This document shows, piece by piece, positions 1 through 38,671 of a DNA stretch of 38,671 nucleotides. Every line of letters begins with the position of its first letter. Positions within the stretch are counted from its first letter, which is position 1. Source of the stretch: Alphaproteobacteria bacterium (lineage in GTDB: Bacteria; Pseudomonadota; Alphaproteobacteria; Micavibrionales; UBA2020). Below the pieces are notes generated by a model. The model saw only the letters and a list, made by a program, of their open reading frames with translations. It did no database searches and was not told the DNA's origin. The translations under genes were made by a program, and so were the position numbers. The stretch is taken from assembly GCA_030682495.1 (NCBI GenBank), contig JAUXOC010000061.1:1-38671 (forward strand), read 5' to 3'.

Positions 1-231
1 GCGCATGACGCTGGCGGAAAAAGGCACCGAGCTTTCGCGCCCGTCAAAACCGACAACCCCTTTTTTCCCGCCACGGCGTTTGACCAGCGTGCCAAAAGCG
101 CGGCCGATGAAATAGCAATCTTCTTCGCGCAAGGTATCGCCCACCGTGCCGCGAATATCGTATTCGCGCAGGATGCCGGGGTTGATGGTATGGGTCTGCT
201 TTTGCGCGGCGCGGGCGTTCTCTGCGGTCAT
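1..231 (-). CDS. phosphomannomutase/phosphoglucomutase, N-terminal part
   Basis: The minus strand carries an open frame of 77 residues from an ATG at 231 that runs off the left edge. It contains LREYDIRG near residues 21-28, a GRAFGT motif (44-49) and GFDGRESS (61-68). These are the landmarks of domain 1 of the alpha-D-phosphohexomutase family (AlgC/ManB type), which interconverts hexose 6- and 1-phosphates for surface polysaccharide and nucleotide-sugar synthesis in the cytoplasm. The catalytic phosphoserine loop should follow just outside the window. The start is supported by an AGAGG Shine-Dalgarno a few bases upstream. It is transcribed away from the 188-aa gene. Family assignment is strong; substrate preference (mannose versus glucose) cannot be decided from this fragment. 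Confidence 0.88.
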   Translation of the reverse strand, partial: MTAENARAAQKQTHTINPGILREYDIRGTVGDTLREEDCYFIGRAFGTLVKRRGGKKGVVGFDGRESSVPFSASVMR

Positions 232-349
232 GGAACCTCTTTATTCATAATGTGCCATTCGGTTTCAGCCTTAGTATTATCCCCGAGCGCGATGAAAGCA
301 CAAGCCGGAAGGCGGCGGCAGCCGCTTGAAAATGCCTATGGTTTTCATA

Positions 350-378
350 TTGACCCCGCACTACGATATGGCTAATAT
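350..378 (+). promoter_or_regulatory. sigma70-type promoter giving a probable leaderless mRNA
   Basis: TTGACC at 350-355, a 17-base spacer and TAATAT at 373-378 form a good housekeeping promoter. The ATG of the next gene is at 387, only 8 bases after the -10 box, so the expected transcription start (about 384-387) coincides with the start codon. No Shine-Dalgarno is present between -10 and ATG. Confidence 0.7.
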
Positions 379-386
379 CACCTATC

Positions 387-953
387 ATGAAAAAACTGAC
401 GCCTGAACAAATCCGCGACGAATTTAACGCGCGCAAGGAAAAATTCTCCCAGTGGGGCGAAGAGACCGGATTCAACGCAGCCCTGCAAGGCATCAGCACC
501 GCCCTTGCCGATTTACGCGCCGGCGGCATCGACGTCTCGCTGGAGATTCTCGGTGACTCCTCCCAGCAAGCTTTTGCCTTGCGGCCAGATGTGTCCGTCA
601 CCTCGCCCATTTCCGGCGTCCTGCGCATCAACCATATTCACCGTTTGTTTTCGATCACCGTCAGGGAAAGCGATAAACCCTGTCTAAAGGTATCGCTGTC
701 GGATTTTGACATTCGCTATCAAGGCGCGCATGGGGAAATCAAAGAGGGCAAGCTGCGCAACGTCATTCGCACAAAAACCTATGATTTCAAGAAAGACCCC
801 GACGCGCTGGTCAAATTCCAGCAGGAAATTATCCAGTTCAGCGCCCGCAATGCCGTTGTGGCTGAAAACGATGTCGCAAATGCTTTTGACACCGGCATCA
901 GCACGAAAAAGCCTGCGCTAAAATCCGCTTTGAAAAAACCGGCAAATGGTTAA
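387..953 (+). CDS. uncharacterised 188-aa cytoplasmic protein
   Basis: I do not recognise this family. The frame is intact, has alphaproteobacterial-looking codon use and sits directly behind a good promoter, so it is probably real. The protein has no signal peptide or membrane segment. Residues 1-50 look helical. The middle (about 50-130) alternates short strands and ends in FDIRYQGAHGEIKEGKL, suggesting an alpha/beta domain. The C-terminal 20 residues are lysine-, alanine- and proline-rich and probably disordered. The ATG lies about where transcription should begin and lacks a Shine-Dalgarno, so translation is probably leaderless. It ends 9 bases before the methyltransferase gene and is likely co-transcribed with it and the M24 peptidase, but the context does not reveal a function. 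Confidence 0.7.
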   Translation: MKKLTPEQIRDEFNARKEKFSQWGEETGFNAALQGISTALADLRAGGIDVSLEILGDSSQQAFALRPDVSVTSPISGVLRINHIHRLFSITVRESDKPCLKVSLSDFDIRYQGAHGEIKEGKLRNVIRTKTYDFKKDPDALVKFQQEIIQFSARNAVVAENDVANAFDTGISTKKPALKSALKKPANG

Positions 954-962
954 ACTGCGCGC

Positions 963-1886
963 ATGAGCGTATCACCTGACAATTCCACCCCCTTTTCCGC
1001 CTATCTGGCCGCCGATGGGTTCACCGAAGATCTGCTGGCCGAGCTGGGTTCGCGCGTGCGCGACGTCTATGACCGGCTGGTGATTGCCGATGGTCCTGCC
1101 GTACATGCCGTCTGGGCAGAAAATATCTGGCGCAACCCGCAGTATATCGAAATTGAATCCATCGGTGACGCCGCAAAAAAACTGCGCGCCATCCAGCGCA
1201 GCTGGGCAAATTACGCTTTTGATTTTCACCGCCGCAGTAAACTGATTACGGAGAAACTGCCGCATATCTCGGGAAAGCCTCTTGTCTTCGGCACGCCCCT
1301 GCCGACATCGCCGCTCGGCTCCTGGACGCTGCTGCGCGATAACCTGATGCTGGCCAGCGCCGATTGTTCCAGCCCGATACCGAATGGCGCCTTTATCTTT
1401 GGCGAAGACAGGGAAGAGCCGCCCAACCGCGCCTATTTGAAACTGTGGGAATCTCTGACCCGCGCCGGACGCATGCCACAGGCAGGCGAAACCTGCCTCG
1501 ATCTCGGCGCCTCCCCCGGCGGCTGGACATGGGTTTTGCAAGGTTTGGGCGCAGAGGTCATCGCCGTTGACAAAGCGCCCCTCGCCCCGCATATCGCAGG
1601 CCTGCCAAATGTGCGCTATGTGCAGCAAAGCGCCTTCGCCCTGAAACCCGTCGAGATTGGCGCGGTTGACTGGCTGTTTTCGGATATCATCTGCTACCCT
1701 GAAAGGCTCTTGCGGCTGGTTTCCGAATGGAAGGCCTCCGGCCTTGTCAGAAACATGATTTGCACCATTAAATTTCAAGGCGAAACCGATTTCAAAACGA
1801 CAGAATCTTTCCTTGAAATCGCTGGATCGACCGCCTTCCACCTTTATAATAACAAGCACGAAATCACATGGATCTGTCTGGAGTAG
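963..1886 (+). CDS. RlmM/FtsJ-like 2'-O-ribose rRNA methyltransferase
   Basis: A 307-aa protein with a C-terminal Rossmann-fold methyltransferase domain. DLGASPGGW at about residues 180-188 is the SAM-binding motif I of the FtsJ/RrmJ class, followed by the acidic motif II (EVIAVDK). The catalytic tetrad of the class can be traced: an Asp in LFSDI (about 240), a Lys in TIKFQGE (about 270) and a Glu in HEITW near the C-terminus. The N-terminal ~150 residues would be the RNA-binding part, as in RlmM, which 2'-O-methylates a cytidine of 23S rRNA. RlmM proteins are usually somewhat longer, so target identity is inferred. The gene follows the 188-aa gene by 9 bases with only a weak Shine-Dalgarno and precedes the M24 peptidase by 3 bases. 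Confidence 0.75.
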   Translation: MSVSPDNSTPFSAYLAADGFTEDLLAELGSRVRDVYDRLVIADGPAVHAVWAENIWRNPQYIEIESIGDAAKKLRAIQRSWANYAFDFHRRSKLITEKLPHISGKPLVFGTPLPTSPLGSWTLLRDNLMLASADCSSPIPNGAFIFGEDREEPPNRAYLKLWESLTRAGRMPQAGETCLDLGASPGGWTWVLQGLGAEVIAVDKAPLAPHIAGLPNVRYVQQSAFALKPVEIGAVDWLFSDIICYPERLLRLVSEWKASGLVRNMICTIKFQGETDFKTTESFLEIAGSTAFHLYNNKHEITWICLE

Positions 1887-1889
1887 CGC

Positions 1890-3974
1890 ATGTCATACAA
1901 AGGCGATGAACATCTGGCGAAGCTGCTGGCTGCGGCTGGCGAAGATCGCAACCTTGGCACAATCAAAAAAATCCTCTCCGGCATCAACGCCGCGCCCGAT
2001 GACCTTGGCGAGCCGCTGCGCTGGACAAAACTTTTCAAAACCGGCGACGATGCCGAAGTGGTGGCGCAGCTCTCTGCCCTGCGCGAAACGCTGAAGCCCG
2101 CAGCCGAACCGACAGGCGGACGCCTTGCTGCCTTGCGTGCAGAAATGGCCAAACGCAATATCGACGGTTTTTTTATTCCGCGCGCCGATGAATTTCAGGG
2201 TGAATACGTGCCCGCGCGCGCCGAGCGTCTGGAATGGATCACCGGATTTACCGGCTCGGCCGGTTATGCAGTCGCACTGACCGACAAAGCGGCGTTTTTT
2301 ACCGATGGCCGCTATACGCTGCAAGCGCAGACGCAGGTCGATCAAAAAGATTTCGAGATTTGCAGCCTCTCCGAAGACCAGCCACCCGCGCCGACCATGA
2401 CGCCGGTGGAATGGATCGAGAAAAACCTGCCAAAAGACGCGCGTTTCGGCATCGACCCCTGGGTGCATACGCCGAACGACATCAAAAAAATCCGCGATGC
2501 CGTCGAGCGCGTGGACGGCACGCTGGTGCTGCTGGACGATAATCCGCTGGATGCCGCATGGACGGCGCAGCCGCCTGCCCCGCTGGCGCCCGTGGTGCCG
2601 CACCCGCTGCAATACGCGGGAAAAGCCTCGGACGTAAAACGGCAGGAACTTGCAAACGCGCTGACGGACGCGGGCGCAGATGCGCTGGCGATCACACTGC
2701 CCGAAGAAATCTGCTGGCTGCTCAATATCCGCGGCGGCGATGTGCCCTGCACGCCTTTTGCCTTGTCCTATGCGATTGCGCACAAGGACGGCACAGTGGA
2801 TTGGTTTATCGATGCCGAAAAGGTGACGGACGACACCCGCGCATGGGTTGGCACCGATGTGCATCTGCATCCGCTGGAGGCTTTTTCAGGCCATATCGAA
2901 AAACTGGCGCAGGACAGCAAAAAAATCTGGATCGACCCTGCCGCCGCCCCTGCAAAGCTTGAAGCCATCATTGAAGGCACCGGTGCCGCACCGCATATCG
3001 CGCGCAGCCCGCTACAATTGATGAAAGCCAAGAAAAACGACGTGGAAATTCAGGGCGCGATCAATGCCCATATCCGCGACGGCGTGGCTGTGGCGCGTTT
3101 CCTCTCCGCACTGAACGAACAAGGCGCTGCCGCCAAGCACGACGAGCTTTCTGCCACGCAGCTTTTGCAGGACATTCGCGCCGAGGGCGAGAATTTCCGC
3201 GGTCTCAGCTTCGATACCATTTCAGGATCGGGCGGCAACGGCGCGATTGTGCATTACCGCTCGAGCGAGACCACCAACCAGCCCCTGCTCTCCGGCCCTG
3301 TCTATCTGGTCGATAGCGGCGCGCAGTATCTGGACGGCACAACCGATATCACCCGCACCATCGCCGTCGATACCCCGACGCAGGAGATGAAAGAAAACTT
3401 CACCCGCGTCCTCAGGGGTCATATCGCCGTTGCGATGGCGATTTTCCCCGAAGGCACAACGGGCGACAAACTGGACGTGAAGGCACGCGCCGCACTCAAA
3501 GAAGTCGGGCTGGATTTTGCCCACGGCACCGGCCACGGCGTGGGCAGTTACCTGTCGGTACACGAAGGTCCCTGCGGTATTTCACCGCGCGCAACGAGTG
3601 TGCCGCTGGAGCCGGGCATGATTATCTCCAACGAACCCGGTTTTTACAAAGCGGGCGAATACGGCATCCGCATTGAAACGCTGGTGACGGTCATCGATAC
3701 CGGCAAGACGGACGAGAACGGCAAGAAACTGCTGGGCTTTAAAACCCTCACCCTCGCTCCGGTGGATCGCAACTTGATCGAACCCGCGCTGATGAGCGAT
3801 GACGAGCTGAAATGGCTCAACGACTATCACGCGGAGGTCGCCCGCACGCTGACGCCGCTGCTTGAAAAAGCCGACCCCAAGGCGGCCGGTTTCCTGAAAA
3901 AATCCACGCAGCCGATCGCAAAACCGGCGACACCATCTGCCAAGTCCAAGAAAATAAACGGATTTTTCATGTAA
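1890..3974 (+). CDS. Xaa-Pro aminopeptidase (M24B, aminopeptidase P type) with N-terminal extension
   Basis: A 694-aa cytosolic metallopeptidase that removes N-terminal residues preceding proline. Creatinase-like N-terminal domains occupy roughly residues 95-380, and the pita-bread catalytic domain roughly 390-650. The five metal ligands of the family are visible: Asp in YLVDSGAQY (about 475), Asp in GTTDITRT (about 486), His in GTGHGVGS (about 549), Glu in ISNEPGF (about 582) and Glu in IRIETLV (about 596). An active enzyme is therefore expected. The long three-domain form is normally about 600 residues. Here about 90 extra residues precede the usual start region (LAALRAEMAKRNIDGFFIPR), and the last 30 residues are a lysine/proline-rich tail. 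An internal start cannot be excluded, but the extension is in frame and begins 3 bases after the methyltransferase stop. Confidence 0.92.
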   Translation: MSYKGDEHLAKLLAAAGEDRNLGTIKKILSGINAAPDDLGEPLRWTKLFKTGDDAEVVAQLSALRETLKPAAEPTGGRLAALRAEMAKRNIDGFFIPRADEFQGEYVPARAERLEWITGFTGSAGYAVALTDKAAFFTDGRYTLQAQTQVDQKDFEICSLSEDQPPAPTMTPVEWIEKNLPKDARFGIDPWVHTPNDIKKIRDAVERVDGTLVLLDDNPLDAAWTAQPPAPLAPVVPHPLQYAGKASDVKRQELANALTDAGADALAITLPEEICWLLNIRGGDVPCTPFALSYAIAHKDGTVDWFIDAEKVTDDTRAWVGTDVHLHPLEAFSGHIEKLAQDSKKIWIDPAAAPAKLEAIIEGTGAAPHIARSPLQLMKAKKNDVEIQGAINAHIRDGVAVARFLSALNEQGAAAKHDELSATQLLQDIRAEGENFRGLSFDTISGSGGNGAIVHYRSSETTNQPLLSGPVYLVDSGAQYLDGTTDITRTIAVDTPTQEMKENFTRVLRGHIAVAMAIFPEGTTGDKLDVKARAALKEVGLDFAHGTGHGVGSYLSVHEGPCGISPRATSVPLEPGMIISNEPGFYKAGEYGIRIETLVTVIDTGKTDENGKKLLGFKTLTLAPVDRNLIEPALMSDDELKWLNDYHAEVARTLTPLLEKADPKAAGFLKKSTQPIAKPATPSAKSKKINGFFM

Positions 3975-3976
3975 GC

Positions 3977-3992
3977 GGTGGGTTGACCCACC
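3977..3992 (+). terminator. short hairpin with weak T-tract after M24 peptidase
   Basis: GGTGGG-TTGA-CCCACC is a perfect 6-bp stem directly after the peptidase stop codon, followed by CCTTTAAATTT. It may act as a weak intrinsic terminator. The same bases contain the TTGACC -35 box of the ankyrin promoter, so it could instead be an operator. Confidence 0.4.
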
Positions 3993-4011
3993 CCTTTAAA
4001 TTTGCCATATT
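3983..4011 (+). promoter_or_regulatory. putative promoter of the ankyrin gene
   Basis: TTGACC at 3983-3988, a 17-base spacer and CATATT at 4006-4011, 37 bases before the ankyrin ATG. The -35 box lies inside the GGTGGG/CCCACC inverted repeat. Confidence 0.45.
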
Positions 4012-4048
4012 CTAAGCAGCTCATACAAAACCGCTGCAAGGAATCGCC

Positions 4049-5179
4049 ATGGCGATGTTTCATTCCCGCAAAAAGCTGCTGCGCGCCATCCGCGAGGGTG
4101 ACGTAGCACTGGTGCGCGAACATCTGATGAATGCCGAACGACTGGACGAATGGCTGGGCGCCTTGAATGACGATGGCTTTCATGCGCTTCATATCGCCGT
4201 CGAGCATCGCCAGATCGCCCTTATCCCCCTGTTGATTGACCACGGTGCAGATGTCGATGTCCGTACGCGCAGTGGCCGCACGCCGCTGATGCTGGCCACA
4301 AAACACCACAGCACAGATCACGCCGATTTGCTGATCGCGCGCGGCGCAAACCCCAAGGCCGCAGACAACGACGGGCTTTCGGTTTTTGGCCATGCCGTTT
4401 ATCACCAGCGCACAGAAGTCGCGCGCCTGATGCTGGATCAAGGTGCTGAAATCGATGACGACAAATCGTTTATGCATGCCTGTTCCAACCGCGACGTTAA
4501 AACCATCGCCCTGCTGATCGAACGCGGCGCGAATACGAAGGTCGTGCAGGGTTCATACAACTATCACCCCGTGCATTACCTTGCGCAGCACGGCAGCGTC
4601 GAAGGTTTCAACGTGCTGCAGGCAGCGAACGGCATTGCCGATCTGGATGCGCGGCTGACGAGTGACGGCAATACCGCGCTGCATATGGCCGCCGTGAACG
4701 GCCATGTTGGCATGGTTGAAATCCTGCTGGCCGCCGGTGCGCGCCGCGATCTTGAAAACAACGAAGGCCTGACCGCCGAAGCCGCCGCGCTCAAAAAAGA
4801 CAAGCGGCATTGCGCCAAAGCCATCCGCGCCGCCGAAGACACCCGCCCCGTACAAAAGCCCGTCGCGCAGGAAGCACCGCAGGGCGCAGCAACGGACGAA
4901 AACTGGCTGCGTGTGGGTGCGCATAGCATCGCGCAGGTGCAAACTCTCGCACCGCTGAACCGCCGCATCACGCATCTGTTCAATTTCGAAAGCCGCGAGC
5001 GCATGACCATCTCGGAGAACCTCAAAACCGGTGCCGAGGTCACGTTGCCGCCGCAATCTTTTGACGATATCGACCGCGCCGCCATCGAAACCGCAGGGGC
5101 CGAGCTACAGCGTCAGGGGGGTACAGTCAACGACAACCTGCCCGGCAAGCCTGCCCTGCGCAAAACATCACAACCATAG
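4049..5179 (+). CDS. ankyrin-repeat protein (376 aa)
   Basis: Residues about 10-263 form consecutive ankyrin-type helix-turn-helix units. The clearest are HALHIAVEHRQ (45-55), RTPLMLATKHH (77-87) and NTALHMAAVNGHV (208-220), with typical LLIDHGAD, LLIARGA and LLAAGA ends. Intervening repeats are degenerate. The C-terminal ~110 residues (264-376) are non-repetitive and include a possible short beta segment (LFNFESRERMTISENL). There is no signal peptide or membrane segment, so a cytosolic protein-binding scaffold is likely. Ankyrin domains mediate protein contacts and do not by themselves indicate function. AAGGA lies 6 bases upstream of the ATG. The gene ends 6 bases from the convergent kinase-like gene. 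Confidence 0.85.
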   Translation: MAMFHSRKKLLRAIREGDVALVREHLMNAERLDEWLGALNDDGFHALHIAVEHRQIALIPLLIDHGADVDVRTRSGRTPLMLATKHHSTDHADLLIARGANPKAADNDGLSVFGHAVYHQRTEVARLMLDQGAEIDDDKSFMHACSNRDVKTIALLIERGANTKVVQGSYNYHPVHYLAQHGSVEGFNVLQAANGIADLDARLTSDGNTALHMAAVNGHVGMVEILLAAGARRDLENNEGLTAEAAALKKDKRHCAKAIRAAEDTRPVQKPVAQEAPQGAATDENWLRVGAHSIAQVQTLAPLNRRITHLFNFESRERMTISENLKTGAEVTLPPQSFDDIDRAAIETAGAELQRQGGTVNDNLPGKPALRKTSQP

Positions 5180-5185
5180 AAAACG

Positions 5186-5995
5186 TTAGGCTGACGCGCC
5201 GGACAGCACGCGCCGCAAAGCCGTGAAAAGACCGGTTTGTGACGATAACTGCGGCAAGGCCGGCAGCAGCGGCGCGAGATCACCCTCAGAGAAGCCCTCA
5301 GCCGCAGAAACCTCCGCCATAAATGCGATCCAGTCCGCATATTCCGTTTTCAGATTTTCCGGCATGAATTTCCACGTGCTTTCCAGCAGGCGCAGATAAT
5401 CATAGAGCCTTGCTGCGGCTGCGCTGATATGCGGCGCGGGCAGGTATTCAAAATCAACAAAGACGATCTGCGTCAGCTTGTCATCCGCCAGCGTATTGGC
5501 CAGCGATGCATCGGCATGCACCACACCGAGCGCATGCAGGCGTTGCAGCGCCGCGCTGGTGGCCATGACCAGCCGCCACGCCTGATCGCCCTGCGCCAAA
5601 AGAGCATCATGCAGCGGCGATAAGGGCAGATAGGCGCAGCACAGCGCGTCTTTATCCTGCCAGAGCGGCTGCGGCGTCAGGCCTGCAGCGCTACCTGCCT
5701 GATAAGCCGCCGCCTCGCGTCCCGCACGCTCCGGTTCAATCACAGAGATAAACGGCATATCCGGCGCAGGCGTCTTGCGGCGCCGGTACGGATTGACCAG
5801 CCGCAGCATGCCCAGTGTGCGGCCCTCTGCCCTGACCTTGTAAATACTGTCATGGCCGCGGCTGCCGGACAAAACCAGATCCGGCACCGCAGGCAAGCCA
5901 AAATGCGTCTGGAGTGTGCGCGCCACGATGCGGCGGCGCGGCGCAATTTTGATTTCGCCGCGAATACGGGCATAGGCGCGCTTCAGCGCCCTCAC
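5186..5995 (-). CDS. protein-kinase-fold (LPS/Kdo or APH kinase-like) protein, GTG start
   Basis: This 269-aa protein has the catalytic loop of the kinase/aminoglycoside-phosphotransferase superfamily: HADASLANTL (160-169, with H160, D162 and N167), followed by FVDFEYLP with D181 in the metal-binding DFG position. A helix-C-like EREAAAY stretch with Glu lies near 89-98. The usual VAIK lysine is not obvious (GMLRLVN at 62-68 has Arg), so nucleotide binding may be atypical. It most resembles small lipopolysaccharide-core or phosphotransferase kinases acting on small molecules or sugars. The GTG start overlaps the TGA of the upstream 361-aa gene (GTGA), implying translational coupling and a shared pathway. 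Substrate unknown; the family call is an inference from motifs. Confidence 0.75.
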   Translation of the reverse strand: MRALKRAYARIRGEIKIAPRRRIVARTLQTHFGLPAVPDLVLSGSRGHDSIYKVRAEGRTLGMLRLVNPYRRRKTPAPDMPFISVIEPERAGREAAAYQAGSAAGLTPQPLWQDKDALCCAYLPLSPLHDALLAQGDQAWRLVMATSAALQRLHALGVVHADASLANTLADDKLTQIVFVDFEYLPAPHISAAAARLYDYLRLLESTWKFMPENLKTEYADWIAFMAEVSAAEGFSEGDLAPLLPALPQLSSQTGLFTALRRVLSGASA

Positions 5996-7077
5996 GATGA
6001 AATGCTCCGCAGCTCTTTCAGGCGCAGGAAAATATCTTCCTGCTCATGCGCCGAGAAAAACAGCGGAAAATGCCCCACGGCTTCCGCTTCGTTATCGGTC
6101 GAATGCAGCGGATTGGCCGAAGGCTTGCATTTCGTCGTTGTCCTGAACCACGTACGGAATTCGCGCTTCACGAATTGCCGGCTGTTGAAAACATAGGCCT
6201 GTATCTTGCGGTCTTCTTCCGTCGCTTCCTGTGGATGCGGGTCAAAAACCAGCACCACAATACGCGGGCGTCCGCCGCGCCGCCACTTGCCGCCGCGCAT
6301 CTTGCCGCTTTCCACCAATCGCGCGGCAAGTGGTATATCTTTGACCAAAATTGTTTTAAAATGCTCGCGCAACATATTGATAAGATTTGTATGCAGTCCC
6401 GTTTTGACCGAAATACCGCGGATCACAAACATATTCATCTCGCCGCTAAATTCGCGGAACAATTGCGCCATAAACATGCTCTTCACATCTTTCGCAAACT
6501 GCTTTTGCACATAGGCAACAAGAGTTTCGTACGTAGCATTGCATTCGTGTGCCCTGAGGTAGCCATGATAAGCAAAAAGAGTATCATCCAGATTTAAGCC
6601 CAGCTGAGACTTAAGCCATTCGATCTCTGCAAGATAGCGCGACCCATTTGAAAGCGTCGGATCATCCATGTGAATCCCCGAACTCTCTGTTTTTCTATAG
6701 CAGACATGATAGAGCAACGACAAAAGGTGGGACTGCGCATCCGGCACATAGAATAAACCGTTCCACTTATATCGATGGTCGAGAATTTTCCGTGACAGGC
6801 GCGGCGGAAAATAGAGAACGCCCATCTCTCCGCCGACAGTGGTTCCTTCCGGCGTATAAAAGTCAAACTCTACGCCCTGCTTCTTTTTATATGCGCCATA
6901 TTTTTTTTTAAGAACCGGCAAGGCGCGGTCTTCTACCAGCACATCAAATTCGGCTTTTTCAGGGATTTTAGGCCAATCCGCAGAAAAGTCGAGAAACCGT
7001 CTCAAAACTGCGTATTGGTAGCTGCTTTCATCCATAAACTGAAAAAAATCTACTATATCCGGAATGAACAGGCGCAA
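5992..7077 (-). CDS. unknown protein with NDPK-like C-terminal signature, TTG start
   Basis: A 361-aa protein I cannot assign by name. The N-terminal part contains EFDVLVEDRALPVLKKKYG (about 43-61), reminiscent of the acidic strand of nucleotidyltransferase-like folds, and a conserved-looking HLLSLLYHVCYRK stretch. The C-terminal ~150 residues follow the order of a nucleoside diphosphate kinase: an opening strand (MFVIRGISVK), a helix, IVVLVFDPHP, and NPLHSTDNEAEA at 322-333. The last matches the NDPK active-site pattern N-x2-H-[GA]-S-D-[GSA] with conservative changes and keeps the catalytic His (H325). The start is TTG at 7075-7077, preceded by GGGAGA at 7 bases; no ATG is available there. 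It overlaps the kinase-like gene by 4 bases. Probably a two-gene unit in cell-surface or small-molecule phosphorylation. Confidence 0.7.
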   Translation of the reverse strand: MRLFIPDIVDFFQFMDESSYQYAVLRRFLDFSADWPKIPEKAEFDVLVEDRALPVLKKKYGAYKKKQGVEFDFYTPEGTTVGGEMGVLYFPPRLSRKILDHRYKWNGLFYVPDAQSHLLSLLYHVCYRKTESSGIHMDDPTLSNGSRYLAEIEWLKSQLGLNLDDTLFAYHGYLRAHECNATYETLVAYVQKQFAKDVKSMFMAQLFREFSGEMNMFVIRGISVKTGLHTNLINMLREHFKTILVKDIPLAARLVESGKMRGGKWRRGGRPRIVVLVFDPHPQEATEEDRKIQAYVFNSRQFVKREFRTWFRTTTKCKPSANPLHSTDNEAEAVGHFPLFFSAHEQEDIFLRLKELRSISS

Positions 7078-7170
7078 CTAATCTCTCCCTGGTAAGTATT
7101 TCTGCAATTTTTCTTTTTTGTATCTCTGTCGACTGACAAAGTAAAGCAGCCAACCCGCCCGCGTAAAACG

Positions 7171-7206
7171 AAAAAACCCCCGGCGTCTCGCGCGGGGGCT
7201 TTTTTA
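7171..7206 (-). terminator. intrinsic terminator downstream of rpsU
   Basis: On the minus strand a GC-rich stem (GCCCCCGCG pairing with CGCCGGGGG around a short loop) is followed by TTTTTT. On the plus strand the same stem is followed by a T-run too. It lies about 30 bases after the rpsU stop codon. Confidence 0.8.
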
Positions 7207-7237
7207 TTTGGAATAGGTCATCAGAATTCTGATGATC

Positions 7238-7453
7238 TTATTCGCCGTCGCGCTCCTTGCGTTTGCGCTCCAGCTTGCGATAGCGACGCACTGCTTCCGA
7301 CTTCTCACGAGCTTTCTTTACAGAAGGCTTTTCGTAGTGGCGGCGCAGTTTCATCTCGCGGAACAGACCTTCACGCTGCATCTTTTTCTTAAGTGCGCGC
7401 AGAGCCTGATCGACGTTATTATCGCGTACGATGACCTGTACGATGGTAATCAC
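7238..7453 (-). CDS. rpsU: 30S ribosomal protein bS21, start codon uncertain
   Basis: [20 protein letters not shown] and the following [19 protein letters not shown] are diagnostic of bS21, a small basic protein of the 30S platform needed for initiation. The tail is rich in Arg/Lys. No ATG exists at the expected N-terminus. I give GTG at 7453 (V-I-T-I-V-Q-V, 71 aa) as the conventional choice. However, the sequence AAAGGGGTGAT, a near-match to the extended anti-Shine-Dalgarno complement, includes that GTG. The codon matching the usual family start position is ATC at 7442-7444, 8 bases after GGGG. An ATG at 7597 would add 51 unrelated residues and is unlikely. Transcribed alone and followed by a strong terminator. 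Confidence 0.9.
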
Positions 7454-7470
7454 CCCTTTCCAAATAAAAT

Positions 7471-7497
7471 CTCGGACGACGGTTGTTTTCCGTCCGG
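7471..7497 (-). promoter_or_regulatory. hairpin in the rpsU leader
   Basis: On the minus strand CGGACG and CGTCCG form a 6-bp stem with a 12-base loop, followed by AGATTTTATTT and then the rpsU ribosome-binding site. It may be a leader structure or attenuator; function is inferred only from position. Confidence 0.35.
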
Positions 7498-7649
7498 CGG
7501 GGTATGATGTACCATAGGCTGTCTCTGAAAACAAAAGAAACTTGCCGCCGCTGGACAGCGCGCGCAGGTGCTGCGCCGCAACATACTGATTTTCCATGCT
7601 AATTTTGCAAAAATATATGCCTTATCGCAAATAAAGGCGGGAAATTAAG

Positions 7650-7678
7650 TTGCTCAAGCCCCTGTGCGACACTACTTT
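7650..7678 (+). promoter_or_regulatory. weak promoter candidate for the IOR gene
   Basis: TTGCTC at 7650-7655 and TACTTT at 7673-7678 with a 17-base spacer, about 55 bases before the ATG at 7733. Both boxes are only partial matches to consensus. Confidence 0.35.
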
Positions 7679-7732
7679 AATCGTGTCTGCAAGAATCAAC
7701 CATCCGCCATCGCCACAGGGGAGAGACGCGCC

Positions 7733-10700
7733 ATGCAAAAGGCTGTCACACTGGACGACAAATACACCGAGGCCTCGGGTAAAATCTACCTGAACGGCCT
7801 GCAGGCGATTGTGCGCATGGCGATGATGCAGCACCAGCTGGACACGGCCAAGGGGCTGAAGACCGGCACTTTTGTTTCCGGCTATCGCGGCTCGCCGCTG
7901 GGCGCGCTCGATATCGCGTTTCAGCAGGCACAGAAATTCACCGACGCGCATGACATCAAATTCCACCCCGGCGTCAACGAAGACCTCGGCGCGACGTCTG
8001 TTTGGGGCAGCCAGCAGCTGCACCTCGGCAAGGGCGCAACGCACGACGGCGTGGTGGGCATGTGGTACGGCAAAGGCCCCGGCGTTGACCGCTCCATCGA
8101 TGTTATCAAACATGCGAATGCTGCGGGCACATCCCAGCACGGCGGCGTACTGGCCTTTGCCGGTGACGACCATGCGTGCAAATCTTCCACCCTGCCGCAC
8201 CAGTCGGAATATGCTTTCATTCACTCGCTCGTCCCCGTACTGCATCCGGCGGGCATTGAAGACGGTTTGTTCCTCGGCCTGCACGGCATTGCCATGTCGC
8301 GCTTTTCCGGCTGCTGGACGGGCTTTAAAATCATCAGCGAATTTGCCGATAGCTCGGCCTCGGTTTTCTCCGACCCCTTCGCGCTGACCTTTAACACGCC
8401 GACCGATATCGACATGCCGCGCGATGGCCTGAATATCCGCTGGTACGATCCGCCACTGGAGCAGGAAAAACGCCTGATCCATTTCAAACTACCCGCCGCC
8501 ACCGCCTATGCGCGCGCCAACGGCCTTGACCGCTATACCATCAACCCCGCCAAAAAACGCATCGGCATCGTCTCGACCGGCAAGGGCTGGATGGATACCA
8601 TGCAGGCGCTCAGCGACCTCGGCATCAGCCCTGCGCGTGCCGAAGAACTTGGCATTGCCGTCTACAAAGTCGCGCTGGTCTGGCCGATGGATATGCAAGG
8701 CATTTCGCATCTCGCCGAACAGGTCGATGAAATTCTGGTCGTCGAAGAAAAACGCGGCGTGATGGAAGAGCAAATCCGCAGCCACCTTTACCACATGGAT
8801 GCCGACAAACGCCCGCGCGTAACCGGCAAAACCGACGACCGCGGCGCACCGCTGCTGCCGGAGCACTATGAACTGTCCGTCCTGCAAATCGCCGAAGCGA
8901 TTGTCGCGCGGCTGAAAACCATCACCGATGTCGCGCCTTTTGCCGCGCGGCTGGATATTTACAACCGCAACAGTTCGGTGCGCGGCAAGCCTGCGCCGGT
9001 GGCGCGCCTGCCCTATTTCTGCTCCGGCTGCCCGCACAATACATCGACCAAAGTGCCGGAGGGCAGCCGCGCCCTGGCCGGTATCGGTTGCCATTACATG
9101 GCGACATGGATCCGCCCCGAATACACCGGCCCCTTTACGCAAATGGGCGGCGAAGGCGCACCCTGGATTGGTCAGGCGCCGTTCACGACCGAAAAGCATA
9201 TCTTTGCCAACCTTGGCGATGGCACCTATTTCCATTCCGGCCTTTTGGCGATCCGCGCCGCTGTGGCCGCCAAAATCAACATCACTTATAAAATCCTCTA
9301 CAACGATGCCGTTGCCATGACCGGCGGGCAGCATGTGGATGGCGATCTTTCTGTGCCGATGATCGTCGCGCAAGTCGCGGCCGAGGGCGTCAAGCAAATC
9401 CGCATCGTCACCGACGAGCCGGAGAAATACGATTCCGTCAAAATTCCCGCCGATGTCGATGTCAGCCACCGCAGCGATCTGGACAAAATCCAGAAAGAAA
9501 TGCGCGACGTCGAAGGCACGACCATCCTGATCTATGACCAGACCTGCGCCGCCGAAAAACGCCGCCGCCGCAAACGCGGAACGATGGTAGATCCCGCCAA
9601 GCGCATTATCATCAACGAGCGCGTCTGCGAAGGCTGCGGCGATTGCGGCGTGCAGTCGAACTGCGTTTCCATCGCGCCCATCGAAACCGAATTCGGCCGC
9701 AAACGCCAGATCGACCAATCGACCTGCAACAAAGATTATTCCTGCGTCAAAGGTTTCTGCCCCAGCTTCGTCACCGTCCTTGGCGGCGAGTTAAAGAAAC
9801 CCGCCGCCACCGGCGTCGATGACAGCATCGAAGCGTTCTTCAAAGATATGCCGGAGCCGGATTACGGCGACCTTGCCGAACCGGTGGCCGTTCTGGTGAC
9901 GGGCATCGGCGGTACGGGCGTTGTCACCATCGGCGCAATCCTTGCCATGGCGGCGCATATCGAAGGCAAAGGCGTGACCACCATGGACCAGACCGGCCTC
10001 GCCCAAAAAGGCGGCGCGGTCACCAGCCATATCCGCATCGCACGCAAGACGGACGATATCCATACCGTGCGCATCGGCACGGCGGGCGCAACGGCGATTA
10101 TCGGCTGCGATCTTCTCGTCACCGCCGATGGCGATTGCCTGTCGAAAATCCGCCCGCTGGGGGCAGACCTCGGCGCGACGAAAGTCTTTTTAAATACGCA
10201 AAAACTGCAAACCGGCGAGTTTACCAAAAATCCGAACTGGGATATTCCGGTGCTGTCGATCATCGAGCGTCTGAAAGGCCTGACGGGCGAGGACAACCTG
10301 CGTACGCTGGATGCCTCTGCCATTGCCACGGCGCTGCTCGGCAATTCGATTGCGACCAATATGTTCATGCTCGGCTTTGCCTATCAGATGGGCAGTGTGC
10401 CCGTTGCGCAGGATGCGATCATGCAGGCGATTGAGCTGAACGGTGCATCGGTCAAGATGAACCAGAAAGCCTTTATCTGGGGTCGCCGCGCCGCATGGAA
10501 CCTTGAAAAAACCGTCGAAATCGCCCTGCCGAAGCCGGTGGACGATACGGCACTGGCGCATCGCCGCCTGTCGCAAACGCTGGAAGAACAAATCGCGCGC
10601 CGCAGCCAGTCACTGACGGCCTACCAGAGCGCCAGCTATGCAGAAAAATACGAGAAATTCGTCACCATGATACGCGACGCCGATGTCCGACTGCACGGCA

Positions 10701-11236
10701 AGGCGGGCGATTTGACCGAGGCTGCCGCCAAATATCTCTATAAACTGATGGCCTATAAAGACGAATACGAAGTCGCGCGGCTTTACACCGATGGCGCTTT
10801 CCTCGCACAGATCAAAAACACGTTCGATGGCGATATCAAACTCAAGTTCAACCTCGCCCCGCCACTGCTCGCGCGCCGCGACGCCGAAACCGGCCATTTG
10901 AAGAAAATGGAATTCGGCCCGTGGATGCTGAAGGCTTTCGGCCTGCTCGCCAAATTCAAATCCCTGCGCGGCACGCCGCTTGACGTCTTCGGCTATACCA
11001 CCGAGCGCAAGATGGAACGCCGGATGATCGGGGAATATAAAGAGATGCTGGAAAGCCTGCTGCCGCAGCTGACCGCCGCGAATTACGACACGCTGGTCGA
11101 TATCGCCCGCCTGCCCGAACAAATCCGCGGCTATGGCCACGTTAAAGAAGGCAACGTACAGAAAGCCGAAGAAGAAAAGCAGCGTTTGCTGGCACAATTC
11201 AAAAACCCGCCCGCCACGCATAAACAGGCGGCATAA
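7733..11236 (+). CDS. indolepyruvate ferredoxin oxidoreductase, fused alpha/beta/gamma type
   Basis: A 1167-aa cytosolic enzyme of the thiamine-diphosphate-dependent 2-oxoacid:ferredoxin oxidoreductase superfamily. It oxidatively decarboxylates aryl pyruvates from aromatic amino-acid breakdown to acyl-CoA, reducing ferredoxin. Order: N-terminal pyrimidine-binding domain (SGYRGSPLGALD, about 48-59), a central TPP-binding region (GIGCHYM; NLGDGTYFHSG about 490-500), an iron-sulfur segment with C-x2-C-x2-C-x4-C in CEGCGDCGVQSNC and further Cys in SCVKGFCPSF, then a gamma-type domain starting TGIGGTGVVTIG. Length fits the fused proteobacterial form. ATG at 7733 is chosen because GGGGAGAG precedes it and the family N-terminus begins there; the frame stays open 69 bases further upstream from a GTG. 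Monocistronic, ending in a strong terminator. Confidence 0.93.
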   Translation: MQKAVTLDDKYTEASGKIYLNGLQAIVRMAMMQHQLDTAKGLKTGTFVSGYRGSPLGALDIAFQQAQKFTDAHDIKFHPGVNEDLGATSVWGSQQLHLGKGATHDGVVGMWYGKGPGVDRSIDVIKHANAAGTSQHGGVLAFAGDDHACKSSTLPHQSEYAFIHSLVPVLHPAGIEDGLFLGLHGIAMSRFSGCWTGFKIISEFADSSASVFSDPFALTFNTPTDIDMPRDGLNIRWYDPPLEQEKRLIHFKLPAATAYARANGLDRYTINPAKKRIGIVSTGKGWMDTMQALSDLGISPARAEELGIAVYKVALVWPMDMQGISHLAEQVDEILVVEEKRGVMEEQIRSHLYHMDADKRPRVTGKTDDRGAPLLPEHYELSVLQIAEAIVARLKTITDVAPFAARLDIYNRNSSVRGKPAPVARLPYFCSGCPHNTSTKVPEGSRALAGIGCHYMATWIRPEYTGPFTQMGGEGAPWIGQAPFTTEKHIFANLGDGTYFHSGLLAIRAAVAAKINITYKILYNDAVAMTGGQHVDGDLSVPMIVAQVAAEGVKQIRIVTDEPEKYDSVKIPADVDVSHRSDLDKIQKEMRDVEGTTILIYDQTCAAEKRRRRKRGTMVDPAKRIIINERVCEGCGDCGVQSNCVSIAPIETEFGRKRQIDQSTCNKDYSCVKGFCPSFVTVLGGELKKPAATGVDDSIEAFFKDMPEPDYGDLAEPVAVLVTGIGGTGVVTIGAILAMAAHIEGKGVTTMDQTGLAQKGGAVTSHIRIARKTDDIHTVRIGTAGATAIIGCDLLVTADGDCLSKIRPLGADLGATKVFLNTQKLQTGEFTKNPNWDIPVLSIIERLKGLTGEDNLRTLDASAIATALLGNSIATNMFMLGFAYQMGSVPVAQDAIMQAIELNGASVKMNQKAFIWGRRAAWNLEKTVEIALPKPVDDTALAHRRLSQTLEEQIARRSQSLTAYQSASYAEKYEKFVTMIRDADVRLHGKAGDLTEAAAKYLYKLMAYKDEYEVARLYTDGAFLAQIKNTFDGDIKLKFNLAPPLLARRDAETGHLKKMEFGPWMLKAFGLLAKFKSLRGTPLDVFGYTTERKMERRMIGEYKEMLESLLPQLTAANYDTLVDIARLPEQIRGYGHVKEGNVQKAEEEKQRLLAQFKNPPATHKQAA

Positions 11237-11237
11237 A

Positions 11238-11273
11238 CAAAAAAGGGCGGGAAAATTTCCCGCCCTTTTTTTG
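11238..11273. terminator. bidirectional intrinsic terminator
   Basis: AAAAAAGGGCGGG-AAAATTT-CCCGCCCTTTTTTT: a strong stem flanked by A- and T-runs, between the convergent IOR gene and yejF, so it can serve both. Confidence 0.92.
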
Positions 11274-11291
11274 TTTCAGATATCCAAGGCT

Positions 11292-12908
11292 CTATGCCGC
11301 CTCTACCACGTCGATATTCAGGGCGGCGGCAATCAGTGCGCGGGTGTAGTCTTCCTTGGGATGATCGAAAATCTGTGACGTTTCGCCGCGTTCCACCACC
11401 ACGCCGCCGCGCATGACCATGACCGCGTGCGACATGGCGCGCACCACACGCAGGTCGTGGCTGATAAACATATAGGCCAGATGGTGTTTTTCCTGCAATC
11501 CGCGCAGAAGATCGACGATCTGCGCCTGCACGGACATATCCAAAGCAGAGGTTGGCTCGTCCAGTATCACGAATTTCGGATTCAGCACCATGGCGCGGGC
11601 AATGGCCACACGCTGGCGCTGGCCGCCGGAAAATTCATGCGGGTAGCGGTGGCGCGTATCGGGGTCAAGCCCGACTTCGCGCAGCGCCTGCACCACGCGG
11701 TCTTCCCGTTCACTGCGGGAGAGATCGCCGAAATGCACCTCCAGCCCTTCGCTGACAATCTGGTCAACCGACAAACGCGGCGAGAGAGAGCCGTACGGGT
11801 CCTGAAACACCACCTGCATGTCACGGCGCAGGCTGCGCATCTCCTTGTCAGACATATCCGACATCTGCCGGCCGTTGAACAAGACCGTGCCCTCGCTGCG
11901 CACAAGCCTGAGCAGCGCAAGGCCGAGCGTGGTCTTGCCCGATCCCGACTCCCCGACCACGCCCAATGTCTGGCCGCGCCGCACGGTAATATCGATACCG
12001 TCCACAGCCTTCACATGATCGACCACGCGCTGAAAAACGCCTTTTTTAATCGGGAACCAGACTTTTAAATCCTGCGCCTGCAAAATCGGCTGCGCATTCT
12101 GGTTCACCGGATTGGGTATGCCCTTGGGCTGCGCGGCCAGCAGCATGCGCGTATAGTCGTGCTGCGGCGTTTCAAACAGCGCCGCCGTTGCGGCCAGCTC
12201 CACCAATTCGCCGCGGTACATCACGGCAACGCGGTCGGCCATTTTGCGCACAATCGAAAGGTCATGCGTGATGAGTAATATCGCCATGCCCATTTTCTTT
12301 TGCAAATCCTGCAGCAGCTTGAGCAGCTGCGCCTGCACGGTCACATCAACCGCCGTTGTCGGCTCATCCGCGATCAGCAGATCCGGCTCGTTCGCCAGTG
12401 CCATGGCGATCATCACGCGCTGGCGCTGACCGCCCGACAGTTCATGCGGATAAGCGCCCAGACGCGCGGTCAGATTTTTCAGGCCGACCAGCTCCAAAAG
12501 TTCTATCACCCGTGCGCGCGCTTGCGGCGACGTCATTTTTTTGTGCAGAAATAAAACTTCGCTGATCTGCTTTTCAATCGTATGCAGCGGGTTGAGCGAG
12601 GTCATCGGTTCCTGAAAAATCATCGACACACGGTTGCCGCGGATGCTGCGCAGCGTCTCTTTGTTCGCCCCCATCATTTCCCGCCCGTCAAAAATGACCG
12701 ATCCGGAAGGATGCTGCGCCACCGGATAGGGCAGCAATTGCAAAACCGACAGCGCCGTCACCGATTTGCCGGAGCCGGATTCCCCGACCACCGCCAGCGT
12801 CTCGCCCTTCGCAATCGAAAAGCTGATATTTTTAACCGCCTGCGTGCGGCTTTGTCCGTTCACGAAATCGACGGAGAGATTTTTGATCTCGAGCAGAGGT
12901 GTCGTCAT
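11292..12908 (-). CDS. yejF: peptide ABC transporter, duplicated ATP-binding protein YejF
   Basis: A 538-aa protein with two complete ABC ATPase domains in tandem. The first half has [16 protein letters not shown] and LLIADEPTT; the second has [16 protein letters not shown] and FVILDEPTS, each pair followed by a switch His (THD, SHD). Double-domain ATPases with this gene order are the YejF subunit of the YejABEF importer, which takes up oligopeptides and, in enterobacteria, microcin C. I place the start at ATG 12908, which has GGGAG 8 bases upstream. A GTG at 12917 overlapping the yejE stop (GTGA) would add three residues. Last gene of the operon, ending at the shared terminator. Confidence 0.93.
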
Positions 12909-12913
12909 ATCGG

Positions 12914-13948
12914 TCACTCCCGGAAAATCTTGCGCGGATCAAAGGCGTCGCGCACCGCTTCGCCGATAAAGGTCAACAGGCTGAGCATGACCGCGATCGA
13001 GAAAAAGGCCGTAATGCCGAGCCAAGGCGCCTGCAGGTTGTTTTTGCCTTGCGACAAAAGCTCGCCCAGCGATGGCGATCCTGGCGGCAGGCCAAAGCCG
13101 AGGAAATCAAGGCTGGTCAAAACCGTGATCGACCCCGTCAGCACAAAGGGCATCAGGCTCAGCGTCGCCACCATCGCATTGGGCAGCGCGTGGCGGAACA
13201 TAATCACCGGCGTCGAAACGCCCAGCGCTTTGGCCGCACGGATATAGTCAAGATTGCGTGCCTTGAGGAATTCTGCCCGCACGACATCAACCAGCGTCAT
13301 CCATGAAAACAGCAGCATCAGGCCGAGGAGCGTGAAGAATCCGGGCGTAATCACGCTCGACATGATGATCAGCAGGAACAGCACGGGCATGCCGCCCCAA
13401 ATCTCGATAAACCGCTGCGACAAAAGATCGAACCAGCCGCCGAAATATCCCTCCATCGCACCGATAACGATACCGACAAGGCTGCTGAACAGTGTCAGCG
13501 TCAGGCCAAACAGAACCGAAATGCGAAAGCCGTAAATCAGCCGCGCCGTCACATCCCTGCCCTGATCGTCGGTGCCTAGCCAGTTTTCTGCCGAGGGCGG
13601 CGCGGGCGCGGGCACTTGCAGGTTATAATTGATCGTGCGGTAGGAATAGCGTATGGGCGGCCAGATCATCCAGCCTTTTTCGCCGATCAGTTCCTGCACA
13701 TAAGGGTCACGGTAATCAGCTTCGGTTTCAAATTCGCCGCCAAAGGCCGTTTCAGGGTACGATTTAAAGACCGGCACATAAAACGCGCCTTCAAATTTGA
13801 CCAGAACCGGTTTGTCGTTGGCGATCAATTCCGCACCCATCGTGCCAAAGAACAGAAAGAGAAAAATCCAAAACGCATACCAGCCGCGGCGATTGCGGCG
13901 GAATTGCAGCAGGCGGCGTTCGGCGATAGGCGAGAGGTGCGCGACCAT
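12914..13948 (-). CDS. yejE: peptide ABC transporter permease YejE
   Basis: A 344-aa inner-membrane permease. An N-terminal segment (about 24-44) is followed by a long periplasmic stretch with GGEFETEADYRDPYV and ENWLGTDDQGRDVTARLIYG, typical of YejE/DppC-type permeases. Then come about five membrane segments and the cytoplasmic EAA-type loop (FLKARNLDYIRAAKALGVS) that docks on the ATPase. The C-terminus has DFLGFGLPPGSPSLGELLSQG, also characteristic. It pairs with YejB to form the translocation channel. The start codon overlaps the yejB stop by one base (TGATG), and the stop sits just before yejF, so the subunits are translationally coupled. Confidence 0.93.
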   Translation of the reverse strand: MVAHLSPIAERRLLQFRRNRRGWYAFWIFLFLFFGTMGAELIANDKPVLVKFEGAFYVPVFKSYPETAFGGEFETEADYRDPYVQELIGEKGWMIWPPIRYSYRTINYNLQVPAPAPPSAENWLGTDDQGRDVTARLIYGFRISVLFGLTLTLFSSLVGIVIGAMEGYFGGWFDLLSQRFIEIWGGMPVLFLLIIMSSVITPGFFTLLGLMLLFSWMTLVDVVRAEFLKARNLDYIRAAKALGVSTPVIMFRHALPNAMVATLSLMPFVLTGSITVLTSLDFLGFGLPPGSPSLGELLSQGKNNLQAPWLGITAFFSIAVMLSLLTFIGEAVRDAFDPRKIFRE

Positions 13949-15072
13949 CAGCGTGCCCCCTGCGCATTGAAATCGATGCGCGGATCAACCCATGTCATCG
14001 TCATATCGCTGATAAGCTTAATCGTGAACCCCAGAAGCGTGAAGATATAGAGCGTCCCGAACATAACCGGATAATCACGGCTCAGCACAGATTCGAATCC
14101 CAAAAGACCGAGCCCGTCGAGCGAGAAGATGGCCTCGATCAGCAGCGACCCGGTGAGGAAAATACCCATCAAGGCCGCCGGAAAACCGGCGATAACCACC
14201 AACATGGCATTGCGAAAGACATGCCCGTAAAGAATTGTATTTTCCGGCAGGCCTTTGGCGCGCGCGGTCAGCACGTATTGCTTGTTGATTTCTTCGAGGA
14301 AAGAGTTCTTGGTCAAAATCGTCAGCCCCGCAAAGCCGCCGATGACCATGGACAAAACCGGCAACGTCATATGCCAGAGGTAATCAAGGATACGGCTCGG
14401 CCAGCTGAGGTCGTGCCAGTTGTCGGACACCAGGCCCCGCAGCGGGAACAGGTCAAAATACTTGCCGCCCGCGAAAACCACAATGAGGAAGATCGCGAAC
14501 AGGAAACCCGGAATGGCATAGCCGGCGATAATCACACCGCTTGTCCAGACGTCAAAAGGGGAGCCATCCCGCACGGCTTTGCGGATGCCGAGCGGAATGG
14601 AAATCAGATAAATCAGCAGCGTCGTCCAAAGACCGAGAGAGATCGAGACCGGCATTTTTTCCAGCACCAGATCCACCACGCTGCGGTCACGGAAATAGCT
14701 GTGCCCGAAATCAAATCGGGCATAGTTACCGAGCATCAGGAAAAATCTTTCGCCCAGCGGCTTGTCGAAGCCGAATTGCTTTTCGAGCGATTTGATAAAT
14801 TCCGGATCAAGCCCCTGCGCGCCGCGGTATTTGCCCGCGCTGCTGCCGCCCCCGCCGGTCATTTGCTGTTGCATCATCTGTGTGGCAGCGCCTGTATCGG
14901 AGCCGCCGCCCGAAAAACGTTCGGTCGCCGAGACGTTCATGCCCTGCAACTTGGCAATCATCTGCTCCACAGGCCCGCCGGGGGCAATCTGCACGATCAA
15001 AAAATTCAGCAGAATGATGCCGAACAGCGTCGGCACCATCAAAAGCAAGCGGCGGATGATATAGGCGGCCAT
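13948..15072 (-). CDS. yejB: peptide ABC transporter permease YejB
   Basis: A 374-aa inner-membrane permease of the DppB/OppB class. It opens with the standard first helix ([21 protein letters not shown]) and [12 protein letters not shown] glycine/glutamine-rich periplasmic stretch at roughly 53-85 precedes GLDPEF and the conserved [13 protein letters not shown]. coli YejB also carries a spacer there. About five further membrane segments follow, with the EAA-type loop ([25 protein letters not shown]). AGGAAGAG lies 9 bases before the ATG. It forms the channel with YejE and sits 18 bases after yejA. Confidence 0.93.
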
Positions 15073-15090
15073 GTTGCGTGCTCTTCCTGT

Positions 15091-16980
15091 TTACTTTTTC
15101 TTTTGTCCGTCGCCTGCACGCCTTTTCAGCGCGGCGTCTTTTTGCGCATCCGTCCACCATGTACTGGCGATGCCAAGGCCGTACTTGGGCGCAATCTCCG
15201 GCCGTCCGAATTTATCCCAATAGGCGACGCGGTGATAACTGACATGCCACTGCGGAATGACGTAATGCCCCCAAAGCAGCACACGGTCGAGCGCGCGCGT
15301 AAGCGCAATAAGTTCTTCGCGATCGGCGGCGGAAATAACCTGATCGATTAAGGCGTCGATGACCGGATTTTTAATGCCGATGATATTGCGGCTGCCTTTG
15401 ACACCGGCTTTTTCGCTGCTCCAGAAATCGCGTTGCTCGTTGCCCGGCGAAAGTGACTGGCCAAAGGTATATACCGTGACGTCAAAATCGAAATCATCCA
15501 TACGTTTCTGGTATTGCGCGGTATCGACAACGCGCAGCGTGGCTGCAATGCCGAGCCGTTTCAGGTTGCCGATGACGGGGTCGATCCAGCGCGCGAAGGT
15601 CGGGCTTTGCACCAGAAATTCGAATTTGAATTCTTTGCCGTCTTTTTCGAGCAATTTGTTTTTACCCATTTTCCAACCCGCCGCTTCCAGCATGCCGCGC
15701 GCCGTGGTCAGCTGCGCGCGCATATCGTTGCCGTTTCCGCTGGTGACAGGGTTTTTATATTCCTTGGTAAAGACCTCGTCCGGCACTTGCCCGCGGAAGG
15801 CTTCGAGGATTTCCAGCTCCCGCCCCTGTGGCAGACCGCTCGAAGCCAGCTCGGAATTCGCGAAATAACTGCCCGTGCGTACATAGGTGCCATGCGCGAA
15901 TTGTTTGTTCGACCATTCAAAATCAAACGCGTAATTCAGCGCGGCGCGCACCTGCGGGTCGGCGAAAACATCGCGGCGGGTATTGATCGCGAAGGCCTGC
16001 ATACCGGCGGGCAGGCTGTGCGGGATTTCTTCTTTCTTGATAAGCCCGTCACGGACAGGGCGCTGGCCGCTGTATTCCGATTCCCATGATTTGGCGATGT
16101 TCTCGACGCGCACATCATAGGCGCCGGCAAAAAGCGCCTGCAATAAAACGGTTTCGTCGCGGAACATTTCATAGGACAGTGTGTCGAAATTATATTGCCC
16201 GCGCATGATGGGCAAGTCTTTCGCCCACCAGTCCTTCACGCGCTCGTAAACGATACGCCGGCCGGCATCGACACTGCGGATTTTATAAGGCCCGCTGCCG
16301 GTGATCGGCGTCAGCGTTGTTGTGGCGAAATCTTTGCCTTCAAAGAAATGCTTGGGCAGAACCGGCATCTGCCCCATAATCAGCGGCAATTCGCGGTTAC
16401 CGGCCATATTGAATTCAAACGTCACGCGCCGCGGCGTCTCGGCTGTCGCTTTTTTGACGTTGCTGTAATAAGCGCGAAAAGAGGGGTGCCCTTTTTCCAT
16501 CAGCGTCTCGAAGCTCCAGACCACATCGGCAGCGGTGATCGGTTTGCCGTCGTGAAACTTCGCCTGCGGGCGCAGGTTGAAAGTCACGCGGCTACGGTCT
16601 TCGGGCATTTCGATACTTTCGGCAATCAGCCCGTATTCGCTGAAGGCCTCGTCTTCAGTGCTGACCAGCAAAGTCTGGAAAGTTATCCTCAAACCAGGTG
16701 CATCTTGGCCGCGCAGGATATAAGGGTTGAGGCTGTCAAACGTGCCAAAGCCCGCAAGGCGCAGCTCGCCCCCTTTCGGCGCATCCGGATAAGCGTATTC
16801 GAGATGGGAAAAATCGGGGCTATATTTAGGCTCCCCATGCATGGCAATACCATGCAGCGCGGCGGGTTTGGCGTCCGCAGTTTCTGAAGCCAAAGAAAGC
16901 GCCGGCAGACCCAAAACGCACAACAACCCAAGCCCAAAGGCTCCGGCGGAGAACAACGCGGAAACAGGCATCCGAAACAT
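15091..16980 (-). CDS. yejA: peptide ABC transporter substrate-binding protein YejA
   Basis: A 629-aa periplasmic binding protein of solute-binding family 5. Residues 1-31 are a Sec signal peptide with a long hydrophobic core and a likely cleavage site near LSLA-SETA. The mature part opens with HGIAMHGEPKYSPDF and LRLAGFGTFDSLNPYI, typical of the YejA branch. It also contains FNLRPQAKFHDGKPITAADVVWS (about 134-156), the family signature of dipeptide/oligopeptide-binding proteins. It delivers peptides to the YejBE channel. First gene of the operon, with a well-matched promoter 50-80 bases upstream and GGGG 8 bases before the ATG. Confidence 0.94.
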   Translation of the reverse strand: MFRMPVSALFSAGAFGLGLLCVLGLPALSLASETADAKPAALHGIAMHGEPKYSPDFSHLEYAYPDAPKGGELRLAGFGTFDSLNPYILRGQDAPGLRITFQTLLVSTEDEAFSEYGLIAESIEMPEDRSRVTFNLRPQAKFHDGKPITAADVVWSFETLMEKGHPSFRAYYSNVKKATAETPRRVTFEFNMAGNRELPLIMGQMPVLPKHFFEGKDFATTTLTPITGSGPYKIRSVDAGRRIVYERVKDWWAKDLPIMRGQYNFDTLSYEMFRDETVLLQALFAGAYDVRVENIAKSWESEYSGQRPVRDGLIKKEEIPHSLPAGMQAFAINTRRDVFADPQVRAALNYAFDFEWSNKQFAHGTYVRTGSYFANSELASSGLPQGRELEILEAFRGQVPDEVFTKEYKNPVTSGNGNDMRAQLTTARGMLEAAGWKMGKNKLLEKDGKEFKFEFLVQSPTFARWIDPVIGNLKRLGIAATLRVVDTAQYQKRMDDFDFDVTVYTFGQSLSPGNEQRDFWSSEKAGVKGSRNIIGIKNPVIDALIDQVISAADREELIALTRALDRVLLWGHYVIPQWHVSYHRVAYWDKFGRPEIAPKYGLGIASTWWTDAQKDAALKRRAGDGQKKK

Positions 16981-17030
16981 ATGAAATCCCCTGAAAATAC
17001 AAAACCTTAAGCTCGGAAGAGCTGGTTTTC

Positions 17031-17059
17031 ACTATACCGCCTGTGCCGCAGACCTGCAA
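17031..17059 (-). promoter_or_regulatory. yejABEF promoter
   Basis: On the minus strand TTGCAG (17054-17059), a 17-base spacer and TATAGT (17031-17036) match the housekeeping consensus at 4/6 and 5/6. They lie 51 bases upstream of the yejA ATG. Confidence 0.7.
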
Positions 17060-17102
17060 GCCCAAGCACTTGATGGCAAAGCTTTGCGGGGCACCAAAAG
17101 AA

Positions 17103-17138
17103 AAACACCGGATTTGATATCCGGTGTTTTTCCTTTTT
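17103..17138 (-). terminator. intrinsic terminator after the DotA/TraY gene
   Basis: ACACCGGAT-TTGA-TATCCGGTGT forms a stem of about 9 bp flanked by an A-run and a T-run, about 45 bases after the stop codon of the DotA/TraY gene. It separates it from yejABEF. Confidence 0.85.
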
Positions 17139-17182
17139 CTTGCCGCCTTGGCCCGTAGGCTACGCGGCTTTGAATGTACGCC

Positions 17183-19927
17183 TTATGCCTTGGGTGTAAT
17201 ATCCTTCGGATCCTTCGGCGGCTTCGGCGCATTCGGGCTGTTGGTCTTGAAGCTCTGGGCGAGACCAGCAGCAGCATACATCATGCCGGCACTGTTATCA
17301 TCCGTGAAGCTTGTATCCGCACGGCCACCAATCCAACGCATCATCGCATCCGGGATCATGTCCAGCATCTTGAAGGTCGTATTTGCCGCCGTATAAATCG
17401 CGCCGACATAAATGACCGTATAGGCAAGATAGGACATGACCATGAAAAGAGCGTCAACAGAGTCGTCCGCACCCGCGCTATACAACGCCGCCATGCCGTT
17501 GGCGAAGTTCGTGCTGAAGTATATGGCGAAGGCGTTGAAGACCAGCGTTGCGCCAACGTAGCCAATCACGACCAGCACGGGGCGCATCAGCACGTTTAGC
17601 CAGAGTATCCAGACTTCACGCGCGCCCATGCCCTCGCCGACCGACGTCAGGAAGTTCAGTGCGGCGATCGGCACCATCACGACAGCTTCAAAGACCGAAA
17701 TAATCCAGGTCATCGCCGCGAAGGTCGTCCGGATCAGGGGAAGGATCGGGATATAGAAGGAGATCATCGCACCTGCCATGACCCCCATCATCAGTCCGGA
17801 GTTCAGCAGGTTCGCCAGAGCACTGTTCACGCCGCCCGTGAAGTAGCCCAAGCCGTATTGCAACACGCTCAGTAAAATCAGCATACTGCCAAACAGACCC
17901 ATGATGTTGCGACCGATTTCCACCAGTCGCGTAAAGGGATAGACATCGTCGCCGTTGGCAATGTGGAACAGGCCGAGCACAGACGATTGATCCGGCATAA
18001 TGCTCTTCATGACCTTTTGGACAATACCTTTACCTTTTTTGGCCGATTTTGTATCTTTGTGGAAATCGTCCACGTTGACGTCCCGCGTATCCAGCGCAGC
18101 GTTGCGATCAGCATAGGCCGCCTGCTGCGACTCGTTGGTCGTCATCGAGGCGTCCCACCAACGGTCATAGTCCGTCGTAATAAGCTTTACGAACTCCTCG
18201 ATCGTCGGCGGGTTGCCACCTTGCCAGTCCTGAGACGGCTGGGTCCACAACTCGCCCGCATAAACCGTCACGTTTACTTTGCGCGCTTGCAGAGCAAGAT
18301 CGTTCAGCACCTTGAGGTAATAGGTCCAGACCCCCATACCGGCCCAGCCCTTGTTCGTCATATCCGCAACCAGAGGGCCGGTGATATAGCCGGTCAACGC
18401 GGCTTGCGCAGTTCCGTATCTCGCTGTGACGCTGCCGCGCAGAATGCCGACCATATCCTGATGGCACTGAAGCGTCGGGAATCCCTCAGCGTTCACGGGA
18501 CAAGCGGGCGGGGGTGCAACTGCACCGCCGCATCCAACCCCGGCAGCATCTACCGGGTTGGCCGTGCCATCGTTTGGCGCCATGTGTTTACCCACGAAGG
18601 CGCAGCCAAATCCGTGCGCCGTCCGCATAAACACGGAGGTTTCTTGCAGATCAGCCGCCACGGCGTCTCTCATCTGGTCAAGAAAGTTCTCCGTCGCCGT
18701 ATGAAGGTTATCCGCCACACCGCCGCGTCGTTGCATGCCAGCGGTGAGAGCGCTAACGTCCCTCAAAGAGGCCATAAGCCCGCCCTGCGTATATTCAAGA
18801 GAACCGCAGAGATTGGGCGCAGTGTTGTTCGTGTAACTAACAACCTGCGTACCTGTCGCGCGGTTATTTTTTACCGCCTTACGTTCCACCACAAACGATG
18901 GAGATGCGTTCCCCTGCTTCACCGCTTCGGCGTTCCAGGCGACCTGACAGGTCTTGAGGCGCGCCATAGCGTGCACAACAGAAGTCGCGGATTCTGCACT
19001 GAAAGGCGAGAGCAGCGGAGTACCGCCATTAATCACCCCCGTAACATAGGACGACCAAGCGCGTGTACCGAAGTTAGAGCCCCATTCCGCCAGTTTCATA
19101 ACGGCAAACTGACCCGAACTGAAACCCGTGGTTCCCAAGGGAATCATGATACCAAGTGCGAAGACAACGCGAATCGGCGTCCAGACCATGTTGTGGCGAC
19201 CGCCGCCGATCGTGCCCGTTTTGGCGGTATCGACAACGATGGACAGGATCATCCAGAAAATCATCACTGCGGCGACAACAAGGACGCCCGTGTTGTAGAT
19301 CTGCATCAGACCAGTCAGGCCGCTTTGCAGCGCCCCGCCGTTACCGACGGTCGCCTGGCGCAAAACCTTATCCAGCAGCATCAGGCCAAGATCCGCCGAG
19401 GCCGCACTGGTATTCGGCGCCATCAAGTTGCCTTCGTAGGCCGTACGAATGTCAAACAGCGGAGCCGAACCGGCCCCGCCAATCGCTGCACCCATCTTCG
19501 CGATATCGGTATCACTACCAGCCCCCGCATAAGGGGTACCAGGGTGCGAGAAAATCTGCGCGTAGGCTGCCGTCCCCAAGCCAAAAAACACGTTCATCAT
19601 GAACGTCACAATCGCCGCGATAAAGACAGCGATCATCATAATTACAGAAATAAACAGACCCCATTGGCGGGCATCGGCGCGCTGGCTGCGGAGGCTGAAC
19701 CAGGCTTCGCCCATCAATGCGGCGAAGGAGTATTTTTTGACCCCTTCAATCCCGTAGCGGGATGCCGGGTGGTTGCGGTCAATCAGACCGGCCTGCACAA
19801 ACATGAGTGCCAGCGTTCGCATGAAAACGGGCACAATGTGGGCGGCACCGCGGAAGCATAGATGGAACTGCGGCATGAACATAAAGGCTGCTACAGAAGT
19901 ACCCTTGTTATGCTTGGAATCGCTCAT
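17183..19927 (-). CDS. DotA/TraY-family type IVB secretion membrane protein
   Basis: A 914-aa polytopic inner-membrane protein. Hydrophobic segments lie at about 30-48, 90-115, 212-232 and 251-265. A large extracytoplasmic region of about 400 residues with several cysteines (KTCQVAW, NLCGSLEY, GFGCAF, QCHQD) follows, then at least four more segments between about 680 and 870. HNMVWTPIRVVFALGIMIPL (245-264) and the C-terminal NTTFKMLDMIPDAMMRWIGG are hallmarks of DotA (Legionella Dot/Icm) and TraY (IncI conjugation), where the protein sits in the inner-membrane part of a type IVB secretion apparatus. No other dot/icm or tra gene occurs in this window. It has its own good promoter and terminator, so it is a stand-alone unit. 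The family call is firm; a working secretion system is an inference. Confidence 0.87.
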   Translation of the reverse strand: MSDSKHNKGTSVAAFMFMPQFHLCFRGAAHIVPVFMRTLALMFVQAGLIDRNHPASRYGIEGVKKYSFAALMGEAWFSLRSQRADARQWGLFISVIMMIAVFIAAIVTFMMNVFFGLGTAAYAQIFSHPGTPYAGAGSDTDIAKMGAAIGGAGSAPLFDIRTAYEGNLMAPNTSAASADLGLMLLDKVLRQATVGNGGALQSGLTGLMQIYNTGVLVVAAVMIFWMILSIVVDTAKTGTIGGGRHNMVWTPIRVVFALGIMIPLGTTGFSSGQFAVMKLAEWGSNFGTRAWSSYVTGVINGGTPLLSPFSAESATSVVHAMARLKTCQVAWNAEAVKQGNASPSFVVERKAVKNNRATGTQVVSYTNNTAPNLCGSLEYTQGGLMASLRDVSALTAGMQRRGGVADNLHTATENFLDQMRDAVAADLQETSVFMRTAHGFGCAFVGKHMAPNDGTANPVDAAGVGCGGAVAPPPACPVNAEGFPTLQCHQDMVGILRGSVTARYGTAQAALTGYITGPLVADMTNKGWAGMGVWTYYLKVLNDLALQARKVNVTVYAGELWTQPSQDWQGGNPPTIEEFVKLITTDYDRWWDASMTTNESQQAAYADRNAALDTRDVNVDDFHKDTKSAKKGKGIVQKVMKSIMPDQSSVLGLFHIANGDDVYPFTRLVEIGRNIMGLFGSMLILLSVLQYGLGYFTGGVNSALANLLNSGLMMGVMAGAMISFYIPILPLIRTTFAAMTWIISVFEAVVMVPIAALNFLTSVGEGMGAREVWILWLNVLMRPVLVVIGYVGATLVFNAFAIYFSTNFANGMAALYSAGADDSVDALFMVMSYLAYTVIYVGAIYTAANTTFKMLDMIPDAMMRWIGGRADTSFTDDNSAGMMYAAAGLAQSFKTNSPNAPKPPKDPKDITPKA

Positions 19928-19979
19928 GGCTTTACCCCGACTAGAAATACCACACCACCTTCTTCAGGCTTATAAGTTC

Positions 19980-20008
19980 ATCTTACGCCTTTTTCTTAAA
20001 ACCGTCAA
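19980..20008 (-). promoter_or_regulatory. promoter of the DotA/TraY gene
   Basis: On the minus strand TTGACG (20003-20008), a 17-base spacer and TAAGAT (19980-19985) are each 5/6 matches to consensus. The ~90 bases upstream (20009-20100) are strongly A/T-rich with A- and T-tracts, as in UP elements. GGGG lies about 8 bases before the ATG. Confidence 0.8.
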
Positions 20009-20100
20009 ATTTATTGACATTTATGCAAAATTTTCATCAAATTTTATCTAATTTTAACCATCTATTAATTCAATGAAAACAAAGAGAAATTTGAACTTTT

Positions 20101-20970
20101 TCACCAGAACAGTTTTCGAGCCAGATAGGTGGGACGGTAGGGAAAGCCTGAAAAAAACGCCTCAAGCTGATTCTCTGCATCCCCCTGTGCGGAAGGGGTG
20201 AAATTTTCCCTATGAATGCCACCGGTAACCAGAATCGAGTCGATTCCCGCCCCCGTGGCACCGGCGATATCCGTTGGCATGGCGTCACCAACGGCCAAAA
20301 CGCGCATTCCGGGCATCGCAGCCAGACAATGGCTGTAGACTTGGCGGTAAGGTTTGCCGAACCATGTCACCTCGCCCTCCATCTCTATATATATGTCAGC
20401 GAGCGTACCGGCGCAGATCACCAGATGATCGCCCACATGCACAATACGGTCCGGATTGGCGCAGATCATCGGCAAACGCCGCGCGGCGCAGGCGGCAAGG
20501 CGGTCGCGGTAAAGATCCGCAGTATGGCTGAAATCCTCGATCCCGCTGCAGAGGACGAAATCAGCCTCCTCCGGCGTGTCCGTCAGCGTGATGTCCATCT
20601 CTTCGAACAGGCTGTGGTCGCGCACCCCGCCGATGTGAAAGCAGCGCCGCCCCCATTTTTGCAGATAACGGTCTTGCAGCGCCTGCCACGTTGCTTCGCC
20701 CGAGGTCATGATGCCGTCGTAAAGATCTTCGGTCACACCCATGTCGGCGAGTTTCTGCACAACCGTATGGGCGCGGCGCGGCGCGTTGGAGAGCAGCCAG
20801 ATACAGCGCTTGGCGCGTTTCATTTCGCGCAGGGTCGCAACCGTATCGGGAAAAACTTTTTCGCCGTCATGCACCACGCCCCAGAGGTCGAGGATGTATC
20901 CTTCGTAAAAACCGGCAATTTCGCCAAGACCGTCAATAAAGCGGGGCAGCGTTCTATGGGGGGCATGCAT
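20101..20970 (-). CDS. HAD-superfamily class IIA phosphatase-like hydrolase (TIGR01459 type)
   Basis: A 289-aa cytosolic HAD hydrolase related to NagD. Motif I is YILDLWGVVHDG (about 25-36), the form typical of the TIGR01459 subgroup. Motif II is LLSNAPR (about 59-65). The class IIA cap follows, then TWFGKPYRQVYSHCL supplying the motif III Lys and LAVGDAMPTDIAGATGAG as motif IV. Members dephosphorylate small phosphorylated metabolites; the true substrate of this subgroup is not established. GGAG lies about 7 bases before the ATG. It starts 2 bases after the EAL gene stop and ends the long minus-strand run; no obvious terminator follows, only an A/T-rich gap. Confidence 0.88.
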   Translation of the reverse strand: MHAPHRTLPRFIDGLGEIAGFYEGYILDLWGVVHDGEKVFPDTVATLREMKRAKRCIWLLSNAPRRAHTVVQKLADMGVTEDLYDGIMTSGEATWQALQDRYLQKWGRRCFHIGGVRDHSLFEEMDITLTDTPEEADFVLCSGIEDFSHTADLYRDRLAACAARRLPMICANPDRIVHVGDHLVICAGTLADIYIEMEGEVTWFGKPYRQVYSHCLAAMPGMRVLAVGDAMPTDIAGATGAGIDSILVTGGIHRENFTPSAQGDAENQLEAFFSGFPYRPTYLARKLFW

Positions 20971-20972
20971 GT

Positions 20973-22295
20973 TCAGGTCTCCGGATGCAGGATGTCGTCG
21001 CGCGCGGGCTTGCCGAACAGATAGCCCTGGCCATAGTCGATTTCAATATCAAGCAGTTCGATCAGCTGCTTTTCGGATTCGATTTTTTCGACGATCAGGT
21101 CGATGCCGCGGCTGTCCAGCTCTGCCTTCAGGCGTTTCATGCGCTTGATGCCGCCAATTTCGCGCATCTCGGAAATGACCAGCGCTGCATCGGCTTTGAC
21201 AAAACGGATGTGGCGGGCTTCCAGATGTGCGAAATCGAAAGAAAGCTCGCGCACTTTATCCATCGAAAAACGGCAACCGATGCGCGACAGACCGTCCAGC
21301 ACGGGCAGGCTGTCCGCGCGCATGGTGGCAAGGTCTTGCTGCGCCAGTTCGAACACCAGCCGCGGCGCCAGCACGCGGTACTGCGCGATGAATTCGACAA
21401 GGTCGCCCATAAATTTCGGATCGTTCAGTGTCAGGCTGGTGATATTGCAAAACCACGCCCGTCCCGCACCATCTTCGCCCGCATCGCGTATCGATTGCAA
21501 TGCGCGCAGCAGCAGCAGGTTATCAATAACCGGCACCATATCGTGGCGCATGGCGACAGCGATATAACGCTCCGCCGGCAGATAGATCTCGTCCTTGATA
21601 CGGATACGCGAGAACATTTCAAAAAACCGCGGCTTGCGCTGCGGCAAATTGACGATGGGCTGCAGGAAAAGATCGATACTGTCCTGCTGCACGGCATGGC
21701 GCACAAAAGTCATGACCTGATCGTCACTGAGAATACGCGCGGCATTTTCGGCCGTCAGCCCGTCGATAGCGGGCAGGCGGATTTCTTCGGCGGCAACGTC
21801 ACGCGGCGCGCTGGGCGCATCCATGCGTGACAGCTGCTCGGCAATCGATTTTATCATGCGTTGCTCGATGCCGCCCGCCCCCGCTGCGGTACCGCCTTCG
21901 GCTTCCTGCTGGCGGCTGAAACGGCGGGCCGTTTCACCTGCATCGGCCAGGGTGCGGCGCATATCGGCAAGGTCGTTGCGGTTGCGCGCCACTTCGCGCA
22001 CGATGCGGTCGTAATCGCTGTCCATGCGGCGCAGCTGTTCGGTCATGCCGCGTTCCCAGCGGCGGCGCGCCGCCATTTCGGCAGCGACAAACCCCGCCAG
22101 CGCCAGCATCGCCGTCACCAGAAACGCCACCCGCGCCGAAGCCACGCTACCCAGCACAATCAAAAACGTCAAAAGACCGAGCAGGCCGACAATATTTTTA
22201 AACGTCATCAGCCCACGCCAGTCAAAATGCACCGCCGTGCGCGCCGGTGCGTCGGCGTCATCATGCTGCAAATCGTATTCGTGCCGCGGGCTCAT
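20973..22295 (-). CDS. TipF-like membrane protein with degenerate EAL domain
   Basis: 440 aa from the ATG at 22295, which overlaps the pyrD stop by 4 bases (ATGA); a longer frame into pyrD reads as low-complexity Arg/Gly/Cys sequence and is rejected. Two membrane segments (about 33-50 and 55-72) are followed by a coiled coil (about 80-135) and an EAL-type domain (about 190-435). Retained positions: E226 (EMF in place of EAL), N284, E316, K367, E403 and Q423 (GQGYLF). DDFGTG is replaced by SMDKVRE (M345-D346), losing one metal-binding Asp, so phosphodiesterase activity is doubtful. Architecture and size match TipF, the Caulobacter c-di-GMP receptor that positions the flagellum. No flagellar gene is nearby, so TipF identity is inferred. 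Confidence 0.78.
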   Translation of the reverse strand: MSPRHEYDLQHDDADAPARTAVHFDWRGLMTFKNIVGLLGLLTFLIVLGSVASARVAFLVTAMLALAGFVAAEMAARRRWERGMTEQLRRMDSDYDRIVREVARNRNDLADMRRTLADAGETARRFSRQQEAEGGTAAGAGGIEQRMIKSIAEQLSRMDAPSAPRDVAAEEIRLPAIDGLTAENAARILSDDQVMTFVRHAVQQDSIDLFLQPIVNLPQRKPRFFEMFSRIRIKDEIYLPAERYIAVAMRHDMVPVIDNLLLLRALQSIRDAGEDGAGRAWFCNITSLTLNDPKFMGDLVEFIAQYRVLAPRLVFELAQQDLATMRADSLPVLDGLSRIGCRFSMDKVRELSFDFAHLEARHIRFVKADAALVISEMREIGGIKRMKRLKAELDSRGIDLIVEKIESEKQLIELLDIEIDYGQGYLFGKPARDDILHPET

Positions 22296-23407
22296 GCCGC
22301 AGCCTCGGCGCGAGGCGCCGCAAGGTCGATATCGGCACCGACCGCTTCGGATATATGCGCCATACCCGCCGCACGCACACGCGCCGTAAGGCCGCGCAGA
22401 ATATCGGGCACCAGCGCGGGCCCTTCGTATATCAACCCTGTATAAACCTGCACCAGCGACGCACCCGCGCGGATACGCTGCCATGCATCTTCGGCGCTTG
22501 AAATACCACCAACACCGATCAGCGGCAGCCTGCCATCGGTCAGCCGGTAAAAATCACCCAGCACCGCGCAGGCGTGATCTTTCAGCAAGGCGCCGCTCAG
22601 CCCGCCCGCTTCTTCACGCAGATGCGGCGCAAGCATTTCAGGGCGTGCAACCGTGGTATTCGACACCACCAAACCGCCGATATGATGCCGCAGCGCCAGC
22701 TGCGCCACCGCGGCGCGCTGGTCGGACGTCAAATCCGGCGCGACTTTCAGCAGCAGCACCGGACGCGCCACGGGCGGAATATCCAAGCTGTTCAAAACCG
22801 CCATCAAACCGGCCAGTAGCGCATCGAGCATGTTTTCGGACTGCAAATCGCGCAGACCCGGCGTATTGGGCGACGATACATTGACAACGATATAATCCGC
22901 CATCGGCGCCAGTGCGCTCAGGCAGCGGCTGTAATCTTCAAACGCAGATGCCGTTTCCTTGTTGATGCCGATATTGATGCCGAGCATGCCGTCCGCGGCA
23001 GCCCCCGCCCCCTGTGCCACGCGAAAATCGCTGACCTGCGCCACAAAATATTCGAGTCCGCGGCCGGGAAAGCCAAGGCGGTTGATAATCGATTTGTTTT
23101 TGACGTCGCGGAACAGACGCGGCGCAGGGTTGCCTTCCTGCGCAAGCGGCGTCACCGTGCCCGCTTCGACAAAGCCAAAGCCCATGCGCAGCATCGGTGC
23201 GATCACTTCGGCATCCTTGTCAAAACCCGCGGCAAGACCGAGCGGGTTTGCAAAGACATGCCCGAAAACTTCGCAGCGCAGCGCCGCATCATCATGACGG
23301 TAACGCGGGGCAAGGCCGGATTTGAGCAGCCCAAGCGCCGCGCGGTGCGCCGCTTCCGGCTCCACCGCCATCAGGAAGGGCTTGAGAACAGGGTATAGAT
23401 TAATCAT
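22292..23407 (-). CDS. pyrD: dihydroorotate dehydrogenase (quinone), class 2
   Basis: A 371-aa FMN enzyme that oxidises dihydroorotate to orotate with membrane quinone, the fourth step of pyrimidine synthesis. The N-terminal helical pair (LYPVLKPFLMAVEPEAAHRA) is the membrane/quinone tunnel of class 2. FANPLGLAAGFDKDAEV, GFVEAGTVTPLAQEGNP and IINRLGFPGRG are family blocks. YIVVNVSSPNTPGLR supplies the catalytic Ser. VGVGGISSAEDAWQ is the FMN-phosphate loop. It overlaps thrC upstream and the EAL gene downstream by 4 bases each (ATGA), indicating coupled translation. The last ~15 residues are Ala/Arg-rich. Confidence 0.96.
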   Translation of the reverse strand: MINLYPVLKPFLMAVEPEAAHRAALGLLKSGLAPRYRHDDAALRCEVFGHVFANPLGLAAGFDKDAEVIAPMLRMGFGFVEAGTVTPLAQEGNPAPRLFRDVKNKSIINRLGFPGRGLEYFVAQVSDFRVAQGAGAAADGMLGINIGINKETASAFEDYSRCLSALAPMADYIVVNVSSPNTPGLRDLQSENMLDALLAGLMAVLNSLDIPPVARPVLLLKVAPDLTSDQRAAVAQLALRHHIGGLVVSNTTVARPEMLAPHLREEAGGLSGALLKDHACAVLGDFYRLTDGRLPLIGVGGISSAEDAWQRIRAGASLVQVYTGLIYEGPALVPDILRGLTARVRAAGMAHISEAVGADIDLAAPRAEAAA

Positions 23408-24813
23408 GCCGCACCGCCAAAAGCGGCGCGGATATAATCCTGCACACGCGGCAAATCGGCAGGCAAAACATCATAGCGTTCAGCGCGCGTCATCAAACCG
23501 GCAAGAGGTGCAGGCAATTCCGGCGCAACATCGGTTGCCGCCTTGACGGCATCGGGAAATTTGGCGGGGTGCGCGGTGGCCAGTGTGACCATCGCCGCCT
23601 CCGGATGCGCGCGTTTCCAGTCCTGCGCCACGCCGATGCCGACCGCCGTATGCGGGTCGACCACATAATCATGCAGACGGTAAATATCGCGGATGATCTG
23701 CGTTGTTTCCGCATCATCCTTGCGCCCGCTGGCAAAAATGCCGCCCAGCTGCGCCATCAACGTTTCATCGAGGTCAAAAGGCCCCGTTTCGCGGAAATGT
23801 TTCATGGTCGCGGCCACCTTTGCGCCGTCGCGGCCATAGAGGTCAAACAACAGACGTTCGAAATTGCTGGAAATCTGGATATCCATACTGGGGCTGATGG
23901 TCGGCACGACGCCGCGCTTTTCCATCCGGCCTGTCGTATAAAGGCGGTGCAGAATATCGTTGGCATTGGTGGCGACAATCAGCTTTTCAACCGGCAGCCC
24001 CATCGATTTTGCCACATAGCCCGCATAGACATTGCCAAAATTGCCCGTGGGTACGCAAAAGGTCGCAGGTCTGCCGGTTTCGGCCTGCACACGCACACCT
24101 GCATAAACGTAATAGACCACCTGCGCCAGAATGCGCGCCCAGTTGATCGAATTGATCGCCGACAGCTGCATAGAATCGCGGAAAGCCAGATCACCGAACA
24201 TCGCCTTGACCAGATCCTGACAATCGTCAAAGCTGCCTTCGATGGCGATATTGCGCACGTTCGGCGCATCCACCGTCGTCATCTGCCGCCGCTGCACGTC
24301 AGACACGCGGCCTTTGGGGTGCAAAATCACGATATTCGCATGCGGGCTGTTTTTAAAGGCGTCGATGGCGGCAGAGCCCGTATCGCCGGACGTTGCGCCG
24401 ACAATCGTCACCTTTTGCCCGCGCGCGCTGAGGATAAAATCAAAAATCTGGCCGAGGAATTGCAGCGCGACGTCTTTAAACGCCAGCGTCGGGCCATGAA
24501 ACAATTCCTGCACGTAAAAACCGTCTTCCAGTTTACGCAGCGGCGTTTTTTCAGGATGCGCAAAATTTTTGTAGGATTTTTGCAAAAGGACAATGAGCTG
24601 CTGCGCCGTGATATCGTCACCGACAAAAGGCGCAATCACGCGCCAGGCAATCTCCAGATAATTCTGGCTTGCCATGTTGCGAAATTCTTCCGCCGATATT
24701 TGCGGACAGGCTTCGGGCACATAAAGCCCGCCGTCACGCGCCAGCCCTGCCAGCGCCGTATCGGCAAAACTCAGGCGCGGCGCTGCGCCCCGGGTGCTGA
24801 TGTAGCCGGGCAT
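23404..24813 (-). CDS. thrC: threonine synthase
   Basis: A 469-aa PLP enzyme converting O-phosphohomoserine to threonine. It opens with YISTRGAAPRLSFADTALAGL and GLYVPE, as in proteobacterial ThrC. GPTLAFKDVALQFLG (about 109-123) holds the PLP-binding Lys, and GATSGDTGSAA the phosphate-binding loop. The start at 24813 is supported by GAGGGGAG 6-7 bases upstream, which puts the first 43 bases inside the 3' end of the M32 peptidase gene. The 3' end overlaps pyrD by 4 bases. thrC close to SURF1 and the cox cluster is a recurrent alphaproteobacterial neighbourhood. Confidence 0.96.
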   Translation of the reverse strand: MPGYISTRGAAPRLSFADTALAGLARDGGLYVPEACPQISAEEFRNMASQNYLEIAWRVIAPFVGDDITAQQLIVLLQKSYKNFAHPEKTPLRKLEDGFYVQELFHGPTLAFKDVALQFLGQIFDFILSARGQKVTIVGATSGDTGSAAIDAFKNSPHANIVILHPKGRVSDVQRRQMTTVDAPNVRNIAIEGSFDDCQDLVKAMFGDLAFRDSMQLSAINSINWARILAQVVYYVYAGVRVQAETGRPATFCVPTGNFGNVYAGYVAKSMGLPVEKLIVATNANDILHRLYTTGRMEKRGVVPTISPSMDIQISSNFERLLFDLYGRDGAKVAATMKHFRETGPFDLDETLMAQLGGIFASGRKDDAETTQIIRDIYRLHDYVVDPHTAVGIGVAQDWKRAHPEAAMVTLATAHPAKFPDAVKAATDVAPELPAPLAGLMTRAERYDVLPADLPRVQDYIRAAFGGAA

Positions 24814-26315
24814 GCGTCACTCCCCTCGTAGTTTTTGCCGAGATAACGCTCGGTCACATGTTTTTTGAAATAATAGGTCGAAAACGGCTTGCCGGTTGCT
24901 TCGCGCACCAGATCGGGCGGCGTCATCAGGCAGGCCTTGGCTTGTACGTTGTCTTTCAGCCAGCCGGTAAAGGCGCCGATATTGCCCGCCGCTACCTGCG
25001 GCATCACATCCGGAATATCGCGCTTCATTTTATCGGCCATCTGCGCGGCGATAAACGCGCCGAGCGCATAGGCGGGGAAATAACCAAAAGCACCGAAATA
25101 CCAGTGGATATCCTGCAGGCAACCGAGTTTGTCGCTCGGCGGTACGGCGCCGATCAGGCTGCGCATGCCCTCCATCCAGGCCTCGGGCAGGTCTTTCACC
25201 TCCAGCTTGCCCTCCACCATCGCCTTTTCAAGACGGTAGCGCAGGATAACGTGGGCGGGATAGGTCACCTCGTCCGCTTCGACGCGGATAAAGCTGCGCG
25301 AGACGCGCGTGACATGACGGTGCAGGTTTTCTGCCGACAGCGCCGCATCGTTGCGGCCAAAAGCTTTTTGCACATGGGGTGCCATAAACTGCCAGTATTC
25401 AAGACTGCGCCCCAGCTGCATATCGATGCTGAGCGATTGAGATTCATGAATAGCCATGCCCATGTTCTGGCTTGCGCCCACAGGCTGGTGTTGCCATTCT
25501 TTGGGCGTAAAGCGGTCGTAAAATCCGTGACCTGCTTCGTGCGCGACGCCTTGCATGGCATCGGTAAAGTCTTCTTCTTTATAGCGCGTGGTGATGCGCA
25601 CATCATCGCCGATGCCGCTGCTGAAAGGATGCAGCGAAATATCAAGGCGGCCCCAGTCCGGCGTGAAGCCGATCAGCTCGCAGACCTGCTGGCAGAGCTT
25701 TTGCTGCACGCCAATATCAAACGGCGCGCCCAGCGGCAGCGGTTCTTGCTGCACAGCCAGCACTTCGTCGATAAACGACGGTAAAAAGGCGGCGACATCG
25801 TCAAAAGCCGTATCGACATCGGCCACACGCATGCCCGGGGCGTAGCTGTCCATCAGCGCGCCGTATTTGCACAGGCCGAGTTTTTCCGCTTTGGCCGCCG
25901 CATGTTCGCGCACAATCGACAGCAAGGTCGACAGTTCACCGGCGACGAGGGAGAAATCATTTTCTGCCCGTGCCTTGCGCCAGATGACTTCGGTGCGCGT
26001 CTCCTGATTCATTTTACGCGCGACCAGATGCGCAGGCACGGCCGTGGCATGGGTATAAAGCCATTCCATCACGCGCAGATTTGCCGCCTGCCACGGGGCG
26101 AGGGATTTTGCGTCAACGCCCGCCAGCCATTCGCCGACCTGCGGGTCGGTCTGCATTTCGTGGATTTTGAGGTTGAGGACTTCCACCTGCCGCGCGCGCT
26201 GTTCCACCCCTGCTTCGGGCATCAAGACAGAACGATCCCAATCAAGCAAAGAGTCGATCTGCTTGAGCGCCATGATCTGGCCGAAACGGTCTTCGAGGTT
26301 TTTGTAGGTCTGCAT
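24771..26315 (-). CDS. carboxypeptidase Taq family (M32) metallopeptidase
   Basis: A 514-aa cytosolic zinc carboxypeptidase. GVAHEAGHGFYDR (about 256-268) contains the HExxH zinc site. MAIHESQSLSIDMQLGRS supplies the downstream Glu ligand and the M32-specific HES/GxQ region. QIGF-like and DWG elements appear as LIGFTPDWGRLDISLHPFSSG. Length matches the ~500-residue family. The enzyme trims C-terminal residues from peptides, complementing the M24 aminopeptidase elsewhere in the window. GGAG in the end of the SURF1 gene lies 8 bases before the ATG. The final ~20 residues (after YLGKNY) overlap the thrC start and are probably not conserved. Confidence 0.94.
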   Translation of the reverse strand: MQTYKNLEDRFGQIMALKQIDSLLDWDRSVLMPEAGVEQRARQVEVLNLKIHEMQTDPQVGEWLAGVDAKSLAPWQAANLRVMEWLYTHATAVPAHLVARKMNQETRTEVIWRKARAENDFSLVAGELSTLLSIVREHAAAKAEKLGLCKYGALMDSYAPGMRVADVDTAFDDVAAFLPSFIDEVLAVQQEPLPLGAPFDIGVQQKLCQQVCELIGFTPDWGRLDISLHPFSSGIGDDVRITTRYKEEDFTDAMQGVAHEAGHGFYDRFTPKEWQHQPVGASQNMGMAIHESQSLSIDMQLGRSLEYWQFMAPHVQKAFGRNDAALSAENLHRHVTRVSRSFIRVEADEVTYPAHVILRYRLEKAMVEGKLEVKDLPEAWMEGMRSLIGAVPPSDKLGCLQDIHWYFGAFGYFPAYALGAFIAAQMADKMKRDIPDVMPQVAAGNIGAFTGWLKDNVQAKACLMTPPDLVREATGKPFSTYYFKKHVTERYLGKNYEGSDACPATSAPGAQRRA

Positions 26316-26319
26316 GGGC

Positions 26320-27024
26320 TTACTCCGTTTTTGCGGGGTTTGCGGGTTTTTCGCGCTGGCTGAGCGTGAAGACGATCAACAGGATAGCCGCCATGCTAAA
26401 CCAGAACAACGCATATTGCAGGTGATTGTTGCGGATATTCGCCGTGACCGCAAAGCCCGCCGGATAGCCCTGCCCGTGCGGCGGTACGGTTACAATCACG
26501 GGCGTTACGGCGGCGTAACCTGCGGCTTTGGCCAGCGCCGGAATATCCGCCCAATACCAATCCCCCCGCACCGGATCGTTGTCGGGCGTAAAGGCGGATG
26601 GATAGGGGATTTGCACCACGCCTCTGACCTCCTGCATGGCCTCGGGGACGGCTGCTTTGTCCATAAGATGATCCGGTACAAAGCCAAGATTGACGAAAAC
26701 AGGCAGATCGCTGTCCGTGCGCCGGAAGCCTGCCAGCATATGCGCCCCGACCTTGCCGTTTTCGGTGCGGGGCTTGATCCAGAAGACAGTCTTGGGGTCG
26801 AAATCGCCGGCCATGTCCACATTCCGGTATTCCCAATCGGCGGGTACGGCGATCTCGGCGGGCAGTGCCTCTGGCGGCTGCTGCATCTGCGCATCGATAC
26901 GGCTGAGCAGCTCGGTTTTCCACGCCAGCCGCTGCATCTGCCAGACGCCGAGCGCGATGAGCGTTGCCAGCATCAGCGTGAGCATCAATCGTATTTTTAT
27001 TTTTTTATGGAATTTAATTACCAT
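26320..27024 (-). CDS. SURF1-family cytochrome oxidase assembly protein
   Basis: A 234-aa inner-membrane protein with one hydrophobic segment near each end (about 12-30 and 205-225) around a periplasmic domain. LGVWQMQRLAWKTELLSRID (about 26-45), VPADWEYRNVDMAGDF and VNLGFVPDHL are SURF1 landmarks; the C-terminal segment is preceded by NNHLQYALFWF. SURF1 helps insert heme a into subunit I of cytochrome aa3 oxidase, in keeping with the cox genes nearby. ATG at 27024 is chosen; a GTG 21 bases further upstream would add seven residues without a better ribosome-binding site. First gene of the run to the HAD gene, divergent from the metallopeptidase-like gene. Confidence 0.92.
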   Translation of the reverse strand: MVIKFHKKIKIRLMLTLMLATLIALGVWQMQRLAWKTELLSRIDAQMQQPPEALPAEIAVPADWEYRNVDMAGDFDPKTVFWIKPRTENGKVGAHMLAGFRRTDSDLPVFVNLGFVPDHLMDKAAVPEAMQEVRGVVQIPYPSAFTPDNDPVRGDWYWADIPALAKAAGYAAVTPVIVTVPPHGQGYPAGFAVTANIRNNHLQYALFWFSMAAILLIVFTLSQREKPANPAKTE

Positions 27025-27107
27025 GTCCCCACCGTCTGGACACACTAGCCAAAACGGGTTAGGTTTTCAATCACAGCCTTTTTACGAAACGCAAACGGAG
27101 CCGCCCC

Positions 27108-27686
27108 ATGCCCGCCGCAAAACCGCGCCCGCTGACCGAAGGTGAAACCGCCCTCGCCCGCTCTGTTTTCGGTGCGTCCATCGATTATGATCGCGTCACG
27201 GTGACAGAGGGCAAATTCATCGCTTTCCAGCCCTATGGCACGGCGATGGCACCCGATGGCAAGCTTTACATGCACGGCTGCTACAAACCCGATTACAGCT
27301 GCGAGAATGACGGCTGGAAAAGCCATTTCATCCACGAAATGACCCATGTCTGGCAACAGCAGAACGGGATTCTGAACCCCGTGGCCGAGGCGGTGAAGCT
27401 GAGCGTCAAATTCCGCTTCAACTACAACGCCGCCTATGATTACCGGCTGGAGGGTGGCAAAGATCTGCTGGATTACAACATGGAGCAGCAGGCCAGCATT
27501 GTGCAGGATTATTTCATGCTGAAACATTGCGGCCAGCACGGCCACCGCGGCCACTGCAAAAACGTCGGCAGTCTGGATGCGAAAATAAACCTGTATGAAA
27601 AAACGCTGGCGAAGTTCCTGAAAAATCCGTTTTACGCCGCAAAAAGCCCTGTGCGCCGCCACCAGCCGAAACCGCCCGCGGCCTAA
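27108..27686 (+). CDS. DUF4157/'vgr-related'-like HExxH metallopeptidase domain protein
   Basis: A 192-aa protein, mostly one compact domain. FIHEMTHVWQQQ (74-85) holds an HExxH zinc motif (H76, E77, H80), and MEQQASIVQDYF (125-136) provides a probable third ligand, E126, as in the eCIS-core/DUF4157-like metallopeptidases. The opening RPLTEGETALARSVFGASIDYDRV and GTAMAPDGKLYMH resemble alphaproteobacterial proteins often labelled 'vgr-related' or Rhs-associated; that label does not imply a type VI system, and none is seen here. No signal peptide. GGAG lies 7 bases before the ATG. It is the only plus-strand gene in the cox/SURF1 region and overlaps the end of the DUF983 gene by 4 bases, tail to tail. 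Substrate unknown. Confidence 0.78.
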   Translation: MPAAKPRPLTEGETALARSVFGASIDYDRVTVTEGKFIAFQPYGTAMAPDGKLYMHGCYKPDYSCENDGWKSHFIHEMTHVWQQQNGILNPVAEAVKLSVKFRFNYNAAYDYRLEGGKDLLDYNMEQQASIVQDYFMLKHCGQHGHRGHCKNVGSLDAKINLYEKTLAKFLKNPFYAAKSPVRRHQPKPPAA

Positions 27687-28048
27687 TCGGCTTTTTCTGC
27701 ACCGTCTTTTTTCAGATGCCGCCATTCAAGCATAACGATATAGGCCTTGGTCGCGGGCAGCATCACTGCAATCGCCAGCGTACCGACCGCCGTCCACAAA
27801 AGCACCTGCGCCCAGAGCGGCGGGGAGATCATCAGCTCCAGCACCCACGACAGCGGGACAATGGAAAAACAGAGAATAAAAATCAGAAACACCGCCGCCC
27901 CGTCGCCGATGTCATGCTGCCCCAGCGGCGCATCGCAGACAGCGCATTTTTCGACCACGCTGACCGTCCACGGACGATACAGTCGCCCCTTGCGGCACAG
28001 CGGGCAGCGCGGCTTCAGACAAAAAACAAGATCGTCGATAAGGGACAT
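27683..28048 (-). CDS. DUF983 membrane protein
   Basis: A 121-aa protein with two CxxC pairs (C15/C18 and C35/C38), probably a small zinc-binding knob, followed by two hydrophobic segments (about 50-75 and 80-105). This is the DUF983 layout, and the gene lies between coxC and SURF1 as in many Alphaproteobacteria. Its biochemical role is unknown; position suggests oxidase assembly. The ATG at 28048 is chosen over a TTG 12 bases upstream. It begins 17 bases after the palindromic repeat and ends overlapping the convergent metallopeptidase-like gene. Confidence 0.88.
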   Translation of the reverse strand: MSLIDDLVFCLKPRCPLCRKGRLYRPWTVSVVEKCAVCDAPLGQHDIGDGAAVFLIFILCFSIVPLSWVLELMISPPLWAQVLLWTAVGTLAIAVMLPATKAYIVMLEWRHLKKDGAEKAD

Positions 28049-28064
28049 AGAGACACCCAAAAGA

Positions 28065-28186
28065 TAAATTCGCTAGGCCGAGACGATTATCGCCTGTTTT
28101 AGAGGATCGCAGCGGAGCGTACCGGAGGTACGTGAGCAGCGAACCGCATAAAACAGGCGATAGGCGTCCGGCATAGTTAGAATTTA
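28065..28186 (-). repeat. structured palindromic repeat, copy 1
   Basis: A 122-bp imperfect inverted repeat. Outer arms TAAATTC/GAATTTA and CTAGGCCG/CGGCATAG enclose a perfect 12-bp stem (ATCGCCTGTTTT at 28090-28101 with its complement at 28150-28161), then TCGC/GCGA, and a terminal hairpin CGTACC-GGA-GGTACG. It shares the core AGCGGAGCGTACC and GGTACGTGAGCA and the end AGTTAGAATT with copy 2. Confidence 0.85.
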
Positions 28187-28195
28187 TAAAACAGT

Positions 28196-28313
28196 CATTC
28201 GCTGGGCTGAGTCGGCTGCGGTGGGTTTCGAGAACCGGAGCGGAGCGTACCGGAGGTACGTGAGCACCGGAAGCGCAGAAACGCGCCGCAGACGGCCAGC
28301 CCAGTTAGAATTA
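28196..28313 (-). repeat. structured palindromic repeat, copy 2
   Basis: About 118 bp with the same architecture as copy 1: outer stem CTGGGCTG/CAGCCCAG, then CTGCGG/CCGCAG, GTTTC/GAAAC and CCGG/CCGG, around the same terminal hairpin CGTACC-GGA-GGTACG with flanks AGCGGAG and TGAGCA. The distal end (AGTTAGAATTA) runs into the stop codon of coxC. The mid-stem sequence is unrelated to copy 1, but pairing is kept. Confidence 0.85.
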
Positions 28314-29147
28314 CGCGTTGCCCCACCAGTAGATGGCGACGAAGAGGAAGAGCCACACCACGTCAACAAAATGCCAATACCATGCAGCGGCTTCGAAACC
28401 GAAATGGCTCTTGGGCGTGAAATGGCCTTTTTTGCAGCGGAAGTAGCAAACGGCCAAAAAGATCGTGCCGACCAGAACGTGGAAACCGTGGAAACCCGTC
28501 GCCATATAGAAGGCAGCGGAATAAACGCTTTCCTTGAACGGGAAGGATGCATGCACGTATTCATAGGCCTGAAAGCCGGTGAAGAGGACGCCCAGACCGA
28601 CGGTTATCGCCAGGGCTTTTGCCGCTTCTTCCTGATGCCCCTCGATGATCGCGTGGTGCGCCCAGGTGACGGTGCAGCCGGACAGCAGCAGGATCATCGT
28701 CATCATGAAGGGCAGGTCAAAGGCGGGGATCGGCTCGACGAAAGACGGCGGCCACTGGAAGCCCAGCGCCTCGGTCGGCATCAGCGCGCCCCAGAAGAAC
28801 GCCCAGAAGAAGGCGACGAAGAACATGACCTCGGAGGTGATGAACAGTGCCATACCATAACGGAAACCGATTTTGGTTTCGTCGCTATGCGCTTTTTCGA
28901 CGACGGCTTCTTTCACCACGTCGCGCCACCAATACCACATGACCGCAAGAACAGCGGCGAAACCAAGGACGACGCCCTTGAGCCCGACGCTCCAGCCCGA
29001 AAATTCAACCTTGTGCATATAAAGCACCGCGCCCAGTGCCAGCAGCCCTGCGGCAAAAGCACCCACCAGCGGCCAGACGCTCGGCTTCACAAGGTGAAAC
29101 GGATGTGGTCTGCCGCCTTTGAGGTCGTAAACGGGTGTATCGGCCAT
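28311..29147 (-). CDS. coxC: cytochrome c oxidase subunit III
   Basis: A 278-aa inner-membrane protein with seven predicted membrane segments. Typical blocks are KPSVWPLVGAFAAG near the N-terminus, FRYGMALFITSEVMFFVAFFWAFF (about 92-115), TWAHHAIIEG and the C-terminal FHGFHVLVGTIFLAVCY and YWHFVDVVWLFLFVAIYWWG. Subunit III stabilises the aa3-type oxidase and may supply oxygen or protons to the catalytic subunit. It follows ctaG by 38 bases and is followed by two palindromic repeats before DUF983, so downstream expression may be reduced or processed there. Confidence 0.97.
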   Translation of the reverse strand: MADTPVYDLKGGRPHPFHLVKPSVWPLVGAFAAGLLALGAVLYMHKVEFSGWSVGLKGVVLGFAAVLAVMWYWWRDVVKEAVVEKAHSDETKIGFRYGMALFITSEVMFFVAFFWAFFWGALMPTEALGFQWPPSFVEPIPAFDLPFMMTMILLLSGCTVTWAHHAIIEGHQEEAAKALAITVGLGVLFTGFQAYEYVHASFPFKESVYSAAFYMATGFHGFHVLVGTIFLAVCYFRCKKGHFTPKSHFGFEAAAWYWHFVDVVWLFLFVAIYWWGNA

Positions 29148-29185
29148 GGTCTTGTTTCCTTCCGGTCGTAGGCTCTCGGCGGTGG

Positions 29186-29776
29186 TCAGCTGCCGCCGCC
29201 TTGTTTGGTATAATAGGTTTCGATCGCGCTCTCCAGCTCCCGCGAACCATGGCGGAAAAAGCTGTAAGACAGCGTGATGGTATTGACGTCATCCATGTTG
29301 CGGTCTTGCAAGATCGCAGGATCGACAAAAAAGGTGACGGGCATATGCTGCGCCTGCCCCGGGTTCAGCGTCTGTTCGCCGAAGCAGAAACATTGCGTCT
29401 TGTAAAAATATTTTCCGGCCTTGAGCGGCGTGACGTTATAAACCGCCGTGCCGGTGATATTTTCATCCGAGGTGTTTTTGGCGACAAAGGCGATCAGCCC
29501 ATCCTGTCCGACCTTCACCTTGACGCTGCGCAACTCCGGCTTGAAATCCCACGGCATGCCGCGCGCGACGTCTGTATTGAACCGCACGGTGATTTCGCGG
29601 TCGTAAATGCGCGCGCTGGTGTTTTCCGCGACCATCTGCGTTGTGCCGCCCCAGCCCGTGACCTGACAGATCAGCCGGTACAGCGGCACGGAAGCAAAAG
29701 ACAGCGCCACCATGCCGAAAACCACCCCGAAGGTGGCCAGCAAGACGCGTGCGTTTTTTTGCTTGAGGTCGGACAT
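29186..29776 (-). CDS. ctaG: cytochrome c oxidase assembly protein CtaG/Cox11
   Basis: A 196-aa copper chaperone. One N-terminal membrane segment (about 11-35) is followed by LYRLICQVTGWGG with C37, and a periplasmic immunoglobulin-like domain. QCFCFGEQTLNPG (128-140, C129 and C131) is the conserved copper-binding motif, and VTFFVDPAI is also typical. Cox11 inserts CuB into subunit I. The gene starts 7 bases after the 42-aa membrane protein. Confidence 0.96.
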   Translation of the reverse strand: MSDLKQKNARVLLATFGVVFGMVALSFASVPLYRLICQVTGWGGTTQMVAENTSARIYDREITVRFNTDVARGMPWDFKPELRSVKVKVGQDGLIAFVAKNTSDENITGTAVYNVTPLKAGKYFYKTQCFCFGEQTLNPGQAQHMPVTFFVDPAILQDRNMDDVNTITLSYSFFRHGSRELESAIETYYTKQGGGS

Positions 29777-29783
29777 GGATGCC

Positions 29784-29912
29784 TTAGTCCCCCATCCCGA
29801 TTTTCATTTTAATGATGCTGACCGCAAAAATGACCAGCATGAAGCAGATCAGCGCAAAGAACACAGCGTAGTTCTTTTTCTTTTTCTTGTCGTGCAGTTC
29901 GCTTCTGGGCAT
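29784..29912 (-). CDS. 42-aa membrane protein between ctaB and ctaG (CoxF-like position)
   Basis: An intact 42-residue frame with a perfect-looking GGAGAA ribosome-binding site ahead of the ATG at 29912. A lysine cluster (KKKKK, 9-13) precedes one membrane segment (YAVFFALICFMLVIFAVSII, 15-34) and a short tail. The positive-inside rule puts the N-terminus in the cytoplasm. Small single-pass proteins occur at this position, between ctaB and ctaG, in many alphaproteobacterial cox operons (CoxF or similar). Function unknown, presumably oxidase assembly or a small subunit. Tightly spaced with both neighbours (10 and 7 bases). Confidence 0.85.
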   Translation of the reverse strand: MPRSELHDKKKKKNYAVFFALICFMLVIFAVSIIKMKIGMGD

Positions 29913-29922
29913 GACGTTCTCC

Positions 29923-30858
29923 TTATGCCGCCTTGTCCGCCATCATCAGGGCGAACAGGGCAAAGAGGTAAACGATGGAATAACCAAACATGGCGCGCGC
30001 GCTTTTGTGGTCGGTATCGCGCCAGACGCGCAGCGCGGCCAGGATGAAAATACCGTGCAGCACCGCAGCGCCCGCCGCATAGGCAAGACCGCAAGCCCCC
30101 ATCAGATAGGGCGCAGCGACAAAAGGCGTCATGAGCAGGGTATACAGCAGCATCTGCAAACGTGTGGCGCGTTCGCCCGCGACGACGGGCAGCATCGGCA
30201 CACCCGCGCGTTTGTAGTCATCGTTGCGGTACAGCGCCAGCGCCCAGAAGTGCGGCGGCGTCCACATAAAGATAATCATAAACAACGCCACCGACAGCAG
30301 CGAGACATCGCCGGAATGCGCCGCCCAGCCGATCATGGGCGGAAAAGCTCCTGCAGCGCCGCCAATCACGATATTTTGCGGGGTGCGGCGTTTCAGCCAG
30401 ATGGTATAGACAAAGACATAAAAGAACGATGCAAAGGCCAACAGGAAGGCAGCCGTCCAGTTGAGCGCCACGCCCATCAGCCCGACCGACAACACCGTGA
30501 GGACAACCCCGAAGCCCAGCGCCTCTGCCGGATCGATTTTGCCCATCGGCAACGGACGTCCACGCGTGCGCAGCATGATGGCGTCGATATCACGTTCGTA
30601 CCACATATTGATCGCACCCGCCGCGCCAGCCCCTACTGCGATACAGAAAACGGCCACCAGCGCAAGAAAGGGATGCAGCGCCCCGGGCGCAAAACCAATA
30701 CCGCCTGGCGCCAGCACCAGACCCGCCACGCCGGAAAAAACCACCAGCGTCATGACACGCGGTTTCAGCAGGGCGATGAAATCACAAATACGTGCTTCCA
30801 CCGCAGGTGCAGAACCTGCGGTGGTGTCATGCGCATATGTGGCGAGCGGTGCGGCCAT
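29923..30858 (-). CDS. ctaB: protoheme IX farnesyltransferase (heme O synthase)
   Basis: A 311-aa UbiA-family prenyltransferase with about nine membrane segments that attaches a farnesyl group to heme b, making heme O, the precursor of heme A. The first Asp-rich motif NMWYERDIDAIMLRTRGRPL (about 104-123) and YTIWLKRRTPQNIVIGG are family hallmarks, as is NDDYKRAGVPMLP. The start codon lies immediately after the ctaD stop with no gap, so the two are translationally coupled. Confidence 0.96.
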   Translation of the reverse strand: MAAPLATYAHDTTAGSAPAVEARICDFIALLKPRVMTLVVFSGVAGLVLAPGGIGFAPGALHPFLALVAVFCIAVGAGAAGAINMWYERDIDAIMLRTRGRPLPMGKIDPAEALGFGVVLTVLSVGLMGVALNWTAAFLLAFASFFYVFVYTIWLKRRTPQNIVIGGAAGAFPPMIGWAAHSGDVSLLSVALFMIIFMWTPPHFWALALYRNDDYKRAGVPMLPVVAGERATRLQMLLYTLLMTPFVAAPYLMGACGLAYAAGAAVLHGIFILAALRVWRDTDHKSARAMFGYSIVYLFALFALMMADKAA

Positions 30859-32499
<1,641 letters not shown>

Positions 32500-32529
32500 T
32501 TATTCTTCTTGATGATATTTTGAAGCGGA

Positions 32530-33420
32530 TCAGTTTTCAGCCGTCGGCGCCGCGTCTGTCACGGCGGCCTCGGCGGTTTTTTCCGGCATCTTGCCGCCCT
32601 GCTTCTCCACCCATTTGGCGAAAGCTTCTTTGGAGACAGCATGGATTTCGATCGGCATGAAGGCATGGTTGGTGCCGCAAATTTCGGAACACTGGCCGAA
32701 GTAGACGCCTTCTTTTTCAATGCGCGTCCAGGTTTCGTTCATCCGGCCCGGCACGGCATCCATTTTCACACCCAGCGCCGGCATCGCCCATGAATGCAGC
32801 ACATCGTTTGCGGTGATGAGCAGGCGGATATTGGTATCAACCGGCAACACGACGGGGTTATCCGTCGACAGCAGACGCACTTGACCTTCTTGCAGATCTT
32901 TTTCGGGGATCATATAGGAGCTGAATTCAATATCGCCGTGATCGGGATATTCATAGCCCCAATACCACTGATAGCCTTTGATGTTCAGCGTCATTTCCGC
33001 ATCGGCGGTTTTGTCGGCGAGATACAACAGTTTCAGCGATGGCACGACGATGATAACAAGAATAATTACCGGCACCAGCGTCCAGACGAATTCAAGCAGC
33101 GTGTTGTGCGTGGTCTTGGACGGCTTCGGATTGGCCTTGGCATTGAAGCGGATCATGACATAGAGCAACAGCATCATCACAAAAATCGTGGTCACTGTGA
33201 TGACAGGCATCAGCAGGTCGTTGTGGAACCACACCATTTCATGTTTCACCGGCGAGGCGGAAGGTTGAAAGCCAATGCCCCAGTTCTTCGGCACGCCCAC
33301 CATCGGCAGGTCGGCGGTTTCCGCGGCGGCAGGTGCGGCAAAAGCCAGCGCCCCAAAAACGGCAGCGGCCAGCGCATGGCTGCGGCGGGCAAAGAATGAA
33401 AAAAGGCGTGTTGTCGTCAT
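32530..33420 (-). CDS. coxB: cytochrome c oxidase subunit II
   Basis: 296 aa from the ATG at 33420; the frame is open 82 codons upstream but reads as Arg/Pro-rich non-homologous sequence. Residues 1-33 are a signal peptide ending near AAPAAAE. Two membrane helices follow (about 58-82 and 98-120), then a cupredoxin domain. The CuA centre is in CSEICGTNHAFM (C244, C248, H252, M255), with the upstream His in VLHSWAMPALGVK and the aromatic electron-entry patch YQWYWGYEYP. Accepts electrons from cytochrome c. First gene of the operon; GGATCAGG lies upstream of the start. Confidence 0.96.
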   Translation of the reverse strand: MTTTRLFSFFARRSHALAAAVFGALAFAAPAAAETADLPMVGVPKNWGIGFQPSASPVKHEMVWFHNDLLMPVITVTTIFVMMLLLYVMIRFNAKANPKPSKTTHNTLLEFVWTLVPVIILVIIVVPSLKLLYLADKTADAEMTLNIKGYQWYWGYEYPDHGDIEFSSYMIPEKDLQEGQVRLLSTDNPVVLPVDTNIRLLITANDVLHSWAMPALGVKMDAVPGRMNETWTRIEKEGVYFGQCSEICGTNHAFMPIEIHAVSKEAFAKWVEKQGGKMPEKTAEAAVTDAAPTAEN

Positions 33421-33521
33421 GATACCTGATCCGTTGCGCGGCATGCGCAGCGGAAGCCTTGCGCGCATGCCTGAATGAAAGGAACACCGCAAAACCGAGT
33501 CTGGCCCCACGGGTTTTTGAT

Positions 33522-33550
33522 GATATAGCATTTCGGGGGGGGAAATTGAA
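33522..33550 (-). promoter_or_regulatory. candidate cox operon promoter
   Basis: On the minus strand TTCAAT (33545-33550), a 17-base spacer containing eight consecutive C, and TATATC (33522-33527), about 100 bases upstream of the coxB ATG. Both boxes are 4/6 matches. Confidence 0.4.
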
Positions 33551-33628
33551 GCGGCGATCAAGAATATTTCATTCCCGTAAGCTGGGAAACGCCGCTTATT
33601 TATGAAGGGGTTATTTGGGCAGGGTCGG

Positions 33629-33907
33629 TCAGTCGTGCCTTCTGCGCCGCCCCGCCTCCAGCGCATGCAGGCGGGTGGAAATATCGTCCATTTCGTGGTC
33701 CAGCGCCCGCACCGCGCGGTAATCCATGGGATTTGCCATCAAGAGCCGTCCGCGTTCGTTTTGCACCTCGCGTTTATAGGCTTTGAGCGCATCGTGGCAG
33801 AACCGCTCCATTTCGCTTTCGATAAACCGGTCAAAAACACGGTCGAGCCCCAAAGCGGCAATAAAATGCGTGGAAACCTTGTGCAGGGAATCGCGGCTCA
33901 AAAACAT
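33629..33907 (-). CDS. uncharacterised small helical protein (92 aa)
   Basis: I do not recognise a named family. The protein is highly charged and predicted helical throughout, with a C-terminal amphipathic helix (ALDHEMDDISTRLHALEAG, about 69-87) that looks like a short coiled coil, and an Arg-rich end. No signal or membrane segment. The start at 33907 has AGAGG 6 bases upstream, and a strong promoter lies about 42 bases upstream. Its -35 box overlaps a palindrome, so expression may be controlled by a repressor. It lies alone between coxB and engB. Confidence 0.7.
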   Translation of the reverse strand: MFLSRDSLHKVSTHFIAALGLDRVFDRFIESEMERFCHDALKAYKREVQNERGRLLMANPMDYRAVRALDHEMDDISTRLHALEAGRRRRHD

Positions 33908-33948
33908 GCGCTACCTCTGAAAATGAACAATTTATACGTTATGGCAAA

Positions 33949-33976
33949 ATTCTAGCAGCCTTTGACCACCGGTCAA
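33949..33976 (-). promoter_or_regulatory. promoter with palindromic operator overlapping -35
   Basis: On the minus strand TTGACC (33971-33976), a 16-base spacer and TAGAAT (33949-33954) form a strong promoter for the 92-aa gene. The -35 box is one arm of the inverted repeat TTTGACCACCGGTCAAA at 33961-33977. Confidence 0.7.
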
Positions 33977-34046
33977 AAGATTCTGAAAACACACTGGAAT
34001 GTCAGGTATTTAAGTACCGCTGTTCCGGCTGCCCCAAAACAGGGAA

Positions 34047-34709
34047 TCAGGCCTGCAGAACAATCGCGCGCAGCTCGGGGATGCCCCAGCCTTTTTCGGC
34101 GCTGGTGGGATAGACGCGCGGAAAGGACGTTTTGCGTCCGCGCATGATTTCTTCGACGCCGGCCTTGACGTCTTCCAGCTCGGCTTTTTTGATCTTGTCG
34201 GCTTTGGTCAGGAGGCCGATATAGGGTATGCCCGCGCCGTCGATAATATCCAGCGCCTTGAAATCCGCAGTCAAAAGCCCGTGCCGCGCATCGATCAGCA
34301 CGAAAAGACGTTTGAGGTTGTTGCGGGTCTTGAGGTAGCGGCTGACCATTGTATTCCACGCATGCACTTTAGATCGCGTTGCCTTGGCATAGCCATAGCC
34401 CGGCAGATCGGCCAGTTGCAGCACACCGTCCAGATCGAAAAAATTGATCTGCTGCGTGCGCCCCGGCGTGTTGGATGACCGCGCGAGGTTTTTACGTCCC
34501 GTCAGTGCATTGATAAGACTCGACTTGCCGACGTTGGAGCGTCCGGCAAAGGCCACCTCGGCAATCGGCGAGGGCGGGATACGCGCAAAACTATCCGCAC
34601 CGGCGATGAAACGGCATTCACGGCGAAAGACTTTCTCTGCCGCCTTCAGCGTTTCGGCGTCCAGCTTAAAGCCGTCTTCGCTGCCGCTATCGCCGTCTAT
34701 GCCGGTCAT
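34047..34709 (-). CDS. engB: ribosome-biogenesis GTPase EngB (YsxC/YihA)
   Basis: A 220-aa TrmE-Era-like GTPase required for 50S subunit assembly. G1 is AFAGRSNVGKSSLI (about 54-67), the G2 Thr lies in NTPGRTQQINFF, G3 is LADLPGYGYA, G4 is LLTKADKI and G5 is in VYPTSAEKGWG. An acidic N-terminal stretch of about 30 residues precedes the domain. The ATG overlaps the yidC stop (ATGA), and the gene closes the rpmH-rnpA-yidD-yidC-engB operon. Confidence 0.96.
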   Translation of the reverse strand: MTGIDGDSGSEDGFKLDAETLKAAEKVFRRECRFIAGADSFARIPPSPIAEVAFAGRSNVGKSSLINALTGRKNLARSSNTPGRTQQINFFDLDGVLQLADLPGYGYAKATRSKVHAWNTMVSRYLKTRNNLKRLFVLIDARHGLLTADFKALDIIDGAGIPYIGLLTKADKIKKAELEDVKAGVEEIMRGRKTSFPRVYPTSAEKGWGIPELRAIVLQA

Positions 34710-36589
34710 TTGCGTTCTTTCGGGTCTTTGGTGTCTTTGAGCTCTTTGGCTTGTTTACTCTGTTGAGCTTCTTTGACTTCCTGAGCGCCTTCGACAGCTT
34801 GATCGGCGGCTTCGGCTTTCTTTTTGCTCTTGCGGCGGCCACTATGCCCGCGCAGCAAAGACGTATCTTCCTTGCCGACTTTTTTCAGGATGTAATATTG
34901 CTGCAAAATCGTCAGACAGTTCGACCATGTCCAGTAAATCACCAGACCCGCGGCGAAATGCGCCAGCAGCACCCCGATGACATAGGGGAACCATGCCTGC
35001 AGGCGTTCCTGCATCGGGTCGGTCATCGGCGGGCTGATACGTTTCAGCTGAACCATCGTCAGCAGGAAGAGCAGCGGCCAGGCGCCGAACATCAGCACCT
35101 GCGGCGGTGTCCACGGGATAAGACCGAAGAGGTTGAAAATCGTCGTCGGATCGGGCGCGGACATATCCTTGACCCAGCCCCAGAACGGCGCATGGCGCAG
35201 CTCGACCGAGATCAGAATAACCTTGTAGAGCGAAAACATGATCGGGATCTGCAGCAGCATCGGCCAGCAGCCGCTGAACGGGTTTACGTCTTCTTTTTTG
35301 TACAGCTCCATGATCGCCATTTGCATGCCGGCACGGTCTTGTTTGTACTGCTCCTGAATCTCTTTCATCTGCGGCGCGATCAGGCGCATTTTCGCCATGG
35401 AGCGGAAAGATTTATTGGTCAGCGGGAAAAGCAGGGTGCGCACAACAACTGTCAGCAGCAAAATAGCAATCGCAATATTGCCGGAAACATCCGCCAGCCA
35501 GTGCAGCAACATAAACAGCGGCTTGGTCAGCAAATGCCACATGCCGAAATCAATGCTGTATTCAAGGTTGTTGAAGTTATAAAGCTGTTCGTAGCTTTTG
35601 ATCACCGGCAGGCTTTTGACACCGGCATAGACATAGCTGGTCACTTCGGCGGTTTCGCCGGGCGCAACGCTACGGCCTGTGCCGACAACATCGGACTGGT
35701 AGACAAATTTATCGCCGGCGCGCGTACCGATGGTGCGCGCGTTAAACCGCGCATCAGGCGTTGGCAGCAGGGCGACCATCCAGTATTTATCGGTCAGCGC
35801 CAGCCAGCCGGATGTATTCTCGTATTCGATCTTTTCGCCTTTTTCGAGGGTTTTATAGCTCGGCTCGATGCCCTCTTTGCCCATGAAAGCAACGGGGCCC
35901 TCGTGCAGCACAAAAAAGCCGCTGTAATCGACCGGCTTGCCGTGACGCGCGACCAGTTCATAGGGGTTAAGATCGACCGCAGCTTCGCCTTTGTTGGTCA
36001 CGCTCTGCGTCAGCGTGAACAGGAAATTTTCATCAAGGCGCAGGGTGCGGCGGAACGACAGGCCTGCGCCATTGTCCCACTCCATAATGACCGGCTTGCC
36101 GCTGCTGGTGATTTCGCGCGCGCTGTCCGGCGCCAGACGCCAGACGGTATTGGCGTCCGGCAAGGTCACGCCGCTGCGCGATGCCAGCCAGCCTTGTTCG
36201 ACATAGAACGCGCGCTCTACGCCAACGGGCGTCAGCAGCGCGACTTTTTCATCCCCCCCAAGAAGCTGGCGATGTTCCTGCAACGACAGGTCATCAAGGC
36301 GGCCGCCCTTCAGCGACAGACTGCCGAAGACGCGTGTGCCGCGAATTTGGATACGATCTCCCGTCTCGGCCAGCACTTCGTGGCGCGGGCGGATGGCATC
36401 GACGCCCTTGACGATATCGGCTTTGCGGTCAGCTTGCTGGCGCAGCGCTTTTTCGGCGACGGCCTGGCGTTCTTCCATTTTCGGCTTTTCGACGAAAAAA
36501 TAAAAGCCGAGGAAAATCGAAAGCGAAATCACAATCGCCATCATCAGCCGGGCGCGGTCATCTGCCTCATGCGGATCAAATTTTTTCAT
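34706..36589 (-). CDS. yidC: membrane protein insertase YidC
   Basis: A 627-aa inner-membrane insertase of the Oxa1/YidC/Alb3 family, Gram-negative form. An N-terminal membrane segment (about 14-31) precedes the large periplasmic beta-domain (about 60-340). Five conserved C-terminal membrane segments follow: FGMWHLLTKPLFMLLHWL, AIAILLLTVVVRTLLFPL, PFSGCWPMLLQIPIMFSLY and others, with the family block KSFRSMAKMRLIAPQMKEIQ. The last ~45 residues are a Lys/Glu-rich cytoplasmic tail, which in other bacteria contacts the ribosome. It is followed by engB with a 4-base overlap. Confidence 0.97.
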   Translation of the reverse strand: MKKFDPHEADDRARLMMAIVISLSIFLGFYFFVEKPKMEERQAVAEKALRQQADRKADIVKGVDAIRPRHEVLAETGDRIQIRGTRVFGSLSLKGGRLDDLSLQEHRQLLGGDEKVALLTPVGVERAFYVEQGWLASRSGVTLPDANTVWRLAPDSAREITSSGKPVIMEWDNGAGLSFRRTLRLDENFLFTLTQSVTNKGEAAVDLNPYELVARHGKPVDYSGFFVLHEGPVAFMGKEGIEPSYKTLEKGEKIEYENTSGWLALTDKYWMVALLPTPDARFNARTIGTRAGDKFVYQSDVVGTGRSVAPGETAEVTSYVYAGVKSLPVIKSYEQLYNFNNLEYSIDFGMWHLLTKPLFMLLHWLADVSGNIAIAILLLTVVVRTLLFPLTNKSFRSMAKMRLIAPQMKEIQEQYKQDRAGMQMAIMELYKKEDVNPFSGCWPMLLQIPIMFSLYKVILISVELRHAPFWGWVKDMSAPDPTTIFNLFGLIPWTPPQVLMFGAWPLLFLLTMVQLKRISPPMTDPMQERLQAWFPYVIGVLLAHFAAGLVIYWTWSNCLTILQQYYILKKVGKEDTSLLRGHSGRRKSKKKAEAADQAVEGAQEVKEAQQSKQAKELKDTKDPKERK

Positions 36590-36600
36590 GGCCTTGCTCT

Positions 36601-36996
36601 CTATCTCTCGGTCTGCGACGGGGTATGGATATGGGCGGCCGCAGGGTGCGCGGCATCACTGTTTTTAGCTTCGGGCGCATCAATAGCACAAGTACAGGCG
36701 TTTTCAGAGTAAAACTTGCCCGCCGCCGCGGGCGTGCAAAACTTGTCCGCCGTGTCCGCCGGCAGGGGCACAGGGTCATAGCCGCCCGGATTCCACGGAT
36801 GACAGCGCAAAATACGCCGCGCGCCCATAAAACCGCCGCGCAGGGCGCCGTAATGGCGAATGGCATCGGCGGCGTAATGGGAGCAGCTGGGATAAAACCG
36901 GCACTGTTTTCCCATAAGGGCCGAGAAGGTAAGTTGATAGCCGCGGATCAGCGCAAGCATGATTTTTGCGGGCAAGCTCCTGACACAGATTTTCAT
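36601..36996 (-). CDS. yidD: membrane protein insertion efficiency factor YidD
   Basis: A 131-aa protein. The first ~80 residues are the YidD domain: IRGYQLTFSALMGKQCRFYPSCSHYAADAI with three clustered Cys, and RILRCHPWNPGGYDPVP. The N-terminus is amphipathic, in line with its peripheral membrane location near YidC. The ~50 residues after that block are not typical of YidD and look disordered, ending in HTPSQTER. The ATG overlaps the rnpA stop by 4 bases and the stop lies 11 bases before yidC. Confidence 0.94.
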   Translation of the reverse strand: MKICVRSLPAKIMLALIRGYQLTFSALMGKQCRFYPSCSHYAADAIRHYGALRGGFMGARRILRCHPWNPGGYDPVPLPADTADKFCTPAAAGKFYSENACTCAIDAPEAKNSDAAHPAAAHIHTPSQTER

Positions 36997-37349
36997 GACA
37001 CAGATTCTGCGGGCAAGGCGCCGAGCGATTTCAGCGCCCAGCGAAAATCTTTTTGCAGTTTGATGAAATCGATATCGGCAGCGGCAGTGCGGCCGATCAG
37101 CACAATTTCAAGCCCGTCCAGCGATTGCTGTTTCAGATGCAAGCGCACCGTTTCGCGCAGGCGGCGCTTGGCGCGGTTGCGCACAACGGCATTACCGACC
37201 TTGCGGCTGACCGTGAGGCCGAGCCGAAAGCCGGTGCTGTCATTTTTTGAAAGCTGCATAATAAAAGCGGGCGTCACCCACTTTTGCCCCGTCTGTGCGA
37301 TGCGGCGAAAGTCATGCGACGTTTTAAGTGTCGGCACGCCCGCGCACAT
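36993..37349 (-). CDS. rnpA: ribonuclease P protein component
   Basis: 118 aa. The signature RNRAKRRLRETVR and FRLGLTVSRKVGNAVV identify the protein subunit of RNase P, which assists the RNA subunit in tRNA 5' processing. The family usually starts with a PTLK-like sequence, here VPTLKTSHDF, so GTG at 37337 is a possible start. I chose ATG at 37349 because AGGGG lies upstream, although that site is part of a hairpin (ACAGGG/CCCTGT) in the 20-base gap after rpmH. The frame is open further upstream through rpmH, which is not coding in this phase. Confidence 0.94.
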   Translation of the reverse strand: MCAGVPTLKTSHDFRRIAQTGQKWVTPAFIMQLSKNDSTGFRLGLTVSRKVGNAVVRNRAKRRLRETVRLHLKQQSLDGLEIVLIGRTAAADIDFIKLQKDFRWALKSLGALPAESVS

Positions 37350-37368
37350 GACAGGGTAAACCCCTGTG
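37350..37368 (-). promoter_or_regulatory. intercistronic hairpin between rpmH and rnpA
   Basis: On the minus strand ACAGGG-GTTTA-CCCTGT lies between the rpmH stop and the rnpA ATG and includes the only purine-rich ribosome-binding candidate for rnpA. It may lower rnpA translation relative to rpmH, or be a processing site. Confidence 0.45.
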
Positions 37369-37369
37369 C

Positions 37370-37504
37370 TTAGGCGGACAGACGCTTGCGGCCTTTGGCG
37401 CGGCGCGCAGCCAGAACTTTCTGGCCGTTGCGGGTTGCCATGCGCGTGCGGAAGCCGTGGCGGCGTTTGCGAACCAGCTTGCTGGGTTGATAAGTACGTT
37501 TCAC
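37370..37504 (-). CDS. rpmH: 50S ribosomal protein bL34, GTG start
   Basis: A 44-aa basic protein with the invariant bL34 sequence: (M)[34 protein letters not shown] and the KGRKRL end. It is one of the smallest 50S proteins. The start codon is GTG at 37502-37504 with GGAG 7 bases upstream; no ATG is present at this position. First gene of the rpmH-rnpA-yidD-yidC-engB operon, directly behind a near-consensus promoter. Confidence 0.97.
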
Positions 37505-37554
37505 AGTCGGTCTCCATTGCGGACAAATAGAATCTGAATATTCAAGACCTAGGT

Positions 37555-37583
37555 GTATAGGGCTCCGCCCCCGCCTGTGTCAA
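37555..37583 (-). promoter_or_regulatory. rpmH operon promoter
   Basis: On the minus strand a perfect TTGACA (37578-37583) is 17 bases from CTATAC (37555-37560; TATACA one base on). It lies about 50 bases upstream of the rpmH GTG. Confidence 0.75.
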
Positions 37584-37684
37584 CCGCTTTTTGCCGCTTA
37601 TGATAAATAATCGAATAAAAACAAGGGGTGCATATCGCGCCCTCCGCTGCAAATACCTTTGTTTTCAAGACCTTGATAATATGA

Positions 37685-37713
37685 TTGACAGATAACGCGC
37701 AAGAAAGGATAAC
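37685..37713 (+). promoter_or_regulatory. candidate promoter for tRNA-Arg
   Basis: TTGACA at 37685-37690, a 17-base spacer and GATAAC at 37708-37713. The tRNA begins about 100 bases later, so the primary transcript would carry a long structured leader. Confidence 0.5.
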
Positions 37714-37818
37714 AAAGCAGCCGCAGGCCAAGCCCTTTATAACGCCGGCCGATACGCGATAAAGGGGCGAGGCCGGTCAGGCTCCGGCGGATTTTCTCCG
37801 CGCGGACAAATCTCTCAG

Positions 37819-37895
37819 GCGCCCGTAGCTCAACTGGATAGAGTGTTGGCCTCCGAAGCTAAAGGTTGTGGGTTCGAATCCCGCCGGGCGCGCCA
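37819..37895 (+). tRNA. tRNA-Arg (anticodon CCG)
   Basis: A 77-base cloverleaf with encoded CCA. The acceptor stem is GCGCCCG/CGGGCGC. The D arm contains GCTCAACTGGATAGAGT. The anticodon stem TTGGC/GCTAA closes the loop CTCCGAA with anticodon CCG, which reads the CGG arginine codon. The T arm is GTGGG-TTCGAAT-CCCGC. A CTTTTTCT run follows shortly after the 3' end. Confidence 0.96.
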
Positions 37896-37992
37896 TCTTT
37901 TTCTAAAGAGATTGAGCAGCAAACGCTCTCTGATATTTAAGACTCACTCTCTTTGTTTGTGTACACAACGAACACGCAAGAGATGCTTAAGA

Positions 37993-38328
37993 CTAAGGCA
38001 GAGTACCAAATTCACTTTTTATGTTTTCCGAAGCTCCATGGCTAAGAAGAAATTCTACTACGTCATCGTTCCCTTTCATCTTCGCATAATGAAGTGGGGT
38101 GTACCCCATGTCGCCAAGTCGATTCACATCTATGCCCGCTTTTACCAGCAATTCGACTGCGCGCAAATCTCCACGAAAGGCGGCGATATGCAACAGGTGG
38201 TCACCACCGGGTTCAATATAGGTAAGAGGGTCAATCGGGTCGCATGGATCGTTCGATTCATAGTTTATCAAATCGGCATACTTTCGTTGCAGCTCGTCAA
38301 TTTCTGCTTTAGTCAGGCTCATAGACAT
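37993..38328 (-). CDS. small ankyrin-repeat protein (111 aa)
   Basis: An N-terminal charged helix (LTKAEIDELQRKYADLI, 5-21) is followed by an acidic linker and two ankyrin repeats: DHLLHIAAFRGDLRAVELLV (43-62, ending in KAGIDVN) and YTPLHYAKMKGNDDVVEFLL (76-95, ending in SHGA). The ATG at 38328 has GAGG 6 bases upstream; an upstream extension of 15 residues is rejected for lack of a ribosome-binding site. TATAAA at 38351-38356 (minus) could be its -10 box. Short ankyrin proteins of this shape often occur as solitary cargo genes, some as immunity proteins to polymorphic toxins; no toxin is visible within the window. The surrounding DNA is more A/T-rich than the housekeeping genes, hinting at acquisition. 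Confidence 0.8.
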   Translation of the reverse strand: MSMSLTKAEIDELQRKYADLINYESNDPCDPIDPLTYIEPGGDHLLHIAAFRGDLRAVELLVKAGIDVNRLGDMGYTPLHYAKMKGNDDVVEFLLSHGASENIKSEFGTLP

Positions 38329-38355
38329 GCATACCTCGCATCTTTTATTGTTTAT

Positions 38356-38424
38356 AGTTCTGCGGACACGCACCTAATTGTGAATAATGACGGTCAGGCA
38401 ATTTAGGTATGTGTCCCCAGAACT
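38356..38424. repeat. 69-bp palindromic element (REP/MITE-like)
   Basis: The left arm (38356-38380, AGTTCTGCGGACACGCACC and on) is an imperfect inverted copy of the right arm (38399-38424, ending GTGTCCCCAGAACT). Only about four positions differ over 25, with an 18-base centre. It would form a long hairpin. It sits between two divergent genes. The arm sequence recalls palindromes linked to REP-associated transposases, from memory only. Confidence 0.8.
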
Positions 38425-38489
38425 CCGGCATGACGAAAAGGGGAATACGTGCTTCAATGGGTAATCACTCGTTAAAAACAGGAACGCAC

Positions 38490-38666
38490 ATGAAGTTGGT
38501 CACGAAGTACAAAGATGTACTTATATCATTAACAATAGTGTTGGTGTCTTTTATCGTTATATACATCACAATATATTTTATTGCGCAAAAATACTGGATA
38601 ACCGGCTATGGCGGCACGACAAAAGGGGAAATTGAGTACGCAAGAAAAGCGGAACAAGCACAATAA
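38490..38666 (+). CDS. small single-pass membrane protein (58 aa)
   Basis: AGGA 6 bases upstream supports the ATG at 38490. A short basic N-terminus (KLVTKYK) precedes one strongly hydrophobic segment (about 10-31, rich in Ile/Val/Leu) and a soluble C-terminal tail of about 25 residues (YGGTTKGEIEYARKAEQAQ). I do not recognise a family. The coding sequence is A/T-rich compared with genes left of the tRNA. The upstream in-frame extension to 38409 overlaps the palindromic element and is probably not translated. It could be a bacteriocin-like, toxin-like or assembly factor peptide; nothing in the sequence decides this. Confidence 0.6.
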   Translation: MKLVTKYKDVLISLTIVLVSFIVIYITIYFIAQKYWITGYGGTTKGEIEYARKAEQAQ

Positions 38667-38671
38667 TCTTT

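Follow-up and report, generated by a model that had tools for sequence, protein, structure and literature searches.

What does a protein do that carries a degenerate nucleoside-diphosphate-kinase (NDPK) active site behind some 200 residues of unrelated sequence? The question is raised by P0001, an unnamed protein encoded in the 38,671-nucleotide stretch of alphaproteobacterial DNA analysed here (the window). A first-pass annotation read it as a divergent histidine-phosphorylating domain fused to another module, and that reading, a divergent NDPK-type domain in a fusion protein, is supported by the analyses below, the phosphohistidine itself being a prediction.

The P0001 gene lies in a genome of 2.52 Mb (109 contigs) and is followed by a gene for a kinase-like protein, P0002 (Table 1). 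The gene is considered real because homologues of almost its whole length are found at 59% identity in the same genus and at 44% identity within the same genome, and its start is placed where close homologues also begin (R-x-[YF]-IPD). The second genomic copy belongs to a diverged P0001–P0002 pair (locus L006, G000:C42), and the closest named homologue is that of Micavibrio sp. UBA2020. One ordinary NDPK gene is present elsewhere in the source genome, so P0001 need not perform the housekeeping reaction. The terminator-like repeat upstream of P0001 was also called on the + strand (7185–7199) by a pattern scan that found 6 such elements where 4.2 were expected, which is near chance.

Table 1. 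Features of the P0001 locus, in window coordinates
Feature	Position	Strand	Basis or remark
P0001, 361 aa, nucleotidyltransferase (NTase)-fold and NDPK-like domains	5992–7077	−	TTG start; near-full-length homologues
NTase-fold domain, residues 1–205	6463–7077	−	Own model, pLDDT 88.4; acidic triad E43, D45, D72
C-terminal NDPK-like domain, residues 210–361	5995–6450	−	Fold, profile and Pfam match of L018
R220, at the NDPK beta-1 Lys position (human K12)	6418–6420	−	Arg in 20/20 rows; hhalign
R261-G-x-x-W265, region of nucleotide-cleft helices	6283–6297	−	R, G and W each 20/20
K304 and R308, on modelled helix where NDPKs have the Kpn loop	6154–6168	−	Each 20/21 rows
Active-site motif NPLHSTDNEAEA, residues 322–333	6079–6114	−	H325 and D328 fully conserved
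H325	6103–6105	−	Codon CAT
D328	6094–6096	−	
P0002, 269-aa kinase-like protein	5186–5995	−	Next gene, same strand; 4-nt overlap with P0001 end
Ribosome-binding-site-like AGGGAGA	7084–7090	−	Six bases ahead of P0001 TTG; sequence
Terminator-like inverted repeat and T run, between S21 gene and P0001	7171–7200	−	Sequence
S21 ribosomal protein gene, upstream of P0001	7238–7597		Pfam, 1.1e-20

NDPK fold and homology of the C-terminal domain

An AlphaFold2 model of P0001 built from 15 sequences has a mean pLDDT of 91.0 and a pTM of 0.89. When the model was compared with the Protein Data Bank (PDB) by VIA-align, the best 50 matches were all NDPKs (Z of 11.1–10.5); the top match (Z 11.1) aligned 124 residues with an rmsd of 3.4, and the NDPK matches spanned at most residues 205–361. 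The best 50 Foldseek matches listed comprise 47 chains named NDPK or NDK and three axoneme or radial-spoke assembly chains. The best of these has an E value of 1.4e-3 at a probability of 1.00, with none reaching E 0.001, and TM scores for the NDPK matches are mostly 0.5–0.6 by target length. In a search of viral structures (BFVD), a Tupanvirus NDPK ranked after two giant-virus glycosyltransferases (Catovirus and Yasminevirus), which headed the list with poor TM score and rmsd. As modelled, residues ~210–361 of P0001 adopt the NDPK fold, and the two strands named in the first-pass annotation fall at beta 1 (residues 213–220) and beta 3 (residues 271–279).

On its own, the P0001 sequence retrieved no PDB sequence with phmmer, had no NDK match in Pfam and found nothing relevant in Pfam or NCBIfam; matches to APOBEC3 (E 0.056) and to pieces of metallo-beta-lactamases (E 0.064–0.18) were taken as chance. 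A profile of the C-terminal family domain (20 rows, of which L004 and L021 are identical, as are L005 and L022) was aligned by hhalign with a profile of 29 of 30 same-phylum NDPK loci (L001 and 28 of L028–L056, L044 being left out), which gave a probability of 88.4, an E value of 2.8e-6 and a score of 42.2 over 126 columns. Over 200 column shuffles the score averaged 12.4 and reached at most 25.6, and reversal of the alignment gave 13.1. Masking the motif lowered the score to 23.5, which is within the shuffle range and means that the sequence link to NDPK leans on the motif, as the structural link does not; the best masked alignment was still in register on the first strand–helix–strand.

Searched against all PDB sequences, the C-terminal profile (A3) returned 71 matches at E up to 10, and in the best 60 of these NDPKs fill ranks 1–29 (lowest E 0.00066), ahead of any unrelated protein. 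The planctomycete homologue L018 exceeds the Pfam NDK cut-off (28.2 against 27 bits, over profile positions 4–132 of 135), scores 24.1 bits, under the cut-off, against the NCBIfam NDPK family, and is the sole NTase–NDPK member scanned that passes the cut-off of a curated family. On these comparisons, the C-terminal domain of P0001 is homologous to NDPK. Structure prediction and profile comparison, the two checks put forward in the first-pass annotation, both returned NDPK, and the confident model of another fold that it had named as counter-evidence did not appear.

The NDPK-like domain exists in more than one arrangement, since a neighbour of the L009 homologue (2563–3759, − strand) and proteins at L070 and L071 begin with it; the motifs at L070 and L071 read HGSDN or HASDN. 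This reverse-order domain aligns with A3 at an hhalign probability of 97.2 and an E value of 3.1e-11. Its direct comparison with NDPK is weak (score 25.3, 21 columns), and its link to NDPK therefore runs through A3. The three reverse-order proteins have no Pfam match over cut-off, and a search of 398 genomes of the phylum with the L071 domain found none. The gene adjoining the L070 and L071 proteins is presumably one for a UDP-glucose dehydrogenase.

The active site beside that of NDPK

Translation of the open reading frame at 5992–7077 (− strand) places the peptide NPLHSTDNE at residues 322–330, as first annotated; the range then given for it, 5992–6112, misses two bases of the N322 codon, which begins at base 6114. 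The strict NDPK pattern N-x2-H-[GA]-S-D-[GSA] has no match when the window is translated in all six frames. Once Ser, Thr and Asn are allowed, as the annotation had proposed, there is one match in six frames, at the P0001 site. The expectation by composition is 0.024 matches in six frames and 0.0001 in the P0001 frame, figures that are indicative only because the pattern was relaxed after the site had been seen.

Conservation was counted over 24 aligned rows, of which three (L027, L011 and the first piece of L016) lack coverage of H325. H325, whose variability the annotation would have counted against itself, and D328 are identical in all 21 rows that have a residue there. The pattern scan of contigs used two peptide patterns, one demanding the histidine, which may have favoured H325 in rows such as L014, L015, L016 and L019; no such bias attaches to rows from the searches of relatives, the class and the planctomycete set, and the planctomycete motif does not fit the pattern. 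hhalign places H325 on the phosphate-carrying histidine of NDPK and N322 (Asn in 17 of 19 rows) on the motif asparagine, at the position of human N115, and aligns R308 with human R105, the arginine of the 'TIR' stretch. Residue 326 is Ser in 15 rows, Thr in 3, Gly in 2 and Ala in 1. The column 11 after H325, at the E129 position, holds His (8), Tyr (10), Phe (2) or Met (1), and no Glu. In the model, the cleft helices are short (250–256 and 260–263) and the Kpn-loop stretch is helical (299–315). The invariance of H325, D328, R220, R261, G262 and W265, together with the near-invariance of K304 and R308, gives the site a constrained look.

In human NME1, as set out in PMC7461546 and PMC10253429, the ribose is held by K12 and N115, the phosphates are held by T94 and R88, and the base is clamped by F60 and V112 in the cleft between helices 44–52 and 60–70; E129 hydrogen-bonds the catalytic histidine (PMC7461546). 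Judged by alignment and model, the P0001 site looks as if the phosphate end has been kept and the base end rebuilt, which would suggest a working phosphotransferase with another acceptor. The domain is not filed as NDPK because it lacks the strict motif, a Pfam NDK match for P0001 itself and the E129 equivalent, and it may work like an NDPK nonetheless.

Two other readings bear on this site. Loss of the E129 equivalent and of the strict motif, and the lack of a Pfam NDK match for P0001 itself, would fit an NDPK fold with no catalytic role, whose task would be to bind a ligand (phosphorylated or nucleotide) and to regulate the NTase domain or the kinase; we consider this rather unlikely, as pure binding does not obviously need H325 and the new invariant set of R, W, K and R. 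It is unlikely that the domain is a true NDPK in which only the base pocket has drifted and which makes NTP on the spot for the NTase domain and the kinase. The histidine, the asparagine and the basic phosphate ligands are indeed retained, and the domain is fused or coupled to two enzymes that probably use NTP, but the genome already has its ordinary NDPK, and the short cleft helices and helical Kpn stretch of the model contrast with the F60/V112 clamp of NME1 described in PMC7461546 and PMC10253429.

The nucleotidyltransferase domain, the kinase and their gene neighbours

The ~200 N-terminal residues are a separate module, as had been supposed, and in the model residues ~1–205 show a nucleotidyltransferase fold. 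The best 17 VIA-align matches of the N-terminal model are all nucleotidyltransferases, among them MenT1 (Z 8.3), ANT(2'')-Ia (7.4), LnuA (7.0), TM1012 (6.6) and TglT (5.8). Foldseek alone is weak here (best E 0.031), the profile of the domain matched none of the PDB sequences, and L024 has a weak Pfam match to NTP_transf_5. The acidic triad is well kept, with D or E at residue 43 in 22 of 22 rows, D at 45 in 21 of 22 and either acidic residue at 72 in 20 of 22. In polymerase-beta nucleotidyltransferases, a G-[GS] motif precedes D-x-D; this motif is absent from the P0001 family, which has LRRF or LRWFE there instead. Longer homologues (L021, L022, L020, L017, L018, L025 and L026) carry an extra ~150–250 residues N-terminal to the NTase domain, with a recurring NNA-[DE]-[VI]-[LIM] piece.

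The P0001 family is coupled to a kinase gene. Among 21 NDPK-bearing members, 9 have a kinase gene next to them and another 6 carry the kinase as a fusion (15/21 in all). The gene immediately downstream encodes a P0002-type kinase in the window and at L014, L006, L021, L015, L008, L016 and L019, with 4-nt overlaps between the two genes in the window and at L014, L015 and L019. A second kinase type lies downstream at L022 and is fused C-terminally at L017, L018, L023, L024, L025 and L026, and no kinase was found in the available DNA of L020, L009, L010, L066, L067 and L068, five of which have only ~1.5 kb of flank. The kinase signature H-x-D...N...D-F-x is present in P0002 (HADASLAN...DFE) and in all seven other P0002-type genes examined. 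In NCBIfam these kinases come closest to Kdo kinase and Bud32, in every case under cut-off. For P0002 the best matches have E values of 2e-5 (Bud32) and 6e-4 (Kdo kinase), and its scores against Kdo/WaaP-type kinases fall short of the curated thresholds (15.4 of 21.3 bits in Pfam, 18.9 of 142 in NCBIfam). Against the PDB, P0002 gave weak matches only, in which kinases and antibody chains were interspersed (best E 0.088). Within the downstream kinase gene of L022 (7109–8218), the N-terminal part may represent a decayed NDPK-like domain that lacks the histidine.

TglT–TakA is a mycobacterial pair of an NTase toxin and a kinase antitoxin. A toxin–antitoxin or defence module of that kind is very improbable here, for although MenT1 and TglT are among the nearest N-terminal folds, a kinase gene adjoins P0001 and the kinases weakly match PADLOC PD-T4-6, P0001 itself has no PADLOC match, glycan genes are neighbours, and at six loci NTase, NDPK and kinase form a single polypeptide, which is ill suited to a toxin and its antitoxin.

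Homologues of P0001 occur in alphaproteobacteria (Micavibrio, Sneathiella and others), in planctomycetes and in a deltaproteobacterium; that of a Clostridiales metagenome-assembled genome is an NTase-only piece. They are rare: searches turned up carriers in 4 of 94 genomes from relatives, in 5 of 385 from the class and in 4 of 246 from the planctomycete set. The Sneathiella homologue at L016 is split over two frames in the draft record (6001–6429 and 6321–7091). Plasmids searched with P0001, and plasmids and phages searched with L018, gave no match; viral contigs held peptide-pattern matches and no relatives, and PHROGs yielded no NDPK match. At 11 of the 14 pattern-scan loci (L015, L016, L018 and L020–L027), a Pfam glycosyltransferase of family 2, 4, 9, 11 or 25 lies at most two genes away, a raw count. 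No glycosyltransferase was recognised at L014, L017 or L019, or beside P0001 in the window, where open-reading-frame listings were read by eye.

Proposed function and comparison with known systems

We favour, with the case about evenly poised, the reading that the NDPK-like domain of P0001 is a phosphotransferase working through a phosphohistidine, that it has been adapted to an acceptor other than the standard one, and that it acts on a surface glycan jointly with the NTase domain and the kinase. Of its parts, phosphorylation of H325 is probable, and the acceptor is likely to be non-standard; we lean slightly towards a surface-glycan pathway, on the strength of the glycosyltransferase genes near 11 of 14 loci. 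In this scheme, H325 would receive its phosphate from NTP or from the partner kinase. The conserved basic residues R220, R261, K304 and R308 would hold the phosphoryl group, which would then pass to a small acceptor that is not a nucleotide, probably a sugar, rather than to an ordinary nucleoside diphosphate. The NTase domain, its acidic triad kept, would perform a linked nucleotidyl or phosphoryl transfer, such that P0001 and P0002 (or the fused kinase of planctomycetes) would make up one phosphoryl/nucleotidyl-transfer cassette. The product would enter a surface glycan, and the likely job would be to modify or activate a sugar, for example of the lipopolysaccharide core. Against this reading stand the loss of the E129 equivalent, the lack of a recognised neighbouring glycosyltransferase in the window and at L014, L017 and L019, the six members whose available DNA shows no kinase, and the dependence of the sequence link on the motif.

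NDPK domains are generally seen as enzymes that recharge nucleotides, a few of them acting as protein-histidine kinases. A more speculative extension, which we regard as doubtful, is that the NDPK fold has here become a phosphohistidine relay, H325 carrying phosphate between NTP and a sugar or lipid-linked sugar within a kinase–NTase–NDPK machine spread through alphaproteobacteria, planctomycetes and a deltaproteobacterium. We know of no NDPK-fold protein with a phosphohistidine relay to surface-glycan sugars, and searches of open-licence PMC papers listed neither such a system nor an NTase–NDPK–kinase fusion; the combination is in no curated family searched. If true, the relay would bring glycan modification within the reach of phosphohistidine chemistry. 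An NDPK-fold active site with altered ligands is conserved across distant phyla, with an NTase domain and a kinase and often by glycosyltransferases, and the proposal offers a testable function for proteins that lie mostly outside curated families (L018 being the one exception scanned).

With Kdo kinase, WaaP, Bud32 and APH kinases, P0002 shares the H-x-D...N...D-F-E signature; unlike them, it scores far under the family cut-offs and adjoins an NTase–NDPK gene. P0001 shares with polymerase-beta-type nucleotidyltransferases (ANT(2'')-Ia, LnuA, MenT1 and TM1012) the fold and the D-x-D with a third acidic residue, whereas it falls under every Pfam cut-off and carries an NDPK-like domain. It differs from its reverse-order relatives (L009, L070 and L071), in which the NDPK-like domain comes first. 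With NDPK itself it has in common the fold of residues 210–361, the order of elements, the N-x2-H-x-[ST]-D motif, the invariant histidine and basic residues where human NDPK has K12 and R105. In contrast to NDPK, the P0001 family has HS or HT in place of HG in most rows, Arg for K12, no E129 and, in the model, short cleft helices and a helix for the Kpn loop, and it adds an invariant RGGxW, a near-invariant K304 and the fusion to an NTase fold.

What the first reader, a model, noticed from the sequence alone, without database searches (positions are those of the whole stretch)
17183..19927. Solitary DotA/TraY gene in a housekeeping region
A full-length DotA/TraY-like protein with its own near-consensus promoter and terminator stands alone between yejABEF and the pyrD/thrC run. 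DotA normally works with many other Dot/Icm proteins. Its dispersed location suggests either a scattered type IVB system or a repurposed membrane protein.
Basis: partly seen in the sequence, partly recalled or inferred. Interest (0 to 1): 0.62.

Follow-up and report, generated by a model that had tools for sequence, protein, structure and literature searches.

The report
Channel gene of overlooked predator injector
The isolated gene is a part of a complete type IVB (Dot/Icm-type) secretion machine whose genes are scattered over the chromosome, and nearly every genome of this bacterial order, including the predator Micavibrio aeruginosavorus that was reported to lack such a machine, carries it.

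Summary
A full-length DotA/TraY protein (914 aa, minus strand, 17183-19927) sits alone between a HAD/EAL/pyrD/thrC run and yejA, with its own promoter block and a strong terminator. It is not an orphan. [quoted passage not shown] DotD-C-B, IcmT; DotM, DotL. The 'scattered system' reading is right; 'repurposed' is not. The order is that of Micavibrio: DotA is found in 101 and DotH in 98 of 103 genomes at least 90% complete, against DotH in 10 of 382 sampled genomes elsewhere in the class. M. aeruginosavorus ARL-13, whose genome paper reports no type IV system, carries three tandem dotA genes, the core cluster and DotL, and no Pfam Relaxase match. dotA was tandemly amplified at least three times in the order. 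In part of the window's family each copy keeps a private promoter block (upstream region 96.5% identical to a congener, gene about 77%). Most likely DotA is the pentameric inner-membrane gate of a protein-injection machine. That prey bacteria are the targets is inferred, not shown.

The parts
17183..19927 (-). [quoted passage not shown]
   Evidence: TIGR04346 E 3.8e-52; 9ngy DotA by profile E 1.3e-67 and by fold Z 21.4
19418..19927 (-). N-terminal module, residues 1 to about 170, two predicted membrane helices; not matched in Legionella DotA or in the plasmid TraY matches
   Evidence: hydropathy and alignment; profile match to 9ngy starts at residue 148; plasmid matches start at 172-215 except two partial ones
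17258..19414 (-). Conserved DotA body, residues about 172-890: membrane helices on either side of a variable periplasmic domain
19928..20040 (-). Conserved upstream block: TAAAATTTTGCATAAAT-type element (here GAAAATTTTGCATAAAT), TTGACG-17-TAAGAT promoter, ATAAGCCTGAA leader, GGGG ribosome-binding region
   Evidence: conserved in 7 genomes; 96.5% identity upstream against about 77% in the gene; found only before dotA genes in 158 loci
17100..17132 (-). Intrinsic terminator hairpin of dotA
   Evidence: z -6.65; hairpin plus T run at the same place, different sequence, in relatives

Best explanation
The gene encodes DotA, the pentameric inner-membrane/periplasmic channel subunit of a complete chromosomal type IVB secretion system whose operons are dispersed in this genome. 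DotA would gate substrates, presented by the DotL-DotM-DotN coupling complex and powered by DotB and DotO, through the DotC/D/F/G/H core. Shown here by homology: the parts, their single-copy status, their conservation across the order, and the conserved private promoter. Inferred: that the machine injects proteins rather than DNA, and that in this order, which contains the obligate predator Micavibrio aeruginosavorus, the targets are mainly neighbouring or prey bacteria. In the window's family, whose dot loci lie beside ankyrin-repeat genes, eukaryotic targets remain possible.
For: DotA identity. Partner genes in the same genome. DotA in 101/103 and DotH in 98/103 genomes of the order, DotH in 10/382 elsewhere in the class. 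Same system in M. aeruginosavorus ARL-13, identified by exact genome length. No Pfam Relaxase match in ARL-13 and in 9 more of 20 genomes. The DotA-IcmX pentameric protochannel is described in PMC12857230 and PMC12981334. A type IVB system that kills bacteria on contact is known in Pseudomonas putida (PMC9519443).
Against: No experiment on any member of the order was found. IcmS, IcmW and IcmX counterparts were not established. One Pfam Relaxase match exists in the window's own genome (G000:C66, E 2.8e-7), so DNA transfer is not excluded. The window's organism is a draft genome of unknown lifestyle.
Confidence: 0.7

Rival explanations
1. The system is an IncI-like conjugation apparatus settled in the chromosome that moves DNA, using a relaxase encoded elsewhere.
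For: The gene order dotI-H-G-F-TraQ-TraR-DotN-DotO resembles plasmid tra order; TraQ, TraO and TraP models match weakly; DotO has about 40% identical relatives on thousands of mostly conjugative plasmids; relaxase matches exist in 10 of 20 genomes, the window's own among them.
Against: Ten of 20 genomes, ARL-13 and EPB among them, have no Pfam Relaxase match although the system is present; the own relaxase match lies on another contig; the system is single copy and fixed across an order.
Confidence: 0.2
2. The machine delivers effectors such as the ankyrin-repeat proteins into protists or other eukaryotes, not into bacteria.
For: Ankyrin-repeat genes adjoin dotI and dotL in this genome and dotI in two relatives; the best-studied type IVB systems act on eukaryotes.
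Against: The cultured member of the order feeds on bacteria (PMC3189940); no ankyrin match was seen in the ARL-13 stretches read (a weak test with few references); no translocation signal was tested.
Confidence: 0.25
3. DotA is an orphan repurposed as another membrane protein.
For: It stands alone at this locus between housekeeping genes.
Against: The full set of partner genes is in the same genome, and DotA and DotH co-occur across the order.
Confidence: 0.03

Closest known systems
[quoted passage not shown]
   Same: DotA fold (Z 21.4); DotL, DotM and DotN match their Legionella structures; DotB, C, D, F, G, H, I and IcmT relatives present
   Different: Operons dispersed; dotA apart from the core genes and tandemly amplified in relatives; extra N-terminal module; short DotG (465 aa against a 1008-position model); no IcmX, IcmS or IcmW found
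IncI plasmid transfer system (TraY, TraM-TraU)
   Same: Similar order of core genes; TraQ/TraR-like proteins present
   Different: Chromosomal, fixed in an order; often no Pfam Relaxase match; plasmid TraY matches lack the N-terminal module
Pseudomonas putida IsoF bacteria-killing type IVB system (PMC9519443)
   Same: Type IVB machine in a free-living bacterium; proposed bacterial targets
   Different: That system lies on a genomic island with a known effector and immunity protein; here it is dispersed and universal in an order, with no effector known
VirB6/TrwI of the R388 type IVA system (PDB 8rt9)
   Same: Next-best solved fold after DotA (Z 10.4); comparable role as pentameric inner-membrane gate (PMC12857230)
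   Different: About 270 residues, without the large periplasmic domain

Membership tests
Type IVB secretion system | DotA/TraY inner-membrane protein | tested here: met
Type IVB secretion system | Core complex DotC, DotD, DotH, DotG, DotF | tested here: met
   PF16932 E 4e-71, PF16816 1.5e-37, PF12293 5e-70, DotG NF033900 5e-33 and DotF NF038218 4e-9, the last two below their curated cutoffs
Type IVB secretion system | Inner-membrane DotI and IcmT/TraK | tested here: met
   PF11393 3.8e-36; NF038220 3.9e-25, above cutoff
Type IVB secretion system | ATPases DotB and DotO | tested here: met
   DotB TIGR02524 1.5e-112, below its equivalog cutoff; DotO by position and by relatives over 99% of its length on plasmids, mostly conjugative, with only weak VirB4-type matches
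Type IVB secretion system | Coupling complex DotL, DotM, DotN | tested here: met
   6sz9_A 2.2e-146, 6sz9_B 2.2e-22, 5x1h 1.2e-19
Legionella-type effector-delivering Dot/Icm system | Adaptors IcmS/IcmW and channel partner IcmX | tested here: inconclusive
   Four secreted paralogues near icmT have no family or PDB match; IcmS and IcmW were not searched
Conjugation system (IncI-like) | Relaxase associated with the system | tested here: inconclusive
   Pfam Relaxase in 10 of 20 genomes, none in ARL-13 or EPB; the own match is on another contig; other relaxase families not searched
Bacteria-killing or predatory type IV system | Translocated toxic effector with immunity, or loss of predation in a mutant | not testable with these tools
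   No effector screen or mutant data available

The most novel reading that the evidence does not exclude
The whole order of Micavibrio-like bacteria uses a type IVB secretion system, overlooked in its cultured predator, as its prey-injection device, with DotA repeatedly amplified into tandem paralogues that form alternative or mixed channel rings.
Probability: 0.35. Interest if true: 0.85.

Novelty: new variant of a known kind. Interest (0 to 1): 0.6.

Why it matters
How Micavibrio, an obligate predator that feeds from the outside, reaches the contents of its prey is open, and its genome paper found no type III or IV system (PMC3189940). A near-universal type IVB machine in its order gives a concrete gene set for knock-outs. 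Recurrent tandem amplification of the gate subunit DotA, with each copy keeping a private promoter in part of the window's family, is a natural experiment on what this subunit does.

Tried and rejected
Orphan or repurposed DotA: rejected once the partners were found. A regulon motif shared by the dispersed dot operons: the dotA upstream element was looked for by pattern at the dotI, dotD and dotM loci and not found. RNA structure in the leader: alignment folding gave nothing convincing (-2.8 kcal/mol). IcmX among the secreted paralogues near icmT: no PDB match. Phage origin: no PHROGs match. Recent island: dotA GC 56.8% equals the window's 56.7%. DotO: no PDB match, so its identity rests and on gene order.

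Full report
Observation. The window is contig 68 of a 2.52-Mb genome, 99% complete. ORF 17183-19927 on the minus strand encodes 914 residues and matches NCBIfam DotA_TraY (TIGR04346, E 3.8e-52, above cutoff); Pfam has no match. A 40-sequence profile matches the solved Legionella DotA over residues 148-889 (9ngy, E 1.3e-67). The AlphaFold model (mean pLDDT 75.8) matches 9ngy at Z 21.4 over 580 residues, with VirB6/TrwI next at Z 10.4. It is the only DotA of the genome.

Surroundings. Upstream lie a HAD hydrolase, an EAL protein, pyrD, threonine synthase and an M32 peptidase; downstream lies a yejA-type binding protein, followed by genes called yejBEF from order and length. In most of family f1, and in part in f5 and f6, dotA occupies this same position. 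In f2, f3 and f7 it often lies beside a different ABC ATPase gene, and in one f7 genome next to dotG-H-I. The solitary position is therefore inherited. GC content gives no sign of an island.

Partners. Contig 10 holds DotI, DotH, DotG, DotF, TraQ-like, TraR-like, DotN and DotO. Contig 11 holds DotD, DotC, DotB and IcmT/TraK. Contig 26 holds DotM and DotL. [quoted passage not shown] DotG, DotF, DotI, DotB and DotD score below their NCBIfam equivalog cutoffs, so these are family-level assignments supported by gene order.

Distribution. DotA is present in 101 of 103 genomes of the order at least 90% complete and DotH in 98 of 103. In an even sample of 387 genomes of the class DotH occurs in 15, of which 5 belong to this order. 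Several relatives are titled Micavibrio. Genome G064 is one contig of 2,481,983 bp, exactly the published length of M. aeruginosavorus ARL-13 (PMC3189940); G063, 2,458,610 bp, is by recollection strain EPB. ARL-13 carries three tandem dotA genes and a cluster dotO-N-TraR-TraQ-F-G-H-I ... TcpQ-icmT-dotB-C-D, with DotI and IcmT above NCBIfam cutoffs, and DotL elsewhere. Its genome paper states that there is no evidence for a type III or IV system. No held paper that I found describes this system in Micavibrio, but the library is partial and public annotation pipelines may already name single genes.

Amplification. In 10 gene-called f3 genomes dotA occurs as 3-4 tandem genes; in f5 as two genes in three genomes; in genus g2 of f1 as four in G003 and three in G013, while G006 and G014 have one. 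The tree groups the paralogues within f3, within most of f5 and within f1 g2, so amplification happened at least three times. The tree is a quick one with a short search. The window genome has a single copy.

Promoter block. Upstream of dotA an AT-rich block with TTGACG-17-TAAGAT and a preceding AAATTTTGCATAAAT element is conserved in seven f1 genomes. Against a congener the 172 upstream bases are 96.5% identical, the first 900 bases of dotA 77%, the HAD gene 80% and the downstream region 75%. The core motif was found in 158 loci only before dotA genes, once before each tandem copy in the g2 arrays read, and not at the other dot operons of this genome. A terminator follows dotA, and relatives have a hairpin there with a different sequence. 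Each dotA in these genomes thus looks like a separate transcription unit under dedicated control. What binds is unknown.

N-terminal module. Residues 1 to about 170 carry two predicted membrane helices (31-49, 91-109) and are conserved in the alignment. The match to Legionella DotA starts at residue 124-148. Of 25 plasmid TraY matches listed all but two partial ones start at 172-215, and two plasmid genes checked have only 52-60 residues before the match.

Mechanism. Shown by homology: parts, fold, conservation. From the literature: DotA with IcmX forms a pentameric protochannel that opens for substrate passage (PMC12857230, PMC12981334). Inferred: this DotA gates an injection machine. Protein rather than DNA transport is favoured because the system is fixed and single copy and because ARL-13, EPB and 8 others of 20 genomes have no Pfam Relaxase match. 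That prey bacteria are the targets is inferred from the lifestyle of the cultured member and from the P. putida precedent (PMC9519443). Ankyrin-repeat genes next to dotI and dotL in family f1 leave eukaryotic targets open.

Limits. The genome is a draft. IcmS, IcmW and IcmX counterparts were not established. Four secreted paralogues next to icmT are IcmX candidates only by position and size.

Noticed in passing
window 4049-5179 (+); L033 15279-18805, L034 1-7481, L056 5777-8027: Ankyrin-repeat protein genes, one in the window and clusters next to dotI and next to dotL; candidate substrates of the secretion system, not tested. The ones outside L034 4316-7481 and the window were assigned by similarity or sequence look only.
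   Followed up: partly
window 19930-20040 (-): Non-coding block upstream of dotA that is more conserved than the genes on either side, and is copied before each tandem dotA in relatives; the binding factor is unknown.
   Followed up: partly
L054 1-5299 (-): Four consecutive genes for secreted paralogues of 408-485 aa beside TcpQ-like and icmT genes; relatives exist in M. aeruginosavorus (L156 691-1830). No family or PDB match; possible VirB5/IcmX counterparts.
   Followed up: partly
L034 15580-15984; L060 4560-6097; L062 14694-15651 and 17029-17406: TraR-like (DUF6750-type) small proteins vary from one to three copies between dotF and dotO.
   Followed up: no
L070 11089-15051; L069 6438-10562: Some tandem DotA paralogues are much larger (1320-1374 aa) than the window's 914 aa; the anchor-to-anchor body is of similar length, so the extra sequence lies at the ends.
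   Followed up: no
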